IMG/VR virus record: IMGVR_UViG_3300010354_016385
Span: 1 to 51,150 of that record
From: a virus
Length of the DNA: 51,150 nucleotides
Strand: one strand, 5' to 3'
Made by a program: the position numbers and the translations under genes. Below, piece after piece: positions 1-51,150 of the stretch (positions are counted from its first letter, which is position 1; the number at the start of each line of letters is the position of its first letter). Below the pieces are notes generated by a model. The model saw only the letters and a program-made list of their open reading frames with translations, was not told where the DNA came from and did no database searches.

Positions 1-2
1 CA

Positions 3-332
3 TCAGAGTCAGGTTCGCAGAGCGGGTCGGCGCTATCAGAGTCAGGTTCGCAGAGCGGGTCGGCGCCATCAGAGTCAGGTTCGCAGAGCGGGTCGGCGCC
101 ATCGGGGTCAGGTTCGCAGGATGGGTCGGCGCCATCGGGGTCAGGTTCGCAGGATGGGTCGGCGCCATCGGGGTCAGGTTCGCAGGATGGGTCGGCGCCA
201 TCAGGGTCAGGTTCGCAGGATGGGTCGGCGCCATCAGGGTCAGGTTCGCAGAGCGGGTCGGCGCCATCAGGGTCAGGTTCGCAGAGCGGGTCGGCGCCAT
301 CAGGGTCAGGTTCGCAGAGCGGGTCGGCCTCG
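3..332 (+). repeat. 33-bp in-frame tandem repeat, 10 copies
   Basis: Ten uninterrupted 33-bp units, each with the core GGTTCGCAG and the end GGGTCGGCGCC, encode an 11-residue Ser/Gly repeat. Units differ at a few bases (TCAGAG / TCGGGG / TCAGGG at the start; AGAGC / AGGATG inside) in blocks of three or four, which suggests recent expansion. The array runs off the left edge, so the copy number is a minimum. Confidence 0.95.
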
Positions 333-776
333 TCGGAATCTGGCCCATCATCCGAACAGCCGCCGTCTAGCGACGGGCCGATCGGCGGGTACGTGTGCTG
401 CCCAGACGAGCAATCATGTGGCGATGAATGCTGCAAGGAAGGCGAGTGCTGCAAAGAAGGTGAGTGCGTGCCTTGTTCGTCATCTTCGTCGTCTCAATCG
501 CAGGAATCGTCGAGCGATGGCGGGTGCGCAAGCGGCCTTGACTGCGATACGTTGTGCTGCCTTGAAGGGGAGTGCATACAAACAATCGACGCGACTATCA
601 GAACCGTCGATCCGGCATTGGACCCTAACGACCCCTCTAATTTTTGTCCGAGTGGATGGAGTTACGGAGGCGCTGTCCCAGGCGACAGCGAAGGCGCGTT
701 TTATTGTTGCCCGCCCAATACAATTGCGATCACAGGCGAAGGTAAGTGCTGTCCGCAAGTAAACCCGCTGCCATAA
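3..776 (+). CDS. Ser/Gly-repeat, Cys-rich surface protein (5' partial)
   Basis: The frame is open from the window edge, so the start lies upstream. The first 110 residues are ten copies of an 11-residue repeat (S-G-S-G-S-Q-S/D-G-S-A-P type). A cysteine-rich segment with CC and C-x4-C pairs follows (CCPDEQSCGDECC, then CCKEGECC), then a short poly-Ser linker and a second Cys-rich part ending CCPQVNPLP. The low-complexity Ser linkers with disulfide-like knots suggest an extracellular or virion surface protein. The C-terminal NPLP is also the end of the next protein. The stop is two bases before the next start. The family is not recognised; a virion location is inferred from the glycosyltransferase and fibre genes nearby. 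Confidence 0.75.
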   Translation, partial: SESGSQSGSALSESGSQSGSAPSESGSQSGSAPSGSGSQDGSAPSGSGSQDGSAPSGSGSQDGSAPSGSGSQDGSAPSGSGSQSGSAPSGSGSQSGSAPSGSGSQSGSASSESGPSSEQPPSSDGPIGGYVCCPDEQSCGDECCKEGECCKEGECVPCSSSSSSQSQESSSDGGCASGLDCDTLCCLEGECIQTIDATIRTVDPALDPNDPSNFCPSGWSYGGAVPGDSEGAFYCCPPNTIAITGEGKCCPQVNPLP

Positions 777-778
777 AA

Positions 779-2487
<1,709 letters not shown>

Positions 2488-2491
<4 letters not shown>

Positions 2492-2970
2492 TTTCGGCAC
2501 ACAAGAACTTTTTTATCGAGAGATGTCGAGAAAGAGGCTACGACGTCAAGGACTCAATGTCCTGTGTCGTCAGTACCGACGGCGACATCTGGACGATTGA
2601 CGAAACGCACCCGGCTTACCCGCACGCAAGGACAAACCACGCGGCGGCAGAGGGCAGGAATTTTCGCAAGCCGCGCGCAACACCCCAGCCGGCAGCCGTC
2701 GCCGACCCAGGAAGCGGTCCAGGGACTGAACTCAAGCGACTCTTGGCGGGGTTTCCTTTTTACATCAAGACGACGCCTAACTGCCGATGCAACGCTAGAG
2801 CAAAACAAATGGATGTGTGGGGCGTGGAAGAATGCGAAAAGCGTCTTGACGTCATTGTCGGATGGCTCAGAGAAGAAGCCGAGCGCCGCAAACTCCCGTT
2901 TATCGAAGCGGCCGGCAGGATTCTTGTCCGGCGATCCATCGCCGCCGCGAAGAACAAGGCAAATGTTTGA
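2488..2970 (+). CDS. Conserved phage-type protein, unknown function
   Basis: 160 residues, with the start overlapping the previous stop (ATGA). The C-terminal half holds a compact motif: GTELKRLLAG, then NCRCNARAKQMD, then WG...C. The two close cysteines and the W-G look like a small metal- or disulfide-stabilised unit. It sits between the Ser-rich proteins and the glycosyltransferase fusion in the same overlapping operon and overlaps that gene by 8 bases. The family is not recognised with confidence; a role in modifying or assembling the Ser-rich proteins is only a guess from position. Confidence 0.65.
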
Positions 2971-4261
2971 TCGCATTGTTTGCATCTCGCTCAAGCGGCG
3001 GCCAGACCGTCGCGAAGCGTTTCGCAGTCGCCTGCCGGTCGACTGGCCTTGGCGACCAGTCGAAATCATTGACGCCATTGACGGAACGCTGTGTAAACAC
3101 CCGCAGTGGTGGAAGCAGGGCGGCGGCGCGTGGGGGTGCTACCGGAGTCACCTCGGCGTCATCGAGAGCGCGATCAATGACGGAGCAGGCAGCATCCTCA
3201 TACTCGAAGACGATGTAACCTTCGTCGAAGGCTTTTCTGTAAAGGCACAAGAGTATCTGTGCCGCCTACCGACGGACTGGGGCCAAGCGTACTTCGGCGG
3301 ACAGCACCTCAAGCGACCGGAGAGAGTGTGCGATGGGGTCATGCGGGCGATGAACATAAACCGCACGCACGCTTACGCCCTTCGCGGAATCGCAAATATG
3401 CAAGAGTGCTATCGTTGGCTCTGCAATACAGAGAACTGGCCCCCACGCAATCACGTCGACCATCACTACGGCAGAATGCACGAAGCAAGAATCATTCCTG
3501 CGTACACGCCTTCAGATTGGCTCTGCGGACAGTCGGCTGACGCCAAAAGCGACGTATGCTGGAAGGAGATGAAGGAGCGGTGGTGGCACATGAAGAAGCC
3601 GCCGCTGGCGACAGCGTCGGAGCCGCCGTTTGTGGCGGTCATCGGCCTGCATCGCAGTGGCTCGAGTTGCATCGCAATGATGCTGCACAAACTCGGTGTC
3701 AGTATGGGGAATAAGATTAGGGGGTACGAGGCAAAGAACGGAGGCGGAGGCGAGGCTGTCGGGCTTTCGGCCATTTGCGAAAAAGCCGCGAGGTTCCCAG
3801 CAACGGCCATTCGCAACCCGGCAAAGTGCCAGACGGCGCTCTCGCGGTGGATAGCGGGCAGGAGAAGGGCGGCTCGCGGAATTTGCGGCGGCAAGTATCC
3901 GCACCTCTGCGCCATGGGCGACATGCTCCGCGAGGCGGCCGGAGCCGGACTGCTTGTGGTGCATTGCGATCGCCCACTCGAAGAGTCCGTGGAGTCGCTC
4001 AAAAGGCGCAGCAGGAAATCTCGTGGTTGGCTGGCTGTATCCGACGAAGACAGCGAGAGGGTGCAAGCGTGGCTGTGGGCTGAGAAGCAGAAGTTCCTGT
4101 CAGCCACTCCGCCGCATCAGGTTCTCAACGTTCAGTACGCGAGGCTCAGAAAAGACCCAGCCGCGATCGTTGCTGAAATGGTTGAGTTCCTTGGAATCCG
4201 CCCAACGGAGGAGCAGGTTGCAGCAGCAGTCGCACACGTCAAGCAAGAGGGCGAAAAATGA
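2963..4261 (+). CDS. Fusion: glycosyltransferase family 25 + sulfotransferase domain
   Basis: 432 residues from the ATG at 2963, which overlaps the preceding gene's end; earlier in-frame ATGs lie inside that gene. Residues 1-215 look like GT25 (LPS galactosyltransferase/procollagen galactosyltransferase type): VCISLKRRPDRREAF start, SHLGVIESA, and the acidic ILEDDV motif near 79-85. Residues 223-432 look like a sulfotransferase/P-loop domain: VIGLHRSGSS near 227-236 matches the 5' PAPS-binding loop, followed by VVHCDRPLEESVESLKRRS and an LRKDP segment typical of the family's C-terminal part. Each half alone is well supported; the pairing in one chain is unusual. It would transfer a sugar and then sulfate, but substrates are unknown. 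It is coupled by ATGA to the next glycosyltransferase. Confidence 0.8.
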   Translation: MFDRIVCISLKRRPDRREAFRSRLPVDWPWRPVEIIDAIDGTLCKHPQWWKQGGGAWGCYRSHLGVIESAINDGAGSILILEDDVTFVEGFSVKAQEYLCRLPTDWGQAYFGGQHLKRPERVCDGVMRAMNINRTHAYALRGIANMQECYRWLCNTENWPPRNHVDHHYGRMHEARIIPAYTPSDWLCGQSADAKSDVCWKEMKERWWHMKKPPLATASEPPFVAVIGLHRSGSSCIAMMLHKLGVSMGNKIRGYEAKNGGGGEAVGLSAICEKAARFPATAIRNPAKCQTALSRWIAGRRRAARGICGGKYPHLCAMGDMLREAAGAGLLVVHCDRPLEESVESLKRRSRKSRGWLAVSDEDSERVQAWLWAEKQKFLSATPPHQVLNVQYARLRKDPAAIVAEMVEFLGIRPTEEQVAAAVAHVKQEGEK

Positions 4262-5871
4262 TCGACATACTGCTGCCGTTGGGGCCGGGGTCACTGAATG
4301 GAGACGACAGAGAGTTGAGGTACTGCCTCCGCAGCATAGAAAAGCACGCAAAAGGGCTGCGGAGGGTTTGGATAGTGGGCCACAGGCCGCGGTGGGGGCG
4401 TGAAAGCGACGCCGTTCGTTTCGTTGAAAGAGCGGAATTCGACGCTCCCAAGGAATCGCGGATTTCTCTCAAGGTGCTGTGGGCCTTTGAGAACCTTGAT
4501 GTCACGGAGACGGTCGCGTTTTGGAACGACGACTACGTTCTGACCAAAGACACAGACTTGCCGCTGATACCAAACTACTACAGCGGCGGGCTGTGGACGA
4601 AGAGGAGGTCGCCGTGGGGTGCAGCACGCCGCGCCACGCGGGCGGCGCTGATCGCGGCTGGTCTTTCTGCGAGAAACTACGACATTCATGTTCCCATTCT
4701 GTTCGAGCGAGAGAAGTACATCGCCCTTGGCTCGTGGTGGAGCAAGGGATATGTCGGAAAAAGCGTCTACGGAAACCACTACTGCCACTCCAATTCTCAC
4801 GCCACAGCGGATTGCAAACTGTGGCGAGGCTGGCGATCTCGGGTCGCAAAGAAGACGTCGCGTCGGTTTGTCGTTAGTTATGGAGACGTGGCTGCGAGAA
4901 GGGGCCTGTTAGGGTGGCTGGAGCAAGCACTGCCGCAGCCTTCTGCTCCAGAGACAGCCAGGAATCCGCCGGCAGAAACAGTAAAGAGGCAATCAACGAA
5001 CGAGCGATGGCACTTTCTCGTAAATGGCGGAGAGCCGTGGACGTACTTTCACTTTTTCTACGGCGTCTACTTGCCGCTCACCGCCGCGTTGCTCGACGCC
5101 GGCACGCCCCGGTCGCTTACGATCTCCGCAGCCAGTCGTGATAGGCGACACACCGGCTTCGGGGCGCTCGGCCGGCACATTCTCTTGCATCCGCTGATTG
5201 CAAACAGGTGCGATGTGGCGATTCAGCAATCAAGAGATGAGCATGAAATGGACGGTTGCAGAGTAATTGAAGGCGCGGACTTTTACCAAAGAACCAAAAA
5301 AGCCGGCGGCAAGTTGGTGCATTTTGATTTATTCAAGCGATTCATTGAGCACAGAAAAGACGTGCGTCAGTTTCTGACGGCTGAATATCGCTGCAGCGCT
5401 GACACGGACGGAAGCGTCGTGGTTGTAGACAGGCTGCCGCCGGCCCCAGGAATCGGCGAGCCGGACACCGGAGCCAGTCGCCGCGCCATGAACGCAAAGG
5501 ATGTGGCCGAGGCAATAAGCAAGGCGCTGCCGAATAATAAAACTATCTTGCTACACCCAGAAACTCAAGGCATGGCAGAGCAAGCAAGAGCGTTTTCTAA
5601 GGCAAGTGTAATAGTAGCGCAGCACGGCGCTGCTCTCAGCAACATATACTTCTGCGGCGCTCATTCGCAGGTGCTGGAAATACATCCATACAAAAAAAGA
5701 TACTTCGCGGCCATTGCGCATGTGCTCGGCATTCCGTACATGGACTGGACAACAAAAATGGGCGGCCTCCGACTGAGCGGCGCGAGGGGGAAGAGGGCTT
5801 TTGTGACCGCCGATCCGTCGGAAGCCGCGAGGCGTGTGTGTGAGATTATTCAAGCGAGGAATTCAGCGTGA
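4258..5871 (+). CDS. Fusion: Stealth-like glycosyl/phosphotransferase + GT61 (DUF563) glycosyltransferase
   Basis: 537 residues, ATGA-coupled to the previous gene. Residues 1-220 begin with IDILLPLGPGS and LRYCLRSIEKH and contain FWNDDYVL near 90-97. This resembles the N-D-D motif of Stealth-type capsule phosphotransferases or a GT-A fold. After a linker near 225-245, the second part contains HFLVNGGEPWTYFHFFYG and, near the end, IVAQHGAALSNIYFCG and LEIHPYKKRYF, the characteristic end of GT61 enzymes. Two transferases in one chain suggest addition of a disaccharide or of a sugar phosphate plus a sugar. The GT61 call is stronger than the Stealth call. Confidence 0.75.
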   Translation: MIDILLPLGPGSLNGDDRELRYCLRSIEKHAKGLRRVWIVGHRPRWGRESDAVRFVERAEFDAPKESRISLKVLWAFENLDVTETVAFWNDDYVLTKDTDLPLIPNYYSGGLWTKRRSPWGAARRATRAALIAAGLSARNYDIHVPILFEREKYIALGSWWSKGYVGKSVYGNHYCHSNSHATADCKLWRGWRSRVAKKTSRRFVVSYGDVAARRGLLGWLEQALPQPSAPETARNPPAETVKRQSTNERWHFLVNGGEPWTYFHFFYGVYLPLTAALLDAGTPRSLTISAASRDRRHTGFGALGRHILLHPLIANRCDVAIQQSRDEHEMDGCRVIEGADFYQRTKKAGGKLVHFDLFKRFIEHRKDVRQFLTAEYRCSADTDGSVVVVDRLPPAPGIGEPDTGASRRAMNAKDVAEAISKALPNNKTILLHPETQGMAEQARAFSKASVIVAQHGAALSNIYFCGAHSQVLEIHPYKKRYFAAIAHVLGIPYMDWTTKMGGLRLSGARGKRAFVTADPSEAARRVCEIIQARNSA

Positions 5872-6416
5872 AAAGATACACTTCCGACTGGTTTACGGCG
5901 CACATTCCTGTGTGGCAGTCAGTTGTTGTGCCGCGACTGCCGGCCGGCAAGCGGAGATGGCTTGAATTGGGAAGCCACGAGGGACGCTCGGCTGAATGGA
6001 CACTCGCAAACGCGCTTCGCGACGGCGACGAATTGGTGTGCGTTGACACTTGGTCGGACCAGCGATTTGAAAAGACGTTTGACGCCAACGTCGGGTCGCG
6101 GGCGAGAAAGATAAAGTCCAGCACGGAAGAGGCATTGATCGGCATGGTCAACGCGGGCGAGCGATTTGACGTCATCTACGTCGACGCAGACCACGACGGG
6201 GCCGCCGTTCTGTCGGATTGCGTCTTGTCGTGGATGCTCCTCCCAGTTGGCGGCACCATGATCTTGGATGACGTGCTCTACAGGCACCCATCGCAGCCAT
6301 GGGCGCTCGGGCGCATCGACCCACAGTGTGGCGTTGATGCGTTTCTCTCGGCCTACAGACTGCGGACGAGGCTGCTGCACTATGCGTGGCAGGCAATAGT
6401 CGAGAAAGTTCGCTGA
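5868..6416 (+). CDS. Class I SAM-dependent methyltransferase (Methyltransf_24 type)
   Basis: 182 residues, GTG start overlapping the previous stop. SAM-binding motif I is WLELGSHEGRSAEW near 32-45; the acidic loop is VCVDTW near 57-62; FDVIYVDADHDGAAVLSD followed by LLPVGGTMILDD matches the family in which an aspartate- and histidine-rich site binds metal (cephalosporin/macrocin O-methyltransferase relatives). In this operon it most likely methylates a sugar hydroxyl of the glycan being built, but a protein or other small-molecule substrate is possible. Confidence 0.8.
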   Translation: MKRYTSDWFTAHIPVWQSVVVPRLPAGKRRWLELGSHEGRSAEWTLANALRDGDELVCVDTWSDQRFEKTFDANVGSRARKIKSSTEEALIGMVNAGERFDVIYVDADHDGAAVLSDCVLSWMLLPVGGTMILDDVLYRHPSQPWALGRIDPQCGVDAFLSAYRLRTRLLHYAWQAIVEKVR

Positions 6417-6447
6417 TCGACTTGGAGGCGACACGGGGTACGCTGCC

Positions 6448-7509
6448 ATGAAAATCATCGTGACCGGAGGCGCGGGTTTCATTGGGAGTCACGTTGTAGA
6501 CGGCTTGTCTGAGAGAGGGCACGCTGTTGAGGTGCTGGACAATCTCTCCTCTGGATCGCGAGGCAACGTGCAAGGCGGCATACCGCTGCATGTGGCCGAC
6601 ATCAGAGACGCCAGCGCTGTTGATGCTGTCTTTGATGCCGTCCAGCCGGACGCCGTGTGCCACCACGCAGCGCAGGTCTCGGTGAGAGGCGCTGTGCGTG
6701 ACCCACGCACCGACGCCGAAACTAACATCGGAGGACTTCTGAACACGCTGAACGCAGCGAAGAGGCTCAAGTGCCAACTGTTCGTATTTGCGTCGAGTGG
6801 TGGCGTTCTTTACGGAGACGTGCTTCATCCAGCAGACGAGCGCTCTCCGGTGATAGCGAAAAGCCCATACGCAATCTCCAAATGGGCCGGCGAGCAGTAC
6901 CTTGCTTTCTATGCGAAAGAGCACGGGCTCTCGGCTGTCTCGCTTCGGTACGCAAACGTATATGGGCCGCGACAAAGTCCGCATGGGGAGGCCGGCGTTG
7001 TGGCGATTTTCTGCAACAAACTGCTTCACGACAAGCCGGCGATGATCTACGGGGACGGCAAATGCGTGCGCGACTATGTGTATGTGTCCGACATCGTCAG
7101 GGCCAACGTAAAGGTATTTTCGGAATGGGGCAGGTGTATTCAGAGGGCGACTGTTACGACACTCAATGTGGGCACAGGTGTTGGGACGGACGTGAACGCG
7201 ATGGAATGTGCCCTCCGCGCAGCGATGCGGCGCGCGCTGGATGAATATGGGCTAACCAAGGTTCTTCGGCTGCCCCTGTATGGAGACGAAAGGGCTGGTG
7301 ACCTGAGAAGCAGCGTAGTTGACGCCTCCAGGGCTTTCGGGCTGCTTGGATGGCGGCCGGAAGTGTCGCTTGCAGACGGGCTCGCTACGACAGCAATGTC
7401 TTTCGTGTGCCAGCAAGCATCGGCGAAAAAAAGCACCATTTCTCGCCTTGACCAGGACTGGGCGGCTCTGGAAGATAATGAACCATGCCCAGCACCCACC
7501 ACTTCTTGA
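6448..7509 (+). CDS. NAD-dependent sugar-nucleotide epimerase (GalE-like extended SDR)
   Basis: 353 residues. NAD-binding GGAGFIGSHVVD near residue 7; HHAAQVSVRGAVRDP; FASSGGVLYGD carries the catalytic Ser; SPYAISKWAGEQYL carries the Tyr-x3-Lys pair; RYANVYGPRQSP follows. This is the layout of UDP-glucose/UDP-GlcNAc 4-epimerases. The exact substrate cannot be read from the sequence. A 30-base gap with GGAGGCG separates it from the methyltransferase. The C-terminal 40 residues extend beyond the usual fold and overlap the next gene by 25 bases. Confidence 0.85.
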   Translation: MKIIVTGGAGFIGSHVVDGLSERGHAVEVLDNLSSGSRGNVQGGIPLHVADIRDASAVDAVFDAVQPDAVCHHAAQVSVRGAVRDPRTDAETNIGGLLNTLNAAKRLKCQLFVFASSGGVLYGDVLHPADERSPVIAKSPYAISKWAGEQYLAFYAKEHGLSAVSLRYANVYGPRQSPHGEAGVVAIFCNKLLHDKPAMIYGDGKCVRDYVYVSDIVRANVKVFSEWGRCIQRATVTTLNVGTGVGTDVNAMECALRAAMRRALDEYGLTKVLRLPLYGDERAGDLRSSVVDASRAFGLLGWRPEVSLADGLATTAMSFVCQQASAKKSTISRLDQDWAALEDNEPCPAPTTS

Positions 7510-7787
7510 TCAACGGTGCCCGCTGGGTGTGGCGGTACACGAGGCTGCGAGGTCAGGCTGCCGGCTGGGCATACCTGCCGGACCCGGCGAAGCCCGATAT
7601 GCCCCGGAAGGTACTGATCGACTCGCGACTCAAGGGTCGCGCCCGCATGGAGACCGAGATTCACGAGGCGCTCCACGTCTGCTTTCCGCAGATGTCCGAG
7701 GAGACGGTGACATCGAGCGCCCGTGACATCAGCCGAATTCTGTGGTTCCTGGGCTACCGGGTGAACGAGGAGAAGGCTCCATCGTGA
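7485..7787 (+). CDS. Small HExxH zinc-metallopeptidase-like protein
   Basis: 100 residues. The sequence ETEIHEALH near 57-64 contains an HExxH zinc motif (H60, E61, H64) preceded by a short beta-hairpin-like region with RKVLIDSRLKG. Small proteins of this type occur in phages and are usually annotated as putative metallopeptidases; activity is unproven. It overlaps the epimerase end and its stop overlaps the next GTG start, so it is translated with the sugar genes. Confidence 0.65.
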   Translation: MPSTHHFLINGARWVWRYTRLRGQAAGWAYLPDPAKPDMPRKVLIDSRLKGRARMETEIHEALHVCFPQMSEETVTSSARDISRILWFLGYRVNEEKAPS

Positions 7788-8359
7788 TCTACGTCGTCGG
7801 AGCAGGAGGCTTCGCCCGCGAGGTGGCGCAGTGGGCGCGGGACGCTGGTCTCGTGATCGATCGCCTGCTTGACCAGGGCGACGACGACCTCGACTTCACG
7901 CCGGCAGACTGGTTCCTGTGCGGCCTCGGCGAGCCGAGGCTCAAGCGGATCGTCTGCGAGCGGCTCCGCAGCCGCGGCGCCCGCTTCCGCACGCTCATCC
8001 ACCCGACGGCGGTCATCACATCGCCGGGGCACCTTGGGGAAGGCACGATCGTCTGCCCGCACGCGGTGGTCAGCGTCAATGCGGTCGTCGGCCGGCTGGT
8101 CACGATCAACTGTGCCGCCACGGTGGGCCACGACACCACCGTCGGCGACTACTCATCGATCTCGTCGCACGCCGACATCTGCGGGCACGCCAGCCTCGGC
8201 GATGGCGTGCTGATGGGTTCGCACGCCAGCATCCTCCCGCACGCAGTCGCCGGCGACTGGTCGATCGTCGGCAGCGGAAGCGTCGTGGTGAAGGAGGCTC
8301 CGGCTCGATCGACCGTGATGGGCGTGCCTGCGTCCGTAATCTACACGAGGACACAATGA
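7784..8359 (+). CDS. NeuD/PerB-type sugar O/N-acyltransferase (left-handed beta-helix)
   Basis: 191 residues from GTG 7784, which overlaps the preceding stop; the frame is open upstream only by chance. The N-terminus YVVGAGGFAREVAQWA is the Rossmann-like nucleotide-sugar-binding half of the NeuD family. From about residue 85 hexapeptide turns appear (GEGTIVCPHAVV, GHASLGDGVLMGSHASILPHA), ending GVPASVIYTR, typical of trimeric acetyltransferases such as PglD, NeuD and GDP-perosamine N-acetyltransferase. The downstream ACP and ketoacyl synthase suggest its donor may be an acyl-ACP or a longer acyl-CoA rather than acetyl-CoA (inference). The acceptor is probably an amino sugar nucleotide. Confidence 0.85.
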   Translation: MIYVVGAGGFAREVAQWARDAGLVIDRLLDQGDDDLDFTPADWFLCGLGEPRLKRIVCERLRSRGARFRTLIHPTAVITSPGHLGEGTIVCPHAVVSVNAVVGRLVTINCAATVGHDTTVGDYSSISSHADICGHASLGDGVLMGSHASILPHAVAGDWSIVGSGSVVVKEAPARSTVMGVPASVIYTRTQ

Positions 8360-8577
8360 AAGAGTTTTGCCTGCATCTCGACCGGCTCATCGAGCAGCCG
8401 GCCGGCACCAGCACGCCGGAGACGACGCTTCTCCAGTTGGCCGGATGGGACTCCATGACGGCCATGGGATTCATGGCAATGGCCGACCGGCAGTACGGCG
8501 TCGTCGTCAGCGCCGTCCGCCTCATGGATGCGAAGACGGTCGCCGACTTGGCCTCGCTCGTGGGAATCGCCGAATGA
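8356..8577 (+). CDS. Acyl carrier protein
   Basis: 73 residues, ATG overlapping the previous stop (ATGA) and stop overlapping the next ATG. It has the four-helix ACP layout: helix I MKEFCLHLDRLI, the loop TPETTLLQL, then GWDSMTAMGF with Ser33 as the phosphopantetheine site, and a final helix TVADLASLVGI. The D-S-M signature is intact, so it can probably be loaded by a host phosphopantetheinyl transferase; none is seen in the window. It would carry the acyl chain built by the next two enzymes. Confidence 0.88.
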   Translation: MKEFCLHLDRLIEQPAGTSTPETTLLQLAGWDSMTAMGFMAMADRQYGVVVSAVRLMDAKTVADLASLVGIAE

Positions 8578-9512
8578 ACCACGTCGCCATTCGCGACATC
8601 GCCGTCGCGGTGCCACCGACACGCCGAGATCATTCGGCGTGGGAGGCCGGCATCGCCACAAAACTGATTGCCGCCACTGGCATCATGGAGCGTCGCGTCG
8701 TCGAGAACGAGACGATGACGGAACTCTTCGAGGCAGCGGCTCGGCGGGTGTTGGGGCATCGCCGCGTGATCGACGGCCTCGTCGTCGTCACCCAGACGCC
8801 GGACATCAGAATCCCGCCGACCGCGAACATCCTGCACGGCCGGCTCGGCCTGCCGTCGTCGTGCGTTGCCTTCGACGTCAACCAGGGCTGCTCCGGCTAC
8901 GTCTACGGCCTGCAAATCGCCGGCAGCCTCGTGCAGGCGGGCCTCCGCCGCGTCCTGATGTTGGCAGGCGACTGCCTGTCGACGGTCGTGAGCCCAAATG
9001 ACCGCGCCACCGAGCCGCTCTTCGGAGACGCGGCGTCCGCGACATACCTGGAGTACGACGCCGACGCTCCCAGGCTTTCTGTCGGCTGCGGGTCAGACGG
9101 CAAAGGAGCGAGCCACCTCCGGCTCGACCACGGCGACAATGAGTGCCTCTACATGAGCGGAGCCTCGGTCTTCGAGTTCGCCTCATCGACGGTGCCGACG
9201 CTGGTCGAGCAGACGCTGGAGCAGGCGGGCCTGACGCTCGACGACATCGACGCTGTCGTGCCGCACCAGCCGAACGCGACCATGCTTGAGCACCTTCGGC
9301 AAAAGTGCCGTGTACCGAACGAGAGGTGGGTCGCCGGCGTCGTCGAGCACTACGGCAACGTATCGAGCGCGTCGATTCCCCTGGCGCTCGTCCTATCGGG
9401 GCGTCGCGGCCGACTGCTCTTGGTCGGCTTCGGCGGTGGCTGGTCATACGGCGGCGCGATCGTCGACCTCTCCGAGACGCGAATCCACCCGCTCGTGGAG
9501 GTGGGCAGGTGA
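8574..9512 (+). CDS. 3-oxoacyl-ACP synthase III (KAS III / FabH-like)
   Basis: 312 residues from ATG 8574 (ATGA overlap). It has the complete KAS III catalytic set: Cys106 in NQGCSGYVYGL, His231 in PHQPNATM and Asn262 in GNVSSASIPLAL, plus the C-terminal GFGGGWSYGGAI loop. Such enzymes join an acyl-CoA or acyl-ACP starter to malonyl-ACP, or in some clusters act as acyltransferases. With a private ACP and reductase next door it probably makes a short acyl chain such as acetoacetyl-ACP rather than serving bulk lipid synthesis (inference). Confidence 0.9.
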   Translation: MNHVAIRDIAVAVPPTRRDHSAWEAGIATKLIAATGIMERRVVENETMTELFEAAARRVLGHRRVIDGLVVVTQTPDIRIPPTANILHGRLGLPSSCVAFDVNQGCSGYVYGLQIAGSLVQAGLRRVLMLAGDCLSTVVSPNDRATEPLFGDAASATYLEYDADAPRLSVGCGSDGKGASHLRLDHGDNECLYMSGASVFEFASSTVPTLVEQTLEQAGLTLDDIDAVVPHQPNATMLEHLRQKCRVPNERWVAGVVEHYGNVSSASIPLALVLSGRRGRLLLVGFGGGWSYGGAIVDLSETRIHPLVEVGR

Positions 9513-10234
9513 GCCACTACCTCGTCACTGGGGCTTCGAGCGGCATCGGGCTGGCGACAGCCAGTCATCTCGCCGGCCTCGGACACCGGGTCTTTCTGCT
9601 GGGCCGTGACAGCAAGCGGCTTGCGATGGCGCTGCTCAATCTCCCCGGCAGCGGCCACGAGCGCCTGAGTGTCGACCTCATGTCGCTCGATGACGACGGC
9701 GCAGCGACGCTCCTTGAGTCTCTGGCGGCAGAGCGGGGGCCATTCGACGGCCTCGTTCACGCTGCTGGCATCCACGCACTATTGCCACTCAAGTACGCCA
9801 CCAGCGATGCGGAAATGATGCGAATGAACTACGGCACCGCGTGGAGCCTTGCGAAGGCGTTCCGCAGGCCAGCCGTGAGAACAGAGAAGGCCGCGATTGT
9901 CTTCGTATCCAGCGTCGCCGGAATCGTCGGCCAGCCGGCCACGAGCCAGTACGCCGCCAGCAAGGCCGCGCTCATCGGCCTGACCAAGGCTCTGGCAATC
10001 GAGTTGGCACCGGACATCCGCGTCAACTGCGTGGCTCCTGGCGTCGTGCGGACGCCGATGCAGGAGCGGCTGGAAGACTCGATGACTCCGGCGCAGTGGC
10101 AAGCCGTCGTCGCCGAGCATCCGCTCGGCATCGGCACGCCGGAGGACGTGGCCGAGGCGATCGAGTATCTGCTCAGGCAGAGGTGGACGACGGGGACCGT
10201 GCTGACGATCGACGGAGGCTACACCTCACGATGA
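9509..10234 (+). CDS. Short-chain dehydrogenase/reductase (FabG-like ketoreductase)
   Basis: 241 residues from GTG 9509, overlapping the previous stop. Classical SDR signatures: TGASSGIG at 7-14, HAAG near 84-87, catalytic Ser134/135, Tyr148 and Lys152 in YAASK, and the C-terminal IDGGYTS. Next to KAS III and ACP the likely reaction is NADPH-dependent reduction of 3-oxoacyl-ACP to 3-hydroxyacyl-ACP. A sugar dehydrogenase role is the alternative. Confidence 0.85.
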   Translation: MSHYLVTGASSGIGLATASHLAGLGHRVFLLGRDSKRLAMALLNLPGSGHERLSVDLMSLDDDGAATLLESLAAERGPFDGLVHAAGIHALLPLKYATSDAEMMRMNYGTAWSLAKAFRRPAVRTEKAAIVFVSSVAGIVGQPATSQYAASKAALIGLTKALAIELAPDIRVNCVAPGVVRTPMQERLEDSMTPAQWQAVVAEHPLGIGTPEDVAEAIEYLLRQRWTTGTVLTIDGGYTSR

Positions 10235-11289
10235 TCGTGTACACGTCGCCGGAGCAGTTTGACCGGGAGATGGAGTCGTTCGACGACCACTGGATTCCCG
10301 TCGCCATGGCCGACGAGGTGGCCGAGCCTGACTCGTTCGTCGTCCGCCGTGTCGGCCGCCGCGAGGTCGTCATTCAAAACTTTGGAGGCTCGCTCAAGGC
10401 GTTCTTGAACGTCTGCACGCACCGCTTCAACCGGCTCCAGGCCGAGCCGTGCGGAACGAGGAAACTCATCTGCGGCTACCACGGGTGGGAGTTTGGCGCT
10501 GACGGTCTGCCATGCCGCATCCCTAAGAGGCCAAGGTTCGAGAACCTCGACCCTGAGCGGCACCGGCTGGTCGGCTACGCCGTCGACACCTGCGGAAAAC
10601 TGATCTTTGTCAGGAGGCGTGCTGCGGGCCTGCCGCTGGGCGAGTGGCTCGGGATCGCGAGGCCGTTCATCGAGATGCTGGCCTCGGCCTGCGGCGAGCG
10701 CATCGCGGCGAAGACGACGGTCATCAGAGCCAACTGGAAGATTCTGGTTGAGAACACGCTGGAGGCGTACCACGTCGGGCACGTCCACGCGGGGTCGTTT
10801 CACCGAATCGGCCCATCGGCCGGACACTTCTATTGCATGACCACGCCGCACACCGCGTGGCACACAGACGTGTCGGAAAAGGCGCTCAAGACACTGCACG
10901 CGGTGTCCGACGCCTACTCGAGCCGGCCGCGACGGACGGATCAGTACATCCATCAGTTGGTCTGGCCGACTTGCACGATCGCGACGCTCTTCGGCCTGAC
11001 CTACGGCGTGCAGTTCTTCACGCCGCTGGACGCGAGCACGACGCAGTTCACGAGCGTGACCTACGCGACCGACGGCGTCGTCGCCGACCACGAGCGCCGG
11101 CGATACGTCAACGAGACGGCCGCGAGATTCAACGAGCAGGTCTTCGCCGAGGACGCTGCCGTCTGCGAGGCGGTGCAGCGCGGTTGCGGAGATGCTGTCG
11201 ACAGCATCCTCGGATGCCTGTCCGGGGAGGAGGCCAGGGTGGCGGCGTTCCAGAAGACCACCGCGCTGGCGGCGGACGGACGACTCTAG
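10231..11289 (+). CDS. Rieske-type non-heme iron oxygenase, large subunit
   Basis: 352 residues from ATG 10231 (ATGA). The Rieske [2Fe-2S] motif is complete: Cys62-x-His64 and Cys81-x2-His84. The mononuclear iron site is in NWKILVENTLEAYHVGHVH, with His181 and His186, and an EDAAVCEAVQRG segment typical of the C-terminal carboxylate ligand follows near residue 305. The architecture is that of ring-hydroxylating/CntA-like oxygenases that hydroxylate unactivated carbons. In this operon it could hydroxylate the ACP-bound acyl group or the acyl sugar. No reductase partner is seen, so host electron donors would be needed. Confidence 0.85.
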   Translation: MIVYTSPEQFDREMESFDDHWIPVAMADEVAEPDSFVVRRVGRREVVIQNFGGSLKAFLNVCTHRFNRLQAEPCGTRKLICGYHGWEFGADGLPCRIPKRPRFENLDPERHRLVGYAVDTCGKLIFVRRRAAGLPLGEWLGIARPFIEMLASACGERIAAKTTVIRANWKILVENTLEAYHVGHVHAGSFHRIGPSAGHFYCMTTPHTAWHTDVSEKALKTLHAVSDAYSSRPRRTDQYIHQLVWPTCTIATLFGLTYGVQFFTPLDASTTQFTSVTYATDGVVADHERRRYVNETAARFNEQVFAEDAAVCEAVQRGCGDAVDSILGCLSGEEARVAAFQKTTALAADGRL

Positions 11290-11301
11290 GGAGACCTCGA
11301 A

Positions 11302-11565
11302 ATGGCGAAGAAGCCCACGCTGACAGAGACGGTGCTTGCCGGCATCGGCCAGCACCGCAGCGGCAAGTGCCGGACGTGGTTCGACAAACTTACCGACGAC
11401 GAGCAGAAGGCTGAACTGCTGGAGATCAGGCGGGCGTGGCAGGCCGGCGAGGTCAAGTCGCCAGCGGCGATCCTGGCGCGGCACATCGCGTCGTCGCTCA
11501 AGTCGCTCGGCGTCTCTGGCGTCGGGGAGCAGGGGGTCACAAATTGGCTCAAAAGAAACGACTGA
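11302..11565 (+). CDS. Small HTH-like protein
   Basis: 87 residues with a GGGAGA ribosome site before the ATG. The basic N-terminus MAKKPTLTE is followed by helices; the end ASSLKSLGVSGVGEQGVTNWLKRN resembles a helix-turn-helix recognition unit. It overlaps the start of the metallophosphoesterase by 22 bases, so both are likely co-translated. DNA binding is inferred only from the pattern. Confidence 0.6.
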   Translation: MAKKPTLTETVLAGIGQHRSGKCRTWFDKLTDDEQKAELLEIRRAWQAGEVKSPAAILARHIASSLKSLGVSGVGEQGVTNWLKRND

Positions 11566-12731
11566 AGCAGGCGATCCTCGACAAAGTCGCCGACCGGCAG
11601 GTGTCAGCCGGCCCTCCTGAGAACGCCGAGCAGGTCTCGAAGAAGACCGACGGCGACACGATCGAGGTCCGCTCGACGAGCCGACGCATCAAGACCGTCG
11701 AAGACCTCCTCGAGCATATCGAGGCGGACATGACCCGCTACGAGGTGGCCGCATCTGAGGCGACCAAGTGGGAGTGCGCGTCGAGTGATGGCGACGGCAA
11801 TACGACGGTGACGGAACTGCACCGGGTCTTCGTGCGGCTGAAGCCGAAGGCTGGCCCAGGCATCCGCGAGTGCGTCGAGGCGATGATTGCCGGAGCCGTC
11901 GGCCTCAAGCAGCGTCCGGTGTCGCGGCACAAGAAACAGGTCGGCGAACTGTGGCAGGTGGTGGTCGTCGCCGACACGCACTTCGGCAAGCGGGCGTGGC
12001 ACAAGACCACCGGCGGGGCCGACTACGACCTCGACATCGCCGAGCGACTGGTTTCCGCGGCAGCCGCCGAACTGATCGCAATCGGCAACGACCTGAAGCC
12101 GGCTCGCCGGACGATCCTGATGCTCGGCGACCTCTTCCACATCGACAACCCGAAGTGGCAGACGACCGGAGGGACGCAACTCGACGCCGATGGCAGGCTC
12201 CAGAAGATCATTGAGGTCGGCTCAGGCGTGCTCATGGGCATCGTCGAGCAGTCGGCGCAGTCTTGCCCAACCGATGTCCACGTCGTGAACGGCAACCACG
12301 ACGAAACCCTCTCATGGGCGCTCCAGAAGATTCTCTTTGAGCGGTTCCGCAACGACGGTCGCGTCGCCGTGTCGCTCAGGTACACGCCCAGGCAGTACGT
12401 GACCCACGGCGGCAATTTGATCGGGATCGCCCACGGGCACCGGGCGAAGAGGAAATTGCCGCAACTGATGGCGCTTGAGGCGCCGAGCGACTGGTCACGG
12501 TGTCCGTACCGTGAATACCACACCGGGCACTACCACTCGCAGGCGGCGGAGTGGCAAAGGCCGATCGAGACGATCGATGGAGTCATCGTCCGAACCGCCC
12601 CATCGATCGGGGCCAGCGATGAATGGCACACAGAGCATGGCTTCATTGGGTCGAGGCGTGCGATGGAGACGTTCCTCTATCGGCCCGAAGGCGGGCTCAC
12701 GGCCCTGCACGTCGCTGGAGGCGGACTGTGA
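11544..12731 (+). CDS. Calcineurin-like metallophosphoesterase
   Basis: 395 residues from TTG 11544, which has a GGAGCAGGGGG ribosome site just upstream; an upstream ATG at 11436 lies deep in the previous gene and lacks one. Metal-site motifs appear in order: ADTHFG (Asp144, His146), LMLGDLFH, VNGNHDE, IAHGH and TGHYHS. This is the Mre11/SbcD-like phosphoesterase layout. Phages carry such enzymes near DNA metabolism genes; a nuclease or nucleotide phosphatase are both possible. The N-terminal 140 residues are not recognised. Confidence 0.8.
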   Translation: MAQKKRLKQAILDKVADRQVSAGPPENAEQVSKKTDGDTIEVRSTSRRIKTVEDLLEHIEADMTRYEVAASEATKWECASSDGDGNTTVTELHRVFVRLKPKAGPGIRECVEAMIAGAVGLKQRPVSRHKKQVGELWQVVVVADTHFGKRAWHKTTGGADYDLDIAERLVSAAAAELIAIGNDLKPARRTILMLGDLFHIDNPKWQTTGGTQLDADGRLQKIIEVGSGVLMGIVEQSAQSCPTDVHVVNGNHDETLSWALQKILFERFRNDGRVAVSLRYTPRQYVTHGGNLIGIAHGHRAKRKLPQLMALEAPSDWSRCPYREYHTGHYHSQAAEWQRPIETIDGVIVRTAPSIGASDEWHTEHGFIGSRRAMETFLYRPEGGLTALHVAGGGL

Positions 12732-13279
12732 TCGTCGGACTCTGCGGGGCCGCCGGCTGCGGCAAGAACACCGTCGCCGGCATACTGAAAGAAGTATGCG
12801 GGGCGGAATCTTACGGATTCGCCGACCCGCTCTACGCCGCGGTGTCGGCGATCACGGGGCTGCCGATCGCCGAGTTGCAGGACCGCCGACGGAAGGAGAT
12901 CGATCTGGGGTGGCTACCGGCGTCTCCAAGGCGACTCCTACAGACAATCGGCACCGAATGGGGCCGGGACACGATCCACCCTGAAATCTGGATCATGGCG
13001 ACGATGCGGCGCATCGACGCCTCGGAGAATCAGTGGAGCGCGATCACCGACGTCCGGTTCGACAACGAGGCCGAGGCGATCCGTCGTCGCGGAGGCGTTG
13101 TCTGGAGGATCGTTCGGCCCGGCGCGGGCCTCGCCGGCGCCGAGGGGTCGCACTCCAGCGAGCAGGGGATCGACCCGTCGCTCGTGGATGACGAGATCGA
13201 GAATTTTGGCGATCTCGCGTCGCTCAGGGCCGCCGTGGAAGAGGCGTGGGCAAGGCTCCACGCCGATATAATGAGATAG
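12728..13279 (+). CDS. Deoxynucleoside monophosphate kinase-like P-loop protein
   Basis: 183 residues from GTG 12728, overlapping the previous stop. Walker A is GLCGAAGCGKNTVAGIL near 4-20. DPLYAAVSAITGL, the LLQTIGTEWGRDTIHPEIWI segment and a TDVRFDNEAEAIRRRGG segment match phage dNMP kinases of the adenylate-kinase fold. It would phosphorylate dNMPs to feed phage replication. Confidence 0.78.
   Translation: MIVGLCGAAGCGKNTVAGILKEVCGAESYGFADPLYAAVSAITGLPIAELQDRRRKEIDLGWLPASPRRLLQTIGTEWGRDTIHPEIWIMATMRRIDASENQWSAITDVRFDNEAEAIRRRGGVVWRIVRPGAGLAGAEGSHSSEQGIDPSLVDDEIENFGDLASLRAAVEEAWARLHADIMR
13267..13272 (+). promoter_or_regulatory. Candidate -10 element TATAAT
   Basis: A perfect TATAAT lies in the short gap after the kinase gene, 25 bases before the first in-frame ATG of the next gene. 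No convincing -35 is seen 17 bases upstream. It may start the tail-fibre transcription unit. Confidence 0.35.
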
Positions 13280-13296
13280 GTGCAGTATGACCCCGC

Positions 13297-13593
13297 ATGG
13301 TGATGCTCGTGAGCGGCGCCGAGATGAGCGAGACCCTGAAAACGGTCATCGAGCGGTGGGGTTTTCCGACCCTGGTGGCCCTGGCGGCTGGGTACACCTT
13401 GAGAGCCGACGTCCTCCTACCGTTGGTTGACCAGCACTCGCAGTTCCTGAAGACGATCAGCGAGTCCCAGCGTGAGATCGCGGACGCCGTGAAGGAGCAG
13501 ACGAAACTGCTCTACGCACTCCAGAGCGCCAGAAGTGTCGACGGAGAGCGGCACTACAAGGTCTCGGCACCGACGGTCGTGGAGCCGCAGTAG
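13297..13593 (+). CDS. Small membrane-anchored coiled-coil protein (holin-like)
   Basis: 98 residues at most; starts at 13303 or 13324 (MSETLKTV) are equally possible because none has a clear ribosome site. One hydrophobic stretch (GFPTLVALAAGYTL) is followed by a heptad-like region HSQFLKTISESQREIADAVKEQ. Small proteins of this build precede tail genes in many phages and are sometimes called holins; the function here is unknown. Confidence 0.55.
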   Translation: MVMLVSGAEMSETLKTVIERWGFPTLVALAAGYTLRADVLLPLVDQHSQFLKTISESQREIADAVKEQTKLLYALQSARSVDGERHYKVSAPTVVEPQ

Positions 13594-13595
13594 CC

Positions 13596-13919
13596 ATGGC
13601 AAGCACGTACAGCCAGACGCCGGGTGCCTTGCATCTGGCATTCCGCCGCGGCGACCAACTCGGCACCGAAGTCGACTTCGACATCGACATGACCGGGTAC
13701 ACGGTCACATCGTCGATCGTCTCGGCGATCACCGGCAACGCCGTCGGCACGATGACAGCAACGCTCACGAACGCATCCACCGGCATCGTCAACATCGCGA
13801 TGACCGAGGAGCAGACCGCCGCACTTGTCCCAGGCACGTACTCGTGGCGCTTGGAGTGGACGGCCCCCGGCAGCGTCAAGAGGACGGCTCTCACCGGCTT
13901 CGCGGAGGTGACGAGGTGA
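13596..13919 (+). CDS. Phage tail/baseplate-associated beta-rich protein
   Basis: 107 residues. It starts two bases after the previous stop. GDQLGTEVDFDIDMTGYTVTS and TGIVNIAMTEEQTAALVPGTYSWRLEWT resemble the N-terminal immunoglobulin-like domain of baseplate upper proteins (BppU/DUF2479 type). Its stop overlaps the next GTG. It is probably a structural adaptor at the base of the fibres. Confidence 0.6.
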   Translation: MASTYSQTPGALHLAFRRGDQLGTEVDFDIDMTGYTVTSSIVSAITGNAVGTMTATLTNASTGIVNIAMTEEQTAALVPGTYSWRLEWTAPGSVKRTALTGFAEVTR

Positions 13920-14257
13920 GCATCACGGCGAATGTGACGTCGTCTCGGATCAGCGCGAGTGTCTCGGGCGGCGCCGTGTCGGCCTCAGTCGGCAGCGGCC
14001 GGGTGGCAGCGTCAGTGGCCGGCGGCATCGGGCCGCAGGGACCGGCCGGAGAGACAGGCGGGGCAGCGACGCTCTCGGAACTCACCGATGTCCAACTCAC
14101 GTCGCTCGCCAACGGCGACCTGATCCAGTACAGCACAGCCACGTCGACGTGGCGGAATGTCACCGACCTGAGCCTCGTTGATGGAGGGAACTTCGCATGG
14201 CTAATCGCATCAGGATTCGCCGGTCTACAGGCAGTTCTGCACCTGAGCATCTGCTGA
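13916..14257 (+). CDS. Short collagen-like tail fibre segment protein
   Basis: 113 residues, GTG start overlapping the previous stop. A Ser/Ala/Val-rich beta N-terminus leads to GIGPQGPAGETGG (Gly-x-y turns) and then LSELTDVQLTSLANGDLIQYSTATSTW, a motif widespread in phage tail fibres. The last 20 residues overlap the next gene by 61 bases in another frame, so the end may be functionally neutral. Confidence 0.65.
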   Translation: MSITANVTSSRISASVSGGAVSASVGSGRVAASVAGGIGPQGPAGETGGAATLSELTDVQLTSLANGDLIQYSTATSTWRNVTDLSLVDGGNFAWLIASGFAGLQAVLHLSIC

Positions 14258-15483
14258 ACGCGGAACTCGCCTACGCCGAGGCGGCCGGCGCCGGCGGCGC
14301 GGGAACGCTCTACATCGGCACCGGCACGAGCGGCACAAACGCCGCGAACGTCGTCGCCATCGGCGGCGGTGGCGCATTCGTGTCGATCGTGACCGTCCGC
14401 GAGGCAAACAGGGTGCTCGCCGGCCCGACGACCGGAGCCAACGCCGCGCCGACGTTTCGTGCCCTGGTCGCCGACGACATCCCGTCGCTCACGAGCGTCA
14501 AAATCACCGACTTCACCACAGCGGCGGCGCTTGTCGGCCCCGTGTCCAGCGTCAACGGCAAGGTCGGGACAGTCACGCTGACATCGGTGGATGTCTCCGC
14601 GGCGTCCGCCGTGCATACGCACGTCTCGGCCAGCATCACCGACCTCGAATCGACGGTGAAGGCGTACTCGCTGACGTCGTTTGCGGCGCCGACCGCGTCG
14701 CTGACGATGAATTCGCAGAAGATCACGAACCTCGCGGCTCCGACGGACGCGAACGACGCCGCCCGAAAGGCCGACGTAGACGCAGCCCGAAGCGGCCTGG
14801 ACGTCAAGGACTCGGTTCGTGCCGCAACTACGGCGAACATCACGCTCTCCGGCGAGCAGACGATCGACGGCGTCTCCGTCGTCGCCGGAAACCGCGTGCT
14901 CGTGAAGAACCAGAACACGGCGAGCGAGAACGGCATCTACGTGGCGGCGGCCGGCGCGTGGGCGCGAGCGACGGACTTTGATTCAGACGCCGAGGTGACG
15001 CCTGGAGCGTTCACGTTCGTCGAGGAAGGAACAACCAACGGCGACGCTGGGTTTGTGCTCACGACGAATGCGCCGATCACGGTTGGCTCGACGAGCCTGA
15101 CGTTCGCGCAGTTCTCTGGCGCCGGAAACATTACGGCTGGAGACGGCCTGACAAAGGATGGCAGCACGATCAACGCCGTGGGGACGGCTGATCGGATTGC
15201 CGTATCAGCCGACGCCATCGACATCTCGACGGCCTACGCCGGCCAGACGTCGATCACGACACTCGGGACGGTAACCACGGGCGTCTGGTCGGCCACGCAG
15301 ATCGGCGTCACGAAGGGTGGCACGGGCCTCACGAGCGTTCCGCAGGGCAGCGTGCTCGGGGCGAACGCCTCGAACACGATCAGCGCCATCGAGGGCGGCA
15401 CGACCGACGGCATCCTCGTCTACTCGTCGGCAACCGATTCGGTCGCCTGGGCCGAGGCCATCGACGGTGGCACGTTCACCTGA
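14197..15483 (+). CDS. Tail fibre protein
   Basis: 428 residues. It contains MNSQKITNLAAPTDANDAARKADVDA, a widespread fibre repeat motif, then DGVSVVAGNRVLVKNQNTASENGIYV and GVTKGGTGLTSVPQGSVLGA. All are common in trimeric phage fibres and head-fibre-like proteins. The N-terminus RIRIRRSTGSSAP...LLNAELAYAE resembles the capsid/baseplate-binding starts of such fibres and recurs in the next two genes. It probably forms part of the host-contact apparatus. Confidence 0.75.
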   Translation: MANRIRIRRSTGSSAPEHLLNAELAYAEAAGAGGAGTLYIGTGTSGTNAANVVAIGGGGAFVSIVTVREANRVLAGPTTGANAAPTFRALVADDIPSLTSVKITDFTTAAALVGPVSSVNGKVGTVTLTSVDVSAASAVHTHVSASITDLESTVKAYSLTSFAAPTASLTMNSQKITNLAAPTDANDAARKADVDAARSGLDVKDSVRAATTANITLSGEQTIDGVSVVAGNRVLVKNQNTASENGIYVAAAGAWARATDFDSDAEVTPGAFTFVEEGTTNGDAGFVLTTNAPITVGSTSLTFAQFSGAGNITAGDGLTKDGSTINAVGTADRIAVSADAIDISTAYAGQTSITTLGTVTTGVWSATQIGVTKGGTGLTSVPQGSVLGANASNTISAIEGGTTDGILVYSSATDSVAWAEAIDGGTFT

Positions 15484-15486
15484 GCC

Positions 15487-16314
15487 ATGCCCAAGCCACC
15501 CATCCAACTGAAACGCAGCGGCACCGCGTCCGCGACGCCGTCGTCGCTTGAGCACGGCGAGTTGGCGATCAATTACAACGTCGCCGACGGGAAGTTGTTT
15601 TGGAAGGACTCTTCCAACACGATTCAGTCGTTTTCGTTCACGTCGATAGACGCGGGGGAGGTGGTGGCTGCTGGCCCCTCTGCTACCCTGCTGATGCACT
15701 TCAACGGGTCGCAGAGCGGCGTGGACTTTGTGGACTCGTCAAGCAGTAGCCGCACGTTTACGCGCGGCGGCAACTCGGTCCTCCGGCAGGAACAAAAGAA
15801 GTTTGGGTCGGCGAGCGGGTACTTCACCGGCGGCACGTACATCCAGACCGACGCATACGCTGGCGTGGAGTTGGGCTCTGGCGACTTCACGATTGAACTC
15901 TGGTACTACCAGTTGTCGAACGGCACGTACTCCGGCCTCATCGGAAAAGGTGCGCAGTTCTCGACCGCAAGCGACGTGTGGTCGCTGGAGTTTGGTGGTG
16001 CCGGCCTCATCTTTGTTCCGTGGGTCAGCACGTATTCCGCCGTGCAGTGCGCGCAGCCGTCGCTAAACGCATGGCATCATGTGGCTGTGGTCCGCAACGG
16101 CACTGCGCTGACGCTCTACGTGGATGGCGTGTCCATGTCCACGACGTACTTCGACGCGACGATTCCGACCAACGCATCGGGGCCGCTCGTCATTGGTGCT
16201 GGGTGGTATCAGCCCACGTCGCGTGGATACAACGGATACATTGACGAACTGCGAATCGTGAAGAGTGCCGTGTACACGGCCAACTTCACGCCGCCCGCGT
16301 CGGAGTTCTCGTGA
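15487..16314 (+). CDS. Tail fibre/receptor-binding protein with LamG (ConA-like lectin) domain
   Basis: 275 residues. The N-terminus PIQLKRSGTASATPSSLEHGELAINYN matches the fibre-base motif seen in the neighbours. Residues 65-275 form a LamG/concanavalin-like fold: LLMHFNGSQ, GDFTIELWYY, WHHVAVVRNGTALTLYVDG and GYIDELRIVKSAVYT. Such domains bind glycans, which suits recognition of a carbohydrate receptor. It ends at the overlapping GTGATG of the next fibre. Confidence 0.8.
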   Translation: MPKPPIQLKRSGTASATPSSLEHGELAINYNVADGKLFWKDSSNTIQSFSFTSIDAGEVVAAGPSATLLMHFNGSQSGVDFVDSSSSSRTFTRGGNSVLRQEQKKFGSASGYFTGGTYIQTDAYAGVELGSGDFTIELWYYQLSNGTYSGLIGKGAQFSTASDVWSLEFGGAGLIFVPWVSTYSAVQCAQPSLNAWHHVAVVRNGTALTLYVDGVSMSTTYFDATIPTNASGPLVIGAGWYQPTSRGYNGYIDELRIVKSAVYTANFTPPASEFS

Positions 16315-18671
16315 TGCCGCCGACGATGCAGATCAAGAGAGGGACGGCGGCGGCTTTGGCGTCCGTCAACCCAACGCCTCTGGCTGGGGAACTGGTCTGG
16401 GACAGCACGAACAACACGCTCCGTGTGGGCAACGGCTCTTCTGCCTACTCGTCGCTGGCGATTGTCTCGGCAACGCCGTCATCCCACACGCACGCCGCCT
16501 CCGACATCACGAGCGGCACGCTGGACGCCGCCCGAATCGCGAACGACTCGATCACCTACGCAAAACTCCAAAACGTCTCCGCCACCGACCGCCTGCTCGG
16601 CCGCTCATCAGCGGGTGCGGGGGACGTGGAAGAAATCACCTGCACCGCCACCGGGCGGGCCATCATCGGCGCTGCCAGCGAGGCTGCGGCACGGTCGGCT
16701 ATCAGCGTCCAGCCCACGGCGTCGCCCGCGTTCACTGGCGCGGCGACCGTGACGAACGATGGTAACGTCGTCCCGCTCACGGTGACTAACACGGGCACGG
16801 CGAACTCGTTCGTCGTCAACGACGAGTCTGGCGACACCACACCGTTTGTCATTGACGCCGCAGGCCGAGTGGTCATCGGTGCGACATCTGCCTTCTCTGA
16901 CGCTCACAAGTTCGCAATTCTTGGCGGACTGCCGTCCGCAAGCGGGGTAAGCGTTGCGTTTATTGTGAGGGCGTCTATACCGTCCAGCACAACAAGCAAC
17001 TACATTTCGTATTTCAGCAACGTGCAGACCGACGCTGCTTCGTTCACGCTCGCGTCACTAGAACACTACGCCGCAAATCAGCAAGGGACATTCAGCGCGG
17101 GTTCGTCTGTCACCAGCCAGTATGGATTCGTAGCAAGAAGCAGCCTCACCGGCGCGACAAACAACTACGGTTTCTACAGCGACATCGCCAGCGGCACGGG
17201 GCGGTGGAACTTCTACGCCAACGGCACGGCGGCAAATTACTTTGCTGGCCCCACAACGATCGCCTCGCCGCTGACGCTCACGGGCACGGTCGCAGGCAAC
17301 GTGCGTCAGATCAAGATGCAGACGAGCGGCGTGGACCGATGGCAGATCACGCCGGGCTTTGACAGCGAGAGCGGCAGCAACGCTGGTTCGACGCTCTGGA
17401 TCACGCGGTGGTCGGACGCGGGTGCGTTTCTCGGTACGCCCATAGCAATCTCTAGGGCCACCGGCAGTGTGACGCTGGAGAATCCGCTCTTTGTGCCAGC
17501 AGGCAGCGTGTCGGCGTGCGGCGTGGCGTTCAGCGGCGATACGAACACCGGGCTAGCGCAAATCGGCGGGGCGGATACTGCGAGTCTGGTAACGGCTGGG
17601 GTGGAGCGGGTGCGTTGCACATCAGGCGGCACAATCGAAGTGCGTGCCAACTCTGGCAGTATCTCGCACGGGCTCACCTACAACGAGAACGGCGGCGAGA
17701 TCATCCTGTACGACGAGACGCAGACGGCCGCGACTCTGATCGACCAGATCAGCACCGATACCCGCGTTCTGGAGTTGGTGAATGGCAGCAATCTGAAACT
17801 TGGGCTGGGCGGCAGCAACACCACCGGCCTGATTCAATTTATGCGTGCGGGCTACCAAGAAGCGATGCGGATTGATGCCAGCGGCAACGTCGGCATCGGA
17901 AACATCGTTCCCGCGTATCGCTTTGAAGTACGCGGAGCAGGAGCGCAAGCACGCTTCTATAACAGCACAACGGATGCTGTTGTCTATATCCAAGGACTGA
18001 CACATACGTCTCCATGGTTTGGCGCAGGTAAATCTGCGTGCCAAATAGACGTAGATGGCTGGGGCGGTTTTGCGTGGCAGACTGACGTAACCAGCGGCGC
18101 AAAGTTATTCAAACTCATCAGCAACGGTGGTTACGGAGCGGGCGAGAGTACCTTCCTCACCGTAAATGCAAGCGGCAACATCGGCATTGGCGTTGCTCCC
18201 ACGCACCGCTTGGACTGCAACGGCGAGTTCCGGCTGCGTGGCACAGGTGCCAGCACAGAGGCAGGCAAACTGCACCTGTACTGGGTGAGCAGCACCAACA
18301 GGGCTACGTGGACGACGGACGCGAGCGGTAACGCATTGCTGGAGACAGGCTCTTCGTCTCCGGCAGAGCGATTCCGTGTTGGAGTCAATGGGCGATCGCA
18401 GTTCTTTGCGGCCAGCGAGAAATACGGCGTCCAACTCAATAACGGATCGACAGCAAACGGCCCGTTCATCGGCAGCGACGGGGCAGACATTCTCACTATC
18501 AGCACGTCCGGCGGTGCGGAGCGGATGCGGGTGAAGGCAACTGGTTCGGTCAGATTCGTCCCTCTGTCTGCGGACCCGTCAACCGGCAACGAGGCTGGCG
18601 ACGTTTACTACAACTCATCGACAAACAAATTGCGTGTCTACAACGGAACATCATGGGTCGATCTGCACTAA
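16311..18671 (+). CDS. Long tail fibre protein
   Basis: 786 residues; GTG 16311 overlaps the previous stop and is followed at once by an ATG. The N-terminus TMQIKRGTAAALASVNPTPL is the fibre-base motif. The middle and end carry repeated D/N-A-S-G-N-V/I-G-I-G units (DASGNVGIGNIVPAYRFEV, NASGNIGIGVAPTHRLDC) and the end is GDVYYNSSTNKLRVYNG, typical of fibres. No intramolecular chaperone or enzymatic domain is evident. It is probably trimeric and carries the distal host-contact region. Confidence 0.75.
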   Translation: MMPPTMQIKRGTAAALASVNPTPLAGELVWDSTNNTLRVGNGSSAYSSLAIVSATPSSHTHAASDITSGTLDAARIANDSITYAKLQNVSATDRLLGRSSAGAGDVEEITCTATGRAIIGAASEAAARSAISVQPTASPAFTGAATVTNDGNVVPLTVTNTGTANSFVVNDESGDTTPFVIDAAGRVVIGATSAFSDAHKFAILGGLPSASGVSVAFIVRASIPSSTTSNYISYFSNVQTDAASFTLASLEHYAANQQGTFSAGSSVTSQYGFVARSSLTGATNNYGFYSDIASGTGRWNFYANGTAANYFAGPTTIASPLTLTGTVAGNVRQIKMQTSGVDRWQITPGFDSESGSNAGSTLWITRWSDAGAFLGTPIAISRATGSVTLENPLFVPAGSVSACGVAFSGDTNTGLAQIGGADTASLVTAGVERVRCTSGGTIEVRANSGSISHGLTYNENGGEIILYDETQTAATLIDQISTDTRVLELVNGSNLKLGLGGSNTTGLIQFMRAGYQEAMRIDASGNVGIGNIVPAYRFEVRGAGAQARFYNSTTDAVVYIQGLTHTSPWFGAGKSACQIDVDGWGGFAWQTDVTSGAKLFKLISNGGYGAGESTFLTVNASGNIGIGVAPTHRLDCNGEFRLRGTGASTEAGKLHLYWVSSTNRATWTTDASGNALLETGSSSPAERFRVGVNGRSQFFAASEKYGVQLNNGSTANGPFIGSDGADILTISTSGGAERMRVKATGSVRFVPLSADPSTGNEAGDVYYNSSTNKLRVYNGTSWVDLH

Positions 18672-18680
18672 AGGTGAGCC

Positions 18681-19001
18681 ATGCCTGACATTCCAGTCCT
18701 GTACACCTCGCCGGATGCGACCGTCAGCATCAACGCCGTCTACGATCGCGTGTGGATGCGGGAATGCGTGATCCAGGCGAGCCAGATCGGCGGCGAAGCC
18801 GAGGCCCGCGTGATGCTCGCACGCTACCGCCTCACGGACGACGGCGTAGAAGAGGCACCCGCCGAGCCGCTGCGGCTGCACCTGCGTGATCTGCTCGCAG
18901 GAGCGGACGCCGACCCGGACCTGGCAAATGCGATTGGGGCGATCATGGCGTACGTCGCGAAAGCAGGCATCGAGCAGGGCGTGATCGCGGCACCTGAGTG
19001 A
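18681..19001 (+). CDS. Conserved phage protein downstream of fibres
   Basis: 106 residues with AAAGGTGAG before the ATG. DATVSINAVYDRVWMRECVIQASQIGGEAEARVMLARYRLTDDG looks like a soluble alpha/beta protein. Its position straight after the long fibre suggests a fibre-assembly or tail accessory role. The family is not recognised. Confidence 0.6.
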   Translation: MPDIPVLYTSPDATVSINAVYDRVWMRECVIQASQIGGEAEARVMLARYRLTDDGVEEAPAEPLRLHLRDLLAGADADPDLANAIGAIMAYVAKAGIEQGVIAAPE

Positions 19002-19246
19002 TGGAGTCGCTCGCGCTCCTCGTCGCCGCGATCGTCGGAGCCGTGCTGCTTCTCGGTGCCGTCGCAGCGGCGTTGTCTGCGGTCGGATGGCGAACGGCCG
19101 GCGCGATCGTCGGCGTGCTCGCGATGGTTGCGGCAGGCTCGCTCGGGTGGCGAGTTCCGCAGGCGTGGGCAATCTGGCTGCCGCCGCTGATCGCCGGTGC
19201 GTGGTCTTTCTGGCGGGGACGTGACGGTGGATCGCCACGCCGCTAG
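18998..19246 (+). CDS. Small two-helix membrane protein
   Basis: 82 residues from GTG 18998, or ATG 19001. Two or three hydrophobic segments: LALLVAAIVGAVLLLGAVAAALSAV, TAGAIVGVLAMVAAGSL and WLPPLIAGAWSFW, followed by a basic tail RGRDGGSPRR. The size and charge pattern fit a holin or antiholin, but a second candidate lysis cassette lies at 41-43 kb. Confidence 0.55.
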   Translation: MMESLALLVAAIVGAVLLLGAVAAALSAVGWRTAGAIVGVLAMVAAGSLGWRVPQAWAIWLPPLIAGAWSFWRGRDGGSPRR

Positions 19247-19264
19247 GTGACGCAGCGATACAAT
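19244..19264 (+). promoter_or_regulatory. Shared upstream motif TAGGTGAC-N7-TACAAT (copy 1)
   Basis: TAGGTGAC, seven bases, then TACAAT. The same arrangement occurs at 37303-37323. TACAAT resembles a -10 box and ends only seven bases before the gmd ATG at 19272, so a transcript would start at or next to the ATG (leaderless). The TAG is also the stop of the preceding gene. Confidence 0.5.
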
Positions 19265-19271
19265 GGGCGGC

Positions 19272-20252
19272 ATGAAAACCGCCCTCATCACCGGCATCAC
19301 AGGCCAGGACGGCTCGTACCTCGCCGAGTTCCTGCTCGACAAGGGCTACGACGTCCACGGCGTCGTCAGGAGGTCGTCGTCGTTCACGACAGACCGTATC
19401 GAGCACATCTTCGACCGCGTCACGACGCACTACGGCGACGTCACCGACGGCGGCTCGATGGCTCGGCTCGTCCGCGAAATCGAGCCGGACGAAATCTACA
19501 ACCTCGCGGCGCAGAGCCACGTCCGAGTCTCGTTCGACCAGCCGAAGTACACGGCCGACGCCACCGGCATCGGCGCCCTCAATATGCTTGAAGCGGCCCG
19601 CGCGGTGCCGTCCTGCCGCTTCTACCAAGCGTCGTCGTCGGAGATGTACGGCGACGTCGTCGAGTCGCCGCAGACGGAGGCCACGCCGTTTCGGCCGCGG
19701 TCACCCTACGGCGTCGCCAAGTGCTACGCCCACTGGATCACGGTGAACTACCGGGAGTCCTACGGCCTGCACGCCTCCTGCGGCATCCTCTTCAACCACG
19801 AGAGCCCGCGGCGTGGCGAGACCTTCGTGACCAGGAAGATCACGCGGGCCATCGGCCGCATCAAACACGGCCTCCAGGACAAACTCTACCTCGGCAACCT
19901 CGCCGCCATGCGTGACTGGGGGTACGCCGGCGACTACGTCGAGGCCATGTGGCTCATGCTCCAGCAGGACGAGCCGGACGACTACGTCATCGCCACGGGG
20001 CAGACCTGGAGCGTGGACGAGTTCTGCCGCGACGCATTCGCCCACGCCGGCCTCGACCACCGCGACCACGTCGAACTCGACCCGCGGTACTTCCGGCCGG
20101 CGGAGGTCGATCTGCTCCTCGGCGACGCCTCGAAGGCTCGTCGCGTCCTCGGCTGGGAGCCTCGCGTCGGCTACGGCGATCTCGTGACGATGATGGTCGA
20201 CGCCGACCTCGAACTGGCAAGGCAAGAATATGTCGTCCAGCAGTCTCGGTAA
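19272..20252 (+). CDS. gmd: GDP-mannose 4,6-dehydratase
   Basis: 326 residues from ATG 19272; an ATG at 19263 would add MGG. It catalyses GDP-D-mannose to GDP-4-keto-6-deoxy-D-mannose. Visible signatures: [23 protein letters not shown] with the NADP-binding Gly motif, [22 protein letters not shown] with the Tyr-x3-Lys pair, [20 protein letters not shown] and [14 protein letters not shown]. All are characteristic of Gmd, so confidence is high. It overlaps fcl by 23 bases and supplies both the fucose and, potentially, perosamine branches. Confidence 0.93.
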
Positions 20253-21150
20253 GACGATCGTCACCGGAGGCGCCGGCTTCCTTGGATCGGCGGTCTGCAA
20301 GCGTCTGGCGGACGCCGGCGTCGAGCACGCCGTGCCGCGGCGGGCACACTACGACCTCACCTGCCCAACGACGACCTCGGCGCTCTACCGCAGCGTCAAG
20401 CCGGAGACGGTGATCCACCTCGCGGCCGAGGTCGGCGGCATCGGCGCCAACAGGGAGAATCCAGGCCGCTACGCCTGGGCGAACCTCGCCATGGGCGTCA
20501 ACGTGATCGAGCAGGCTCGTGCTCACGGCGTGCGCAAAGTCGTCTTCGTCGGCACCGTCTGCTCGTACCCGTTGTCGCCGCCCGTGCCGTTCTCAGAATC
20601 CAGCCTCTGGGACGGCTACCCAGAAGCGACGAACGCGCCGTATGGGATCGCGAAGAAGGCCATCGGCGAGATGCTGATGGGCTACCATCGGCAGTACGGC
20701 CTTGCCGGCGCCTACGTGATCCCAACGAACCTGTACGGACCTCGGGACAACTTCGACCCGTCGTCGAGCCACGTCATCCCGGCCCTGATCCGCAAGTTCG
20801 CTGAGGCCGGCGACACGCCGGTGTGTGTCTGGGGCACTGGCTCGGCGTCACGAGAGTTTCTCTACGTCGAGGACGCAGCCGAAGCGATCGTCTTGGCGGC
20901 CGAACGCATCGACGACCCGTCGCCCATCAACCTCGGCGGCTGCGGCGAGATCACGATCAAGGCGCTCGCTGAGAAGATCGCCGGCGTCGTCGGCCACACG
21001 GCCGGGATCGCCTGGGACGCCTCGAAGCCGGACGGCCAGCCGCGCCGATGCGTAGACTCGACGCGGGCCAAGGAACTGCTCGGCTGGGCGGCACGAACAG
21101 ACTTTGACGAGGGGCTCAGGAAAACGGTGGAGTGGTGGAGGGGGCGGTGA
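20230..21150 (+). CDS. fcl: GDP-L-fucose synthase (epimerase/reductase)
   Basis: 306 residues. It converts GDP-4-keto-6-deoxymannose to GDP-L-fucose. [12 protein letters not shown] is the NADP site; [17 protein letters not shown] is a Fcl/WcaG signature; [18 protein letters not shown] keeps the active-site Cys; [14 protein letters not shown] carries the Tyr-Lys pair; [13 protein letters not shown] keeps the conserved His. It lies directly after gmd in the same transcript. A related 4-keto sugar reductase is a less likely alternative. Confidence 0.9.
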
Positions 21151-21162
21151 CGGCCGGCTTCT

Positions 21163-21236
21163 GCGCCGCAGCGTCTTATCACGCACTGCCATGCGTTTCG
21201 CGGCGACGCGGCGCGAATCTTGGGGCGCTGCGGCGC
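21163..21236. other. 11-bp inverted repeat between convergent units
   Basis: GCGCCGCAGCG at 21163-21173 and its exact reverse complement at 21226-21236 flank about 52 bases between the end of fcl (+) and the end of the minus-strand gene at 21266. There is no T run on either side, so it is at most a weak or Rho-assisted terminator; a recombination or structural role is possible. Confidence 0.35.
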
Positions 21237-21265
21237 GTTATCAAGAACGCGAGAAATACTGGTTC

Positions 21266-21607
21266 TCAAGCCTCGCCCGCTGCGTCCATCAGCGACCGGG
21301 CCATCCGCTCAACCTCGTCCCCGCGAAACACGGCGAACAGTTGCGAGTCATCGAAGCAGCCGTCGCGCTGCCAGCAGTCAGTGTCGATTGGCACATCAAC
21401 CGCGCTGCTCTCGGCTGCGGTCAACAGGTCGCACAACTCGCCGCTAGATTTGGCGTCAACGTCCCACAACGGCCTGTAGAAAAAATCGCGGCTAGACGGC
21501 GTGCTGTCTCCCTTGACGCACAAGTCGCCAAAGATTTGCGGCCTGTATTTAGCGAACACCGCGCCGGGTGGCAGCAACAGGAACTCGTCAAGCCCTACGA
21601 TTCGCAT
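21266..21607 (-). CDS. Conserved phage protein, unknown function
   Basis: 113 residues. It starts MRIVGLDEFLLLPPGAVFAKYRPQIFGDLCVKGDS and continues to DFFYRPLW and SSGELCDLL, a compact soluble sequence of a type often seen in phage accessory regions. It overlaps the end of the DUF551-like gene and is the last gene of the integrase unit. Function unknown. Confidence 0.6.
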   Translation of the reverse strand: MRIVGLDEFLLLPPGAVFAKYRPQIFGDLCVKGDSTPSSRDFFYRPLWDVDAKSSGELCDLLTAAESSAVDVPIDTDCWQRDGCFDDSQLFAVFRGDEVERMARSLMDAAGEA

Positions 21608-21921
21608 TCGAGAACCAGCACATGCAGCGGACTCGCGATTCCGTCTGCGGGTGCAGTGTCGTCAGCGGTCGCGAGCCGCTGATCCTGCGTGTTTGCTGGC
21701 TTCTCAAGGTCCAGCGGCGGCGCAGGCAGAGGCGTCCAGTGTGTCACCTCTAGCGGGTAATCTGGGTAGCCCCTCCAGTGATGCGACACCGCTGCCGCCC
21801 CGTCTTTGTATTCCGTCACCGTCATCACGCGGCCAAACTGCAACTCGCGCTGCTTGGTTCTGCACACAACAGTTCCGCCGTGATCCGGCAGTCTCGCAGT
21901 CACGCTGATCCACTCGCTCAT
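21595..21921 (-). CDS. DUF551-like protein
   Basis: About 108 residues. The ATG shares its A with the integrase stop (TGATG), so it is coupled to the integrase; a GTG one codon upstream is an alternative. WISVTARLPDHGGTVVC at the start and VTHWTPLPAPPLD in the middle are the two signature parts of DUF551, a family common in phages with no known function. The C-terminal 40 residues are extra. Confidence 0.7.
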   Translation of the reverse strand: MSEWISVTARLPDHGGTVVCRTKQRELQFGRVMTVTEYKDGAAAVSHHWRGYPDYPLEVTHWTPLPAPPLDLEKPANTQDQRLATADDTAPADGIASPLHVLVLECES

Positions 21922-22787
21922 CACCCCACCTCAGTCAGCCTCGGGATCACGCTCGACGCGGCGACGCCGCTGACGATCCTCGGATCAAGGTACTTCCGAG
22001 TCGTCGCCGGGTCGGCGTGGTCGAGCAGCGTCTGGGCAGACCCGCCGGCCGCGGCGTAGTAGGACGCCGTCGTCCGGCGAATCCGGTGGAATTTGTCCCG
22101 CCGGCCGTGCGGCAGGCCGGCTCTCCGGAGGATGATCCCCAGGCGCCCCCAGAGGTACGAGCGGGTGCGAGGCCACGGGAAAACGAGGTCGTCAGGCCCG
22201 CGGTTGCCTCGGATCGCCTCTAGAGCAGCCTGAGTGTCCTCGCCGATCTCGCGGATCACGTCGCGTCGACCGCCTTTTCTGCTCTCCGCGACGAAGAGGA
22301 CGTGTCGCCCCTGCACGTCGCGCCAGTGCAGGCTCACGAGAGCGGTGCATCGCTCGGCCGTGTCGTAGGCGACCATCAGGAGAGCCTGCCACCACAGGCC
22401 GCCAGGGATGCCGCCGATCGTCGTCTGCTCCTTACCAGCAGCGTCAAGGAGCCTCTGCATCTCCGTCGAAAACCACGCCTGCGGCACACGCTCAGGCACC
22501 CTGATGGGGGGGTACTGCGGCCAGTGGTCGCAGAGTTTTCGTCTGGCGCTCCACTCGTGCAGCGCACGCAGTTGTGCCCGGTCCTTCGCAGCCGTCGCCA
22601 TGGCGCGCTCCTTCGCGCGGTGGCTCAGAAACCTCGCAACCTGCAACTCCGTCAGGTCGTCCAGCGTAGGCTCGTGACCTAGAAAGTCGCGAAAAGCGCG
22701 GATTGTGCAATCGTAGTTGTAGGCGCTCTTCTCCGAGAGCGACCGCAGGGGGGCGTATAGCCCGTTTAGAACGTCAGTCAAAAGCAT
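21921..22787 (-). CDS. int: Tyrosine recombinase (phage integrase)
   Basis: 288 residues. An N-terminal SAM-like DNA-binding half (LSEKSAYNYDCTIRAFRDFL) is followed by a catalytic half carrying the full set: Arg146 in TAERCTAL, Lys171, His234 and Arg237 in HRIRRTTAS, His257 in LLDHADPATTRKYLD and the nucleophile Tyr266. It would integrate or excise the phage genome, implying a temperate lifestyle now or recently. The first R box reads AERCTAL rather than the usual TGLR, which is a small departure. No attP core can be recognised by eye. Confidence 0.88.
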   Translation of the reverse strand: MLLTDVLNGLYAPLRSLSEKSAYNYDCTIRAFRDFLGHEPTLDDLTELQVARFLSHRAKERAMATAAKDRAQLRALHEWSARRKLCDHWPQYPPIRVPERVPQAWFSTEMQRLLDAAGKEQTTIGGIPGGLWWQALLMVAYDTAERCTALVSLHWRDVQGRHVLFVAESRKGGRRDVIREIGEDTQAALEAIRGNRGPDDLVFPWPRTRSYLWGRLGIILRRAGLPHGRRDKFHRIRRTTASYYAAAGGSAQTLLDHADPATTRKYLDPRIVSGVAASSVIPRLTEVG

Positions 22788-22793
22788 GGAGTG

Positions 22794-22813
22794 ACCCTCA
22801 AGCCGAAGGGTCG
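22794..22813 (-). other. Short hairpin between integrase and the upstream gene
   Basis: GACCCT and AGGGTC form a 6-bp inverted repeat with an 8-base loop, just after the stop of the gene at 22821 and before the integrase start. There is no T run downstream on the minus strand, so it is more likely an attenuator or RNA-stability hairpin than a full terminator. Confidence 0.3.
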
Positions 22814-22820
22814 CAAAAGA

Positions 22821-23036
22821 TCAGTTTTGTGCAAGTGTCCGTAGTCGAGGCAGGTCAAAAATCTGAATGTCCTCGATCCGGCTGTGCGGCCATTGCCGGC
22901 CAGATGCAGCCGCCCAGGCTGCGCGAGCCGCAACCGTCGCGGACTCGACAGAGTCACCGAAAACGGCAATCTCGTCGGCATCGATCACGTCCCCGTCGAC
23001 CCACGTCACCACAGCCAGCCAGCGTTTTTGCGGCAT
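22821..23036 (-). CDS. Small phage protein, unknown
   Basis: 71 residues with a strong GGAAGGAG ribosome site seven bases upstream. The sequence KRWLAVVTWVDGDVIDADEIAVFGDSVESATVAARAAW looks like a small alpha/beta fold. It is the first gene of the leftward integrase unit and is divergent from the HTH gene at 23196. Its promoter should lie in 23037-23195, but no clear -10/-35 pair is visible. Confidence 0.6.
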   Translation of the reverse strand: MPQKRWLAVVTWVDGDVIDADEIAVFGDSVESATVAARAAWAAASGRQWPHSRIEDIQIFDLPRLRTLAQN

Positions 23037-23195
23037 AACTCGGCTCCTTCCGGTTTTTGACTCGCCTCAACATTGGAGAGTAGCCGCCTCCACTGCACAG
23101 GTCAACGGGCAAGTTTTTGTCAGCCATTTGCCAGCGTTTTCTCGCCACGCCACAATCACTGCGGGCGGCAGGAGACTCTGCCGTTCACACCGGAT

Positions 23196-23783
23196 ATGGC
23201 GGCGAACAAGACCGGCACAAGACCAATGGCTATCAAAAGAGTCCCAATCGGAAAAGTCGTCGATCAAGCGGTCGGAAATCACGAAGCCGCAGGGATCATG
23301 GGCGTGCACCACTCGATCCCGCAGCGGATGCACGACAGGGGCTGGATCACGGGGAGAGAGACCAAGACGGCGGGCAACAGGCGGTACACGATCTACGACG
23401 GCGCCGACTGCGAAGCCAACTATCGCGAATATGAGGAAAAGGTCGACGCTAGGGGGGGCAAGAACGACCGCAGGCCACGCGCTTGGCTGCGAAATCGACC
23501 AACAGCGCTGCGCTTCCTGGCGATGGTCAAGACTCCGATAGCGTTCGACGACGCGATCGGCGTGTCTGAGGCCGCTGAAATTCTTGGCGTCCACCCTACC
23601 TTCGTCAGCCGACTCATCAAGTCCGGCCGAGTGGTCGGCAGGCTCACAATGGGCCGGCAGAGCAAGGCGTCTGGCGCTCGTGTGTGGCTCGTGTCGAGGA
23701 GGTCGTGCATCGCAAACGCAAAGTCTGTTCGTGCTGCGGAGGCGGACGGCACCAAAATAGGCCGCCGCAGAAAAAAGTCTTGA
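23196..23783 (+). CDS. Tandem HTH DNA-binding protein (excisionase/MerR-like)
   Basis: 195 residues from ATG 23196; ATG 23226 is an alternative and neither has a strong ribosome site. Two related winged-helix units: residues 28-75 (NHEAAGIMGVHHSIPQRM...GRETKTAGNRRYTIYD) and residues 117-170 (DDAIGVSEAAEILGVHPTFVSRLIKSGRV...RVWLV). The second is a clear excisionase-type HTH; the first is a diverged copy. The tail is very basic (GRRRKKS). It is divergent from the integrase unit and leads the replication genes, so it is a candidate directionality factor or lysogeny regulator. Confidence 0.7.
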   Translation: MAANKTGTRPMAIKRVPIGKVVDQAVGNHEAAGIMGVHHSIPQRMHDRGWITGRETKTAGNRRYTIYDGADCEANYREYEEKVDARGGKNDRRPRAWLRNRPTALRFLAMVKTPIAFDDAIGVSEAAEILGVHPTFVSRLIKSGRVVGRLTMGRQSKASGARVWLVSRRSCIANAKSVRAAEADGTKIGRRRKKS

Positions 23784-23809
23784 CGTGTCGCCTCGTTGCC
23801 GCCTACCAT
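23780..23809 (+). promoter_or_regulatory. Candidate sigma-70-type promoter for the SF2 helicase operon
   Basis: TTGACG (23780-23785), an 18-base spacer and TACCAT (23804-23809), 25 bases before the helicase ATG, which has a GAAGGAG ribosome site at 23821. The -35 overlaps the stop of the preceding gene. Confidence 0.45.
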
Positions 23810-23834
23810 GCCGCTCGATCGAAGGAGCACTGGC

Positions 23835-25238
23835 ATGGACGGCCTTTGGCAGCATCAGCGCGACGCGGTGGAGTGGAGCACCGGGCGAAAGTCGGTTCTG
23901 CTCCACCACGAGCCTGGGTGCGGAAAAACACGCACGACGCTCGAGATACTCCGCAGGCTCATGGAAGACGCTGCAGGCGATCAGCGCTTTCTGACGCTTG
24001 TCTGCTGCCCCAAGGCCGTCATTCCTGCGTGGTCGAAGCAGGTCGGCCTGTGGATGCCGGAACTGCGTGTCGTGTCACTGACCAAAGGCACGTCTCGCGA
24101 CAAAGCCAAGTGCCTGTTGGCGACATTGTCAGACAAGACGCCGACGCTCGTGGTCGTCAACTACGAGTCCGGATGGAGAATTCCAGAAATCGACAAAGTG
24201 TCTTGGTCTGCCGTGGTCTGGGACGAGGTGCACAAACTCAAGTCACCCAGCGGCTCCGCGAGCCGGTGGGCAGGAAGGCTCTGCAAGTCGCTGCCAGAGG
24301 CCACCAAGATAGGACTGTCCGGCACGCTGATTCCGCACTCGATCCTCGACGCCTACGGCGTGTACCGCAGCGTTGAGGCCCCTGAGTGCCCAACGTTCGG
24401 GCAGAGTTACACGAAGCACAAGTGGAAATACGCGGTGGTCGCGCCAGGGCAGAACTTCGTGATCGGCTTCAGGAACCTCGAGGAGGCACATCGCAAGATC
24501 GCGAGCACGACGCACCACGTCAAAAGCGCTGACGTGCTCGATCTGCCTCCGATTAGGTTCATTGACACTCCCTGCGAACTCTCGCCGCAGGAGGCAAAGA
24601 TTTATCGCGAGATCGAGCGAGAGTTCTGCGCGGTCGCGGAAGCGGGGACCGTCACGCCGAAAAACGCGCTCGAGCAACTGCTACGGATGCAACAGTCATG
24701 CGGAGGAGCGGTCAGGTACGATGGAGAGTCCGTCGCTCGCCCGATCGTCGAGCGCGGCGGGAAGGCGGACGTGCTGGCCGAGGCAATCGACGGATTCTCA
24801 TCGTCGGAGCGAATCGTCGTTTTCTGCCGCTTCACGAGCGACATCACGGCCGCTCGCGCTGTGTGCGAAGCGGCCGGACGGTCCGTAAGCGAGTTGAGTG
24901 GACGAATCAACGAGTTGTCGGCGTGGCAGCAAGGCGACACAACCGTACTTTTGGCGCAGATTCAGGCTGGGGGCATCGGCGTGGATATGTCGACTGCCTC
25001 GTCAGCCTTCTTCTTCTCGCTGGGTTTTTCCTTGTCGGACTATATCCAGGCAGTGGCGCGGCTCCACCGGCCGGGGCAGTCGAGTCCGACGACGATATGG
25101 CACCTGATCGCGACGATCGACGGACGCCAGACGGTTGACGGCCGCGTGTATGAGGCCCTGAGGGACAGAAAGGAAGTGCTTGATGCAATCATCGACGGCT
25201 ACGGAAAGCGCGGCGCCGCTCCAGTCGGCGCTGTCTGA
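23835..25238 (+). CDS. SF2 DEAD/SNF2-type helicase
   Basis: 467 residues from ATG 23835, eight bases after GAAGGAG. Motif I is LLHHEPGCGKTRTTLEI; motif II VVWDEVHKLKSP; motif III GLSGTLIP; motif V QAGGIGVDMSTAS; motif VI IQAVARLHRPGQSSPT. This is the SNF2-like helicase common in phage replication modules, acting as an ATP-dependent DNA translocase. The next genes are replication proteins in the same direction. Confidence 0.88.
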   Translation: MDGLWQHQRDAVEWSTGRKSVLLHHEPGCGKTRTTLEILRRLMEDAAGDQRFLTLVCCPKAVIPAWSKQVGLWMPELRVVSLTKGTSRDKAKCLLATLSDKTPTLVVVNYESGWRIPEIDKVSWSAVVWDEVHKLKSPSGSASRWAGRLCKSLPEATKIGLSGTLIPHSILDAYGVYRSVEAPECPTFGQSYTKHKWKYAVVAPGQNFVIGFRNLEEAHRKIASTTHHVKSADVLDLPPIRFIDTPCELSPQEAKIYREIEREFCAVAEAGTVTPKNALEQLLRMQQSCGGAVRYDGESVARPIVERGGKADVLAEAIDGFSSSERIVVFCRFTSDITAARAVCEAAGRSVSELSGRINELSAWQQGDTTVLLAQIQAGGIGVDMSTASSAFFFSLGFSLSDYIQAVARLHRPGQSSPTTIWHLIATIDGRQTVDGRVYEALRDRKEVLDAIIDGYGKRGAAPVGAV

Positions 25239-25632
25239 GATCGCTTCACTCGACAAGGCAATTGCAGAGTTGAATGCCTCTGTTGACGACATGAAGAAGC
25301 GCAGGGAGCGGCTCGAGGCGCTCGCGATCGAGGAAATCACTACTCAACGCTTGGACGGAGTCCGGGCGGCAGGGAGGAGTTGGAGGATCGAGTGGCAGCA
25401 CTCGTTCTCGGCGCCGGAGGCGCGGAAGGAGGCGGTGATGGATGCCGCCCGACGTGCGGGATTGCTGGATGCGGTCACGCAAGTGAACACGGCACGCCTC
25501 AAGGCGCTGCTGATCGAGCGGGGCAAAGAGGCTGGGATGGACCCCAGCCAGCCCTACTCGACTGGCACGGAGTTTGAGGGTTTGGTTGGCGAGTTTGTGG
25601 CTCCGAGGTTGCGTCACACGACGGTCGGGTGA
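25183..25632 (+). CDS. Coiled-coil replication-module protein (Gp157-like)
   Basis: 149 residues from ATG 25183, with AGGAAG six bases upstream inside the helicase end (56-base overlap). The N-terminal coiled coil SEIASLDKAIAELNASVDDMKKRRERLEAL is followed by a short beta part (AGRSWRIEWQHSF) and helices. The order and position beside helicase and prim-pol genes match siphovirus Gp157-like proteins, but sequence support is moderate. Confidence 0.6.
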   Translation: MQSSTATESAAPLQSALSEIASLDKAIAELNASVDDMKKRRERLEALAIEEITTQRLDGVRAAGRSWRIEWQHSFSAPEARKEAVMDAARRAGLLDAVTQVNTARLKALLIERGKEAGMDPSQPYSTGTEFEGLVGEFVAPRLRHTTVG

Positions 25633-25671
25633 CGCTGCATGTTCGGTTAGTAGGCGACATAGGAGGACTTT

Positions 25672-26448
25672 ATGTCCACTGCGATGACGACAGTTCAGAA
25701 CGTGCTCAGTTTTCCGGCGCTCCGGCCGGACTCGCGGCAGGCGAGGATCATCGAGGCCAACCTCGACGGAGAGCCGATGCGGGAGATGGACCTCGTGCGC
25801 GTGAAAACGCCGCTCGGCGGTTCCACAACGTGGACGATCGACAGCGACGGCAACAGTGAAGCGACCGACGAGATCGTCGGGCTGCTGGTGGCGATAGGCA
25901 AGCGCGGATACCTGTGGCCGTCCGAGGACCCGAGCGAACAGCGTCCGGTGCTCGAGAGCCGCGACCTGCTCGTGGCCCGCAGGCTGTCGGACGACCTCGG
26001 GACTTCAATCGACCCCAAGTCGCTCGAGAAGTACCGGATCGGCGATCGGACCTACGACTGGGTCGCGATCTCCACGTCTCCTGAGTTTGGGTACGGTGCG
26101 GCTCGCGGTGGCGCGAAGCGTGTCAAGGAGCAGAGGATTCTCGCGATCCTTCGTGACGGCGATACGTGGCCGCTGCTGGTGAGCGTCGGGCCAGGGTCGC
26201 TGCCGCTGTGGACGCCGTTTCAGAAGCGGATGAAGTGCTTCCACTACGAGGCAGTTGTCGGGCTTCGAGTCCAGAAGGCGAAGAATGCTGCTGGGTCTCC
26301 GTACTCGCAGATCGTGCCGCGGTTGGTCGGCGTGATCAGTGAGGAGGAGGGTGAGGTCGCTCGGCGGCTGTACACAGAGCCGCTGCAGAGGATGTTCTGC
26401 ACATTCAACGGAGCGGGCTCCGCCGTTCAGGACAGCGGAATCGACTGA
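25672..26448 (+). CDS. Replication-module protein, possible ssDNA-binding protein
   Basis: 258 residues with an AGGAGG ribosome site. Beta-rich with motifs VLSFPALRPDSRQARIIEANL, TTWTIDSDGNSEATDEIVGLLVAIGKRGYLW and WPLLVSVGPGSLPLWTPFQKRM. Phages with prim-pol modules often carry a protein of this type before the primase; an ssDNA-binding role is inferred from position and beta content only. It ends just before a strongly structured intergenic segment. Confidence 0.55.
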   Translation: MSTAMTTVQNVLSFPALRPDSRQARIIEANLDGEPMREMDLVRVKTPLGGSTTWTIDSDGNSEATDEIVGLLVAIGKRGYLWPSEDPSEQRPVLESRDLLVARRLSDDLGTSIDPKSLEKYRIGDRTYDWVAISTSPEFGYGAARGGAKRVKEQRILAILRDGDTWPLLVSVGPGSLPLWTPFQKRMKCFHYEAVVGLRVQKAKNAAGSPYSQIVPRLVGVISEEEGEVARRLYTEPLQRMFCTFNGAGSAVQDSGID

Positions 26449-26463
26449 TTGCCCAAGCGGGCT

Positions 26464-26590
26464 GCTGGGCCGGCAGCAAAACCTGTCGTCCGGCTGTCCG
26501 ACAGGCCGGCAGCCCAGTCCGCGGTGGCTTAGTAACCGCAGGTCAGTCGCCGGCGGGCCCTCTGGTTCATCCTCGCCACGACCCGCCGGC
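26464..26590 (+). other. Structured intergenic RNA region (several hairpins)
   Basis: In the 224-base gap before the prim-pol gene there are nested and consecutive inverted repeats: an outer CTGGGC...GCCCAG pair around an inner CCTGTCG/CGACAGG hairpin (26482-26505), GCGGT/ACCGC (26521-26539), and a perfect 9-bp GCCGGCGGG/CCCGCCGGC pair (26549-26590). No ORF fits. It may be a small RNA, a leader or a single-strand origin structure; nothing more can be said by eye. Confidence 0.5.
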
Positions 26591-26595
26591 GCATG

Positions 26596-26634
26596 CCCCG
26601 CCGCCCTCGCTGTGCTCGAGGGCGGCGGGGATTT
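26596..26634 (+). terminator. Rho-independent terminator
   Basis: A perfect 14-bp stem (CCCCGCCGCCCTCG / CGAGGGCGGCGGGG) with a 7-base loop, followed by ATTTT. It ends the helicase unit, so the prim-pol gene starting 38 bases later probably has its own control, or read-through is regulated. Confidence 0.85.
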
Positions 26635-26672
26635 TGATCAATCACCACTTTCATGGAACGAATGGAGGCGCC

Positions 26673-28436
26673 GTGAGCGACGAACTTTTCAAGTGGGCCG
26701 CAGTCTACGCATCTCGGGGATGGCCGCCATTGGTCTGCCACGGGCAGATCGGAGGTGCCTGCACATGCAAATCACCAAACTGCCAGACTCCGGGGAAGCA
26801 CCCCGTGCTCAAGGGATGGCAGAGTCGCGGGATCATGGATGAAGAGGAGTTGTCGCACTGGTTCGACGGAACCAAGAACTTCAACCTCGGCGTTCAACTC
26901 GGTGAACGAAGCGGCATCATAGACATCGAATACGACACCGAGGACGGAAAGAAAGCCGCAAGCAGGTATGGGCTCGACAAGATTCTGACGCCGACATTCA
27001 CGTCGAAGCGGTCCACGCACCGCGTCCTCAAGTGGGATGCGAGGCTGCCGAGGCAAGCCGTCTACAAGTTCCTCGGCCTCGAGGTTCGCATCGGTGGCGG
27101 CGACAGGGGGGCACAGAGCATTTTTCCGCCGTCGATGCACGCGAGCGGCGTGTCGTACTCGTGGGTTCCAGGCATGAGCCCAGAGGAGTGCGAAGTCGCC
27201 GAAGTTCCGCACGAACTCCTGGTGGCGATAGTCAATCAGAACGACGGAACCGGAGAGGGCGAGAGAAAGCCATCGGCCAACAAGATTCTTCGCGAAGGCG
27301 CCGGCGAAGGGAGCAGGCATGACATGCTCGTGCGTTTCTGCGCCAGACAGTGCATCAACATGATCGACGTCCATGACCCAATCGAGCAGCAGGACATCCT
27401 TCTGAACCTGCAAGCCGTCAACGAAAAGAAGTGCAATCCCCCAAAGAGCGACGACGAGGTGCAGAACATCTTCCGTCATGAACTCCGCTGGGCCACGCAG
27501 GTGAGGGCCAAGGGCGTTGAGGAGGCGGAGGAGAAGAAGGCAGCGCTCGAGAAGCGTCTCGACGGCGGCTCAGACAAGCCGAAGAGCGAAGATGAGGAGC
27601 AGCCGTCGGCGTTCACGTTCACCGGACTCGAGCGCAGGGGGGAGGAGTGGTGGCCTGGGCAATGGAGGCTCAAGGTCATCCACTCAGACCCGGTGAGTTT
27701 CGTGCTGCGCGTTCCCGTGTATCGCGCTGTCGGGGAGACGGAGAAAACAGTTCTCGTGCACATCCCTATGGATGCGGAGACGTTCCGGTCGGCCGCGAAG
27801 GTGGCTCACGCGATACTTGAGGCTACGCACACGGTCATTGTGGACGCCGTTCCTGAGGAGTGGTTCGCCATGTGGAACGGCACTGGCAGGAAGAGAGGGC
27901 AGAGGGCTATTCGCGGCCTCAAGGCGAAACTGATGGACGTCGCCATTCAGGAGGCCGCCACAGCCGAGAACTGCCGATTCGCTGCCGTTGCTGGGTGGCT
28001 GCAGGAGGTGTTGAGCATGAATCCCCGCCCAGACGCGGACGACGACGGCCCAGGAGTGCCGGATGTCACCGGAATGCCTGGGTGGGTCAAGTCCAAGTCT
28101 GGTGAATGGGAACTGTGGTTCGGGTGGACGAAGGTCTGGGAGATGGTCGACCGCGGAAGGCGAAAACTCGAGGAGGGGGACATCCTCAAGGTCAAGAAGA
28201 TGATCCTCGCGTTTGTGGGCGAGCGTGAGTTGGCGATCGGCCGCGGGGCCGGAGAGGGCGGGTCAAGCCGCAGGTTCGTCCGGTTCGCGGAAAGGCACCT
28301 GCGGGCCCTTGAAAGGCTTGCGGCTGGCGAGTTTAGCGCCGAGGCCGAAACCGCCTTTTCTATACACGCGAATTTGGAAAACGAAAGTGAAAAAAGTGAC
28401 GGTAAAGCGGAAAGCCGGTATTTGCGACACAACTAG
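26673..28436 (+). CDS. Bifunctional primase-polymerase (prim-pol, AEP family) with PriCT-like domain
   Basis: 587 residues from GTG 26673, with TGGAGG five bases upstream. Residues 1-190 match the prim-pol domain: LFKWAAVYASRGWPPLVC, GKHPVLKGW, NFNLGVQLGERSGIIDIEYD (the acidic site), and a VRIGGGDRGAQSIFPPSMHASG segment. Residues 205-285 (REGAGEGSRHDMLVRFCARQ ... NPPKSDDEVQNIFRHELRW) match the primase C-terminal helical domain. No Walker A is visible in the last 300 residues, so unlike many phage primases it lacks a fused helicase; helicases are separate genes nearby. It starts and extends DNA replication. Confidence 0.85.
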   Translation: MSDELFKWAAVYASRGWPPLVCHGQIGGACTCKSPNCQTPGKHPVLKGWQSRGIMDEEELSHWFDGTKNFNLGVQLGERSGIIDIEYDTEDGKKAASRYGLDKILTPTFTSKRSTHRVLKWDARLPRQAVYKFLGLEVRIGGGDRGAQSIFPPSMHASGVSYSWVPGMSPEECEVAEVPHELLVAIVNQNDGTGEGERKPSANKILREGAGEGSRHDMLVRFCARQCINMIDVHDPIEQQDILLNLQAVNEKKCNPPKSDDEVQNIFRHELRWATQVRAKGVEEAEEKKAALEKRLDGGSDKPKSEDEEQPSAFTFTGLERRGEEWWPGQWRLKVIHSDPVSFVLRVPVYRAVGETEKTVLVHIPMDAETFRSAAKVAHAILEATHTVIVDAVPEEWFAMWNGTGRKRGQRAIRGLKAKLMDVAIQEAATAENCRFAAVAGWLQEVLSMNPRPDADDDGPGVPDVTGMPGWVKSKSGEWELWFGWTKVWEMVDRGRRKLEEGDILKVKKMILAFVGERELAIGRGAGEGGSSRRFVRFAERHLRALERLAAGEFSAEAETAFSIHANLENESEKSDGKAESRYLRHN

Positions 28437-28487
28437 ATAACTGGCAAGGACTTACGACTACCGCTTTTCTGGAGGGGCAACGGTAAC

Positions 28488-30131
28488 GTGGTAAAAATCG
28501 CTCGACTGGTCGGCGGCGCCGGCACAGGCAAGACGACTGAACTTCTTCGTGTCATGGAGGGCGCAAGGGCGGCCCTAGGTGGCTCTCCGTTTGCTCTGGG
28601 GTTCACGTCTTTCACGCGTGCCGCTAGGGCAGAGGCCGTCGCCAGGGCGGCGCAGGCTTGGGGCGTGCCGGCCGAAACGCTCTCTCAGGATGGGTGGTTC
28701 AGGACCGTGCACTCCATCTGCTACCGGCAGTTGGACATCAAAAAGCACCAGATTCTCGACGAGAGCAAGGAATCGAGTGAGTGGATCGCGCAATCCATCG
28801 GAGTGAATGTTCGCTCCGTCATGGACGAGGACACCGGGTACAGCCGCTATCAGGCGGACAGCACTGACCGCAGCGCCGCGTTTGCGCTGAACTGCTGGCA
28901 GGTTGCTCGCGCTCGTCTTGAGCCGCTCGCGGCGGCGATACAGAGGGCCGCAAGGGGTGGCGAGCAGGTGCCTCCGTTTTCTGCCTGCAAGCGGTACATC
29001 GAGTCCTACGAATCGGCGAAACTGCTCGAGGACAGGTGCGACTTCACAGACCTACTGCTGAGATTCGGCGGAATTCGCTACAGCGTCGAAGGCCCGAGCG
29101 AGTGCGAGCCGGAAGGCGAACTACCAAACAGCGTCCGAGCGTGGGTGATGGACGAGCAGCAGGACGCCTCGGCCGCCGTTGACCGAGTCTGCCGGAGGCT
29201 TGCGAGCGGCGACAAGGTGCAGTGGGTCTACCTCGGCGGAGACCCCATGCAGTCTATCTTCGGATTCGGTGGCTCAGACGCGTCGTTTTTTATGGGGTGG
29301 GATGTCGACAAAGAGCGGGTCATGCAGAAGACGTGGCGGTGCCCCGCTCCCGTCCTGGAACTGGGCGAAAAGTCGCTGCGGATGATGCGGAAAGGGTACT
29401 GGGACCGAGGAATCGCCCCGGCTGACCACGCCGGAGAGGTCGAACGCGGCGGATACATGCAGTCGGTCGTCAGAGCGATTGATCCAACCGTCGACACACT
29501 GATTGTCGCTCGGTGCCGCTACATCGTCGAGGAGTACGAAAAGGCGCTGGCCGCCTGCAAGGTCCCGTTCCTCCAATTGAAGGCTAAGGGCGACACCATA
29601 CCAATGCGGGCAGCCAAGGCCCTCTGGGACCTGCAGCACGGGCGACCAGTGTCCGGAGACGAGTTCGCGTGCGTGATGAAGACCGTTCCGGCCACTGGGA
29701 ACTTCCACCGCGGCGCTGCCGCGTCTTGGGAAAGGGACGAGACGATTCGGCATTTCAGCGTTGTTCCGCCTGCCATGCTCGAGGAGGCAGGCGTGAAGCC
29801 AGACTACATCGAGAAGATCAAGTCCGGCACATGGGCCGAGTCGCACCGCGTATTTCGGCGATGGCACGCGTCAGCCGAACGGTACGGACCAGAACTTGCG
29901 GCAAAGCCTGCGGTCCGCACCGGCACGATTCACGCCGCGAAAGGAATGGAGGCAGATACCGTCGTCATGTCGACGACGGTGAGCAGGAGAATCTACGAGT
30001 CTCAGGGCTACGACCAAGAAAGCCACGACGAGGAGCGGCGCGTCGAATACGTCGGCATCACTCGGGCCAGGAGGCGACTGATTCTGTCTACGGAGGCAGA
30101 GGCAAACTACAGAATGCGAGTGCAAGTATGA
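28488..30131 (+). CDS. SF1 helicase (UvrD/Rep/PcrA-like)
   Basis: 547 residues from GTG 28488, with GGAGGGG upstream. Walker A LVGGAGTGKTTELLR near 8-22; motif II VMDEQQDAS; motif III YLGGDPMQSIFGFGGSD; a later TGTIHAAKGMEADTVVMS and RRVEYVGITRARRRLIL complete motifs V and VI. It is shorter than cellular UvrD (about 720) because of reduced accessory domains, as in phage versions. It unwinds DNA during replication or recombination. Its stop overlaps the next ATG. Confidence 0.9.
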   Translation: MVKIARLVGGAGTGKTTELLRVMEGARAALGGSPFALGFTSFTRAARAEAVARAAQAWGVPAETLSQDGWFRTVHSICYRQLDIKKHQILDESKESSEWIAQSIGVNVRSVMDEDTGYSRYQADSTDRSAAFALNCWQVARARLEPLAAAIQRAARGGEQVPPFSACKRYIESYESAKLLEDRCDFTDLLLRFGGIRYSVEGPSECEPEGELPNSVRAWVMDEQQDASAAVDRVCRRLASGDKVQWVYLGGDPMQSIFGFGGSDASFFMGWDVDKERVMQKTWRCPAPVLELGEKSLRMMRKGYWDRGIAPADHAGEVERGGYMQSVVRAIDPTVDTLIVARCRYIVEEYEKALAACKVPFLQLKAKGDTIPMRAAKALWDLQHGRPVSGDEFACVMKTVPATGNFHRGAAASWERDETIRHFSVVPPAMLEEAGVKPDYIEKIKSGTWAESHRVFRRWHASAERYGPELAAKPAVRTGTIHAAKGMEADTVVMSTTVSRRIYESQGYDQESHDEERRVEYVGITRARRRLILSTEAEANYRMRVQV

Positions 30132-30649
30132 GCGAAATGCTATTCGATGTCTCTCCAGAAGACATTCCAGACAGGAAAAAAACGAAAAAGCCCAGGAAGC
30201 CTCCTATCGCGGAGGCAAAAAGCGAGGCTACCGAGTTCTCGATTCCTAGGCGGTCCAAGCCAGTCGCTCAGCCGTGCGGTGCTGTTGTCAATGGCGTGCC
30301 GTGCATCTACGAGCCATGCAAGGGGCACCTGCATGACCTCACGCACGAAAAGGCAACTGCTTGGCGGCTTGAGTGCTGGGAGTGCGGAACGGGCCAGTGG
30401 ATTGAGCCAGCGCCAGACATGCTCGAAGCGCGGGATGACGATGGTGGCGAGAAGGCGGCACGCGAAGACACCAAAGAGTCCACTGGGGAGTTCGTGTTCG
30501 ACGATGGCTGGGCCACCGGCAAGACCGTGGCAGAGGTGTACGCAGAATGCGGGCTGGAAACAGTCAAAATGCTGGGTGCGGACGTCAGGCACTCGGCGTG
30601 GACGAAGCCTGTAGAAAAATGGCTTGCGGAAAACGTGCGGCCCGTATAG
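30128..30649 (+). CDS. Zinc-ribbon-like small protein
   Basis: 173 residues, ATGA-coupled to the helicase. The basic N-terminus KKTKKPRKPPIAEAK is followed by a cysteine set: C-x7-C (CGAVVNGVPC), PCKGHLH, then LECWECGTGQW. This may bind zinc. The acidic C-terminal half is unrelated to known folds. It may be a helicase partner given the coupling. Confidence 0.6.
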   Translation: MSEMLFDVSPEDIPDRKKTKKPRKPPIAEAKSEATEFSIPRRSKPVAQPCGAVVNGVPCIYEPCKGHLHDLTHEKATAWRLECWECGTGQWIEPAPDMLEARDDDGGEKAAREDTKESTGEFVFDDGWATGKTVAEVYAECGLETVKMLGADVRHSAWTKPVEKWLAENVRPV

Positions 30650-30683
30650 GCTTCGCAACCAGACAACGAGGAAGGAGCCTCAT

Positions 30684-30854
30684 ATGCCATTGACGGTCAC
30701 GCGAAAGCCGAAGCAGAGCATCCGCATCGGCGCCGACATCGAGGTCACTGTCGCGAGCGTCGTCGGCCAGCAGGTGCGGCTAACGATCAAGGCTCCGCAG
30801 TCTCTTCAGATTCTCCGCGACGACATTCGCGTGCCTGTAAAGGTGTCGAAGTGA
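30684..30854 (+). CDS. csrA: CsrA-family RNA-binding regulator
   Basis: 56 residues with GAGGAAGGAG before the ATG. The chain aligns along its whole length with CsrA: LTVTRKPKQSIRIGADIEVTV corresponds to the first beta strands, VGQQVRLTIKAP to the central strands, and ILRDDI to the R44-containing strand that contacts GGA in RNA. The final RVPVKVSK is shorter than the E. coli tail. CsrA dimers bind GGA motifs near ribosome sites and repress or stabilise mRNAs. Its own leader has two GGA triplets, so autoregulation is possible. In a phage it could retune host or phage translation. Confidence 0.85.
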   Translation: MPLTVTRKPKQSIRIGADIEVTVASVVGQQVRLTIKAPQSLQILRDDIRVPVKVSK

Positions 30855-30949
30855 GCGAGGACACTCTGAATGTGTGGCTGAACGCCGGCGCATTCTTGGC
30901 GTTTGCTGGAGCCTTCACCTACGCCACGCTTTGGCGGTACATGGACTGA
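30851..30949 (+). CDS. Small single-span membrane protein (32 aa)
   Basis: GTG 30851 overlaps the csrA stop; the frame encodes 32 residues: SEDTLNVWLNAGAFLAFAG then FTYATLWRYMD. One hydrophobic helix and a short cytoplasmic end. Tight coupling to csrA supports translation; function unknown. Confidence 0.5.
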   Translation: MSEDTLNVWLNAGAFLAFAGAFTYATLWRYMD

Positions 30950-30968
30950 CACACGCTGGCGAACGGAC

Positions 30969-31808
30969 ATGCCACAGACCTACGACGACATAGTTGTTGA
31001 CGACGAGTTCGCCGCGGTTCTGTCTCCGCTGTCGAAGGCCGAGAGAGACCAACTCGAGCAGAACATCGCCGAGCACGGCGGCGCAAGAGAGGCGATCGTC
31101 GTATGGGAGACGCGCGGGCGGCTCATCATCCTAGACGGCCACAATCGCTACGAAATCTGCTCGAGGCTTGGGCTACCGTTCGACACGCACGAACTCAAGT
31201 TCGGGAGCAGAGAAGAGGCTGCTGACTGGATTGATAGAAACCAACTCGGACGCAGGAACCTCGACACGAAGCACATGAGCCTGCTCCTTGGCCGGCGATA
31301 CAACCGGACGAAGCGGCAGGGGCAGCGGACCGACCTAACTTCTGGTCAAAGTGACCAGAAGTTAGGTCGAGGCGAGGGAACTTCTGGTCAGAGTGACCAG
31401 AAGTTGACGGCTGCAAGAGCGATCGCGTCTGAGCACGGCGTAGCCGAGAAGACAGTCCGCAGAAGCGGAAAGTTCGCCGAAGCCGTAGAAAAACTAGGCA
31501 TTGAGAAGGAGGTGTCCTCCGGATCGCTCAGGGCCTCGAAGTCGTCGATCATCGACGCGGCCGATTCTCTTCCAGTCAGGCCATCCAGCGAGGACGTCAA
31601 GAAGGCCGTGTCGAGGCTCTCTTGCGCGAAGAAGCCTGCAGAGAAAAGGCCAGAGCGACCACAACACGGCGTCGATAAGTGCCTGTCGCTCATCGACGAC
31701 AGCATCAGAAAGTTCCTCGAGTGGCACCCGGCGGCCGTCGCGTCGCTCGTGAGCCTTCTCACAGACGCGCTCTCAAAGTGCGAGGACCTCGAGCGCGGTG
31801 GCAAATGA
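30969..31808 (+). CDS. ParB/Srx-fold nuclease-like DNA-binding protein (first of two)
   Basis: 279 residues from ATG 30969. The N-terminal ParB-like domain: YDDIVVDDEFAAVLSPLSKAERDQLEQNIAEHGG, then VVWETRGRLIILDGHNRYEIC with the DGHNR motif. A middle Ser/Gln linker carries two copies of TSGQSDQKL, followed by an HTH (AIASEHGVAEKTVRRSGKFAEAVE). Plasmid-partition and phage proteins share this layout; here the role may be partition, transcription control or a nuclease. Its stop overlaps the start of the second ParB-like gene. Confidence 0.8.
   Translation: MPQTYDDIVVDDEFAAVLSPLSKAERDQLEQNIAEHGGAREAIVVWETRGRLIILDGHNRYEICSRLGLPFDTHELKFGSREEAADWIDRNQLGRRNLDTKHMSLLLGRRYNRTKRQGQRTDLTSGQSDQKLGRGEGTSGQSDQKLTAARAIASEHGVAEKTVRRSGKFAEAVEKLGIEKEVSSGSLRASKSSIIDAADSLPVRPSSEDVKKAVSRLSCAKKPAEKRPERPQHGVDKCLSLIDDSIRKFLEWHPAAVASLVSLLTDALSKCEDLERGGK
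31332..31405. repeat. Two in-frame palindromes inside the ParB-like gene
   Basis: Palindrome 1: 17-bp arms at 31332-31348 and 31352-31368 around AAG. Palindrome 2: 12-bp arms at 31379-31390 and 31394-31405 around GAG. Both share the core AACTTCTGGTCA / TGACCAGAAGTT and encode TSGQSDQKL. Perfect dyads this long in coding DNA suggest a binding site (parS-like) or an inserted palindromic element. Confidence 0.85.
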
Positions 31809-32764
31809 GCCTGAACCGAATGTCGTCGAGGCGTTCTCGACTGCTTGAAAGAATGCGAAGCCCACGGAGAGGACAAGACATGTCACCAATGACTGCGGCT
31901 TTGGATGTCGAGTACGGCTCGGATGGCCTGCTCGAGATGTACTCGGGGGTCTCCGTGTCGATTGCGAGGATAACGCCTGCCGTTGCGAAGGAAATGCTGC
32001 GCAACAACACCAAGAACAGGAACCTAAACGCGAGGCACGTCAAGCACCTGCGCGAGATACTCGAGCAGGGAGACATGGTGTTCAACGGCGAAGCCATCAT
32101 CTTTGGCGCGGACGGAGTGCTCCTGAACGGACAGCACAGGCTTCACGCCGTGGTTGAGTCTGGCGTGTCGTTCGACTGCCTCGTTGTGCGTGGCGTCGAC
32201 ACCGAGGTCTTCAAGACGCTCGACGCTGGCAGGAAGCGACAGACAGCCGAAGCGCTGTCGATGCTTGGCGAGGGGAATACGACTGCCCTGGCGACCGCGA
32301 TTCAGGCGATCGTCTCGTTTGTCGACCACGGCGGCAAGATGTCAGGCACTTGCGTCGACTCACGCAAGGCCACGCCGGCACTCGCACAGCGTGTCCTCGA
32401 GGCATATCCGCAGGTGCGGTCAAGCGTGGCAGAAATGTCACGAAGCACACACATGCGAAACCAACACGGATATTGCCTCCACTTCATGTTCTCGCTCGTG
32501 AACAGTCGGCTGGCAGGGGAGTTTGCTGACGTGCTTGCGTCTGGCAGCGACGACAGGTGGCGGCCATTCAACGTTCTGCGAGAGCACATGATCAAGAATC
32601 CGATGTCGCTCACGCTCCGCAGAAGCCACTGCGCGAAGACGATCAAGGCGTTCAACGCAGAGTGCATCGGAGCGCGACCGAAGATCATCGGATTCTCGAA
32701 GAACGAGGAGTTTCCGAAGATTCTAGGACTGAACATCGACAAGGTGCGGGAAGTGATTGGGTAG
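31805..32764 (+). CDS. ParB-like N-domain protein (second of two)
   Basis: 319 residues, ATGA-coupled to the first ParB-like gene; an in-frame ATG at 31880 (MSPMTAAL) is a possible later start. SIARITPAVAKEMLRNNTKNRNLNARHVKHLREILEQGD is followed by IIFGADGVLLNGQHRLHAVVESG with an NGQHR motif in place of DGHNR, then LVVRGVDTEVFKTLDAGRKRQ. This family is widespread in phages and mobile elements. No HTH as clear as in the first copy is visible. Confidence 0.75.
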   Translation: MSLNRMSSRRSRLLERMRSPRRGQDMSPMTAALDVEYGSDGLLEMYSGVSVSIARITPAVAKEMLRNNTKNRNLNARHVKHLREILEQGDMVFNGEAIIFGADGVLLNGQHRLHAVVESGVSFDCLVVRGVDTEVFKTLDAGRKRQTAEALSMLGEGNTTALATAIQAIVSFVDHGGKMSGTCVDSRKATPALAQRVLEAYPQVRSSVAEMSRSTHMRNQHGYCLHFMFSLVNSRLAGEFADVLASGSDDRWRPFNVLREHMIKNPMSLTLRRSHCAKTIKAFNAECIGARPKIIGFSKNEEFPKILGLNIDKVREVIG

Positions 32765-32794
32765 AAGGCAGAGAAAGCATCTCTGAGGAGCAAA

Positions 32795-33067
32795 ATGAGA
32801 GACGTCAGAAAGCCACCCGAGAGTCTTGTTGTGGATGAAGATCAGTTCATCCTAAGGTGCGTTGACGACTACCTGATCGACGAGGGGGACGAGTACCACC
32901 CGTATGTCGACGTGCGGATCGACACGATCCCGCCGCACGAAGGAGACCTCGATTTCTCCGAGCGTCCCGAACTTCTGCGGCAGGCTGCGGCGTGGTTGGT
33001 GAAGGCCGCCGACTGGCTGGAGAGGCAGCAGCGCGCGTTTGCGGACGCAGTGTCGGAGGGACTGTGA
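32795..33067 (+). CDS. Small acidic phage protein, unknown
   Basis: 90 residues with TGAGGAGC before the ATG. Acidic N-half (DEDQFILRCVDDYLIDEGDEYHPYVDVRID) and a helical C-half LLRQAAAWLVKAADWLERQQR. The stop overlaps the protease GTG. Not recognised. Confidence 0.55.
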   Translation: MRDVRKPPESLVVDEDQFILRCVDDYLIDEGDEYHPYVDVRIDTIPPHEGDLDFSERPELLRQAAAWLVKAADWLERQQRAFADAVSEGL

Positions 33068-33798
33068 AGACGCTCGGCGCCTTTCTGCTGGTGACGGCTC
33101 CAGTCGTGGCCGGAACGACCGACGACCGCATCTCTGACGCGGTCTACCTCGACTACGGGAAGACGTTCGCACCGTGGACGAAAAAGGTGGAGGTGGTCGA
33201 GGCCAGCGGCAAACTGGCCGTCGGCAGTGGCGTTGTGTTCGCTGGGCGCTGGGCGCTGACTGCTGCACATGTCGTCGAAGACGCCGTGACCGTGTCTGTT
33301 GGCGGAAGCGCTGTAGACGCAATCTACGTTCACCCGCTGTACGACGGGGCGAGTGTTGGGTGGAATGACATTGCGTTGCTGCACTGCCAAAACGACTTCG
33401 GGCTGCCGTACTATCCGCCATTGGCGGAGCACGAAGACAACACAGGGGACCTCGTCACAATGGCCGGCTACGGAGCAACCGGCAAGATCAGCACAGGACA
33501 TGCAAAAAGCGACGGCCTGCTGCGCGCTGGCACGAACAGGATCGAAAGATATGAGCGGACGATCATTGTGTGTCGCGCTGAAAACGGCTCGAGCCCTCGA
33601 GAGTTTGCCATCGCGCCAGGGGACTCGGGCGGCCCGCTTTTCATTGGGGCAGGCCACGAGGCCGCCATCGCTGGCATCCATTCGTTCACGATGCGAGCCG
33701 GCAGTGGGCCAGTTCGCAGCCGCAGCGGCGAAGAGACGGGACATACGCGGGTGTCTCTGTTCCTTGACTGGATCGAAGGCGCCAGGAGGCAGCGATGA
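33064..33798 (+). CDS. Secreted trypsin-like serine protease
   Basis: 244 residues from GTG 33064. A signal-peptide-like start (MKTLGAFLLVTAPVVAG) is followed by a chymotrypsin-fold protease with the complete triad: His69 in WALTAAHVV, Asp102 in WNDIALL and Ser188 in GDSGGPLF. VGSGVVFAGRW and LVTMAGYGATG are typical of the fold. The protein should be exported to the periplasm or outside. A secreted protease within a phage replication unit is unexpected: it may act on host surface proteins, on virion precursors or in superinfection control. Confidence 0.85.
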   Translation: MKTLGAFLLVTAPVVAGTTDDRISDAVYLDYGKTFAPWTKKVEVVEASGKLAVGSGVVFAGRWALTAAHVVEDAVTVSVGGSAVDAIYVHPLYDGASVGWNDIALLHCQNDFGLPYYPPLAEHEDNTGDLVTMAGYGATGKISTGHAKSDGLLRAGTNRIERYERTIIVCRAENGSSPREFAIAPGDSGGPLFIGAGHEAAIAGIHSFTMRAGSGPVRSRSGEETGHTRVSLFLDWIEGARRQR

Positions 33799-33998
33799 CC
33801 TTCTTCGGCAGACGACACAACAAGACACTCGAAACGCTGTCGCGTCGCGTCTGCGACCTACAGGACAGGCTTGACGCAGTCGTGAAAGAAAACTCCACGC
33901 TGTCAGAGCAAAACACACGCCTGATGATGCTGTGCAGGGCTCTGCGTGACGTGAATGCGGATTTGGACCGGGCGCACAGCAACGAATGGACGCCGTGA
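33795..33998 (+). CDS. Small coiled-coil protein
   Basis: 67 residues, ATGA-coupled to the protease. After FFGRRHNKTLETLSRRV, the stretch DLQDRLDAVVKENSTLSEQNTRLMMLCRALRDVN has leucine/valine heptads, so it is likely a dimeric coiled coil. It overlaps the methyltransferase start. Function unknown. Confidence 0.5.
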   Translation: MTFFGRRHNKTLETLSRRVCDLQDRLDAVVKENSTLSEQNTRLMMLCRALRDVNADLDRAHSNEWTP

Positions 33999-34735
33999 CC
34001 GCAATCATCCACACCGGCGACTGCGTCGCGGTGCTCGCGGCGCTGCCGGCCGAGAGCGTCGACCTCGTCGTGGCCGACCCGCCGTACAACATCGGAATCG
34101 ACTACGGAAACGGCGCTATGGCCGATCGCAGGAGTGATTACTGGGAGTGGTGTCGTCGATGGGTGTCGCTCTGCCACCGCGCTCTCAGGCCGCACGGGTC
34201 GCTGTGGATCATCAGCGGACAGGAGCATGGCGCGGAGATTGACATCTCGATCCGGTCGCAGGGGATGACGATTCGCAATCGCATCACATGGCACGAGACA
34301 TTCGGCGTCTACTGCCACAACAAGTTCGGTAGGTGCTCGCGTCCGATCTATTACGCGACGAAGGACAGGAAGCGATTCACGTTCAATCGCAGCGCCGTGA
34401 TGGTTCCGTCCGCGAGACAGGAAAAGTACGGAGACAGGCGTGCCAATCCTGATGGCAAGATCATGGGCGATGTGTGGAAGATTTCCAGAGTCTGCGGCAC
34501 GTTCAAGGAGCGAGTGAAAGGCGTCCCAACGCAGTTACCGAGCGAACTGGTCTCCCGAATCATCGGAGTGAGCAGTAACCCAGGCGACACGGTGCTCGAT
34601 CCGTTTGCTGGGTCTGGGACCACGCTCGCCGTCGCGCGCCACATGGGACGAAGCGGCATCGGCATCGAACTGAATCCAGAGTACGCGGAGATCGCTCGCC
34701 GTCGGGCGTGCGCGGAATCCGCTGGCGTCGCCTGA
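33986..34735 (+). CDS. DNA methyltransferase (N6-adenine/N4-cytosine, beta-type order)
   Basis: 249 residues. Catalytic DPPYN at 31-35 precedes the SAM-binding FAGSGTT at 207-213, the beta-class order. GDCVAVLAALPAESVDLVVADPP and GVPTQLPSELVSRIIGVSSNPGDTVLDPF are typical. It probably protects phage DNA from restriction or marks it; no cognate restriction gene is nearby. The recognition sequence cannot be inferred. Confidence 0.88.
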   Translation: MDAVTAIIHTGDCVAVLAALPAESVDLVVADPPYNIGIDYGNGAMADRRSDYWEWCRRWVSLCHRALRPHGSLWIISGQEHGAEIDISIRSQGMTIRNRITWHETFGVYCHNKFGRCSRPIYYATKDRKRFTFNRSAVMVPSARQEKYGDRRANPDGKIMGDVWKISRVCGTFKERVKGVPTQLPSELVSRIIGVSSNPGDTVLDPFAGSGTTLAVARHMGRSGIGIELNPEYAEIARRRACAESAGVA

Positions 34736-34764
34736 TTCACAGAGCGTGTCACCTGCCCTCCACC

Positions 34765-35025
34765 ATGACACAACCAATCCTCGAGGACCTCGCCGACCTG
34801 AACCCAGACGCGCTGCTCGCGGATGGCCTGGAGGCAGCGATCATCGGCTACACGGTCAACCACCATCACCCGCACGTCGCCGTCTATGACGCGCAGAAGT
34901 GCATCGAGGTCCTGGTCGAGCGGGACGGCATGACGCACGAGGAGGCCGACGAGTACCTGTCCTACAACACGCTCGGGGCTTATGTGGGCGAGAACGGGCC
35001 GCTGTACGTGAGGCTGGCGAAATGA
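34765..35025 (+). CDS. Conserved phage protein (VNHHHPHVAVYD type)
   Basis: 86 residues from ATG 34765. GLEAAIIGYTVNHHHPHVAVYDAQKCIEVLVERDGM then EEADEYLSYNTLGAYVGENGPLYV matches a small protein found in many phage genomes without known function. The stop overlaps the next ATG. Confidence 0.65.
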   Translation: MTQPILEDLADLNPDALLADGLEAAIIGYTVNHHHPHVAVYDAQKCIEVLVERDGMTHEEADEYLSYNTLGAYVGENGPLYVRLAK

Positions 35026-35483
35026 ACTGCCGCACCATCCCCATCACCGACCTCGTCGAAACGATCGGCCACGAGCAGGCGTCTCTGCTGCTGCACCGGC
35101 TCACGCGGTCTGGCGGAGACTTCGCACGAAAACTCACGACGTGGCTCTATACGACCGCGAAGCCGACGCCGGCCGACGGCACGATCGCGGTCGTCGCCGA
35201 CCACGGCGAGGTCGTCGGCTGGGCGAGGACGGAGCGGTGGAGCGAGCCCCTGGGCGAGGCCGGCTCGGTGCTCCACTGGGACACGCTCGAAGCCTTCGTG
35301 GCGCCGGAGTATCGCAGCCGCGGCGTCGCCGCGTTCGCGGCAGCCGGCCTCTACGCAGCGTCGCTGCACGACTGCGGCTGCACGGTCGCTGTTTTTCGGC
35401 CTGTGATGCTCTTGGTTGCAAGGCGTGCCGGCTTCATTCCGACCCTGTTCGAGCGACGCGACGGAAAGTGGGTGCAGTCGTGA
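35022..35483 (+). CDS. GNAT-like acetyltransferase
   Basis: 153 residues from ATG 35022. The N-terminus (TIPITDLVETIGHEQAS) is variable; the core WDTLEAFVAPEYRSRGVAAFAAAGLYAAS contains an R-x2-G-V/I-A acetyl-CoA-binding-like loop. GNAT-like proteins occur in many phages; the substrate is unknown. It is moderately supported because the fold is divergent. Confidence 0.6.
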   Translation: MNCRTIPITDLVETIGHEQASLLLHRLTRSGGDFARKLTTWLYTTAKPTPADGTIAVVADHGEVVGWARTERWSEPLGEAGSVLHWDTLEAFVAPEYRSRGVAAFAAAGLYAASLHDCGCTVAVFRPVMLLVARRAGFIPTLFERRDGKWVQS

Positions 35484-35704
35484 CGATCGATAAGGACGGC
35501 ATCCGTCAGATGCTCGCCAATCAGGCGATCCTGAAGGAGATCGCCGACGGAATCGCCGACAAAGCGTCGGGCTTCGACGACATCGACATGAAAGGGCTGG
35601 CCTTTGCCGCCCACATGGTGGCAGAGGCGATCACGATCTATTCGGCGGCATTCAAGCGGGCGTACCTCCGGCAGCAGAGCAAGGAGGATGACAGTGACTC
35701 CTGA
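35480..35704 (+). CDS. Small helical phage protein
   Basis: 74 residues, GTG start overlapping the previous stop. Helices with DKDGIRQMLANQAILKEIADGIADKASGFDDID and FAAHMVAEAITIYSAAFKRAY. It overlaps the next gene by 11 bases. Not recognised. Confidence 0.5.
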   Translation: MTIDKDGIRQMLANQAILKEIADGIADKASGFDDIDMKGLAFAAHMVAEAITIYSAAFKRAYLRQQSKEDDSDS

Positions 35705-35975
35705 AGAGCAGGACGACGAGATCGCCCGCCTTGAAGACCTCTGCGACTACTACGAGTTGCAGTGGCGCCGAGCCGCCGAAGGCGCAAAGACCGCGAACAA
35801 GGCCGTCCGTCGGCTGCAAGGCCGCGTCACGGCCCTGAAGGCGGCGCTCGACGAGGCGCGGCTGGACGCGCGGTGCGAAGGCGGCCTCGTGGCGAGGCTC
35901 GCGCACGAGAACCAGGAACTCAAGAAAAAGGTGCAGAGGCTGAGTCTCAGGATTCTTGACCTATGGAGCAAGTAG
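35694..35975 (+). CDS. Coiled-coil protein
   Basis: 93 residues from GTG 35694, six bases after AAGGAGG; the in-frame ATG at 35688 abuts the ribosome site and is less likely. Nearly the whole chain is helical with heptads (DDEIARLEDLCDYYELQWRR, HENQELKKKVQRLSLRI). Function unknown. Confidence 0.5.
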   Translation: MTPEEQDDEIARLEDLCDYYELQWRRAAEGAKTANKAVRRLQGRVTALKAALDEARLDARCEGGLVARLAHENQELKKKVQRLSLRILDLWSK

Positions 35976-36292
35976 TAATCGTGACCTTCGACACGCTCGA
36001 ACGACTGGTGGCCGACTGGGCCGCGGCTCGCGGAATCCTTGAGCATTCGACGCCGCAGGCACAACTGCTGAAGACGGTCAGCGAACTCGGCGAACTCGCC
36101 GACGCGACGGTGAAGGGCGACGACGCCGGTGTCGTCGATGGAGTCGGAGACGTGCTCGTGACTCTGATTCTCTACGCGAGACTCCAGAAGGTGGACATCG
36201 TGGAGTGCCTGCGCTCGGCCTACGACGAGATCAAGGACCGGAAGGGTCGCATGGTGGCCGGCGGCGTGTTCGTCAAGGAGGCCAGTGCGTGA
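35963..36292 (+). CDS. MazG-like nucleotide pyrophosphohydrolase
   Basis: 109 residues. The ExxE helix KTVSELGELADATVKGD (E41, E44) and the DGVGDVLVTLILYAR helix with Asp59 and Asp63 form the MazG-type metal site; ECLRSAYDEIKDRKGRM closes the fold. Such phage enzymes hydrolyse nucleoside triphosphates or alarmones. It overlaps the coiled-coil gene end and a small membrane gene start. Confidence 0.8.
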   Translation: MEQVVIVTFDTLERLVADWAAARGILEHSTPQAQLLKTVSELGELADATVKGDDAGVVDGVGDVLVTLILYARLQKVDIVECLRSAYDEIKDRKGRMVAGGVFVKEASA

Positions 36293-36456
36293 CGCTCATG
36301 TCGCTCCTCCTGTGCATCGCGCTGGCGTTCTGTGCCGGGTTCATCGCCGGCTATCGGTACTCGGTGCATATGTGCGTCCTATCCATCGCGGATGGGCGGA
36401 TGCAGAAGATGATCGAGTTCTTTCAGGAGCAGAAGAAAGGTCGACGTGATGGCTAA
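36289..36456 (+). CDS. Small membrane protein
   Basis: 55 residues, GTG start overlapping the MazG stop. One N-terminal transmembrane segment (LLLCIALAFCAGFIAGYRY) and a short helical tail ending KKGRRDG. Unknown function. Confidence 0.5.
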   Translation: MTLMSLLLCIALAFCAGFIAGYRYSVHMCVLSIADGRMQKMIEFFQEQKKGRRDG

Positions 36457-36598
36457 GAAGAAGTATTCCCAAGGCACGACTCAGAAGTCGATCTCGAAAA
36501 ACATCTCGAAACTTGTCGACGAGGGCTACAAGCAGAAGCAGGCCGTCGCCATCGCGCTCGACATCGCCGAGAAGGCCAAGGCGAAGAAGAAAAAGTGA
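36449..36598 (+). CDS. Very small Lys-rich protein (49 aa)
   Basis: The ATG at 36449 overlaps the previous gene end and the TGA at 36596-36598 overlaps the next GTG start. The encoded chain has KSISKNISKLVDEGYKQKQ then AVAIALDIAEKAKAKKKK; the KQAVAIAL segment recurs in small phage and bacterial proteins (DUF6496-like). It is a basic helix likely to bind DNA or another protein. Confidence 0.6.
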   Translation: MAKKKYSQGTTQKSISKNISKLVDEGYKQKQAVAIALDIAEKAKAKKKK

Positions 36599-36960
36599 GA
36601 GGCGCGAGGAAGATGCTGGTGGCAGATCACGAAAGGATTATGGAACTATGGCAGAGCGAGGTGACGACGGGACAGATGGCCGAGGCTCTCGGCACGACGT
36701 CGCACGGGATTGCCAGGATCAAGGCGGACTTGGAGTTGCCGAAGCGGTCGCCGCACAAGTCTTGGCACAAGCCGTACCTCGGCCGAGGCCGGTACGACAA
36801 CGAGCCGGAACTCAGCGAGGAGGAGGTTCGGCACCGCACAGCGAAGGTTCAGGCGACCTGGACGGACGAGATGTTCGTGCTCCGGTCAAAAGGAAGGGTG
36901 CGACCGGAGCCATGGGACTTCCCGACGATCTCGCTCTCCGACATCGTCAGACCGTACTGA
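36595..36960 (+). CDS. GcrA-like HTH protein
   Basis: 121 residues from GTG 36595. The HTH region ERIMELWQSEVTTGQMAEALGTTSHGIARIKADLELPKR is like the GcrA/sigma-like HTH of phages. A second motif EVRHRTAKVQATWTDEM...R recurs in the next gene and at 40373. It is probably a DNA-binding regulator or late transcription factor. Confidence 0.6.
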   Translation: MRGARKMLVADHERIMELWQSEVTTGQMAEALGTTSHGIARIKADLELPKRSPHKSWHKPYLGRGRYDNEPELSEEEVRHRTAKVQATWTDEMFVLRSKGRVRPEPWDFPTISLSDIVRPY

Positions 36961-37298
36961 ATCGGCAGCCGCTCGACCGACTCGTGCTCCACTGGGCATG
37001 GCAGCACCTGACCGTGCAGGAGGCTTGCACGTTGCTGGGAGTCAACCGCCGGAGGTACTACCACTACGTCGCCAAGTACCGGCTTGGGCCGAAGCCGCTC
37101 TGGTCGCACGCCTCTCGCGACGGCAACCGCCGGCCTGACCCGACCGAGGCTGAGATTCGTGCCTACACGCTGTCGCTGCAAGAAAAGTGGTCTGACGAGG
37201 AGCGCGAGCGTCGGGCCGGGAAGAGCAAGGTGGGCGCGGCATTGCGGTCAATGGGATACGACGGGCGCTCTGTCCGTTTCGGCGAAAAACTCCTGTAG
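36912..37298 (+). CDS. HTH protein with the W-x3-E-x3-R motif
   Basis: About 128 residues if ATG 36912 is used, which overlaps the previous gene by 49 bases; the true start is uncertain. LVLHWAWQHLTVQEACTLLGVNRRRYYHYVAKYRLGPKP is an HTH with an LG.P recognition end. It is followed by EIRAYTLSLQEKWSDEERERRAGKS, paralogous to the previous gene's end. It is the last gene before the shared promoter-like motif at 37303. Confidence 0.6.
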   Translation: MGLPDDLALRHRQTVLNRQPLDRLVLHWAWQHLTVQEACTLLGVNRRRYYHYVAKYRLGPKPLWSHASRDGNRRPDPTEAEIRAYTLSLQEKWSDEERERRAGKSKVGAALRSMGYDGRSVRFGEKLL

Positions 37299-37302
37299 GC
37301 GC

Positions 37303-37323
37303 TAGGTGACACAGACGTACAAT
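37303..37323 (+). promoter_or_regulatory. Shared upstream motif TAGGTGAC-N7-TACAAT (copy 2)
   Basis: Same order and spacing as at 19244-19264. TACAAT ends eight bases before the ATG at 37332, so transcription could begin at the start codon. It heads the nuclease-aminotransferase-glycosyltransferase operon. Confidence 0.5.
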
Positions 37324-37331
37324 ACGCGCCA

Positions 37332-37625
37332 ATGAGAAGACAGCCACTCGAGAGGACGATCGTCGCGAAGGTAGTTGCGCAGGCACGAAGCCTTGGGTGG
37401 TGGACCATGAAAACCCACGGCGGGAGTTACGGAACCGTTGTCGGCCTGCCGGACGTGCTCTGCATCAAGGATGGCCGAGCGGCATGGATGGAGGTCAAGC
37501 GTCCCGGCTGCGATCCGACCAGAGTGCAGTTGCACAGGCAACGCGAACTCTCGTCGTTCGGCTGCCCGGTCGCGACGGTGACGAGCGCCGCTGATGCCGG
37601 CGAGTTCCTGCGAGGGATCGCATGA
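37332..37625 (+). CDS. VRR-NUC nuclease
   Basis: 97 residues. The PD-(D/E)xK site is complete: GLPDVLCI (Asp41), then AWMEVKRPG (Glu54, Lys56), and RVQLHRQRELSSFGCPVATVTS. These stand-alone VRR-NUC proteins act as structure-specific, Holliday-junction-like nucleases in phages. Its stop overlaps the start of the aminotransferase, an unexpected partner, so the pair may only share a promoter. Confidence 0.85.
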   Translation: MRRQPLERTIVAKVVAQARSLGWWTMKTHGGSYGTVVGLPDVLCIKDGRAAWMEVKRPGCDPTRVQLHRQRELSSFGCPVATVTSAADAGEFLRGIA

Positions 37626-38716
37626 TGGACATCCAGTTCGGCGACGCAGTCCTTGGCGTCGAGGAGCGCGAGGCCGTCCTGCGTGTGCTCGATTCCGGCC
37701 GGCTGACCCGCGGCGAGCGGTGTGAGTCGTTCGAGGCGGCGCTCACCGGCCTCACGGGCTACGGCAGCCACGTCGTGTCCAGCGGCACCGCCGCGCTGCA
37801 CCTCGCGCTCCTGGCGGCCGGCGTGAAGAAGGGCGACCGCGTCGTCGTGCCGGCGACGACCTACATCGCGACGGCCAATGCCATCCTCTACTGCGGTGCG
37901 AAGCCCGTCGTGGTCGACGTCGACCGCGAGACATGGACGATCTCGGCGGAGCGTGCCATCGAGGCCGTCGAGGAGCACAAGGCCGCGGCGATCATGCCGG
38001 TGCATCTCTACGGCGCTCCGGCAGCGGACTTTCTCCAGTGGCGCGACGACTACTATCGGGCGACCGGCCGGCTGGTCCGCGTCATCGAGGACGCCGCGGA
38101 GAGCCTCGGGTGCCTGCGGTCTGGGGCGCACCCGTGCGGCGACTTCGCGTGCCTTTCGTTTTTCGGGTCGAAGACCATCACGACCGGCGAGGGCGGCGCG
38201 GTGCTCTACCGCGACGAGATGCTTGGGCGACGGGTGCGGCATCTGGCTGGTCAGGCTCAGACGAAGACGAGGTATCTGCACGATGCCTGTGGCTGGAACT
38301 ACCGGATGACCGAGGTGGCCGCTGCCATCGGAGAGCAGCAACTGCGGCGGCTGCCGGCGTTCCTGGCCGCGCGGCAGCAGGTGTTCTGGTGGTACGACCA
38401 GTTCCTCTCGCCGAAGTGGGTGCGCCAAAAACTCTGGAAGGATGACTCCCACGGGATGTGGGCCTACGCCGTCCGGCGCGTCGGCATGGACGCTCCTCGT
38501 GTCATCAGGCGGATGGCGATGGCGGGGATCGAGACGAGGCCGATCTTCCCGTGGGTGACGATTCATCGGCACTTGCAGAATGCCGACGCCGACCCGCTGC
38601 CAATGGCCGGAGCGCTGCATCGCGAGGGCATCGTCCTGCCGACGCACGTCAACCTGACCCGCGACGACGTGCGTCGCGTCTGCGACGAACTGGAGGCCGC
38701 GGCGGACACCAGATGA
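37622..38716 (+). CDS. DegT/DnrJ/EryC1 sugar aminotransferase (perosamine-synthase-like)
   Basis: 364 residues. PLP fold type I: SSGTAALHLALLAAGV, VIEDAAESLGC and the lysine in SFFGSKTITTGEGGAV. The stretch YLHDACGWNYRMTEVAAAIGEQQLRRL and IETRPIFPWVTIHRHL are very like GDP-perosamine synthase, which uses GDP-4-keto-6-deoxymannose, glutamate and PLP. The phage gmd makes exactly that substrate, so GDP-perosamine is the likeliest product; other 4-amino sugars remain possible. Confidence 0.82.
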   Translation: MMDIQFGDAVLGVEEREAVLRVLDSGRLTRGERCESFEAALTGLTGYGSHVVSSGTAALHLALLAAGVKKGDRVVVPATTYIATANAILYCGAKPVVVDVDRETWTISAERAIEAVEEHKAAAIMPVHLYGAPAADFLQWRDDYYRATGRLVRVIEDAAESLGCLRSGAHPCGDFACLSFFGSKTITTGEGGAVLYRDEMLGRRVRHLAGQAQTKTRYLHDACGWNYRMTEVAAAIGEQQLRRLPAFLAARQQVFWWYDQFLSPKWVRQKLWKDDSHGMWAYAVRRVGMDAPRVIRRMAMAGIETRPIFPWVTIHRHLQNADADPLPMAGALHREGIVLPTHVNLTRDDVRRVCDELEAAADTR

Positions 38717-39486
38717 AGACGATCGGCATATCCGCGTGGAAAGGGGACGCCGGCAGGCATCTTGCTCGCCGGGCGCTCCACTTGATCGACAAGCAGGGGG
38801 TGGACGCCTGGATATGGATCGTGCGCCGCGTCAACGACTGCACCGACAAGATGTTGGAGTGGGTCGCCGAACACTCGTCCGTTCAGATCGGCCTGATCGT
38901 CGAGTCGTGGGAGGCGCCGGAGGACCGGCTCGTGCGATGCTCGCTGGTCGGTGACGTGGCGATCAACGCGGCGATCATGCGAGGGGCCGAGCGGGTGCTC
39001 ATCCACGAGAGCGACCTGATTTCGCCGGACGACGTCGTCCCCAGGCTGGCCGCGGTGCTCGACGGGGGCGAGCGTCGCGCCGTGGCCGGCGGCTGGCCGT
39101 GCCTTGCCAGCGTCGGCATGGACGAGTCGCTCGATCTCTACGGCGGCGCGATGCGGCTGGGCCGGCACATGCAGTTGCACGTCGAGGGCCAGAAGCCGGC
39201 GGAGCCGTTCTTCTACGACACCTGGGGGTATCGGTTCGACGACGTGCGGTTCGCGTCGGTGCCGCCGTACTCGCCGTGTTACAGGCCCGACGAGCCTTTT
39301 CGCCTGGACACCGTTGGCAGCGTCGCGCTCATCGACGCGCGGTATCTCCAACTGGGCGCCCGCATGGAGCACGAGGGGTTCGTCAATCTATGCGGCAGGA
39401 TAAGACAACAGGGAGGAGAAGTATGGTGCGATCCCAAGATCACGATCAATCAGCCGCTGGAACTCTGGACATTTCAGGACAACTGA
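38713..39486 (+). CDS. GT-A-like glycosyltransferase (first of pair)
   Basis: 257 residues, ATGA-coupled to the aminotransferase. IGISAWKGDAGRHLARRALHLIDKQ, then WIWIVRRVNDCT and VLIHESDLISPDDV (an acidic site taking the place of DxD), then FRLDTVGSVALIDARYLQLG resemble the Anp1-type mannosyltransferase fold (GT62 neighbourhood). The family call is approximate. It is likely to use the GDP-sugars made by the phage operons. Confidence 0.6.
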   Translation: MKTIGISAWKGDAGRHLARRALHLIDKQGVDAWIWIVRRVNDCTDKMLEWVAEHSSVQIGLIVESWEAPEDRLVRCSLVGDVAINAAIMRGAERVLIHESDLISPDDVVPRLAAVLDGGERRAVAGGWPCLASVGMDESLDLYGGAMRLGRHMQLHVEGQKPAEPFFYDTWGYRFDDVRFASVPPYSPCYRPDEPFRLDTVGSVALIDARYLQLGARMEHEGFVNLCGRIRQQGGEVWCDPKITINQPLELWTFQDN

Positions 39487-40370
39487 TGCCTGAGACGATC
39501 CGGCCAGAGGACTGGTGGCCCGTCGATCCTGCATGGCGGGAACTCTACGACAGCATGGTGTGCGCTGGCCTTGCGACGGCCAGAGAACTCGACGCCTGCG
39601 TCGTCATGCTCTGCCGCAACTCGACGCCGTACCTCGCGAACACCTGCGTGCTCCTGCGGGAGTTGTCCGAGCGTTTTCGTGAGTGCCACCACTTCTGGGT
39701 CGAGAACGACTCCGACGACTCGACGGCCAGCGACATGGAGATGCTCAGAGAGTTGGTCGAGGGGTCGACGGTCACCGTGGAGACGAGGCACCTGACACTC
39801 GGCACGCTGGATCGCCGTGGCTTCGACCGCGAGCGGACGGAGCGGCTGGCGACGCTGCGGAATCAGTGCATGGACTGGGTGCGAGCGAATCACCCGCGGT
39901 CGGCGTGGACGATCGTGCTCGACAGCGACCCGCACGGCGGGTTCTCTGTCGACGGCGTGATGAACAGCATCGCGTGGCTGGGGGCGTACACGAGCCGGAA
40001 CGATTCTTTTTCGGCCGGAGGCATGGCGTCTCACGGCGTGATGCGGGCAAAGCGGGTCTACGCCGACCAGACGGGCATCGGCCCGCACGGGCTATTTGCC
40101 TACGACGGCTGGGCGGCAAGGCAAAACGACTGGCGGGACCGGCGGGATGAGGTTGGTTTTTCGTGGTTCTTCGCGAACCTTCCGCCGGTTGGCTCGACGC
40201 CGATTCCGATGCTCTCGGCATTCGGCGGGCTGGCGGTCTATCGCACCGAGGCGTTCCTGGCCGGCGGGTACGTCGGCGGTGACTGCGAGCACGTCGGGCA
40301 CCACAAGAAGATGCGCGAGGCGGGGTATTCGATGTACATCAATCCGGGCTGCAGATATGTGGCTTACTGA
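39486..40370 (+). CDS. CAP59/GT69-like glycosyltransferase (second of pair)
   Basis: 294 residues; the ATG shares its A with the previous TGA. CVVMLCRNSTPYLANTCVLLRELSERF, HHFWVENDSDDSTASDM and IVLDSDPHGGFSVDGV match alpha-1,3-mannosyltransferases of the CAP59/GT69 type, better known from fungi but with bacterial and viral relatives; LSAFGGLAVYRTEAFLAGGYVGGDCEHVGHH is the C-terminal acceptor part. It probably transfers a GDP-linked mannose-type sugar. Confidence 0.7.
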   Translation: MPETIRPEDWWPVDPAWRELYDSMVCAGLATARELDACVVMLCRNSTPYLANTCVLLRELSERFRECHHFWVENDSDDSTASDMEMLRELVEGSTVTVETRHLTLGTLDRRGFDRERTERLATLRNQCMDWVRANHPRSAWTIVLDSDPHGGFSVDGVMNSIAWLGAYTSRNDSFSAGGMASHGVMRAKRVYADQTGIGPHGLFAYDGWAARQNDWRDRRDEVGFSWFFANLPPVGSTPIPMLSAFGGLAVYRTEAFLAGGYVGGDCEHVGHHKKMREAGYSMYINPGCRYVAY

Positions 40371-40372
40371 TC

Positions 40373-40675
40373 ATGACGCGCCGCAGAATGAGCCCAGAAG
40401 AGATCGCGGAGTCGAAGGTCCGCGCAAACGCCAAACGGCGGCTGCGCAGGCTCTGGGTCGGCGACTCGACTGTCGAAGAGATGTGCGAGGAGTTGGGTCT
40501 CAACCAAAAGCAATTTGAGGCCCTCGCTGAAGAACTTGGACTCGGAGAGCGTGGAGGCGTGTACCTGCCGACGCAGGAGGACATCAGAAGAGAATGCGCG
40601 AAATTTCGCATGTCGTGGAGCCAGCATGAGCGGGAATCCCGCCTCGAGGCTTCGAGGTCTGCTAGAATGACCTAG
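40373..40675 (+). CDS. Small HTH-like protein with W-x3-E-x3-R motif
   Basis: 100 residues. ANAKRRLRRLWVGDSTVEEMCEELGLNQKQFEALAEELGLG looks like an HTH; DIRRECAKFRMSWSQHERESRLEA repeats the motif of the proteins at 36595 and 36912. It lies two bases after the glycosyltransferase stop. A regulator role is likely but unproven. Confidence 0.55.
   Translation: MTRRRMSPEEIAESKVRANAKRRLRRLWVGDSTVEEMCEELGLNQKQFEALAEELGLGERGGVYLPTQEDIRRECAKFRMSWSQHERESRLEASRSARMT
40660..40668 (+). promoter_or_regulatory. Candidate extended -10 promoter (TGCTAGAAT)
   Basis: TG-C-TAGAAT is an extended -10 near the end of the preceding gene, 27 bases before GTG 40695. A GGAGAG ribosome site lies between. No -35 is evident, as allowed for extended -10 promoters. 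It may start the lysis-region transcript. Confidence 0.4.
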
Positions 40676-40694
40676 GCGCCCTGGAGAGACAACC

Positions 40695-40886
40695 GTGCTG
40701 CAGGTGCATCTCACGCTCACGCCAAAAAGCGCTCGGCTAACGTGGACAAAAGGCGATAGCGTCATTGAGGACGAGGTCTGGAAGTTCGAGACACCTGCAC
40801 CCAAAAGTGAACTCAGGGACATCGCAGAGTGCGTTTTTCATGACTGCTACGACCTTATGAATCACTCGACCCATGGCGCGGCATGA
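40695..40886 (+). CDS. Small protein, unknown
   Basis: 63 residues from GTG 40695 with GGAGAG upstream. Beta-rich start LQVHLTLTPKSARLTWTKGDSVIEDEVWKF and a helical end RDIAECVFHDCYDLMNH. Overlaps the next gene by 14 bases. Not recognised. Confidence 0.5.
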   Translation: MLQVHLTLTPKSARLTWTKGDSVIEDEVWKFETPAPKSELRDIAECVFHDCYDLMNHSTHGAA

Positions 40887-41070
40887 GGACGACATCCCTG
40901 AGGCGGAGGTTGTAAGTCGCAGCGGCGGCGACGACTCGCCGCCGCTGGTGGCGAAGGTCCGAGACCCGGCGCCGGCCACCTACGGCGGCGTCACGAGCAT
41001 GGCGAGGACGCTGTCGGCCCAGTACATCGCGTTTCTTCAGAGGCACAAGGAGGTGCGGAGTGGAGATTGA
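40873..41070 (+). CDS. Small protein, unknown
   Basis: 65 residues, polar and acidic N-half (HEDDIPEAEVVSRSGGDDSPPLVAKVRDP) and a short helix MARTLSAQYIAFLQRHK. Overlaps the genes on both sides. Not recognised; possibly a virion or lysis accessory protein from position. Confidence 0.45.
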   Translation: MARHEDDIPEAEVVSRSGGDDSPPLVAKVRDPAPATYGGVTSMARTLSAQYIAFLQRHKEVRSGD

Positions 41071-41353
41071 CAACGACGAGGAACTGTACGGGGCCGGCTT
41101 CCCGTTGGTCGAGAAACTCAAACTCCTCGCGGAGTGGGCTCCTCTGATCGCGCAACTTCAGGCGATCGGCTCTGCGGCATCGCCGCACGAGCAGGCGGTC
41201 GCCGTCGTGAAGACGGCCCAGTGGGCTGCGGGTAAGTCGATGAACACGCTGGATGACGAGGCGCTCAAGCACGTCGAAGCGGTGCTCAGGACGCCGGAGG
41301 GGAAGGCGATGTTCGACTGGGCGTATGGCAAACTCTTCGGGGAGGCGGCATGA
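41060..41353 (+). CDS. Small helical protein, unknown
   Basis: 97 residues from GTG 41060. Mainly alpha: GFPLVEKLKLLAEWAPLIAQLQAIG, HEQAVAVVKTAQWAAGKS and EALKHVEAVLRTPEG. Overlaps the next ATG by four bases. It is part of the gene string that leads to the putative lysis proteins. Confidence 0.5.
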   Translation: MEIDNDEELYGAGFPLVEKLKLLAEWAPLIAQLQAIGSAASPHEQAVAVVKTAQWAAGKSMNTLDDEALKHVEAVLRTPEGKAMFDWAYGKLFGEAA

Positions 41354-41622
41354 CGACCGGGCAGATTCTGGCGGTCGTCGCCGCCGTTCTCGTGGCGCTC
41401 TGGCCGCAAGCCTACGCGGCCGGCGAGCGCGTGGTCGGCTGGGCTCTCTCCGACGACCACGATCACCCGCCGGCGAAGAGGCTTGGGCCGTCCTATCAGG
41501 CGGCGATGCTGGCGCTCGCCAGCGTCCGTCTCCGTCTCCGGTCGACCGACTGCCTTGATGACAACAGGAAGCAGGCGATCGATGTGCTCACCCTTGGCCT
41601 CGTGGACGGGTCTGACAAATGA
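41350..41622 (+). CDS. Small membrane protein (holin candidate)
   Basis: 90 residues. An N-terminal membrane or signal segment TTGQILAVVAAVLVALWPQAYA is followed by a soluble region VGWALSDDHDHPPAKRLGPSYQ. ATGA overlaps on both sides. With the next membrane protein and the cysteine peptidase it looks like a lysis cassette, though a holin assignment is only positional. Confidence 0.5.
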   Translation: MTTGQILAVVAAVLVALWPQAYAAGERVVGWALSDDHDHPPAKRLGPSYQAAMLALASVRLRLRSTDCLDDNRKQAIDVLTLGLVDGSDK

Positions 41623-42110
41623 CATCAGTTGCCGTGAGGCTCGTCGTGGCCGCCGTGATCCTGTTCTTCGCGTGGAAGCAGTCTGTCCTGAGCATTGTCT
41701 GGCCGCCGCAGCCGGTGACTGTCGACTCCGACGTGCCCAAGCCCGACCCGGTGCTCCTAGCCTGGGCGGAGCCGCTGCGTCCGGTGCTGCCCAAGATGCT
41801 GCCGTCGGACAGGAAGTATCTGTCGAACCTGTACGACGCGATGGCATTCGTGCTGGTCCGAGATCGTGATCGCGACGACCCCGTCGTGTCGACCACCGAC
41901 AAGTTTGCGTCGTTCCACGCTGGCACGCTCCGGCTCGCGATCGACAAGGCATCGGTTGGCAAGTACCCCGGCCTAGCGGCGGCGATCGACCAGACGTTTC
42001 TGTCGGCGGCCGGCGCCGAGATTCGTCCTCTCGACCGGGACACGAGTACGAAACTGATCGCGGCGTGTCAGGTGCTGTCATACGTCTTCGCCGTGAAGCG
42101 CGATGAGTGA
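41619..42110 (+). CDS. Membrane-anchored protein of the lysis-like cassette
   Basis: 163 residues. One N-terminal membrane anchor TSVAVRLVVAAVILFFAW then a soluble domain WAEPLRPVLPKMLPSDRKYLSNLYDAMAFVLVRDR. Overlaps the peptidase gene by eight bases. It may be a spanin-like or a signal-anchor component. Not recognised. Confidence 0.5.
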   Translation: MTSVAVRLVVAAVILFFAWKQSVLSIVWPPQPVTVDSDVPKPDPVLLAWAEPLRPVLPKMLPSDRKYLSNLYDAMAFVLVRDRDRDDPVVSTTDKFASFHAGTLRLAIDKASVGKYPGLAAAIDQTFLSAAGAEIRPLDRDTSTKLIAACQVLSYVFAVKRDE

Positions 42111-43107
42111 CTTCGACCCGCTCCGCGACTACGACGCCGGCCTGCGAGGGGCATGGATCGACCCTCGCGAAGACGAACTCTGTGCCGACTCGATCATTCG
42201 GCACGGCGGCGACCCCGATGGTTCGAGCGTCGCCCATACCTGGGAGTTCGCCGACAAAGGAAAGGGGCAACTGGTCTCCCGCTGGGAAAACGTCATGCGG
42301 GTCTGGCCTGGATGCTGGCCGGGACCGCCGCAGGGTCGGGGTGACTGCGTCTCATGGGCGTTGATGCGTGGCGCACTGACCAGTTGGACGTGCGAGATCA
42401 TCGACGGCAGGCCCGACGAGGTCACCGGCGTGATCGAGGGGAAGCCGGATGTCTCGCCTGAAGGCGTGAAGAACTGCGTCCTCGCGAGCGAAGCAGCGTA
42501 TTGGTGGCGAGGCTTCGGCGGGGAGGGGTGGACGTGCTCCGGCGCAGCACGAGCGATTACGAGCGACTGTGGCATATGGATCAGGAAGCCGTACCCGGAA
42601 GTCCGCCTCGACCTCACCAAGTACAACGATGTCACGGCCGGCAAGTGGGGCGCAGCGAAACCGCCCGACGAGATCAGAAGCATTGGCCGACAGCATCTGG
42701 TGCGAACGGCGACGTTCCTGAAGAGCGTCGAGGAGATCAGGGATTTCCTCTACGCCGGATACGGCTGCTACTTCTGCTCGATGCTGAAGTGGTCGAACGC
42801 CCGCGACGAGAACGGGTTCTCTCCGGTCGTGATCGGGTCGTGGGCTCACGCGCAAGGGCTGGTCGGATTCGACGATCGGCCGGATACGATCGCACTCTAC
42901 GGCGAGCCTCTGGCCTGCGTCCTCAACTCGTGGTCGCGCTGGAATAAGGGGCCACGCACCGTCCGAGGCACGTCGCTTCAGATTCCAGAAGGCGCGTACT
43001 GGACGAAGGCGTCGGTCCTGCTGCGTGGTCAGGTCGTCGCACTGTCGAGCGTCGCCGGCTGGCCGGCTCGCAGGCTCACCAACTACGGCGCGGAGGGGAA
43101 CGTATGA
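42103..43107 (+). CDS. Papain-like cysteine peptidase (possible endolysin)
   Basis: 334 residues. A papain-type catalytic set can be read: Cys82 in GRGDCVSWALM, His249 in GSWAHAQGLVGF and Asn275 in CVLNSWSRWNKGPR, with IPEGAYWTKAS at the usual C-terminal position. It has no signal peptide, so export would need a holin; membrane-protein genes lie immediately upstream. It could cleave peptidoglycan cross-bridges or a protein. No other lysin is visible in the window, so it is the leading endolysin candidate. Confidence 0.7.
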   Translation: MSDFDPLRDYDAGLRGAWIDPREDELCADSIIRHGGDPDGSSVAHTWEFADKGKGQLVSRWENVMRVWPGCWPGPPQGRGDCVSWALMRGALTSWTCEIIDGRPDEVTGVIEGKPDVSPEGVKNCVLASEAAYWWRGFGGEGWTCSGAARAITSDCGIWIRKPYPEVRLDLTKYNDVTAGKWGAAKPPDEIRSIGRQHLVRTATFLKSVEEIRDFLYAGYGCYFCSMLKWSNARDENGFSPVVIGSWAHAQGLVGFDDRPDTIALYGEPLACVLNSWSRWNKGPRTVRGTSLQIPEGAYWTKASVLLRGQVVALSSVAGWPARRLTNYGAEGNV

Positions 43108-43457
43108 GGACGGACGTGATCGCAGACGTCGCCGGCGTGATCCTGATGACCACGCTGGCCGCGCTCCCCATCTCGTGCGTGCCGTCGACCCCGGCGTCAC
43201 ACGAGAACCTGCAGCCTCTGGTTGCCGCAGCCGGGGCATACGGCGTGATGGAGGCGCAGTCCCCCGCGCCGGCGCCCGTCCCCGCGATCGGGTGTGAAGA
43301 GGGCTGCAAGTGCAAGGGGACCGGCCGAGAGAAGAGCGGCGACGGCCTTTCGGACGTTGACTGCCGGTGTCCGATCACCTGCCCCTGCAAAACCCCGAAG
43401 GCGTCGGTTTCAACGAAGGGGAGGCCAGGATGGCCGCCGAGAAGTACGCTCCGCTAA
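43104..43457 (+). CDS. Cys-rich lipoprotein-like protein (spanin candidate)
   Basis: 117 residues. The signal-like start IADVAGVILMTTLAALPISC ends at a Cys that could be lipidated; a Pro/Ala linker (APAPVPAIGC) leads to a dense cysteine cluster CEEGCKCKGTGREKSGDG...CRCPITCPCK. Overlaps the peptidase stop and the next start. It may be an outer-membrane spanin or a disulfide-rich factor; not confirmed. Confidence 0.55.
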   Translation: MRTDVIADVAGVILMTTLAALPISCVPSTPASHENLQPLVAAAGAYGVMEAQSPAPAPVPAIGCEEGCKCKGTGREKSGDGLSDVDCRCPITCPCKTPKASVSTKGRPGWPPRSTLR

Positions 43458-43783
43458 AGGCGTATGTGCTTCGCAAGGGTCCAATGCGACTTGCGCTGCA
43501 CGGGACGCTCCGTGACGCGTTGATCGAGCAGATCGTCGAGGAATGGCCCAGCGGATGCCTCCCTGACAGGCTCGAGGAGGTGTTGCGCGCAAGAATTGCC
43601 GTGCGACTTCGCAGTAAGTACGGCAGCGTGCTCGCCGTGTTCCTGCTCTCAGCGCTCGCCAACGTGCTCATCAGGCTCGTAATCGAGTGGTGGTTCTCGA
43701 AGGACGCAAATAGAGCGCTCATGTCAGGATGGTCGCAAATGAGAGCCTCTCACAACCACGCAAGCCATGCCAAGAAGCCCTGA
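43430..43783 (+). CDS. Membrane-anchored small protein
   Basis: 117 residues from ATG 43430, which follows GGGGAGGCC. KYAPLKAYVLRKGPMRLALHGTLRDALIEQIVEEWPSG is soluble; a C-terminal membrane segment VLAVFLLSALANVLIRLVIEWWF follows. Overlaps the HNH gene by 17 bases. Unknown function. Confidence 0.55.
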   Translation: MAAEKYAPLKAYVLRKGPMRLALHGTLRDALIEQIVEEWPSGCLPDRLEEVLRARIAVRLRSKYGSVLAVFLLSALANVLIRLVIEWWFSKDANRALMSGWSQMRASHNHASHAKKP

Positions 43784-44066
43784 GCCATTCAGACCACCGT
43801 GGCTTCGCAAGGGCTCGTTGCCGAGAAAAACAGCGGCCCAGCGAGGCTACTGCACGGCGTCGTGGCAGAGGACGAGACTTGCCGTCATTGCCAGGGATGG
43901 CTCTGTATGCCAACTCTGCGGCATGATCGTGCTCGGCAAGGACAGAGACGCGCACGTCGATCACATCATCCCGCGTGGCTCAGCGCCGGCGGAGGTCACT
44001 GAGGCACTAAAAAACCTCAGGCTTCTCTGCCGGTCCTGCCACTCAAGGCGACATGCCGGGGAGTAA
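43767..44066 (+). CDS. HNH endonuclease
   Basis: 99 residues. Zinc and catalytic residues: CQLCG (Cys48, Cys51), the HVDHIIPRG core, Asn83 in LKNLRLL and CRSCHSRRH. This is the small HNH protein often encoded beside terminases and thought to help packaging; terminase genes may lie outside the window. It is the last rightward gene before the minus-strand block. Confidence 0.88.
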   Translation: MPRSPEPFRPPWLRKGSLPRKTAAQRGYCTASWQRTRLAVIARDGSVCQLCGMIVLGKDRDAHVDHIIPRGSAPAEVTEALKNLRLLCRSCHSRRHAGE

Positions 44067-44084
44067 GGCCGAATTGCCAGCGAT

Positions 44085-44285
44085 TCAACCGTTCTTGGTC
44101 TCTCGACCGTCCCACGGATTTCCGCCTTTCGCAATCCTCGCGCTGATGCCGCTTCTGTACATCGGCACGCTGTCTCGCCGAACGACCATCGACTCGACGA
44201 GGACGCCAAGCCACGCGTCTATGTCGTATTCAGTTAGCCTTCCCGCCGGCTGCACGGGACGACGCGATCTCCATCGCCTTTTCAT
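44085..44285 (-). CDS. Doubtful small protein downstream of the HTH gene
   Basis: 66 residues if ATG 44285 is used, overlapping the previous gene by 56 bases. The distal part (LTEYDIDAWLGVLVESMVVRRD, then ARIAKGGNPWDGRET) looks protein-like, but no ribosome site is clear. Confidence 0.3.
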   Translation of the reverse strand: MKRRWRSRRPVQPAGRLTEYDIDAWLGVLVESMVVRRDSVPMYRSGISARIAKGGNPWDGRETKNG

Positions 44286-44706
44286 GGGTCTCGTGCCCTT
44301 TCTTGGTCCTGAGCGACCATCTCTGCCTGAGAAGCCCAGCCTTGACGATTTCTAGGTCGTCGACTGGTATCAGCCATTTCTTCCCGCTGGTGATGCCTAC
44401 CCCGAGGCGACGCATTGCGCCGCGTACTGCGTTTCCTCCGACGCCCCACATCTCGGCGGCCTCAGAGACTGTGACTGTTTTTCTACCGTCGTCGCGCGGC
44501 GCGTCAGCCGCCGGCAGGTCCTCGAGTTCGGCCACATACAGGTCGCCGAGTGCCTTCCTGAGGCCCTCCCTGACGACATATGACCGGCCTGCAATCAGGC
44601 GAGCCGCACCGTGGCGGCTGAATCTTCGGACGATTGTCCGCTTGCTGAGCCCAACCTCACGGGCGACAGCCTCGGCGTCGAGCAGGTCAGTCAGTGGCTT
44701 GCCCAT
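44230..44706 (-). CDS. Tandem HTH DNA-binding protein
   Basis: 158 residues from ATG 44706. Two HTH-like units: residues 10-40 (DAEAVAREVGLSKRTIVRRFSRHGAARLI) and 76-120 (KTVTVSEAAEMWGVGGNAVRGAMRR...KKWLIPVDDLE), the second of excisionase type. The architecture mirrors the tandem-HTH protein at 23196. It is the last clearly supported gene of the minus-strand block and could regulate it. Confidence 0.65.
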   Translation of the reverse strand: MGKPLTDLLDAEAVAREVGLSKRTIVRRFSRHGAARLIAGRSYVVREGLRKALGDLYVAELEDLPAADAPRDDGRKTVTVSEAAEMWGVGGNAVRGAMRRLGVGITSGKKWLIPVDDLEIVKAGLLRQRWSLRTKKGHETHEKAMEIASSRAAGGKAN

Positions 44707-44995
44707 CGACCCACTCCTCAACGTCTGACTCATCGACCTCGAGTTCGCACAGTTCTGGGGCTGCCATCATTCTCTGATGCAGGTCCACGACCGGCTCCCC
44801 TGTGTCGATGAGCCGCTGCTGAACCACGAGGGCGAGCCAATCCGACGCGTTGTACTTTGTGATTCTGTTTGCCACGGACGGGCCTCTCTGTTTTCCACGG
44901 ACGGGGGTATTGGCATCCGTATGTTTGCCACGGACTGGCGTATGGGTCAACTCGGCCTGCTGGTCAGCGGACAGCCTCAAGGACACTTTCGGCAA
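44687..44995 (-). CDS. Small protein with VRGK repeats
   Basis: 102 residues from TTG 44995; this start is chosen because AAGGGCGAC lies upstream and longer frames run through the previous gene. The N-part PKVSLRLSADQQAEL is followed by two TPVRGK units and QRGPSVANRI, encoded by the 15-bp DNA repeat described separately, then DWLALVVQQRLIDTGEPVVDLHQ. The repeats look inserted into a small regulatory-type protein. Function unknown. Confidence 0.5.
   Translation of the reverse strand: MPKVSLRLSADQQAELTHTPVRGKHTDANTPVRGKQRGPSVANRITKYNASDWLALVVQQRLIDTGEPVVDLHQRMMAAPELCELEVDESDVEEWVDGQATD
44868..44938. repeat. 15-bp direct repeats TTTGCCACGGACGGG
   Basis: Three near-identical copies (44868-44882, 44891-44905 with TTTTCC, 44924-44938 with ACTGG), with a fourth at 50482-50496 in the leader of another minus-strand gene. 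The core GGACGGG also occurs in the 23-bp array at 50998-51135. Here the repeats lie in coding sequence and encode PVRGK. Confidence 0.7.
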
Positions 44996-45254
44996 GATCG
45001 ACCGTCGCCCTTGCGACTTTGCGGATCGGGCCCGGTGGAACTGGCTGCGGCGCAGCCTGCCATGACACTGCAGCCTGAGACGCGGGCCACTGCTGATGCC
45101 ACCCCGCCGACGCGCCGTACTGTGGAGGCCACTGTCCAGTCGCCTGCTGATTGACTGGCTCCGTCGTTGCCGCCGGCCGTGGCAGGAGAACGATCTCCCG
45201 CAGCAGTGCGGCGGTGACGACGACGAGCGCGGCACGCCATGTGTCGCGGATCAT
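44964..45254 (-). CDS. Small signal-anchored protein
   Basis: 96 residues, ATGA-coupled to the gene upstream. An N-terminal hydrophobic segment RAALVVVTAALLREIVLL then a Gln/Ala/Pro-rich stretch and a helical end VARATVDLAESVLEAV. Probably membrane-associated. Not recognised. Confidence 0.5.
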   Translation of the reverse strand: MIRDTWRAALVVVTAALLREIVLLPRPAATTEPVNQQATGQWPPQYGASAGWHQQWPASQAAVSWQAAPQPVPPGPIRKVARATVDLAESVLEAVR

Positions 45255-45562
45255 GCCGCCACCTCAACTGCGGCCTTTGCCGCACACGCGGACGCCGCAG
45301 CATCGAACCGTGCCGCCTTCTCCCGCAACTGCCGGGCGCAGTACGCCCACCCTTCGGCCGCGGTGGTGAACAGCCGCCCGGAGCAGTACGGGCCTCCGAC
45401 GGACGTCACGCGACCACCGTCGACATACCTCACGATCTTCTCGCCGTCCGGCGAATCGTCGTTGACGACGATGACCTCGCGGACGTAACCGCTGGGGCCA
45501 TCGATCGCCGACCCAGGCTCACCGTTCAGCGCGAACGCGAACCACATTTTCTGACCGACCAT
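45251..45562 (-). CDS. Small soluble protein, unknown
   Basis: 103 residues from ATG 45562 with GAGGAGGAAC upstream. The sequence MWFAFALNGEPGSAIDGPSGYVREVIVVNDDSPDGEKIVRYVDGG is beta-rich and is followed by a Cys-containing AEGWAYCARQLREKAARFDAAASACAAK helix. It may bind a small ligand; not recognised. Confidence 0.6.
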   Translation of the reverse strand: MVGQKMWFAFALNGEPGSAIDGPSGYVREVIVVNDDSPDGEKIVRYVDGGRVTSVGGPYCSGRLFTTAAEGWAYCARQLREKAARFDAAASACAAKAAVEVAA

Positions 45563-45774
45563 GACGCTGTTCCTCCTCAGGTTTTCCACTGCTTGCCCCA
45601 GGCGCCTCGCAGCAGGCAATTGTCTCTCCAAACAACCTAGCCACTTGACCGTCGTCCGTCCATCGGATCGTCCTGTTGCGGCCGCAGCCGTGAGCGATTC
45701 TCTCGTAGTGCCGCTTTGCGCCGCCGCTCCATCTCGCCTTTCGTTTTGCCGGCTGTAGCCGGCTGTGGTTTGCT
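45563..45774 (-). other. Gap without a supported gene
   Basis: About 210 bases between two minus-strand genes. A possible 31-codon ORF (45637-45732) with AAAGGCGAG upstream is very Arg-rich and doubtful. A weak -24/-12-like match (GG at 45628-45629, GC at 45616-45617) lacks the conserved CAYG flank. Nothing else is evident. Confidence 0.3.
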
Positions 45775-46005
45775 CTACTTCCAGTTGTGAAACCGCCACG
45801 CGGCGCGTTTTGCTCCGACGAGCGTTGAATATGGTCCGTGGTGGCCCACGATTGCACTGCGGCCGCTCCAGTAGACGAGCGAGTATTTCCGCCCCTTGCG
45901 GTAGATCGTGTAGCAGGCTCCGTTCCCGCATTGCAGGTCGGCCATCCAGGCTTGGCCTCCGCGAGGATCCACGATCCCCTTCCACCGCAGTCTGATCGTT
46001 GTCAT
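45775..46005 (-). CDS. Small basic protein, unknown
   Basis: 76 residues from ATG 46005 with GAGGAGAGG upstream. IRLRWKGIVDPRGGQAWMADLQCGNGACYTIYRKGRKYSLVYWSG is beta-rich with Cys-x5-Cys, then STLVGAKRAAWRFH. Resembles small phage proteins of unknown role. Confidence 0.6.
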   Translation of the reverse strand: MTTIRLRWKGIVDPRGGQAWMADLQCGNGACYTIYRKGRKYSLVYWSGRSAIVGHHGPYSTLVGAKRAAWRFHNWK

Positions 46006-46051
46006 GGTCCTCTCCTCGTTTCGCCGCACGGGGCGGCATGGGGTTTGGTAA

Positions 46052-46240
46052 CTAACAGGCCGCAGCGCCGGCATTGCGGTACACCCGGAATTCCACGCCG
46101 CCGAAGCGCAGGATCGCAAACTCGATGCCATCGGGCAGATCGGCAGCACCCTGCCAGAGCAGGTTCGCAGCCTCAATTATCGCGATCTCCTGCTCGCTGG
46201 CCGTTACCGTGGAACCGTATCGCTCAATCGTGTAGTCCAT
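46052..46240 (-). CDS. Small protein, unknown
   Basis: 62 residues with GGAGATGG before the ATG. TVTASEQEIAIIEAANLLWQGAADLPDGIEFAILRFGGVEF looks like a compact alpha/beta protein. Not recognised. Confidence 0.55.
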   Translation of the reverse strand: MDYTIERYGSTVTASEQEIAIIEAANLLWQGAADLPDGIEFAILRFGGVEFRVYRNAGAAAC

Positions 46241-46257
46241 CTTCCATCTCCTTTGCG

Positions 46258-46431
46258 TTACTCAGCAGGCTTACGCTCAAAGATTTTCTCGTAGAGACTT
46301 TCGGCAGCCTGCTCCATACGGCTCCTGCGAACGCGACCAGGGAACCTCGATCGCTCGTCGGCGACTAGGCCGGCAAGCGCTCTCCGCAGCGCCTCTTTCT
46401 CGGCCGCTGTGACTGTGATTGTGAGTTTCAT
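46258..46431 (-). CDS. Small helical protein, unknown
   Basis: 57 residues from ATG 46431, after AAGAGAGG. KLTITVTAAEKEALRRALAGLVADERSRFPGRVRR is mostly helical and basic, suggesting DNA binding or a regulator of the gene string; unproven. Confidence 0.5.
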   Translation of the reverse strand: MKLTITVTAAEKEALRRALAGLVADERSRFPGRVRRSRMEQAAESLYEKIFERKPAE

Positions 46432-46462
46432 AGCCTCTCTTGGTGAAATGGGGGCTGGTCGG

Positions 46463-46723
46463 CTACTTGGCCTCTGCCAGCATCTGCTCAACGGCCGCAA
46501 GCGCCTCGGCGGCAACCTCGGCGGCACTACCGCGGTGAACGGTCACGCCCGGTCTCCGCGGATTGTCGAACAACTCCTCATGCCGCACTTCGAAGGCAAC
46601 GCTTGCCAGTATGTCCTCGATCATTTGCACCGGCGTGGGGTATCCACGCTCGCGCAGCATCTCGCGAATCAGGTCGCCTCGTTTGGCAGAAGCCTTCAGG
46701 TCGTCGCCTTGGGGCCAGTTCAT
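46463..46723 (-). CDS. Small helical protein, unknown
   Basis: 86 residues from ATG 46723; GTG 46750 would add nine residues. GDDLKASAKRGDLIREMLRERGYPTPVQMIEDILASVAFEVRHEELF then a second helical end EVAAEALAAVEQMLAE. No family recognised. Confidence 0.5.
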   Translation of the reverse strand: MNWPQGDDLKASAKRGDLIREMLRERGYPTPVQMIEDILASVAFEVRHEELFDNPRRPGVTVHRGSAAEVAAEALAAVEQMLAEAK

Positions 46724-46781
46724 CGTCGTCTCGTCTCGTGTTTTCCGCACTCGGGGCCACGCCGGCCCGCCGCGCGGCCGA

Positions 46782-47072
46782 TCACACTGCGTACTGTTCT
46801 GCCGTCACTTCGCCACTGCACTTCGGGCATCGTCCATCGACAGGCTCGCCGCCCTCCACGAACTGCTGCCATCCGCACCGCATCGACTCGGCGGCCTTGA
46901 TATGCCGACACGTTCGCCGGAACTTGTAGCCCTTGCAGTCGCAGACGAATCCGTAGCCAACGCTCGCAGACGGCGGCAGTTGCCCCCAGTAGACGAGGTG
47001 GCCTTCGACAGTCGCTTGCCAGTGCTGGGCAGTTTTGCAGCACCAGAACGACTCGATGGTGAAGTCAGGCAT
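46782..47072 (-). CDS. Zinc-finger-like protein (SWIM-type pattern)
   Basis: 96 residues from ATG 47072 with GAGGAGGCAG upstream. The cysteine/histidine set CCKTAQHW, then CDCKGYKFRRTCRHIKAA (C-x-C...C-x-H as in SWIM fingers) and a second pair CPKCSGEV near the end. Probably binds zinc and nucleic acid. Confidence 0.65.
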   Translation of the reverse strand: MPDFTIESFWCCKTAQHWQATVEGHLVYWGQLPPSASVGYGFVCDCKGYKFRRTCRHIKAAESMRCGWQQFVEGGEPVDGRCPKCSGEVTAEQYAV

Positions 47073-47340
47073 CGTACTGCCTCCTCGGATCGCCTCCGGG
47101 CCACTCGACGATAACGTCATCTCCTTCGACGGTCATCTCAACCTCTCCGGACAGGATCGCAAGCGCCACCTCGCGCTTCAGCCCGAACGACTCGGCGATG
47201 ATCGAAACCATCACGCGGTCCCCGTCTTTGCTGGCACCGTAGCCGGCCTTCGCCCAGCGGAGCAGTCCGGGGGCGTGAATGCTCATCGGAAGCGTGCCGT
47301 TGCGTGGCTCTGGCTTGAGCGATTGAAGTCTCAGTTGCAC
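47065..47340 (-). CDS. Small protein, unknown
   Basis: 91 residues from GTG 47340, which follows AAAGGAAACC about 35 bases downstream of a -24/-12 element. QLRLQSLKPEPRNGTLPMSIHAPGLLRWAKAGYGASKDGDRVMVSIIAESFG then EVALAILSGEVEMTVEGDDVIVEW. Overlaps the next gene start by eight bases. Not recognised. Confidence 0.55.
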   Translation of the reverse strand: MQLRLQSLKPEPRNGTLPMSIHAPGLLRWAKAGYGASKDGDRVMVSIIAESFGLKREVALAILSGEVEMTVEGDDVIVEWPGGDPRRQYDA

Positions 47341-47385
47341 TTTGGTTTCCTTTCGCTGCGATTGTCTGCCTGACAGAGGAACAGT

Positions 47386-47399
47386 GCAACTCACATGCC
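47386..47399 (-). promoter_or_regulatory. Sigma-54-type -24/-12 element
   Basis: On the minus strand GGCATG-TGAG-TTGC: GG at 47399-47398 and GC at 47387-47386, exactly the 12-base GG-to-GC offset of the RpoN consensus (GGCACG-N4-TTGC), followed by ACTGTTCC as in the other copies. Predicted start about 47374, ahead of the gene at 47340. It overlaps the end of the upstream gene. Confidence 0.65.
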
Positions 47400-47627
47400 A
47401 AACCGCTCAGTGGTGTAGAGAATATTCCCTGCCGCATTCCTGCCTGCCGCCACCATCCGACCGAGCGCCGAACTTTCGATCACCAGCGCTTCGGAGGCGC
47501 CGTTGGCTGCAATCCAGCGATCCCAATCGGCCTCCTCCCACTGAGCCGTACACACTCCAGGGACCGGATACGAAACGATGAGCGGATGCAATGGCTTCGT
47601 CGGGTCGATCGTGTTTGTGTCAGTCAT
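47391..47627 (-). CDS. Small protein, unknown
   Basis: 78 residues with GAAGGAGTC before the ATG. TNTIDPTKPLHPLIVSYPVPGVCTAQWEEADWDRWIAANGASEALVIE is a small alpha/beta sequence; the end contains RMVAAGRNAAGNILYTTERFG. Not recognised. Confidence 0.55.
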   Translation of the reverse strand: MTDTNTIDPTKPLHPLIVSYPVPGVCTAQWEEADWDRWIAANGASEALVIESSALGRMVAAGRNAAGNILYTTERFGM

Positions 47628-48106
47628 GTCAAGACTCCTTCAGCAGTCGGCCAGAAATACGGTAGGTCGTTTGGCTCGGACCATCCGAACCTCGAGTAAT
47701 GCTCTGGCAGTTTTCTCAACAGGTTGCTGCGGTGCGACGCATGAACGCGCTCATCGCCAAGCCAGTGCGGCGGCAGGTATCGACCGGCCATAACGTCAGC
47801 ACTGGTTGGCGCGACGAATGATTTTGCGTCGTGAAATTGACCCCACAGAGAGTCGTTGTAGCCGCGTCGCACCCACTCTTCGCACACACGCATCGCGTAG
47901 TCGCACAGCGCCATTTCGTGGCCCCGCCACATGAGCACAGCCGGATGCGACCTCCACCCCTTTTGGCTTTGCACCAACGGGCCGCCGACAGGGACTTCGA
48001 GTGCTCGCAAAATCTGCTTGCATTCGACTCGCTGCTTGCCCAGCCGACGGTAGTCGAGGCACCGCGCCGAATCCTTGAACGACTCATATGGAACGAAGGT
48101 TTGCAT
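47624..48106 (-). CDS. Pyrimidine-dimer DNA glycosylase-like protein (MSMEG_6728/DenV type)
   Basis: 160 residues from ATG 48106; a TTG at 48118 is possible but would overlap the previous gene. The stretch MQTFVPYESFKDSARCLDYRRLGKQRVECKQILRALEV, then WRSHPAVLMWRGHEMALCDYAMRVCEEWVRRGY, and HASHRSNLLRKLPEHYSRFG matches bacterial proteins annotated as endonuclease V/pyrimidine-dimer glycosylase relatives. It would excise UV damage in phage DNA. Coupled by overlap to the next small gene. Confidence 0.78.
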   Translation of the reverse strand: MQTFVPYESFKDSARCLDYRRLGKQRVECKQILRALEVPVGGPLVQSQKGWRSHPAVLMWRGHEMALCDYAMRVCEEWVRRGYNDSLWGQFHDAKSFVAPTSADVMAGRYLPPHWLGDERVHASHRSNLLRKLPEHYSRFGWSEPNDLPYFWPTAEGVLT

Positions 48107-48110
48107 GTCG

Positions 48111-48320
48111 TCACCCAACCTGAGCGTGCTTGTTCAACCACTCCGCGAGGGCGACCTTCGTCCTCGGAATCTCCATGGCGTTGACTTTTTCGGTGTCGCT
48201 CAATTTGAGTTGTCGAAGCCTTCGCATGGCTTTGTTGAATGTCGTGAACCACTCTTGCACCGTGCCGCTCGGGGTATCTTCTTCGTGGTATGAGATCATG
48301 TAGAGTGTCGTGCTGCTCAT
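48111..48320 (-). CDS. Small protein, unknown
   Basis: 69 residues from ATG 48320 with AGAAGGAG upstream. SSTTLYMISYHEEDTPSGTVQEWFTTFNKAMRRLRQLKL then EIPRTKVALAEWLNKH. Its ribosome site sits right after a -24/-12 element, so it heads a short transcription unit with the glycosylase gene. Not recognised. Confidence 0.55.
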   Translation of the reverse strand: MSSTTLYMISYHEEDTPSGTVQEWFTTFNKAMRRLRQLKLSDTEKVNAMEIPRTKVALAEWLNKHAQVG

Positions 48321-48352
48321 CGCGCATTTCTCCTTCTGGCAAGCGAGATAGT

Positions 48353-48366
48353 GCAACTACTGTGCC
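48353..48366 (-). promoter_or_regulatory. Sigma-54-type -24/-12 element
   Basis: Minus strand GGCACA-GTAG-TTGC with GG at 48366-48365 and GC at 48354-48353, followed by ACTATCTC. The predicted start near 48341 gives a 21-base leader to the ATG at 48320. This is among the best-placed copies. Confidence 0.7.
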
Positions 48367-49151
48367 AAAACGCAGTCGGCCGCATTCTTGTCAGGTCGCC
48401 ACCTCGAGAAGACAGGATGACGCACCGCGCCGCTCTTGAATTCGCCGTGTCCGAGAACCTCAACCACGCGGCCGATGTATTTGTTGGGCTCGAGAGCGAT
48501 GGCATTTCGATCGGCATCTGCTAGACCGGCCCCGACGCGACAGACTTCGACAGGCCACCCATCGCTGCCGAGAACGCCGCACACCAACGAGCCAACACTT
48601 CCGGCGTGCTTGCCCGATCCTTCGGCCACCCCTAGCACGATGTAGTCACGCGTAATCCGCTTCTTCACGCGCCCCAAAACCGCGTTGTGGTAGCCGTCGC
48701 CGGAGCGACGCAGAATCACGCCTTCGAGTTCCCCTGGCTCGACGCGACCAACCCAAAGTGCCTCGGTGTCTGCAGCCGGCAGGCTCTCTACGATCAGTCC
48801 CCAGTTCGACCCCGCGACGGCCTTCCTGGCCGCCTCGAGGCGATCCGCGTAGGGCAGCGACTCGCTGATGTCCTGTCCGCCAACGGCAAGGCAGTCAAAG
48901 ACGACGATTTTCCCTCGCAGCGGAGAATTCGAGGCTCGCGTTGTTCCAGCCATGTACTCTCCGACCAGAACAGCCGAAGCGCCGGCCGGGGCGTCGAGTG
49001 TCGCGGCAAGCCGTCCATGCCGCGAGTGCACCTCTGCTACGCCGGACTTGATTTCCACACGGCACCACTGGCCGTCGTGTTTTGGCTGAACGATGTCATA
49101 GCCGCTCGTGCATTTTGGTGACTCGTGGTCAACGTACTTCTGCTCTCGCAT
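48357..49151 (-). CDS. ATP-dependent DNA ligase
   Basis: 264 residues from ATG 49151 with AGAAGGG seven bases upstream (an ATG at 49181 adds ten residues without a ribosome site). The adenylation motif I is VQPKHDGQW (Lys24); motif III-like VLVGEYM and VVFDCLAV; motif IV LEGVILRR; then RITRDYIVLGVAEGSGKHAG and an OB-like part with GRVVEVLGHGEFKSGAVRHPVFSRWR. It is a short phage ligase that seals nicks in replication or repair. Confidence 0.85.
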   Translation of the reverse strand: MREQKYVDHESPKCTSGYDIVQPKHDGQWCRVEIKSGVAEVHSRHGRLAATLDAPAGASAVLVGEYMAGTTRASNSPLRGKIVVFDCLAVGGQDISESLPYADRLEAARKAVAGSNWGLIVESLPAADTEALWVGRVEPGELEGVILRRSGDGYHNAVLGRVKKRITRDYIVLGVAEGSGKHAGSVGSLVCGVLGSDGWPVEVCRVGAGLADADRNAIALEPNKYIGRVVEVLGHGEFKSGAVRHPVFSRWRPDKNAADCVLAQ

Positions 49152-49177
49152 GATGTGCCCTTCTCTTGCATGGCCGG

Positions 49178-49429
49178 TCATCGCCGTATGGCCGATGACG
49201 TGTACCGGCGGACAATTCTGTTCAGTGATTCCGAATCGAACCGCTCCCGAACCTTCGGCAGTCGCACCCCCCGGCGCCGCAACTCAGACGCCGTGACGAG
49301 AAGCGCGTTTTCGGTCGTCCCAAGCCGCTTGGCGATCGCTCTGAGCGGCTCTCCTGACATGTAGCCGGCCATGTACGCGTGCACGAACTTTGCGTATGGC
49401 CTTCCCGGTCCCTTCAGTTTTCCAGTCAT
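49178..49429 (-). CDS. Small HTH-like protein
   Basis: 83 residues from ATG 49429, coupled by ATGA to the gene upstream. AYMAGYMSGEPLRAIAKRLGTTENALLVTASELRRRGVRLPK is an HTH. Probably DNA-binding. Confidence 0.6.
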   Translation of the reverse strand: MTGKLKGPGRPYAKFVHAYMAGYMSGEPLRAIAKRLGTTENALLVTASELRRRGVRLPKVRERFDSESLNRIVRRYTSSAIRR

Positions 49430-49692
49430 CTCTGGTTCCCTTCGCGACATGATCCCGAATTCGTTTCGGGCGAGAGAGGAGTGGCGACGCTATCCGGCTT
49501 CGCGTTCGCCAGCGCCTCAGTTGTGTGCCGGAGCGCTGTGGTTGATTTGTGATGCGACAGTGCAATCCCCGCGCCGTTCATGCTCGCCCGCTCGTGGGGT
49601 GAGATTGGAGACGCAAGCATCGCGATGGTCGCGAGCGCTTTGCGTGCACTGATGTGAGTGGTGTGCATGGTCGTGATTTCAGTTGGACTCAT
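49426..49692 (-). CDS. Small protein, unknown
   Basis: 88 residues from ATG 49692, or 80 from ATG 49668; neither has a strong ribosome site. HTTHISARKALATIAMLASPISPHERASMNG then LSHHKSTTALRHTTEALANAKPDS. Its stop overlaps the next ATG, which supports translation. A -24/-12-like element lies inside it. Confidence 0.5.
   Translation of the reverse strand: MSPTEITTMHTTHISARKALATIAMLASPISPHERASMNGAGIALSHHKSTTALRHTTEALANAKPDSVATPLSPETNSGSCREGNQR
49562..49575 (-). promoter_or_regulatory. Sigma-54-type -24/-12-like element inside a gene
   Basis: Minus strand GGCGCG-GGGA-TTGC with GG 49575-49574 and GC 49563-49562, followed by ACTGTCG. Spacing is exact, but it is inside coding sequence and about 120 bases from the next start, so it may be an internal promoter or chance. 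Confidence 0.4.
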
Positions 49693-49948
49693 GGTCGATG
49701 ACGCACCACCGAGACACTTCTTCCCAGTCGACGTGATCGGTCAGCGCACGCCCTACAATCTGCGCGACGAACGCCGGCGTCTCTGGCCGCATCATGAAGT
49801 CGGCGAGCGATCTGGCTATTCCCTTGAAGATGAACGCGGCGCGCTCTTCGTCTGGAATGTCTCGCATGATGCGCAGTCGTTCTTCCAAGTTTCCGACCGA
49901 AAGGAGCGTCTTGACGTCCTGGGTGAATCCGTTGTCAGTGGCGATCAT
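49679..49948 (-). CDS. Small helical protein, unknown
   Basis: 89 residues from ATG 49948 with AAGGAAAGGACC upstream, overlapping the previous stop. NGFTQDVKTLLSVGNLEERLRIMRDIPDEERAAFIFKGIARSLADFMM is strongly helical. Not recognised. Confidence 0.55.
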   Translation of the reverse strand: MIATDNGFTQDVKTLLSVGNLEERLRIMRDIPDEERAAFIFKGIARSLADFMMRPETPAFVAQIVGRALTDHVDWEEVSRWCVIDHESN

Positions 49949-50196
49949 GGCTTTGGTCCTTTCCTTGTGCGCGAGAGCCCGAGGGCTTCGCGGAGTGAAT
50001 CGGTCAACCTGTCGTCGTGCAGGATGAATAGTGCAAAGTCCGCGCCAAACGGAGTCGACATTCCGGATTCGACGCACTGCTGAACGCATTCGGCCGGCAG
50101 GAAAACCTCCGGCGCGTCTGCCTTCGGCTCCGATCCGAGAACCGCCGTGTATCCGTCGTCGGCCTTCGATCTCAAGTACCCCGGCACTGCGATCAT
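49945..50196 (-). CDS. Small protein, unknown
   Basis: 83 residues with AAGAAGG before the ATG. MIAVPGYLRSKADDGYTAVLGSEPKADAPEVFLPAECVQQCVESG then DDRLTDSLREALGLSRTRKG. Its leader shares a 20-bp repeat with the leader of the gene at 50439. Not recognised. Confidence 0.55.
   Translation of the reverse strand: MIAVPGYLRSKADDGYTAVLGSEPKADAPEVFLPAECVQQCVESGMSTPFGADFALFILHDDRLTDSLREALGLSRTRKGPKP
50033..50046 (-). promoter_or_regulatory. Sigma-54-type -24/-12-like element inside a gene
   Basis: Minus strand GGCGCG-GACT-TTGC with GG 50046-50045 and GC 50034-50033, followed by ACTATTC, identical to the intergenic copies there. It could start a transcript for the gene at 49948. Confidence 0.45.
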
Positions 50197-50205
50197 CGCT
50201 CTGTA

Positions 50206-50468
50206 CCTTCTTGTGTTTGCTACGGCCCGCCTGCCTTGCCGCGGCGCCTATGAGACGCGCACGACCTCGTAAGACTCTCGGCCAGCACGGCCGATCGTCG
50301 CTTCGCCGACAGCGAGCCCAGCGATCGGCTTATCGGTCGCCAGCCGAGTGAGGCTGGCGTTGTCCGCTTGGATGAATTCAAGTCCGGCAACAACCGGACC
50401 TTTTCCGCACTCTCGGATCGTGAAAAGTGGAGTTTCCATCGTTCTGTTCCTTCTTGTGTTTGCTACGG
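50206..50468 (-). repeat. Duplicated 20-bp leader sequence
   Basis: CCTTCTTGTGTTTGCTACGG occurs at 50206-50225 and 50449-50468. On the minus strand it includes the ribosome site AAGAAGG just ahead of the ATGs at 50196 and 50439. The shared leader suggests duplicated control or coordinated translation. Confidence 0.75.
50248..50439 (-). CDS. Small protein, unknown
   Basis: 63 residues from ATG 50439 with AAGAAGGAAC upstream; longer frames run into the leader repeats. METPLFTIRECGKGPVVAGLEFIQADNASLTRL and KPIAGLAVGEATIGRAGRESYEVVRVS are beta-rich. Not recognised. Confidence 0.55.
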   Translation of the reverse strand: METPLFTIRECGKGPVVAGLEFIQADNASLTRLATDKPIAGLAVGEATIGRAGRESYEVVRVS

Positions 50469-50515
50469 TCGGGTCTATCGATTTGCCACGGACGGGGTCA
50501 CTGAATAGGAATAGT

Positions 50516-50529
50516 GCAAATGGCATACC
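50516..50529 (-). promoter_or_regulatory. Sigma-54-type -24/-12 element
   Basis: Minus strand GGTATG-CCAT-TTGC with GG 50529-50528 and GC 50517-50516, followed by ACTATTCCT. The predicted start near 50504 gives a 65-base leader that contains a TTTGCCACGGACGGG repeat and the 20-bp leader repeat before the ATG at 50439. Confidence 0.65.
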
Positions 50530-50539
50530 GTGTCGCCTA

Positions 50540-50929
50540 TCACGAGGCTGCAGCCGCCCTGCCTAGCCCACGATCGATGTACGAGGTGTGCGCGATCGCC
50601 GCGGCTTTGGCGAGTATCGGAAACTTCACCAGCCAATCGGCCGGCTCGCTGTCGTCCGCGAAGCGAGCGCCAAGAAGAACCGCCGTCGCGCATCCTCTGC
50701 TCATGAAGGCGAGTTCTTTCGCTGACGGGTTGTCCTGAAGTCCTTTCAGGAACGAACTAACAATCAGGGACCGGGCCGTCGTCAGGCACGAGCGTTGCTT
50801 GCGCTCGTATTTCACCGCGTCGTCGAACTCGGATGTCATTCCGGTGCGGTGATCGCACAGGTATCGAGCGGCCGATGCCGCGTCGTCGATTGCCTTCTTT
50901 TCGCTTTTCGTGAACTTCCACTCGGACAT
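50540..50929 (-). CDS. Helical phage protein, unknown
   Basis: 129 residues from ATG 50929; longer frames run into the 23-bp repeats and are unlikely. EWKFTKSEKKAIDDAASAARYLCDHRTGMTSEFDDAVKYERKQRS is helical, then LKGLQDNPSAKELAFMSRGCATAVLLGARFADDSEPADWLVKF. First gene of the minus-strand block, just downstream of a -24/-12 element. Confidence 0.6.
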   Translation of the reverse strand: MSEWKFTKSEKKAIDDAASAARYLCDHRTGMTSEFDDAVKYERKQRSCLTTARSLIVSSFLKGLQDNPSAKELAFMSRGCATAVLLGARFADDSEPADWLVKFPILAKAAAIAHTSYIDRGLGRAAAAS

Positions 50930-50976
50930 GTGAGCACCTGTTTGTGGGTTGTTGGCTTCGCCCTCGGAGGAATAGT

Positions 50977-50990
50977 GCAAACGTCGTGCC
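50977..50990 (-). promoter_or_regulatory. Sigma-54-type -24/-12 element (best match)
   Basis: Minus strand GGCACG-ACGT-TTGC: the full RpoN consensus with GG 50990-50989 and GC 50978-50977, followed by ACTATTCCT. The start near 50965 gives a 36-base leader for the gene at 50929. The 23-bp array begins eight bases upstream of the -24 GG. Confidence 0.75.
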
Positions 50991-50997
50991 GCGTTTT

Positions 50998-51135
50998 GGG
51001 TTTTCGTCGGACGGGTCCATGGGTTTGACATGGACGGGTCCATGGGTTTGACATGGACGGGTCCATGGGTTTTCGTCGGACGGGTCCATGGGTTTGACAT
51101 GGACGGGTCCATGGGTTTTCGTCGGACGGGTCCAT
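50998..51135. repeat. 23-bp tandem array, six units of two types
   Basis: Six abutting units: type A GGGTTTTCGTC + GGACGGGTCCAT (50998, 51067, 51113) and type B GGGTTTGACAT + GGACGGGTCCAT (51021, 51044, 51090), in the order A B B A B A. The shared part holds the dyad GGAC-GG-GTCC. The array abuts the first -24/-12 element. Possible roles: enhancer sites for a sigma-54 activator, replication iterons or repressor sites. Confidence 0.9.
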
Positions 51136-51150
51136 GCCCCCACGCGGTGC

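Follow-up and report, generated by a model that had tools for sequence, protein, structure and literature searches.

Phage-encoded sugar decorations mostly combine, to our knowledge, host nucleotide sugars with a few transferases. What, then, might a phage make with a NeuD/VioB-type acyltransferase, an acyl carrier protein (ACP), a beta-ketoacyl-ACP synthase III (KAS III), a FabG-like reductase and a Rieske oxygenase encoded as a five-gene set at 7784-11289? We addressed this question in IMG/VR record IMGVR_UViG_3300010354_016385, a virus known only from environmental DNA, of which a 51,150-nt stretch (the window) was analysed. This phage seems equipped with a small acyl assembly line of its own, oxygenase included, and with amino-sugar enzymes. 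If so, glycans formed on the virion or the host surface in the course of infection could bear acyl groups foreign to the host, with consequences for receptor masking, superinfection exclusion and virion recognition.

The five-gene cassette and its viral relatives

The window genes that enter the argument are listed by position and strand.

2963..4261, +: GT25-like glycosyltransferase plus sulfotransferase, candidate downstream enzyme (Glyco_transf_25 and Sulfotransfer above cut-off; scanned from 2564)
4258..5871, +: GT61 glycosyltransferase, candidate downstream enzyme (Glyco_transf_61, 6.3e-15; weak Stealth CR2 match)
5868..6416, +: Methyltransf_24 methyltransferase (Pfam, 3.3e-17)
7784..8359, +: NeuD/PglD/VioB-family left-handed beta-helix N-acyltransferase, 191 aa, GTG start (TIGR03570, PDB relatives)
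8356..8577, +: ACP, 73 aa (PP-binding, 1.3e-8, above cut-off)
8574..9512, +: KAS III, 312 aa (ACP_syn_III and ACP_syn_III_C above cut-off)
9509..10234, +: FabG-like short-chain dehydrogenase/reductase (SDR), 241 aa, GTG start (adh_short_C2, 4.9e-41; phrog_3142, FabG-like reductase)
10231..11289, +: Rieske non-heme iron oxygenase, 352 aa (Rieske and Ring_hydroxyl_A above cut-off)
19263..20252, +: GDP-mannose 4,6-dehydratase (GMD; TIGR01472, 511 bits, cut-off 415)
20230..21150, +: GDP-fucose-synthase-like (GFS-like) epimerase/reductase (Epimerase Pfam; NF047922, 273.7 bits, below the cut-off of 500)
21921..22787, -: tyrosine integrase (Phage_integrase above cut-off; phrog_1, integrase)
37622..38716, +: DegT-family sugar aminotransferase, perosamine-synthetase-like (PDB matches 3bn1/3dr7)

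All five cassette genes scored above curated Pfam cut-offs (Hexapep; PP-binding; ACP_syn_III and ACP_syn_III_C; adh_short_C2; Rieske and Ring_hydroxyl_A). An earlier note on this DNA had described the genes as overlapping by 1-4 bases; the overlaps stand but the range does not, as each of the four junctions is exactly 4 nt. The preceding gene (7485-7787) overlaps the acyltransferase gene by 4 nt as well. A translationally coupled operon is the best explanation of this layout, and the 4-nt coupling is kept within a clade whose members are about 47-75% identical per protein.

The same note had proposed looking for the set elsewhere, and it turned up both in other viruses and in bacterial chromosomes. 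Eleven other IMG/VR contigs carry the same five genes in the same order (one, L009, ends inside the Rieske gene), giving 12 cassette contigs in two clades with differing IMG/VR sample numbers and shared phage flanks. For each of the five genes dN/dS lay between 0.05 and 0.27, indicating purifying selection; because of this and the recurrence in 11 other viral contigs, the set is not a chance assembly. A 70-kb relative encodes terminase, portal, protease, capsid and tape measure proteins and the cassette on one strand, and these structural genes identify the virus studied here as a tailed phage. The cassette lies among late tail genes rather than in a flagellin glycosylation island, and the integrase gene suggests a temperate lifestyle. 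The major capsid protein of a relative best matched a Pirellula MAG (Planctomycetota; 34%, E 3e-58), with weak matches in Caulobacteraceae (1e-11) and Verrucomicrobiota (4e-9); these are too distant for the host to be named from this protein.

Analogous sets occur in two further phages, both AT-rich, along with GMD and short DegT proteins. Their oxygenase is a Rieske enzyme in one and a PhyH-family hydroxylase in the other, and they have a second KAS III, as do many bacterial cassettes, which is absent from the phage studied here. No PHROG family matched the ACP, KAS III or Rieske proteins, and the conserved cassette offers a marker for finding such phages. INPHARED tblastn matches for KAS III and the Rieske enzyme were set aside as likely host chromosome, judged from record names: they are unannotated 'phage' entries, and Acinetobacter MD-2021a, annotated benA/antA/fabH.

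Enzymes of the putative acyl line

The earlier statement that every checkable active-site residue is present holds up well, the residues it named being invariant across ten phage copies. Conserved throughout the phage copies are the phosphopantetheine Ser33 of the ACP (in GWDSM), the KAS III triad C106/H231/N262 (Cys-His-Asn), S135/Y148/K152 (Ser-Tyr-Lys) of the SDR and the [2Fe-2S] ligands C62/H64/C81/H84 (CxH...CxxH) of the Rieske enzyme. The Rieske mononuclear iron ligands H181/H186/D308 and bridging residue E178 are invariant in phage and bacterial homologues alike. In the acyltransferase, H116-D117 is invariant and lines up with an HD pair in both 4m98 and 4ea7.

Family-level comparisons place the acyltransferase with sugar N-acyltransferases: it passes the NCBIfam NeuD/PglB/VioB model TIGR03570 (167.6 bits, cut-off 160.8), and its best solved relatives are VioB (7txp), which is the top match, a pilin glycosylation protein (4m98) and perosamine N-acetyltransferase (4ea7). 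KAS III fell below both general NCBIfam KAS III/FabH cut-offs (207.6 versus 249 and 178.2 versus 292.1 bits), and the ACP matched no NCBIfam model and, in a profile search, no PDB entry. KAS III also occurs at loci L080-L084, there with no ACP, reductase or Rieske gene. Among the window proteins scanned, which exclude some small ORFs, we recognised no fatty-acid elongation, dehydratase or enoyl reductase gene, no phosphopantetheinyl transferase, no ferredoxin or reductase partner for the Rieske enzyme and no acyl-ligase-type domain.

The predicted Rieske model (pLDDT 84.7) is closest in fold to the carnitine monooxygenase CntA (6y9d), which acts on an aliphatic carbon. The phage enzyme shares the fold, all metal ligands and the bridging Glu with CntA and related Rieske oxygenases, but is only about 23-25% identical to them, and phage copies took no firm position in a Rieske tree. 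The suggestion that the oxygenase further hydroxylates the chain is supported, because a PhyH-family hydroxylase fills the matching slot in another phage's analogous cassette. The Rieske enzyme probably hydroxylates the acyl group; its substrate is not readable from the sequence.

Together, these families and invariant residues support the earlier idea that a dedicated pathway assembles an acyl group on an ACP and that its last enzyme is an N-acyltransferase of the kind acting on 4-amino sugars. We consider it reasonably probable, judging from the encoded proteins, that the operon builds a short oxygenated acyl group on its dedicated ACP and attaches it to the 4-amino position of a sugar nucleotide. 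A host phosphopantetheinyl transferase would load the phage ACP and host FabD would malonylate it; KAS III would then join an acyl-CoA, most likely acetyl-CoA, to malonyl-ACP, and the FabG-like reductase would convert the resulting 3-oxoacyl-ACP to 3-hydroxyacyl-ACP. Fed by host ferredoxin and reductase, the Rieske oxygenase would hydroxylate the chain before or after the NeuD/VioB-type enzyme attaches it to the amino nitrogen of GDP-perosamine or of a different 4-amino-4,6-dideoxy sugar. The five cassette proteins are small enough for in vitro reconstitution.

The acceptor sugar and alternative readings

GMD and the DegT aminotransferase would produce the acceptor sugar nucleotide. GMD, found at 76-77% identity in four relatives (G005, G006, G009, G011), would supply GDP-4-keto-6-deoxymannose, for which the neighbouring GFS-like enzyme may compete. 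The aminotransferase lies 26 kb from the cassette in the same genome and, in a per-record search, turned up at 55% identity in each of the four relatives that extend far enough; an IMG/VR scan with the aminotransferase alone, for which single-sequence patterns are narrow, gave no match. On the best reading of these genes, the product is a GDP-linked amino sugar, probably perosamine, whose amino group bears a short, hydroxylated acyl chain; phage glycosyltransferases would put this sugar on virion proteins or a host surface glycan.

The same acyl pathway could serve a different 4-amino acceptor (dTDP-viosamine, a bacillosamine-type sugar or a host sugar nucleotide), leaving GMD and the GFS-like gene to a separate fucose-type sugar. 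Among solved relatives of the acyltransferase VioB outscores the perosamine enzyme, and the top NCBIfam model of the aminotransferase is LegC, below its cut-off, with no curated cut-off for GDP-perosamine synthase activity reached; the sugar could therefore be another 4-amino sugar. GMD and the GFS-like gene are, moreover, neighbours, with the aminotransferase gene well away from both. We nevertheless regard a different acceptor as rather unlikely. Perosamine synthetases (3bn1/3dr7, 5e-63) lead the solved relatives of the aminotransferase widely, at 216 versus 179 bits, GMD and the aminotransferase are kept together in all four relatives covering both regions, and both AT-rich phages likewise have GMD linked to their cassettes. 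Could the enzymes instead supplement the infected host's own production of fatty acids or membrane lipids, the hexapeptide protein being separate? KAS III, the FabG-like reductase and the ACP are fatty-acid-type enzymes, and prophage fabG-acpP-fabF sets have been interpreted in this way (PMC8224337). For the present cassette this seems very improbable, given the sub-threshold KAS III and unmatched ACP, the lack of any further fatty acid synthesis gene recognised among the window proteins scanned, the 4-nt overlaps that bind the acyltransferase and Rieske genes into the operon, and the position of homologous cassettes in glycan loci.

KAS III, ACP, reductase and oxygenase enzymes are also found in specialised metabolite pathways. 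This background, and the PhyH-family hydroxylase of one AT-rich phage, would suit a small diffusible acyl product (a signal or antibiotic-like molecule) in place of a sugar decoration, but the acyltransferase scores above a sugar-acyltransferase cut-off and an aminotransferase and glycosyltransferases recur with this enzyme in phages and bacteria, leaving such a product a slim prospect. Scarcely credible is a bacterial island fused to phage genes by metagenomic misassembly or host contamination: although every phage contig here is metagenomic and the phage-database matches of KAS III and the Rieske enzyme resemble host DNA, gene order and phage flanks agree across the 12 contigs, the 70-kb relative joins structural genes and cassette on one strand, and the cassette equals the tail genes in composition. 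Beyond the preferred perosamine-type product of this phage, it is conceivable, though less likely than not, that several unrelated phage lineages independently acquired ACP-dependent acyl-sugar lines with an exchangeable oxygenase (Rieske or PhyH), and that hydroxylated N-acyl-perosamine-type sugars, the work of phage-encoded enzymes, decorate the virions of these phages.

Relation to known systems

The cassette had been called a module not previously described. For phages this stands, a literature search having returned no relevant paper on a phage ACP/Rieske/glycan module; for bacteria it does not, as the ACP/KAS III/reductase/acyltransferase logic is described in Pseudomonas syringae (PMC3927599). 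What is new here is the phage setting, the oxygenase and the recurrence; the chemistry itself has precedent in bacterial flagellin glycans. The P. syringae viosamine island comprises vioA, vioM, vioT, vioS, vioB, vioR and acp, and homologous genes lie in the flagellin glycosylation island of P. aeruginosa PAK; synthesis of N-(3-hydroxy-1-oxobutyl)-viosamine is ascribed to vioS, vioR, acp and vioB, and the modified viosamine was lost in vioR and vioB mutants (PMC3927599). Both systems combine KAS III, a 3-oxoacyl-ACP reductase, an ACP and a VioB-type acyltransferase acting on a 4-amino-4,6-dideoxy sugar nucleotide, with a methyltransferase partner. The viosamine island, however, is chromosomal, acts on flagellin through dTDP-viosamine and has no Rieske oxygenase among its seven genes, whereas in the phage the genes form an operon joined by 4-nt overlaps amid late tail genes, and the sugar nucleotide is probably GDP-perosamine.

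Vibrio cholerae O1 tetronyl-perosamine, to which the acyl product had been likened, also has a hydroxylated short acid amide-linked to perosamine (wbe locus), with GDP-mannose converted to GDP-perosamine in two steps; its tetronate, however, is attributed to another gene set (VC0248-VC0252, including WbeL) and its O antigen is chromosomal (PMC3441752). The GMD and perosamine-synthetase-like aminotransferase in the phage genome strengthen this comparison, in which the acyl product and sugar of the phage are putative. Rhodobacteraceae prophage acpP/fabF/fabG sets (PMC8224337) and lone phage ACPs (PMC5463345) likewise place ACP and reductase genes on phages. In the passages of those reports that describe them, they are read as fatty acid genes or as of unclear function, and appear with no VioB-type acyltransferase, Rieske oxygenase or amino-sugar genes.

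The five-gene version with a Rieske enzyme sits in bacterial chromosomes, where ACP, KAS III, SDR, acyltransferase and Rieske genes lie side by side in Duganella, Undibacterium, Janthinobacterium and an Acidobacteriaceae MAG (L013, L014, L016, L017, L024). All five differ from the phage cassette in gene order, chromosomal location and a second KAS III nearby, and bacterial and phage proteins are about 40% (KAS III) and 25% (Rieske) identical. An aminotransferase adjoins the cassette in bacteria and AT-rich phages; in Janthinobacterium (L017) the genes after the cassette encode a DegT aminotransferase, a methyltransferase, a GT41 protein and flagellin. Homologues of the Methyltransf_24 protein lie inside or beside the cassette in L003, L004, L005, L008, L009, L011 and L012, and the same Pfam family adjoins the cassettes of L089 and L017.

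A five-gene acyl cassette and its phage setting

The window (51,150 bases, an IMG/VR virus record) lacks end repeats and carries five successive cassette genes on the plus strand.

Cassette genes, in order, within window positions 7784-11289
First, plus strand: NeuD/VioB-family hexapeptide acyltransferase
Second, plus strand: acyl carrier protein (ACP)
Third, plus strand: beta-ketoacyl-ACP synthase III (KAS III)
Fourth, plus strand: FabG-like reductase (SDR)
Fifth, plus strand: Rieske oxygenase

Every junction is an overlap of exactly 4 nt, the usual sign of translational coupling, and these overlaps are also retained in three relatives (L006, L010 and L012). All active-site residues listed in the earlier note were found and are invariant in ten phage copies. 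The mononuclear iron ligands (H181, H186 and D308) and the bridging Glu178 are likewise present in the Rieske protein; they are invariant across phage and bacterial homologues and align with CntA. A gene at 7485-7787, overlapping the cassette start by 4 nt in the window, encodes a 100-amino-acid protein with a HEALH (HExxH) motif, 82-100% conserved across all relatives; it matched nothing in Pfam or PHROG and might be a module member.

Looking for the five-gene set in other phages, as the earlier note had proposed, yielded 11 further contigs in a KAS III scan of IMG/VR; profile scans with Rieske and with KAS III converged on the same ones. Gene order is identical in all 11, the L009 contig stopping within the Rieske gene. 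The L002 cassette is nearly identical to the window's, L003 proteins are 84-96% identical, and those of L004-L012 share ~47-75% identity per protein. Five contigs (L004, L005, L008, L009 and L011) have an insertion between ACP and KAS III, made up of a methyltransferase and a tail-protein-like ORF, which disrupts the 4-nt coupling there. For all five genes, dN/dS was 0.13-0.27 between window and L003 and 0.05-0.14 inside a second clade. Among bacterial homologues, the phage KAS III copies group as a single clade with a long stem, a pattern suggesting that the gene was acquired long ago and not picked up recently from a host.

A single strand of a 70-kb relative (L007) encodes both the small and the large terminase subunit, a portal, a head protease, a major head protein and a tape measure; tail-fibre-like genes come next on it, then the cassette, after which follow genes for a DNA repair exonuclease-like phosphoesterase and a dNMP kinase, for tail fibres and for a GDP-mannose 4,6-dehydratase (GMD). 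The cassette is a real phage module, placed by this gene order in the late tail region; its GC content (64-69%) is in line with adjoining tail genes. The 70-kb relative also keeps the window's trypsin-family serine protease gene (33064-33798).

Proposed pathway and acceptor sugar

Read from protein families, each catalytic step below is probable. Host enzymes would load the ACP, KAS III and the reductase would make a short 3-hydroxyacyl-ACP, and the Rieske enzyme, using host-supplied electrons, would add a further hydroxyl. The acyltransferase would then transfer the acid to a GDP-4-amino sugar, which phage glycosyltransferases (GT25-like, 2963-4261; GT61, 4258-5871) would place. These lie just upstream of the cassette in a phage glycosyltransferase locus (2963-5871) comprising a GT25 plus sulfotransferase gene and a GT61 plus weak Stealth CR2 gene, which may involve sulfated sugars. 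The late tail location slightly favours virion decoration; a tyrosine integrase gene (21921-22787), which suggests a temperate phage, favours lysogenic alteration of the host surface.

GDP-perosamine is the most likely acceptor, because the acyltransferase, which exceeds the NeuD/PglB/VioB cut-off, has VioB, a pilin glycosylation enzyme and perosamine N-acetyltransferase as closest solved relatives, and because the window holds a clear GMD (19263-20252) and a DegT aminotransferase (37622-38716) whose closest solved relatives are perosamine synthetases, both kept in 4/4 relatives with contigs reaching far enough. Against this, the aminotransferase lies 26 kb from the cassette, its top NCBIfam model is LegC (under cut-off), and the GMD product may also serve a GDP-fucose-synthase-like gene.

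Isolated Flavobacterium phage immuto (NC_055915) encodes aminotransferases, a PglD-like acyltransferase, an epimerase and many glycosyltransferases, with ACP and KAS III not among the annotations in the stretch covered; it offers a cultured model of phage amino-sugar synthesis.

Bacterial relatives and novelty

A bacterial genome scan gave 43 loci with related KAS III, many of which unite ACP, KAS III, SDR and acyltransferase. All five families, Rieske included, stand side by side in Duganella, Undibacterium, two Janthinobacterium and an Acidobacteriaceae MAG. The cassette of Janthinobacterium PC23-8 runs on into DegT aminotransferase, methyltransferase, GT41-type and flagellin genes, and reads as a flagellin glycosylation locus. 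Functionally, the best documented relative is the Pseudomonas syringae viosamine island. There, dTDP-N-(3-hydroxy-1-oxobutyl)-viosamine is the product assigned to the KAS III gene vioS, the reductase gene vioR, acp and vioB, and modified viosamine was lost in both the vioR and the vioB mutants (PMC3927599). Unlike in the phage cassette, no Rieske oxygenase is given among the seven genes of the island.

The earlier note's view that the module is not a described one thus holds for phages and yields to these bacterial cassettes and the viosamine island. Window ACP, KAS III and Rieske proteins matched no PHROG family at E 1e-4. Published reports describe prophage fabG-acpP-fabF sets (PMC8224337) and lone phage ACPs (PMC5463345), and karst lake viral genes include perosamine synthetase and GMD (PMC8226683); we found no phage pathway uniting these genes in the literature, most subscription papers and preprints lying outside the search's reach. 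The chemistry is of a kind known in bacteria, carried here in a new form as an oxygenase-bearing phage operon.

Oxygenase exchange in AT-rich phages

A broader KAS III profile recovered the cassette on two more viral contigs, their sequenced parts at 26-32% GC versus 63% for the window. One (G013, 23 kb) encodes phage DNA polymerase, sliding clamp, clamp loader, exonuclease and GroES/GroEL, together with GMD, methyltransferase, a short DegT protein, ACP, KAS III, SDR, Rieske, a second KAS III and acyltransferase. The other (G012, 124 kb, with a large terminase gene) matches this arrangement without the Rieske gene, and has a PhyH-family hydroxylase directly before the acyltransferase (L092:1272-2048, versus the Rieske-type L089:5966-7033 of G013). 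We regard this swap of oxygenase family, with the rest of the cassette constant, as the strongest evidence that this enzyme would hydroxylate the acyl group. Since the KAS III of both contigs falls outside the window-lineage group, separate acquisition is likely. Many bacterial cassettes, and those of the AT-rich phages, come with a second, distinct KAS III subfamily that the window lineage lacks (L089:7036-8010; L092:2058-3056; L014, L015, L016). A PhyH relative (340 bits) lies ~6 kb from a Janthinobacterium cassette (L017:2142-3005, minus strand). GroES and GroEL genes are adjacent on a phage contig at L088:2346-4264.
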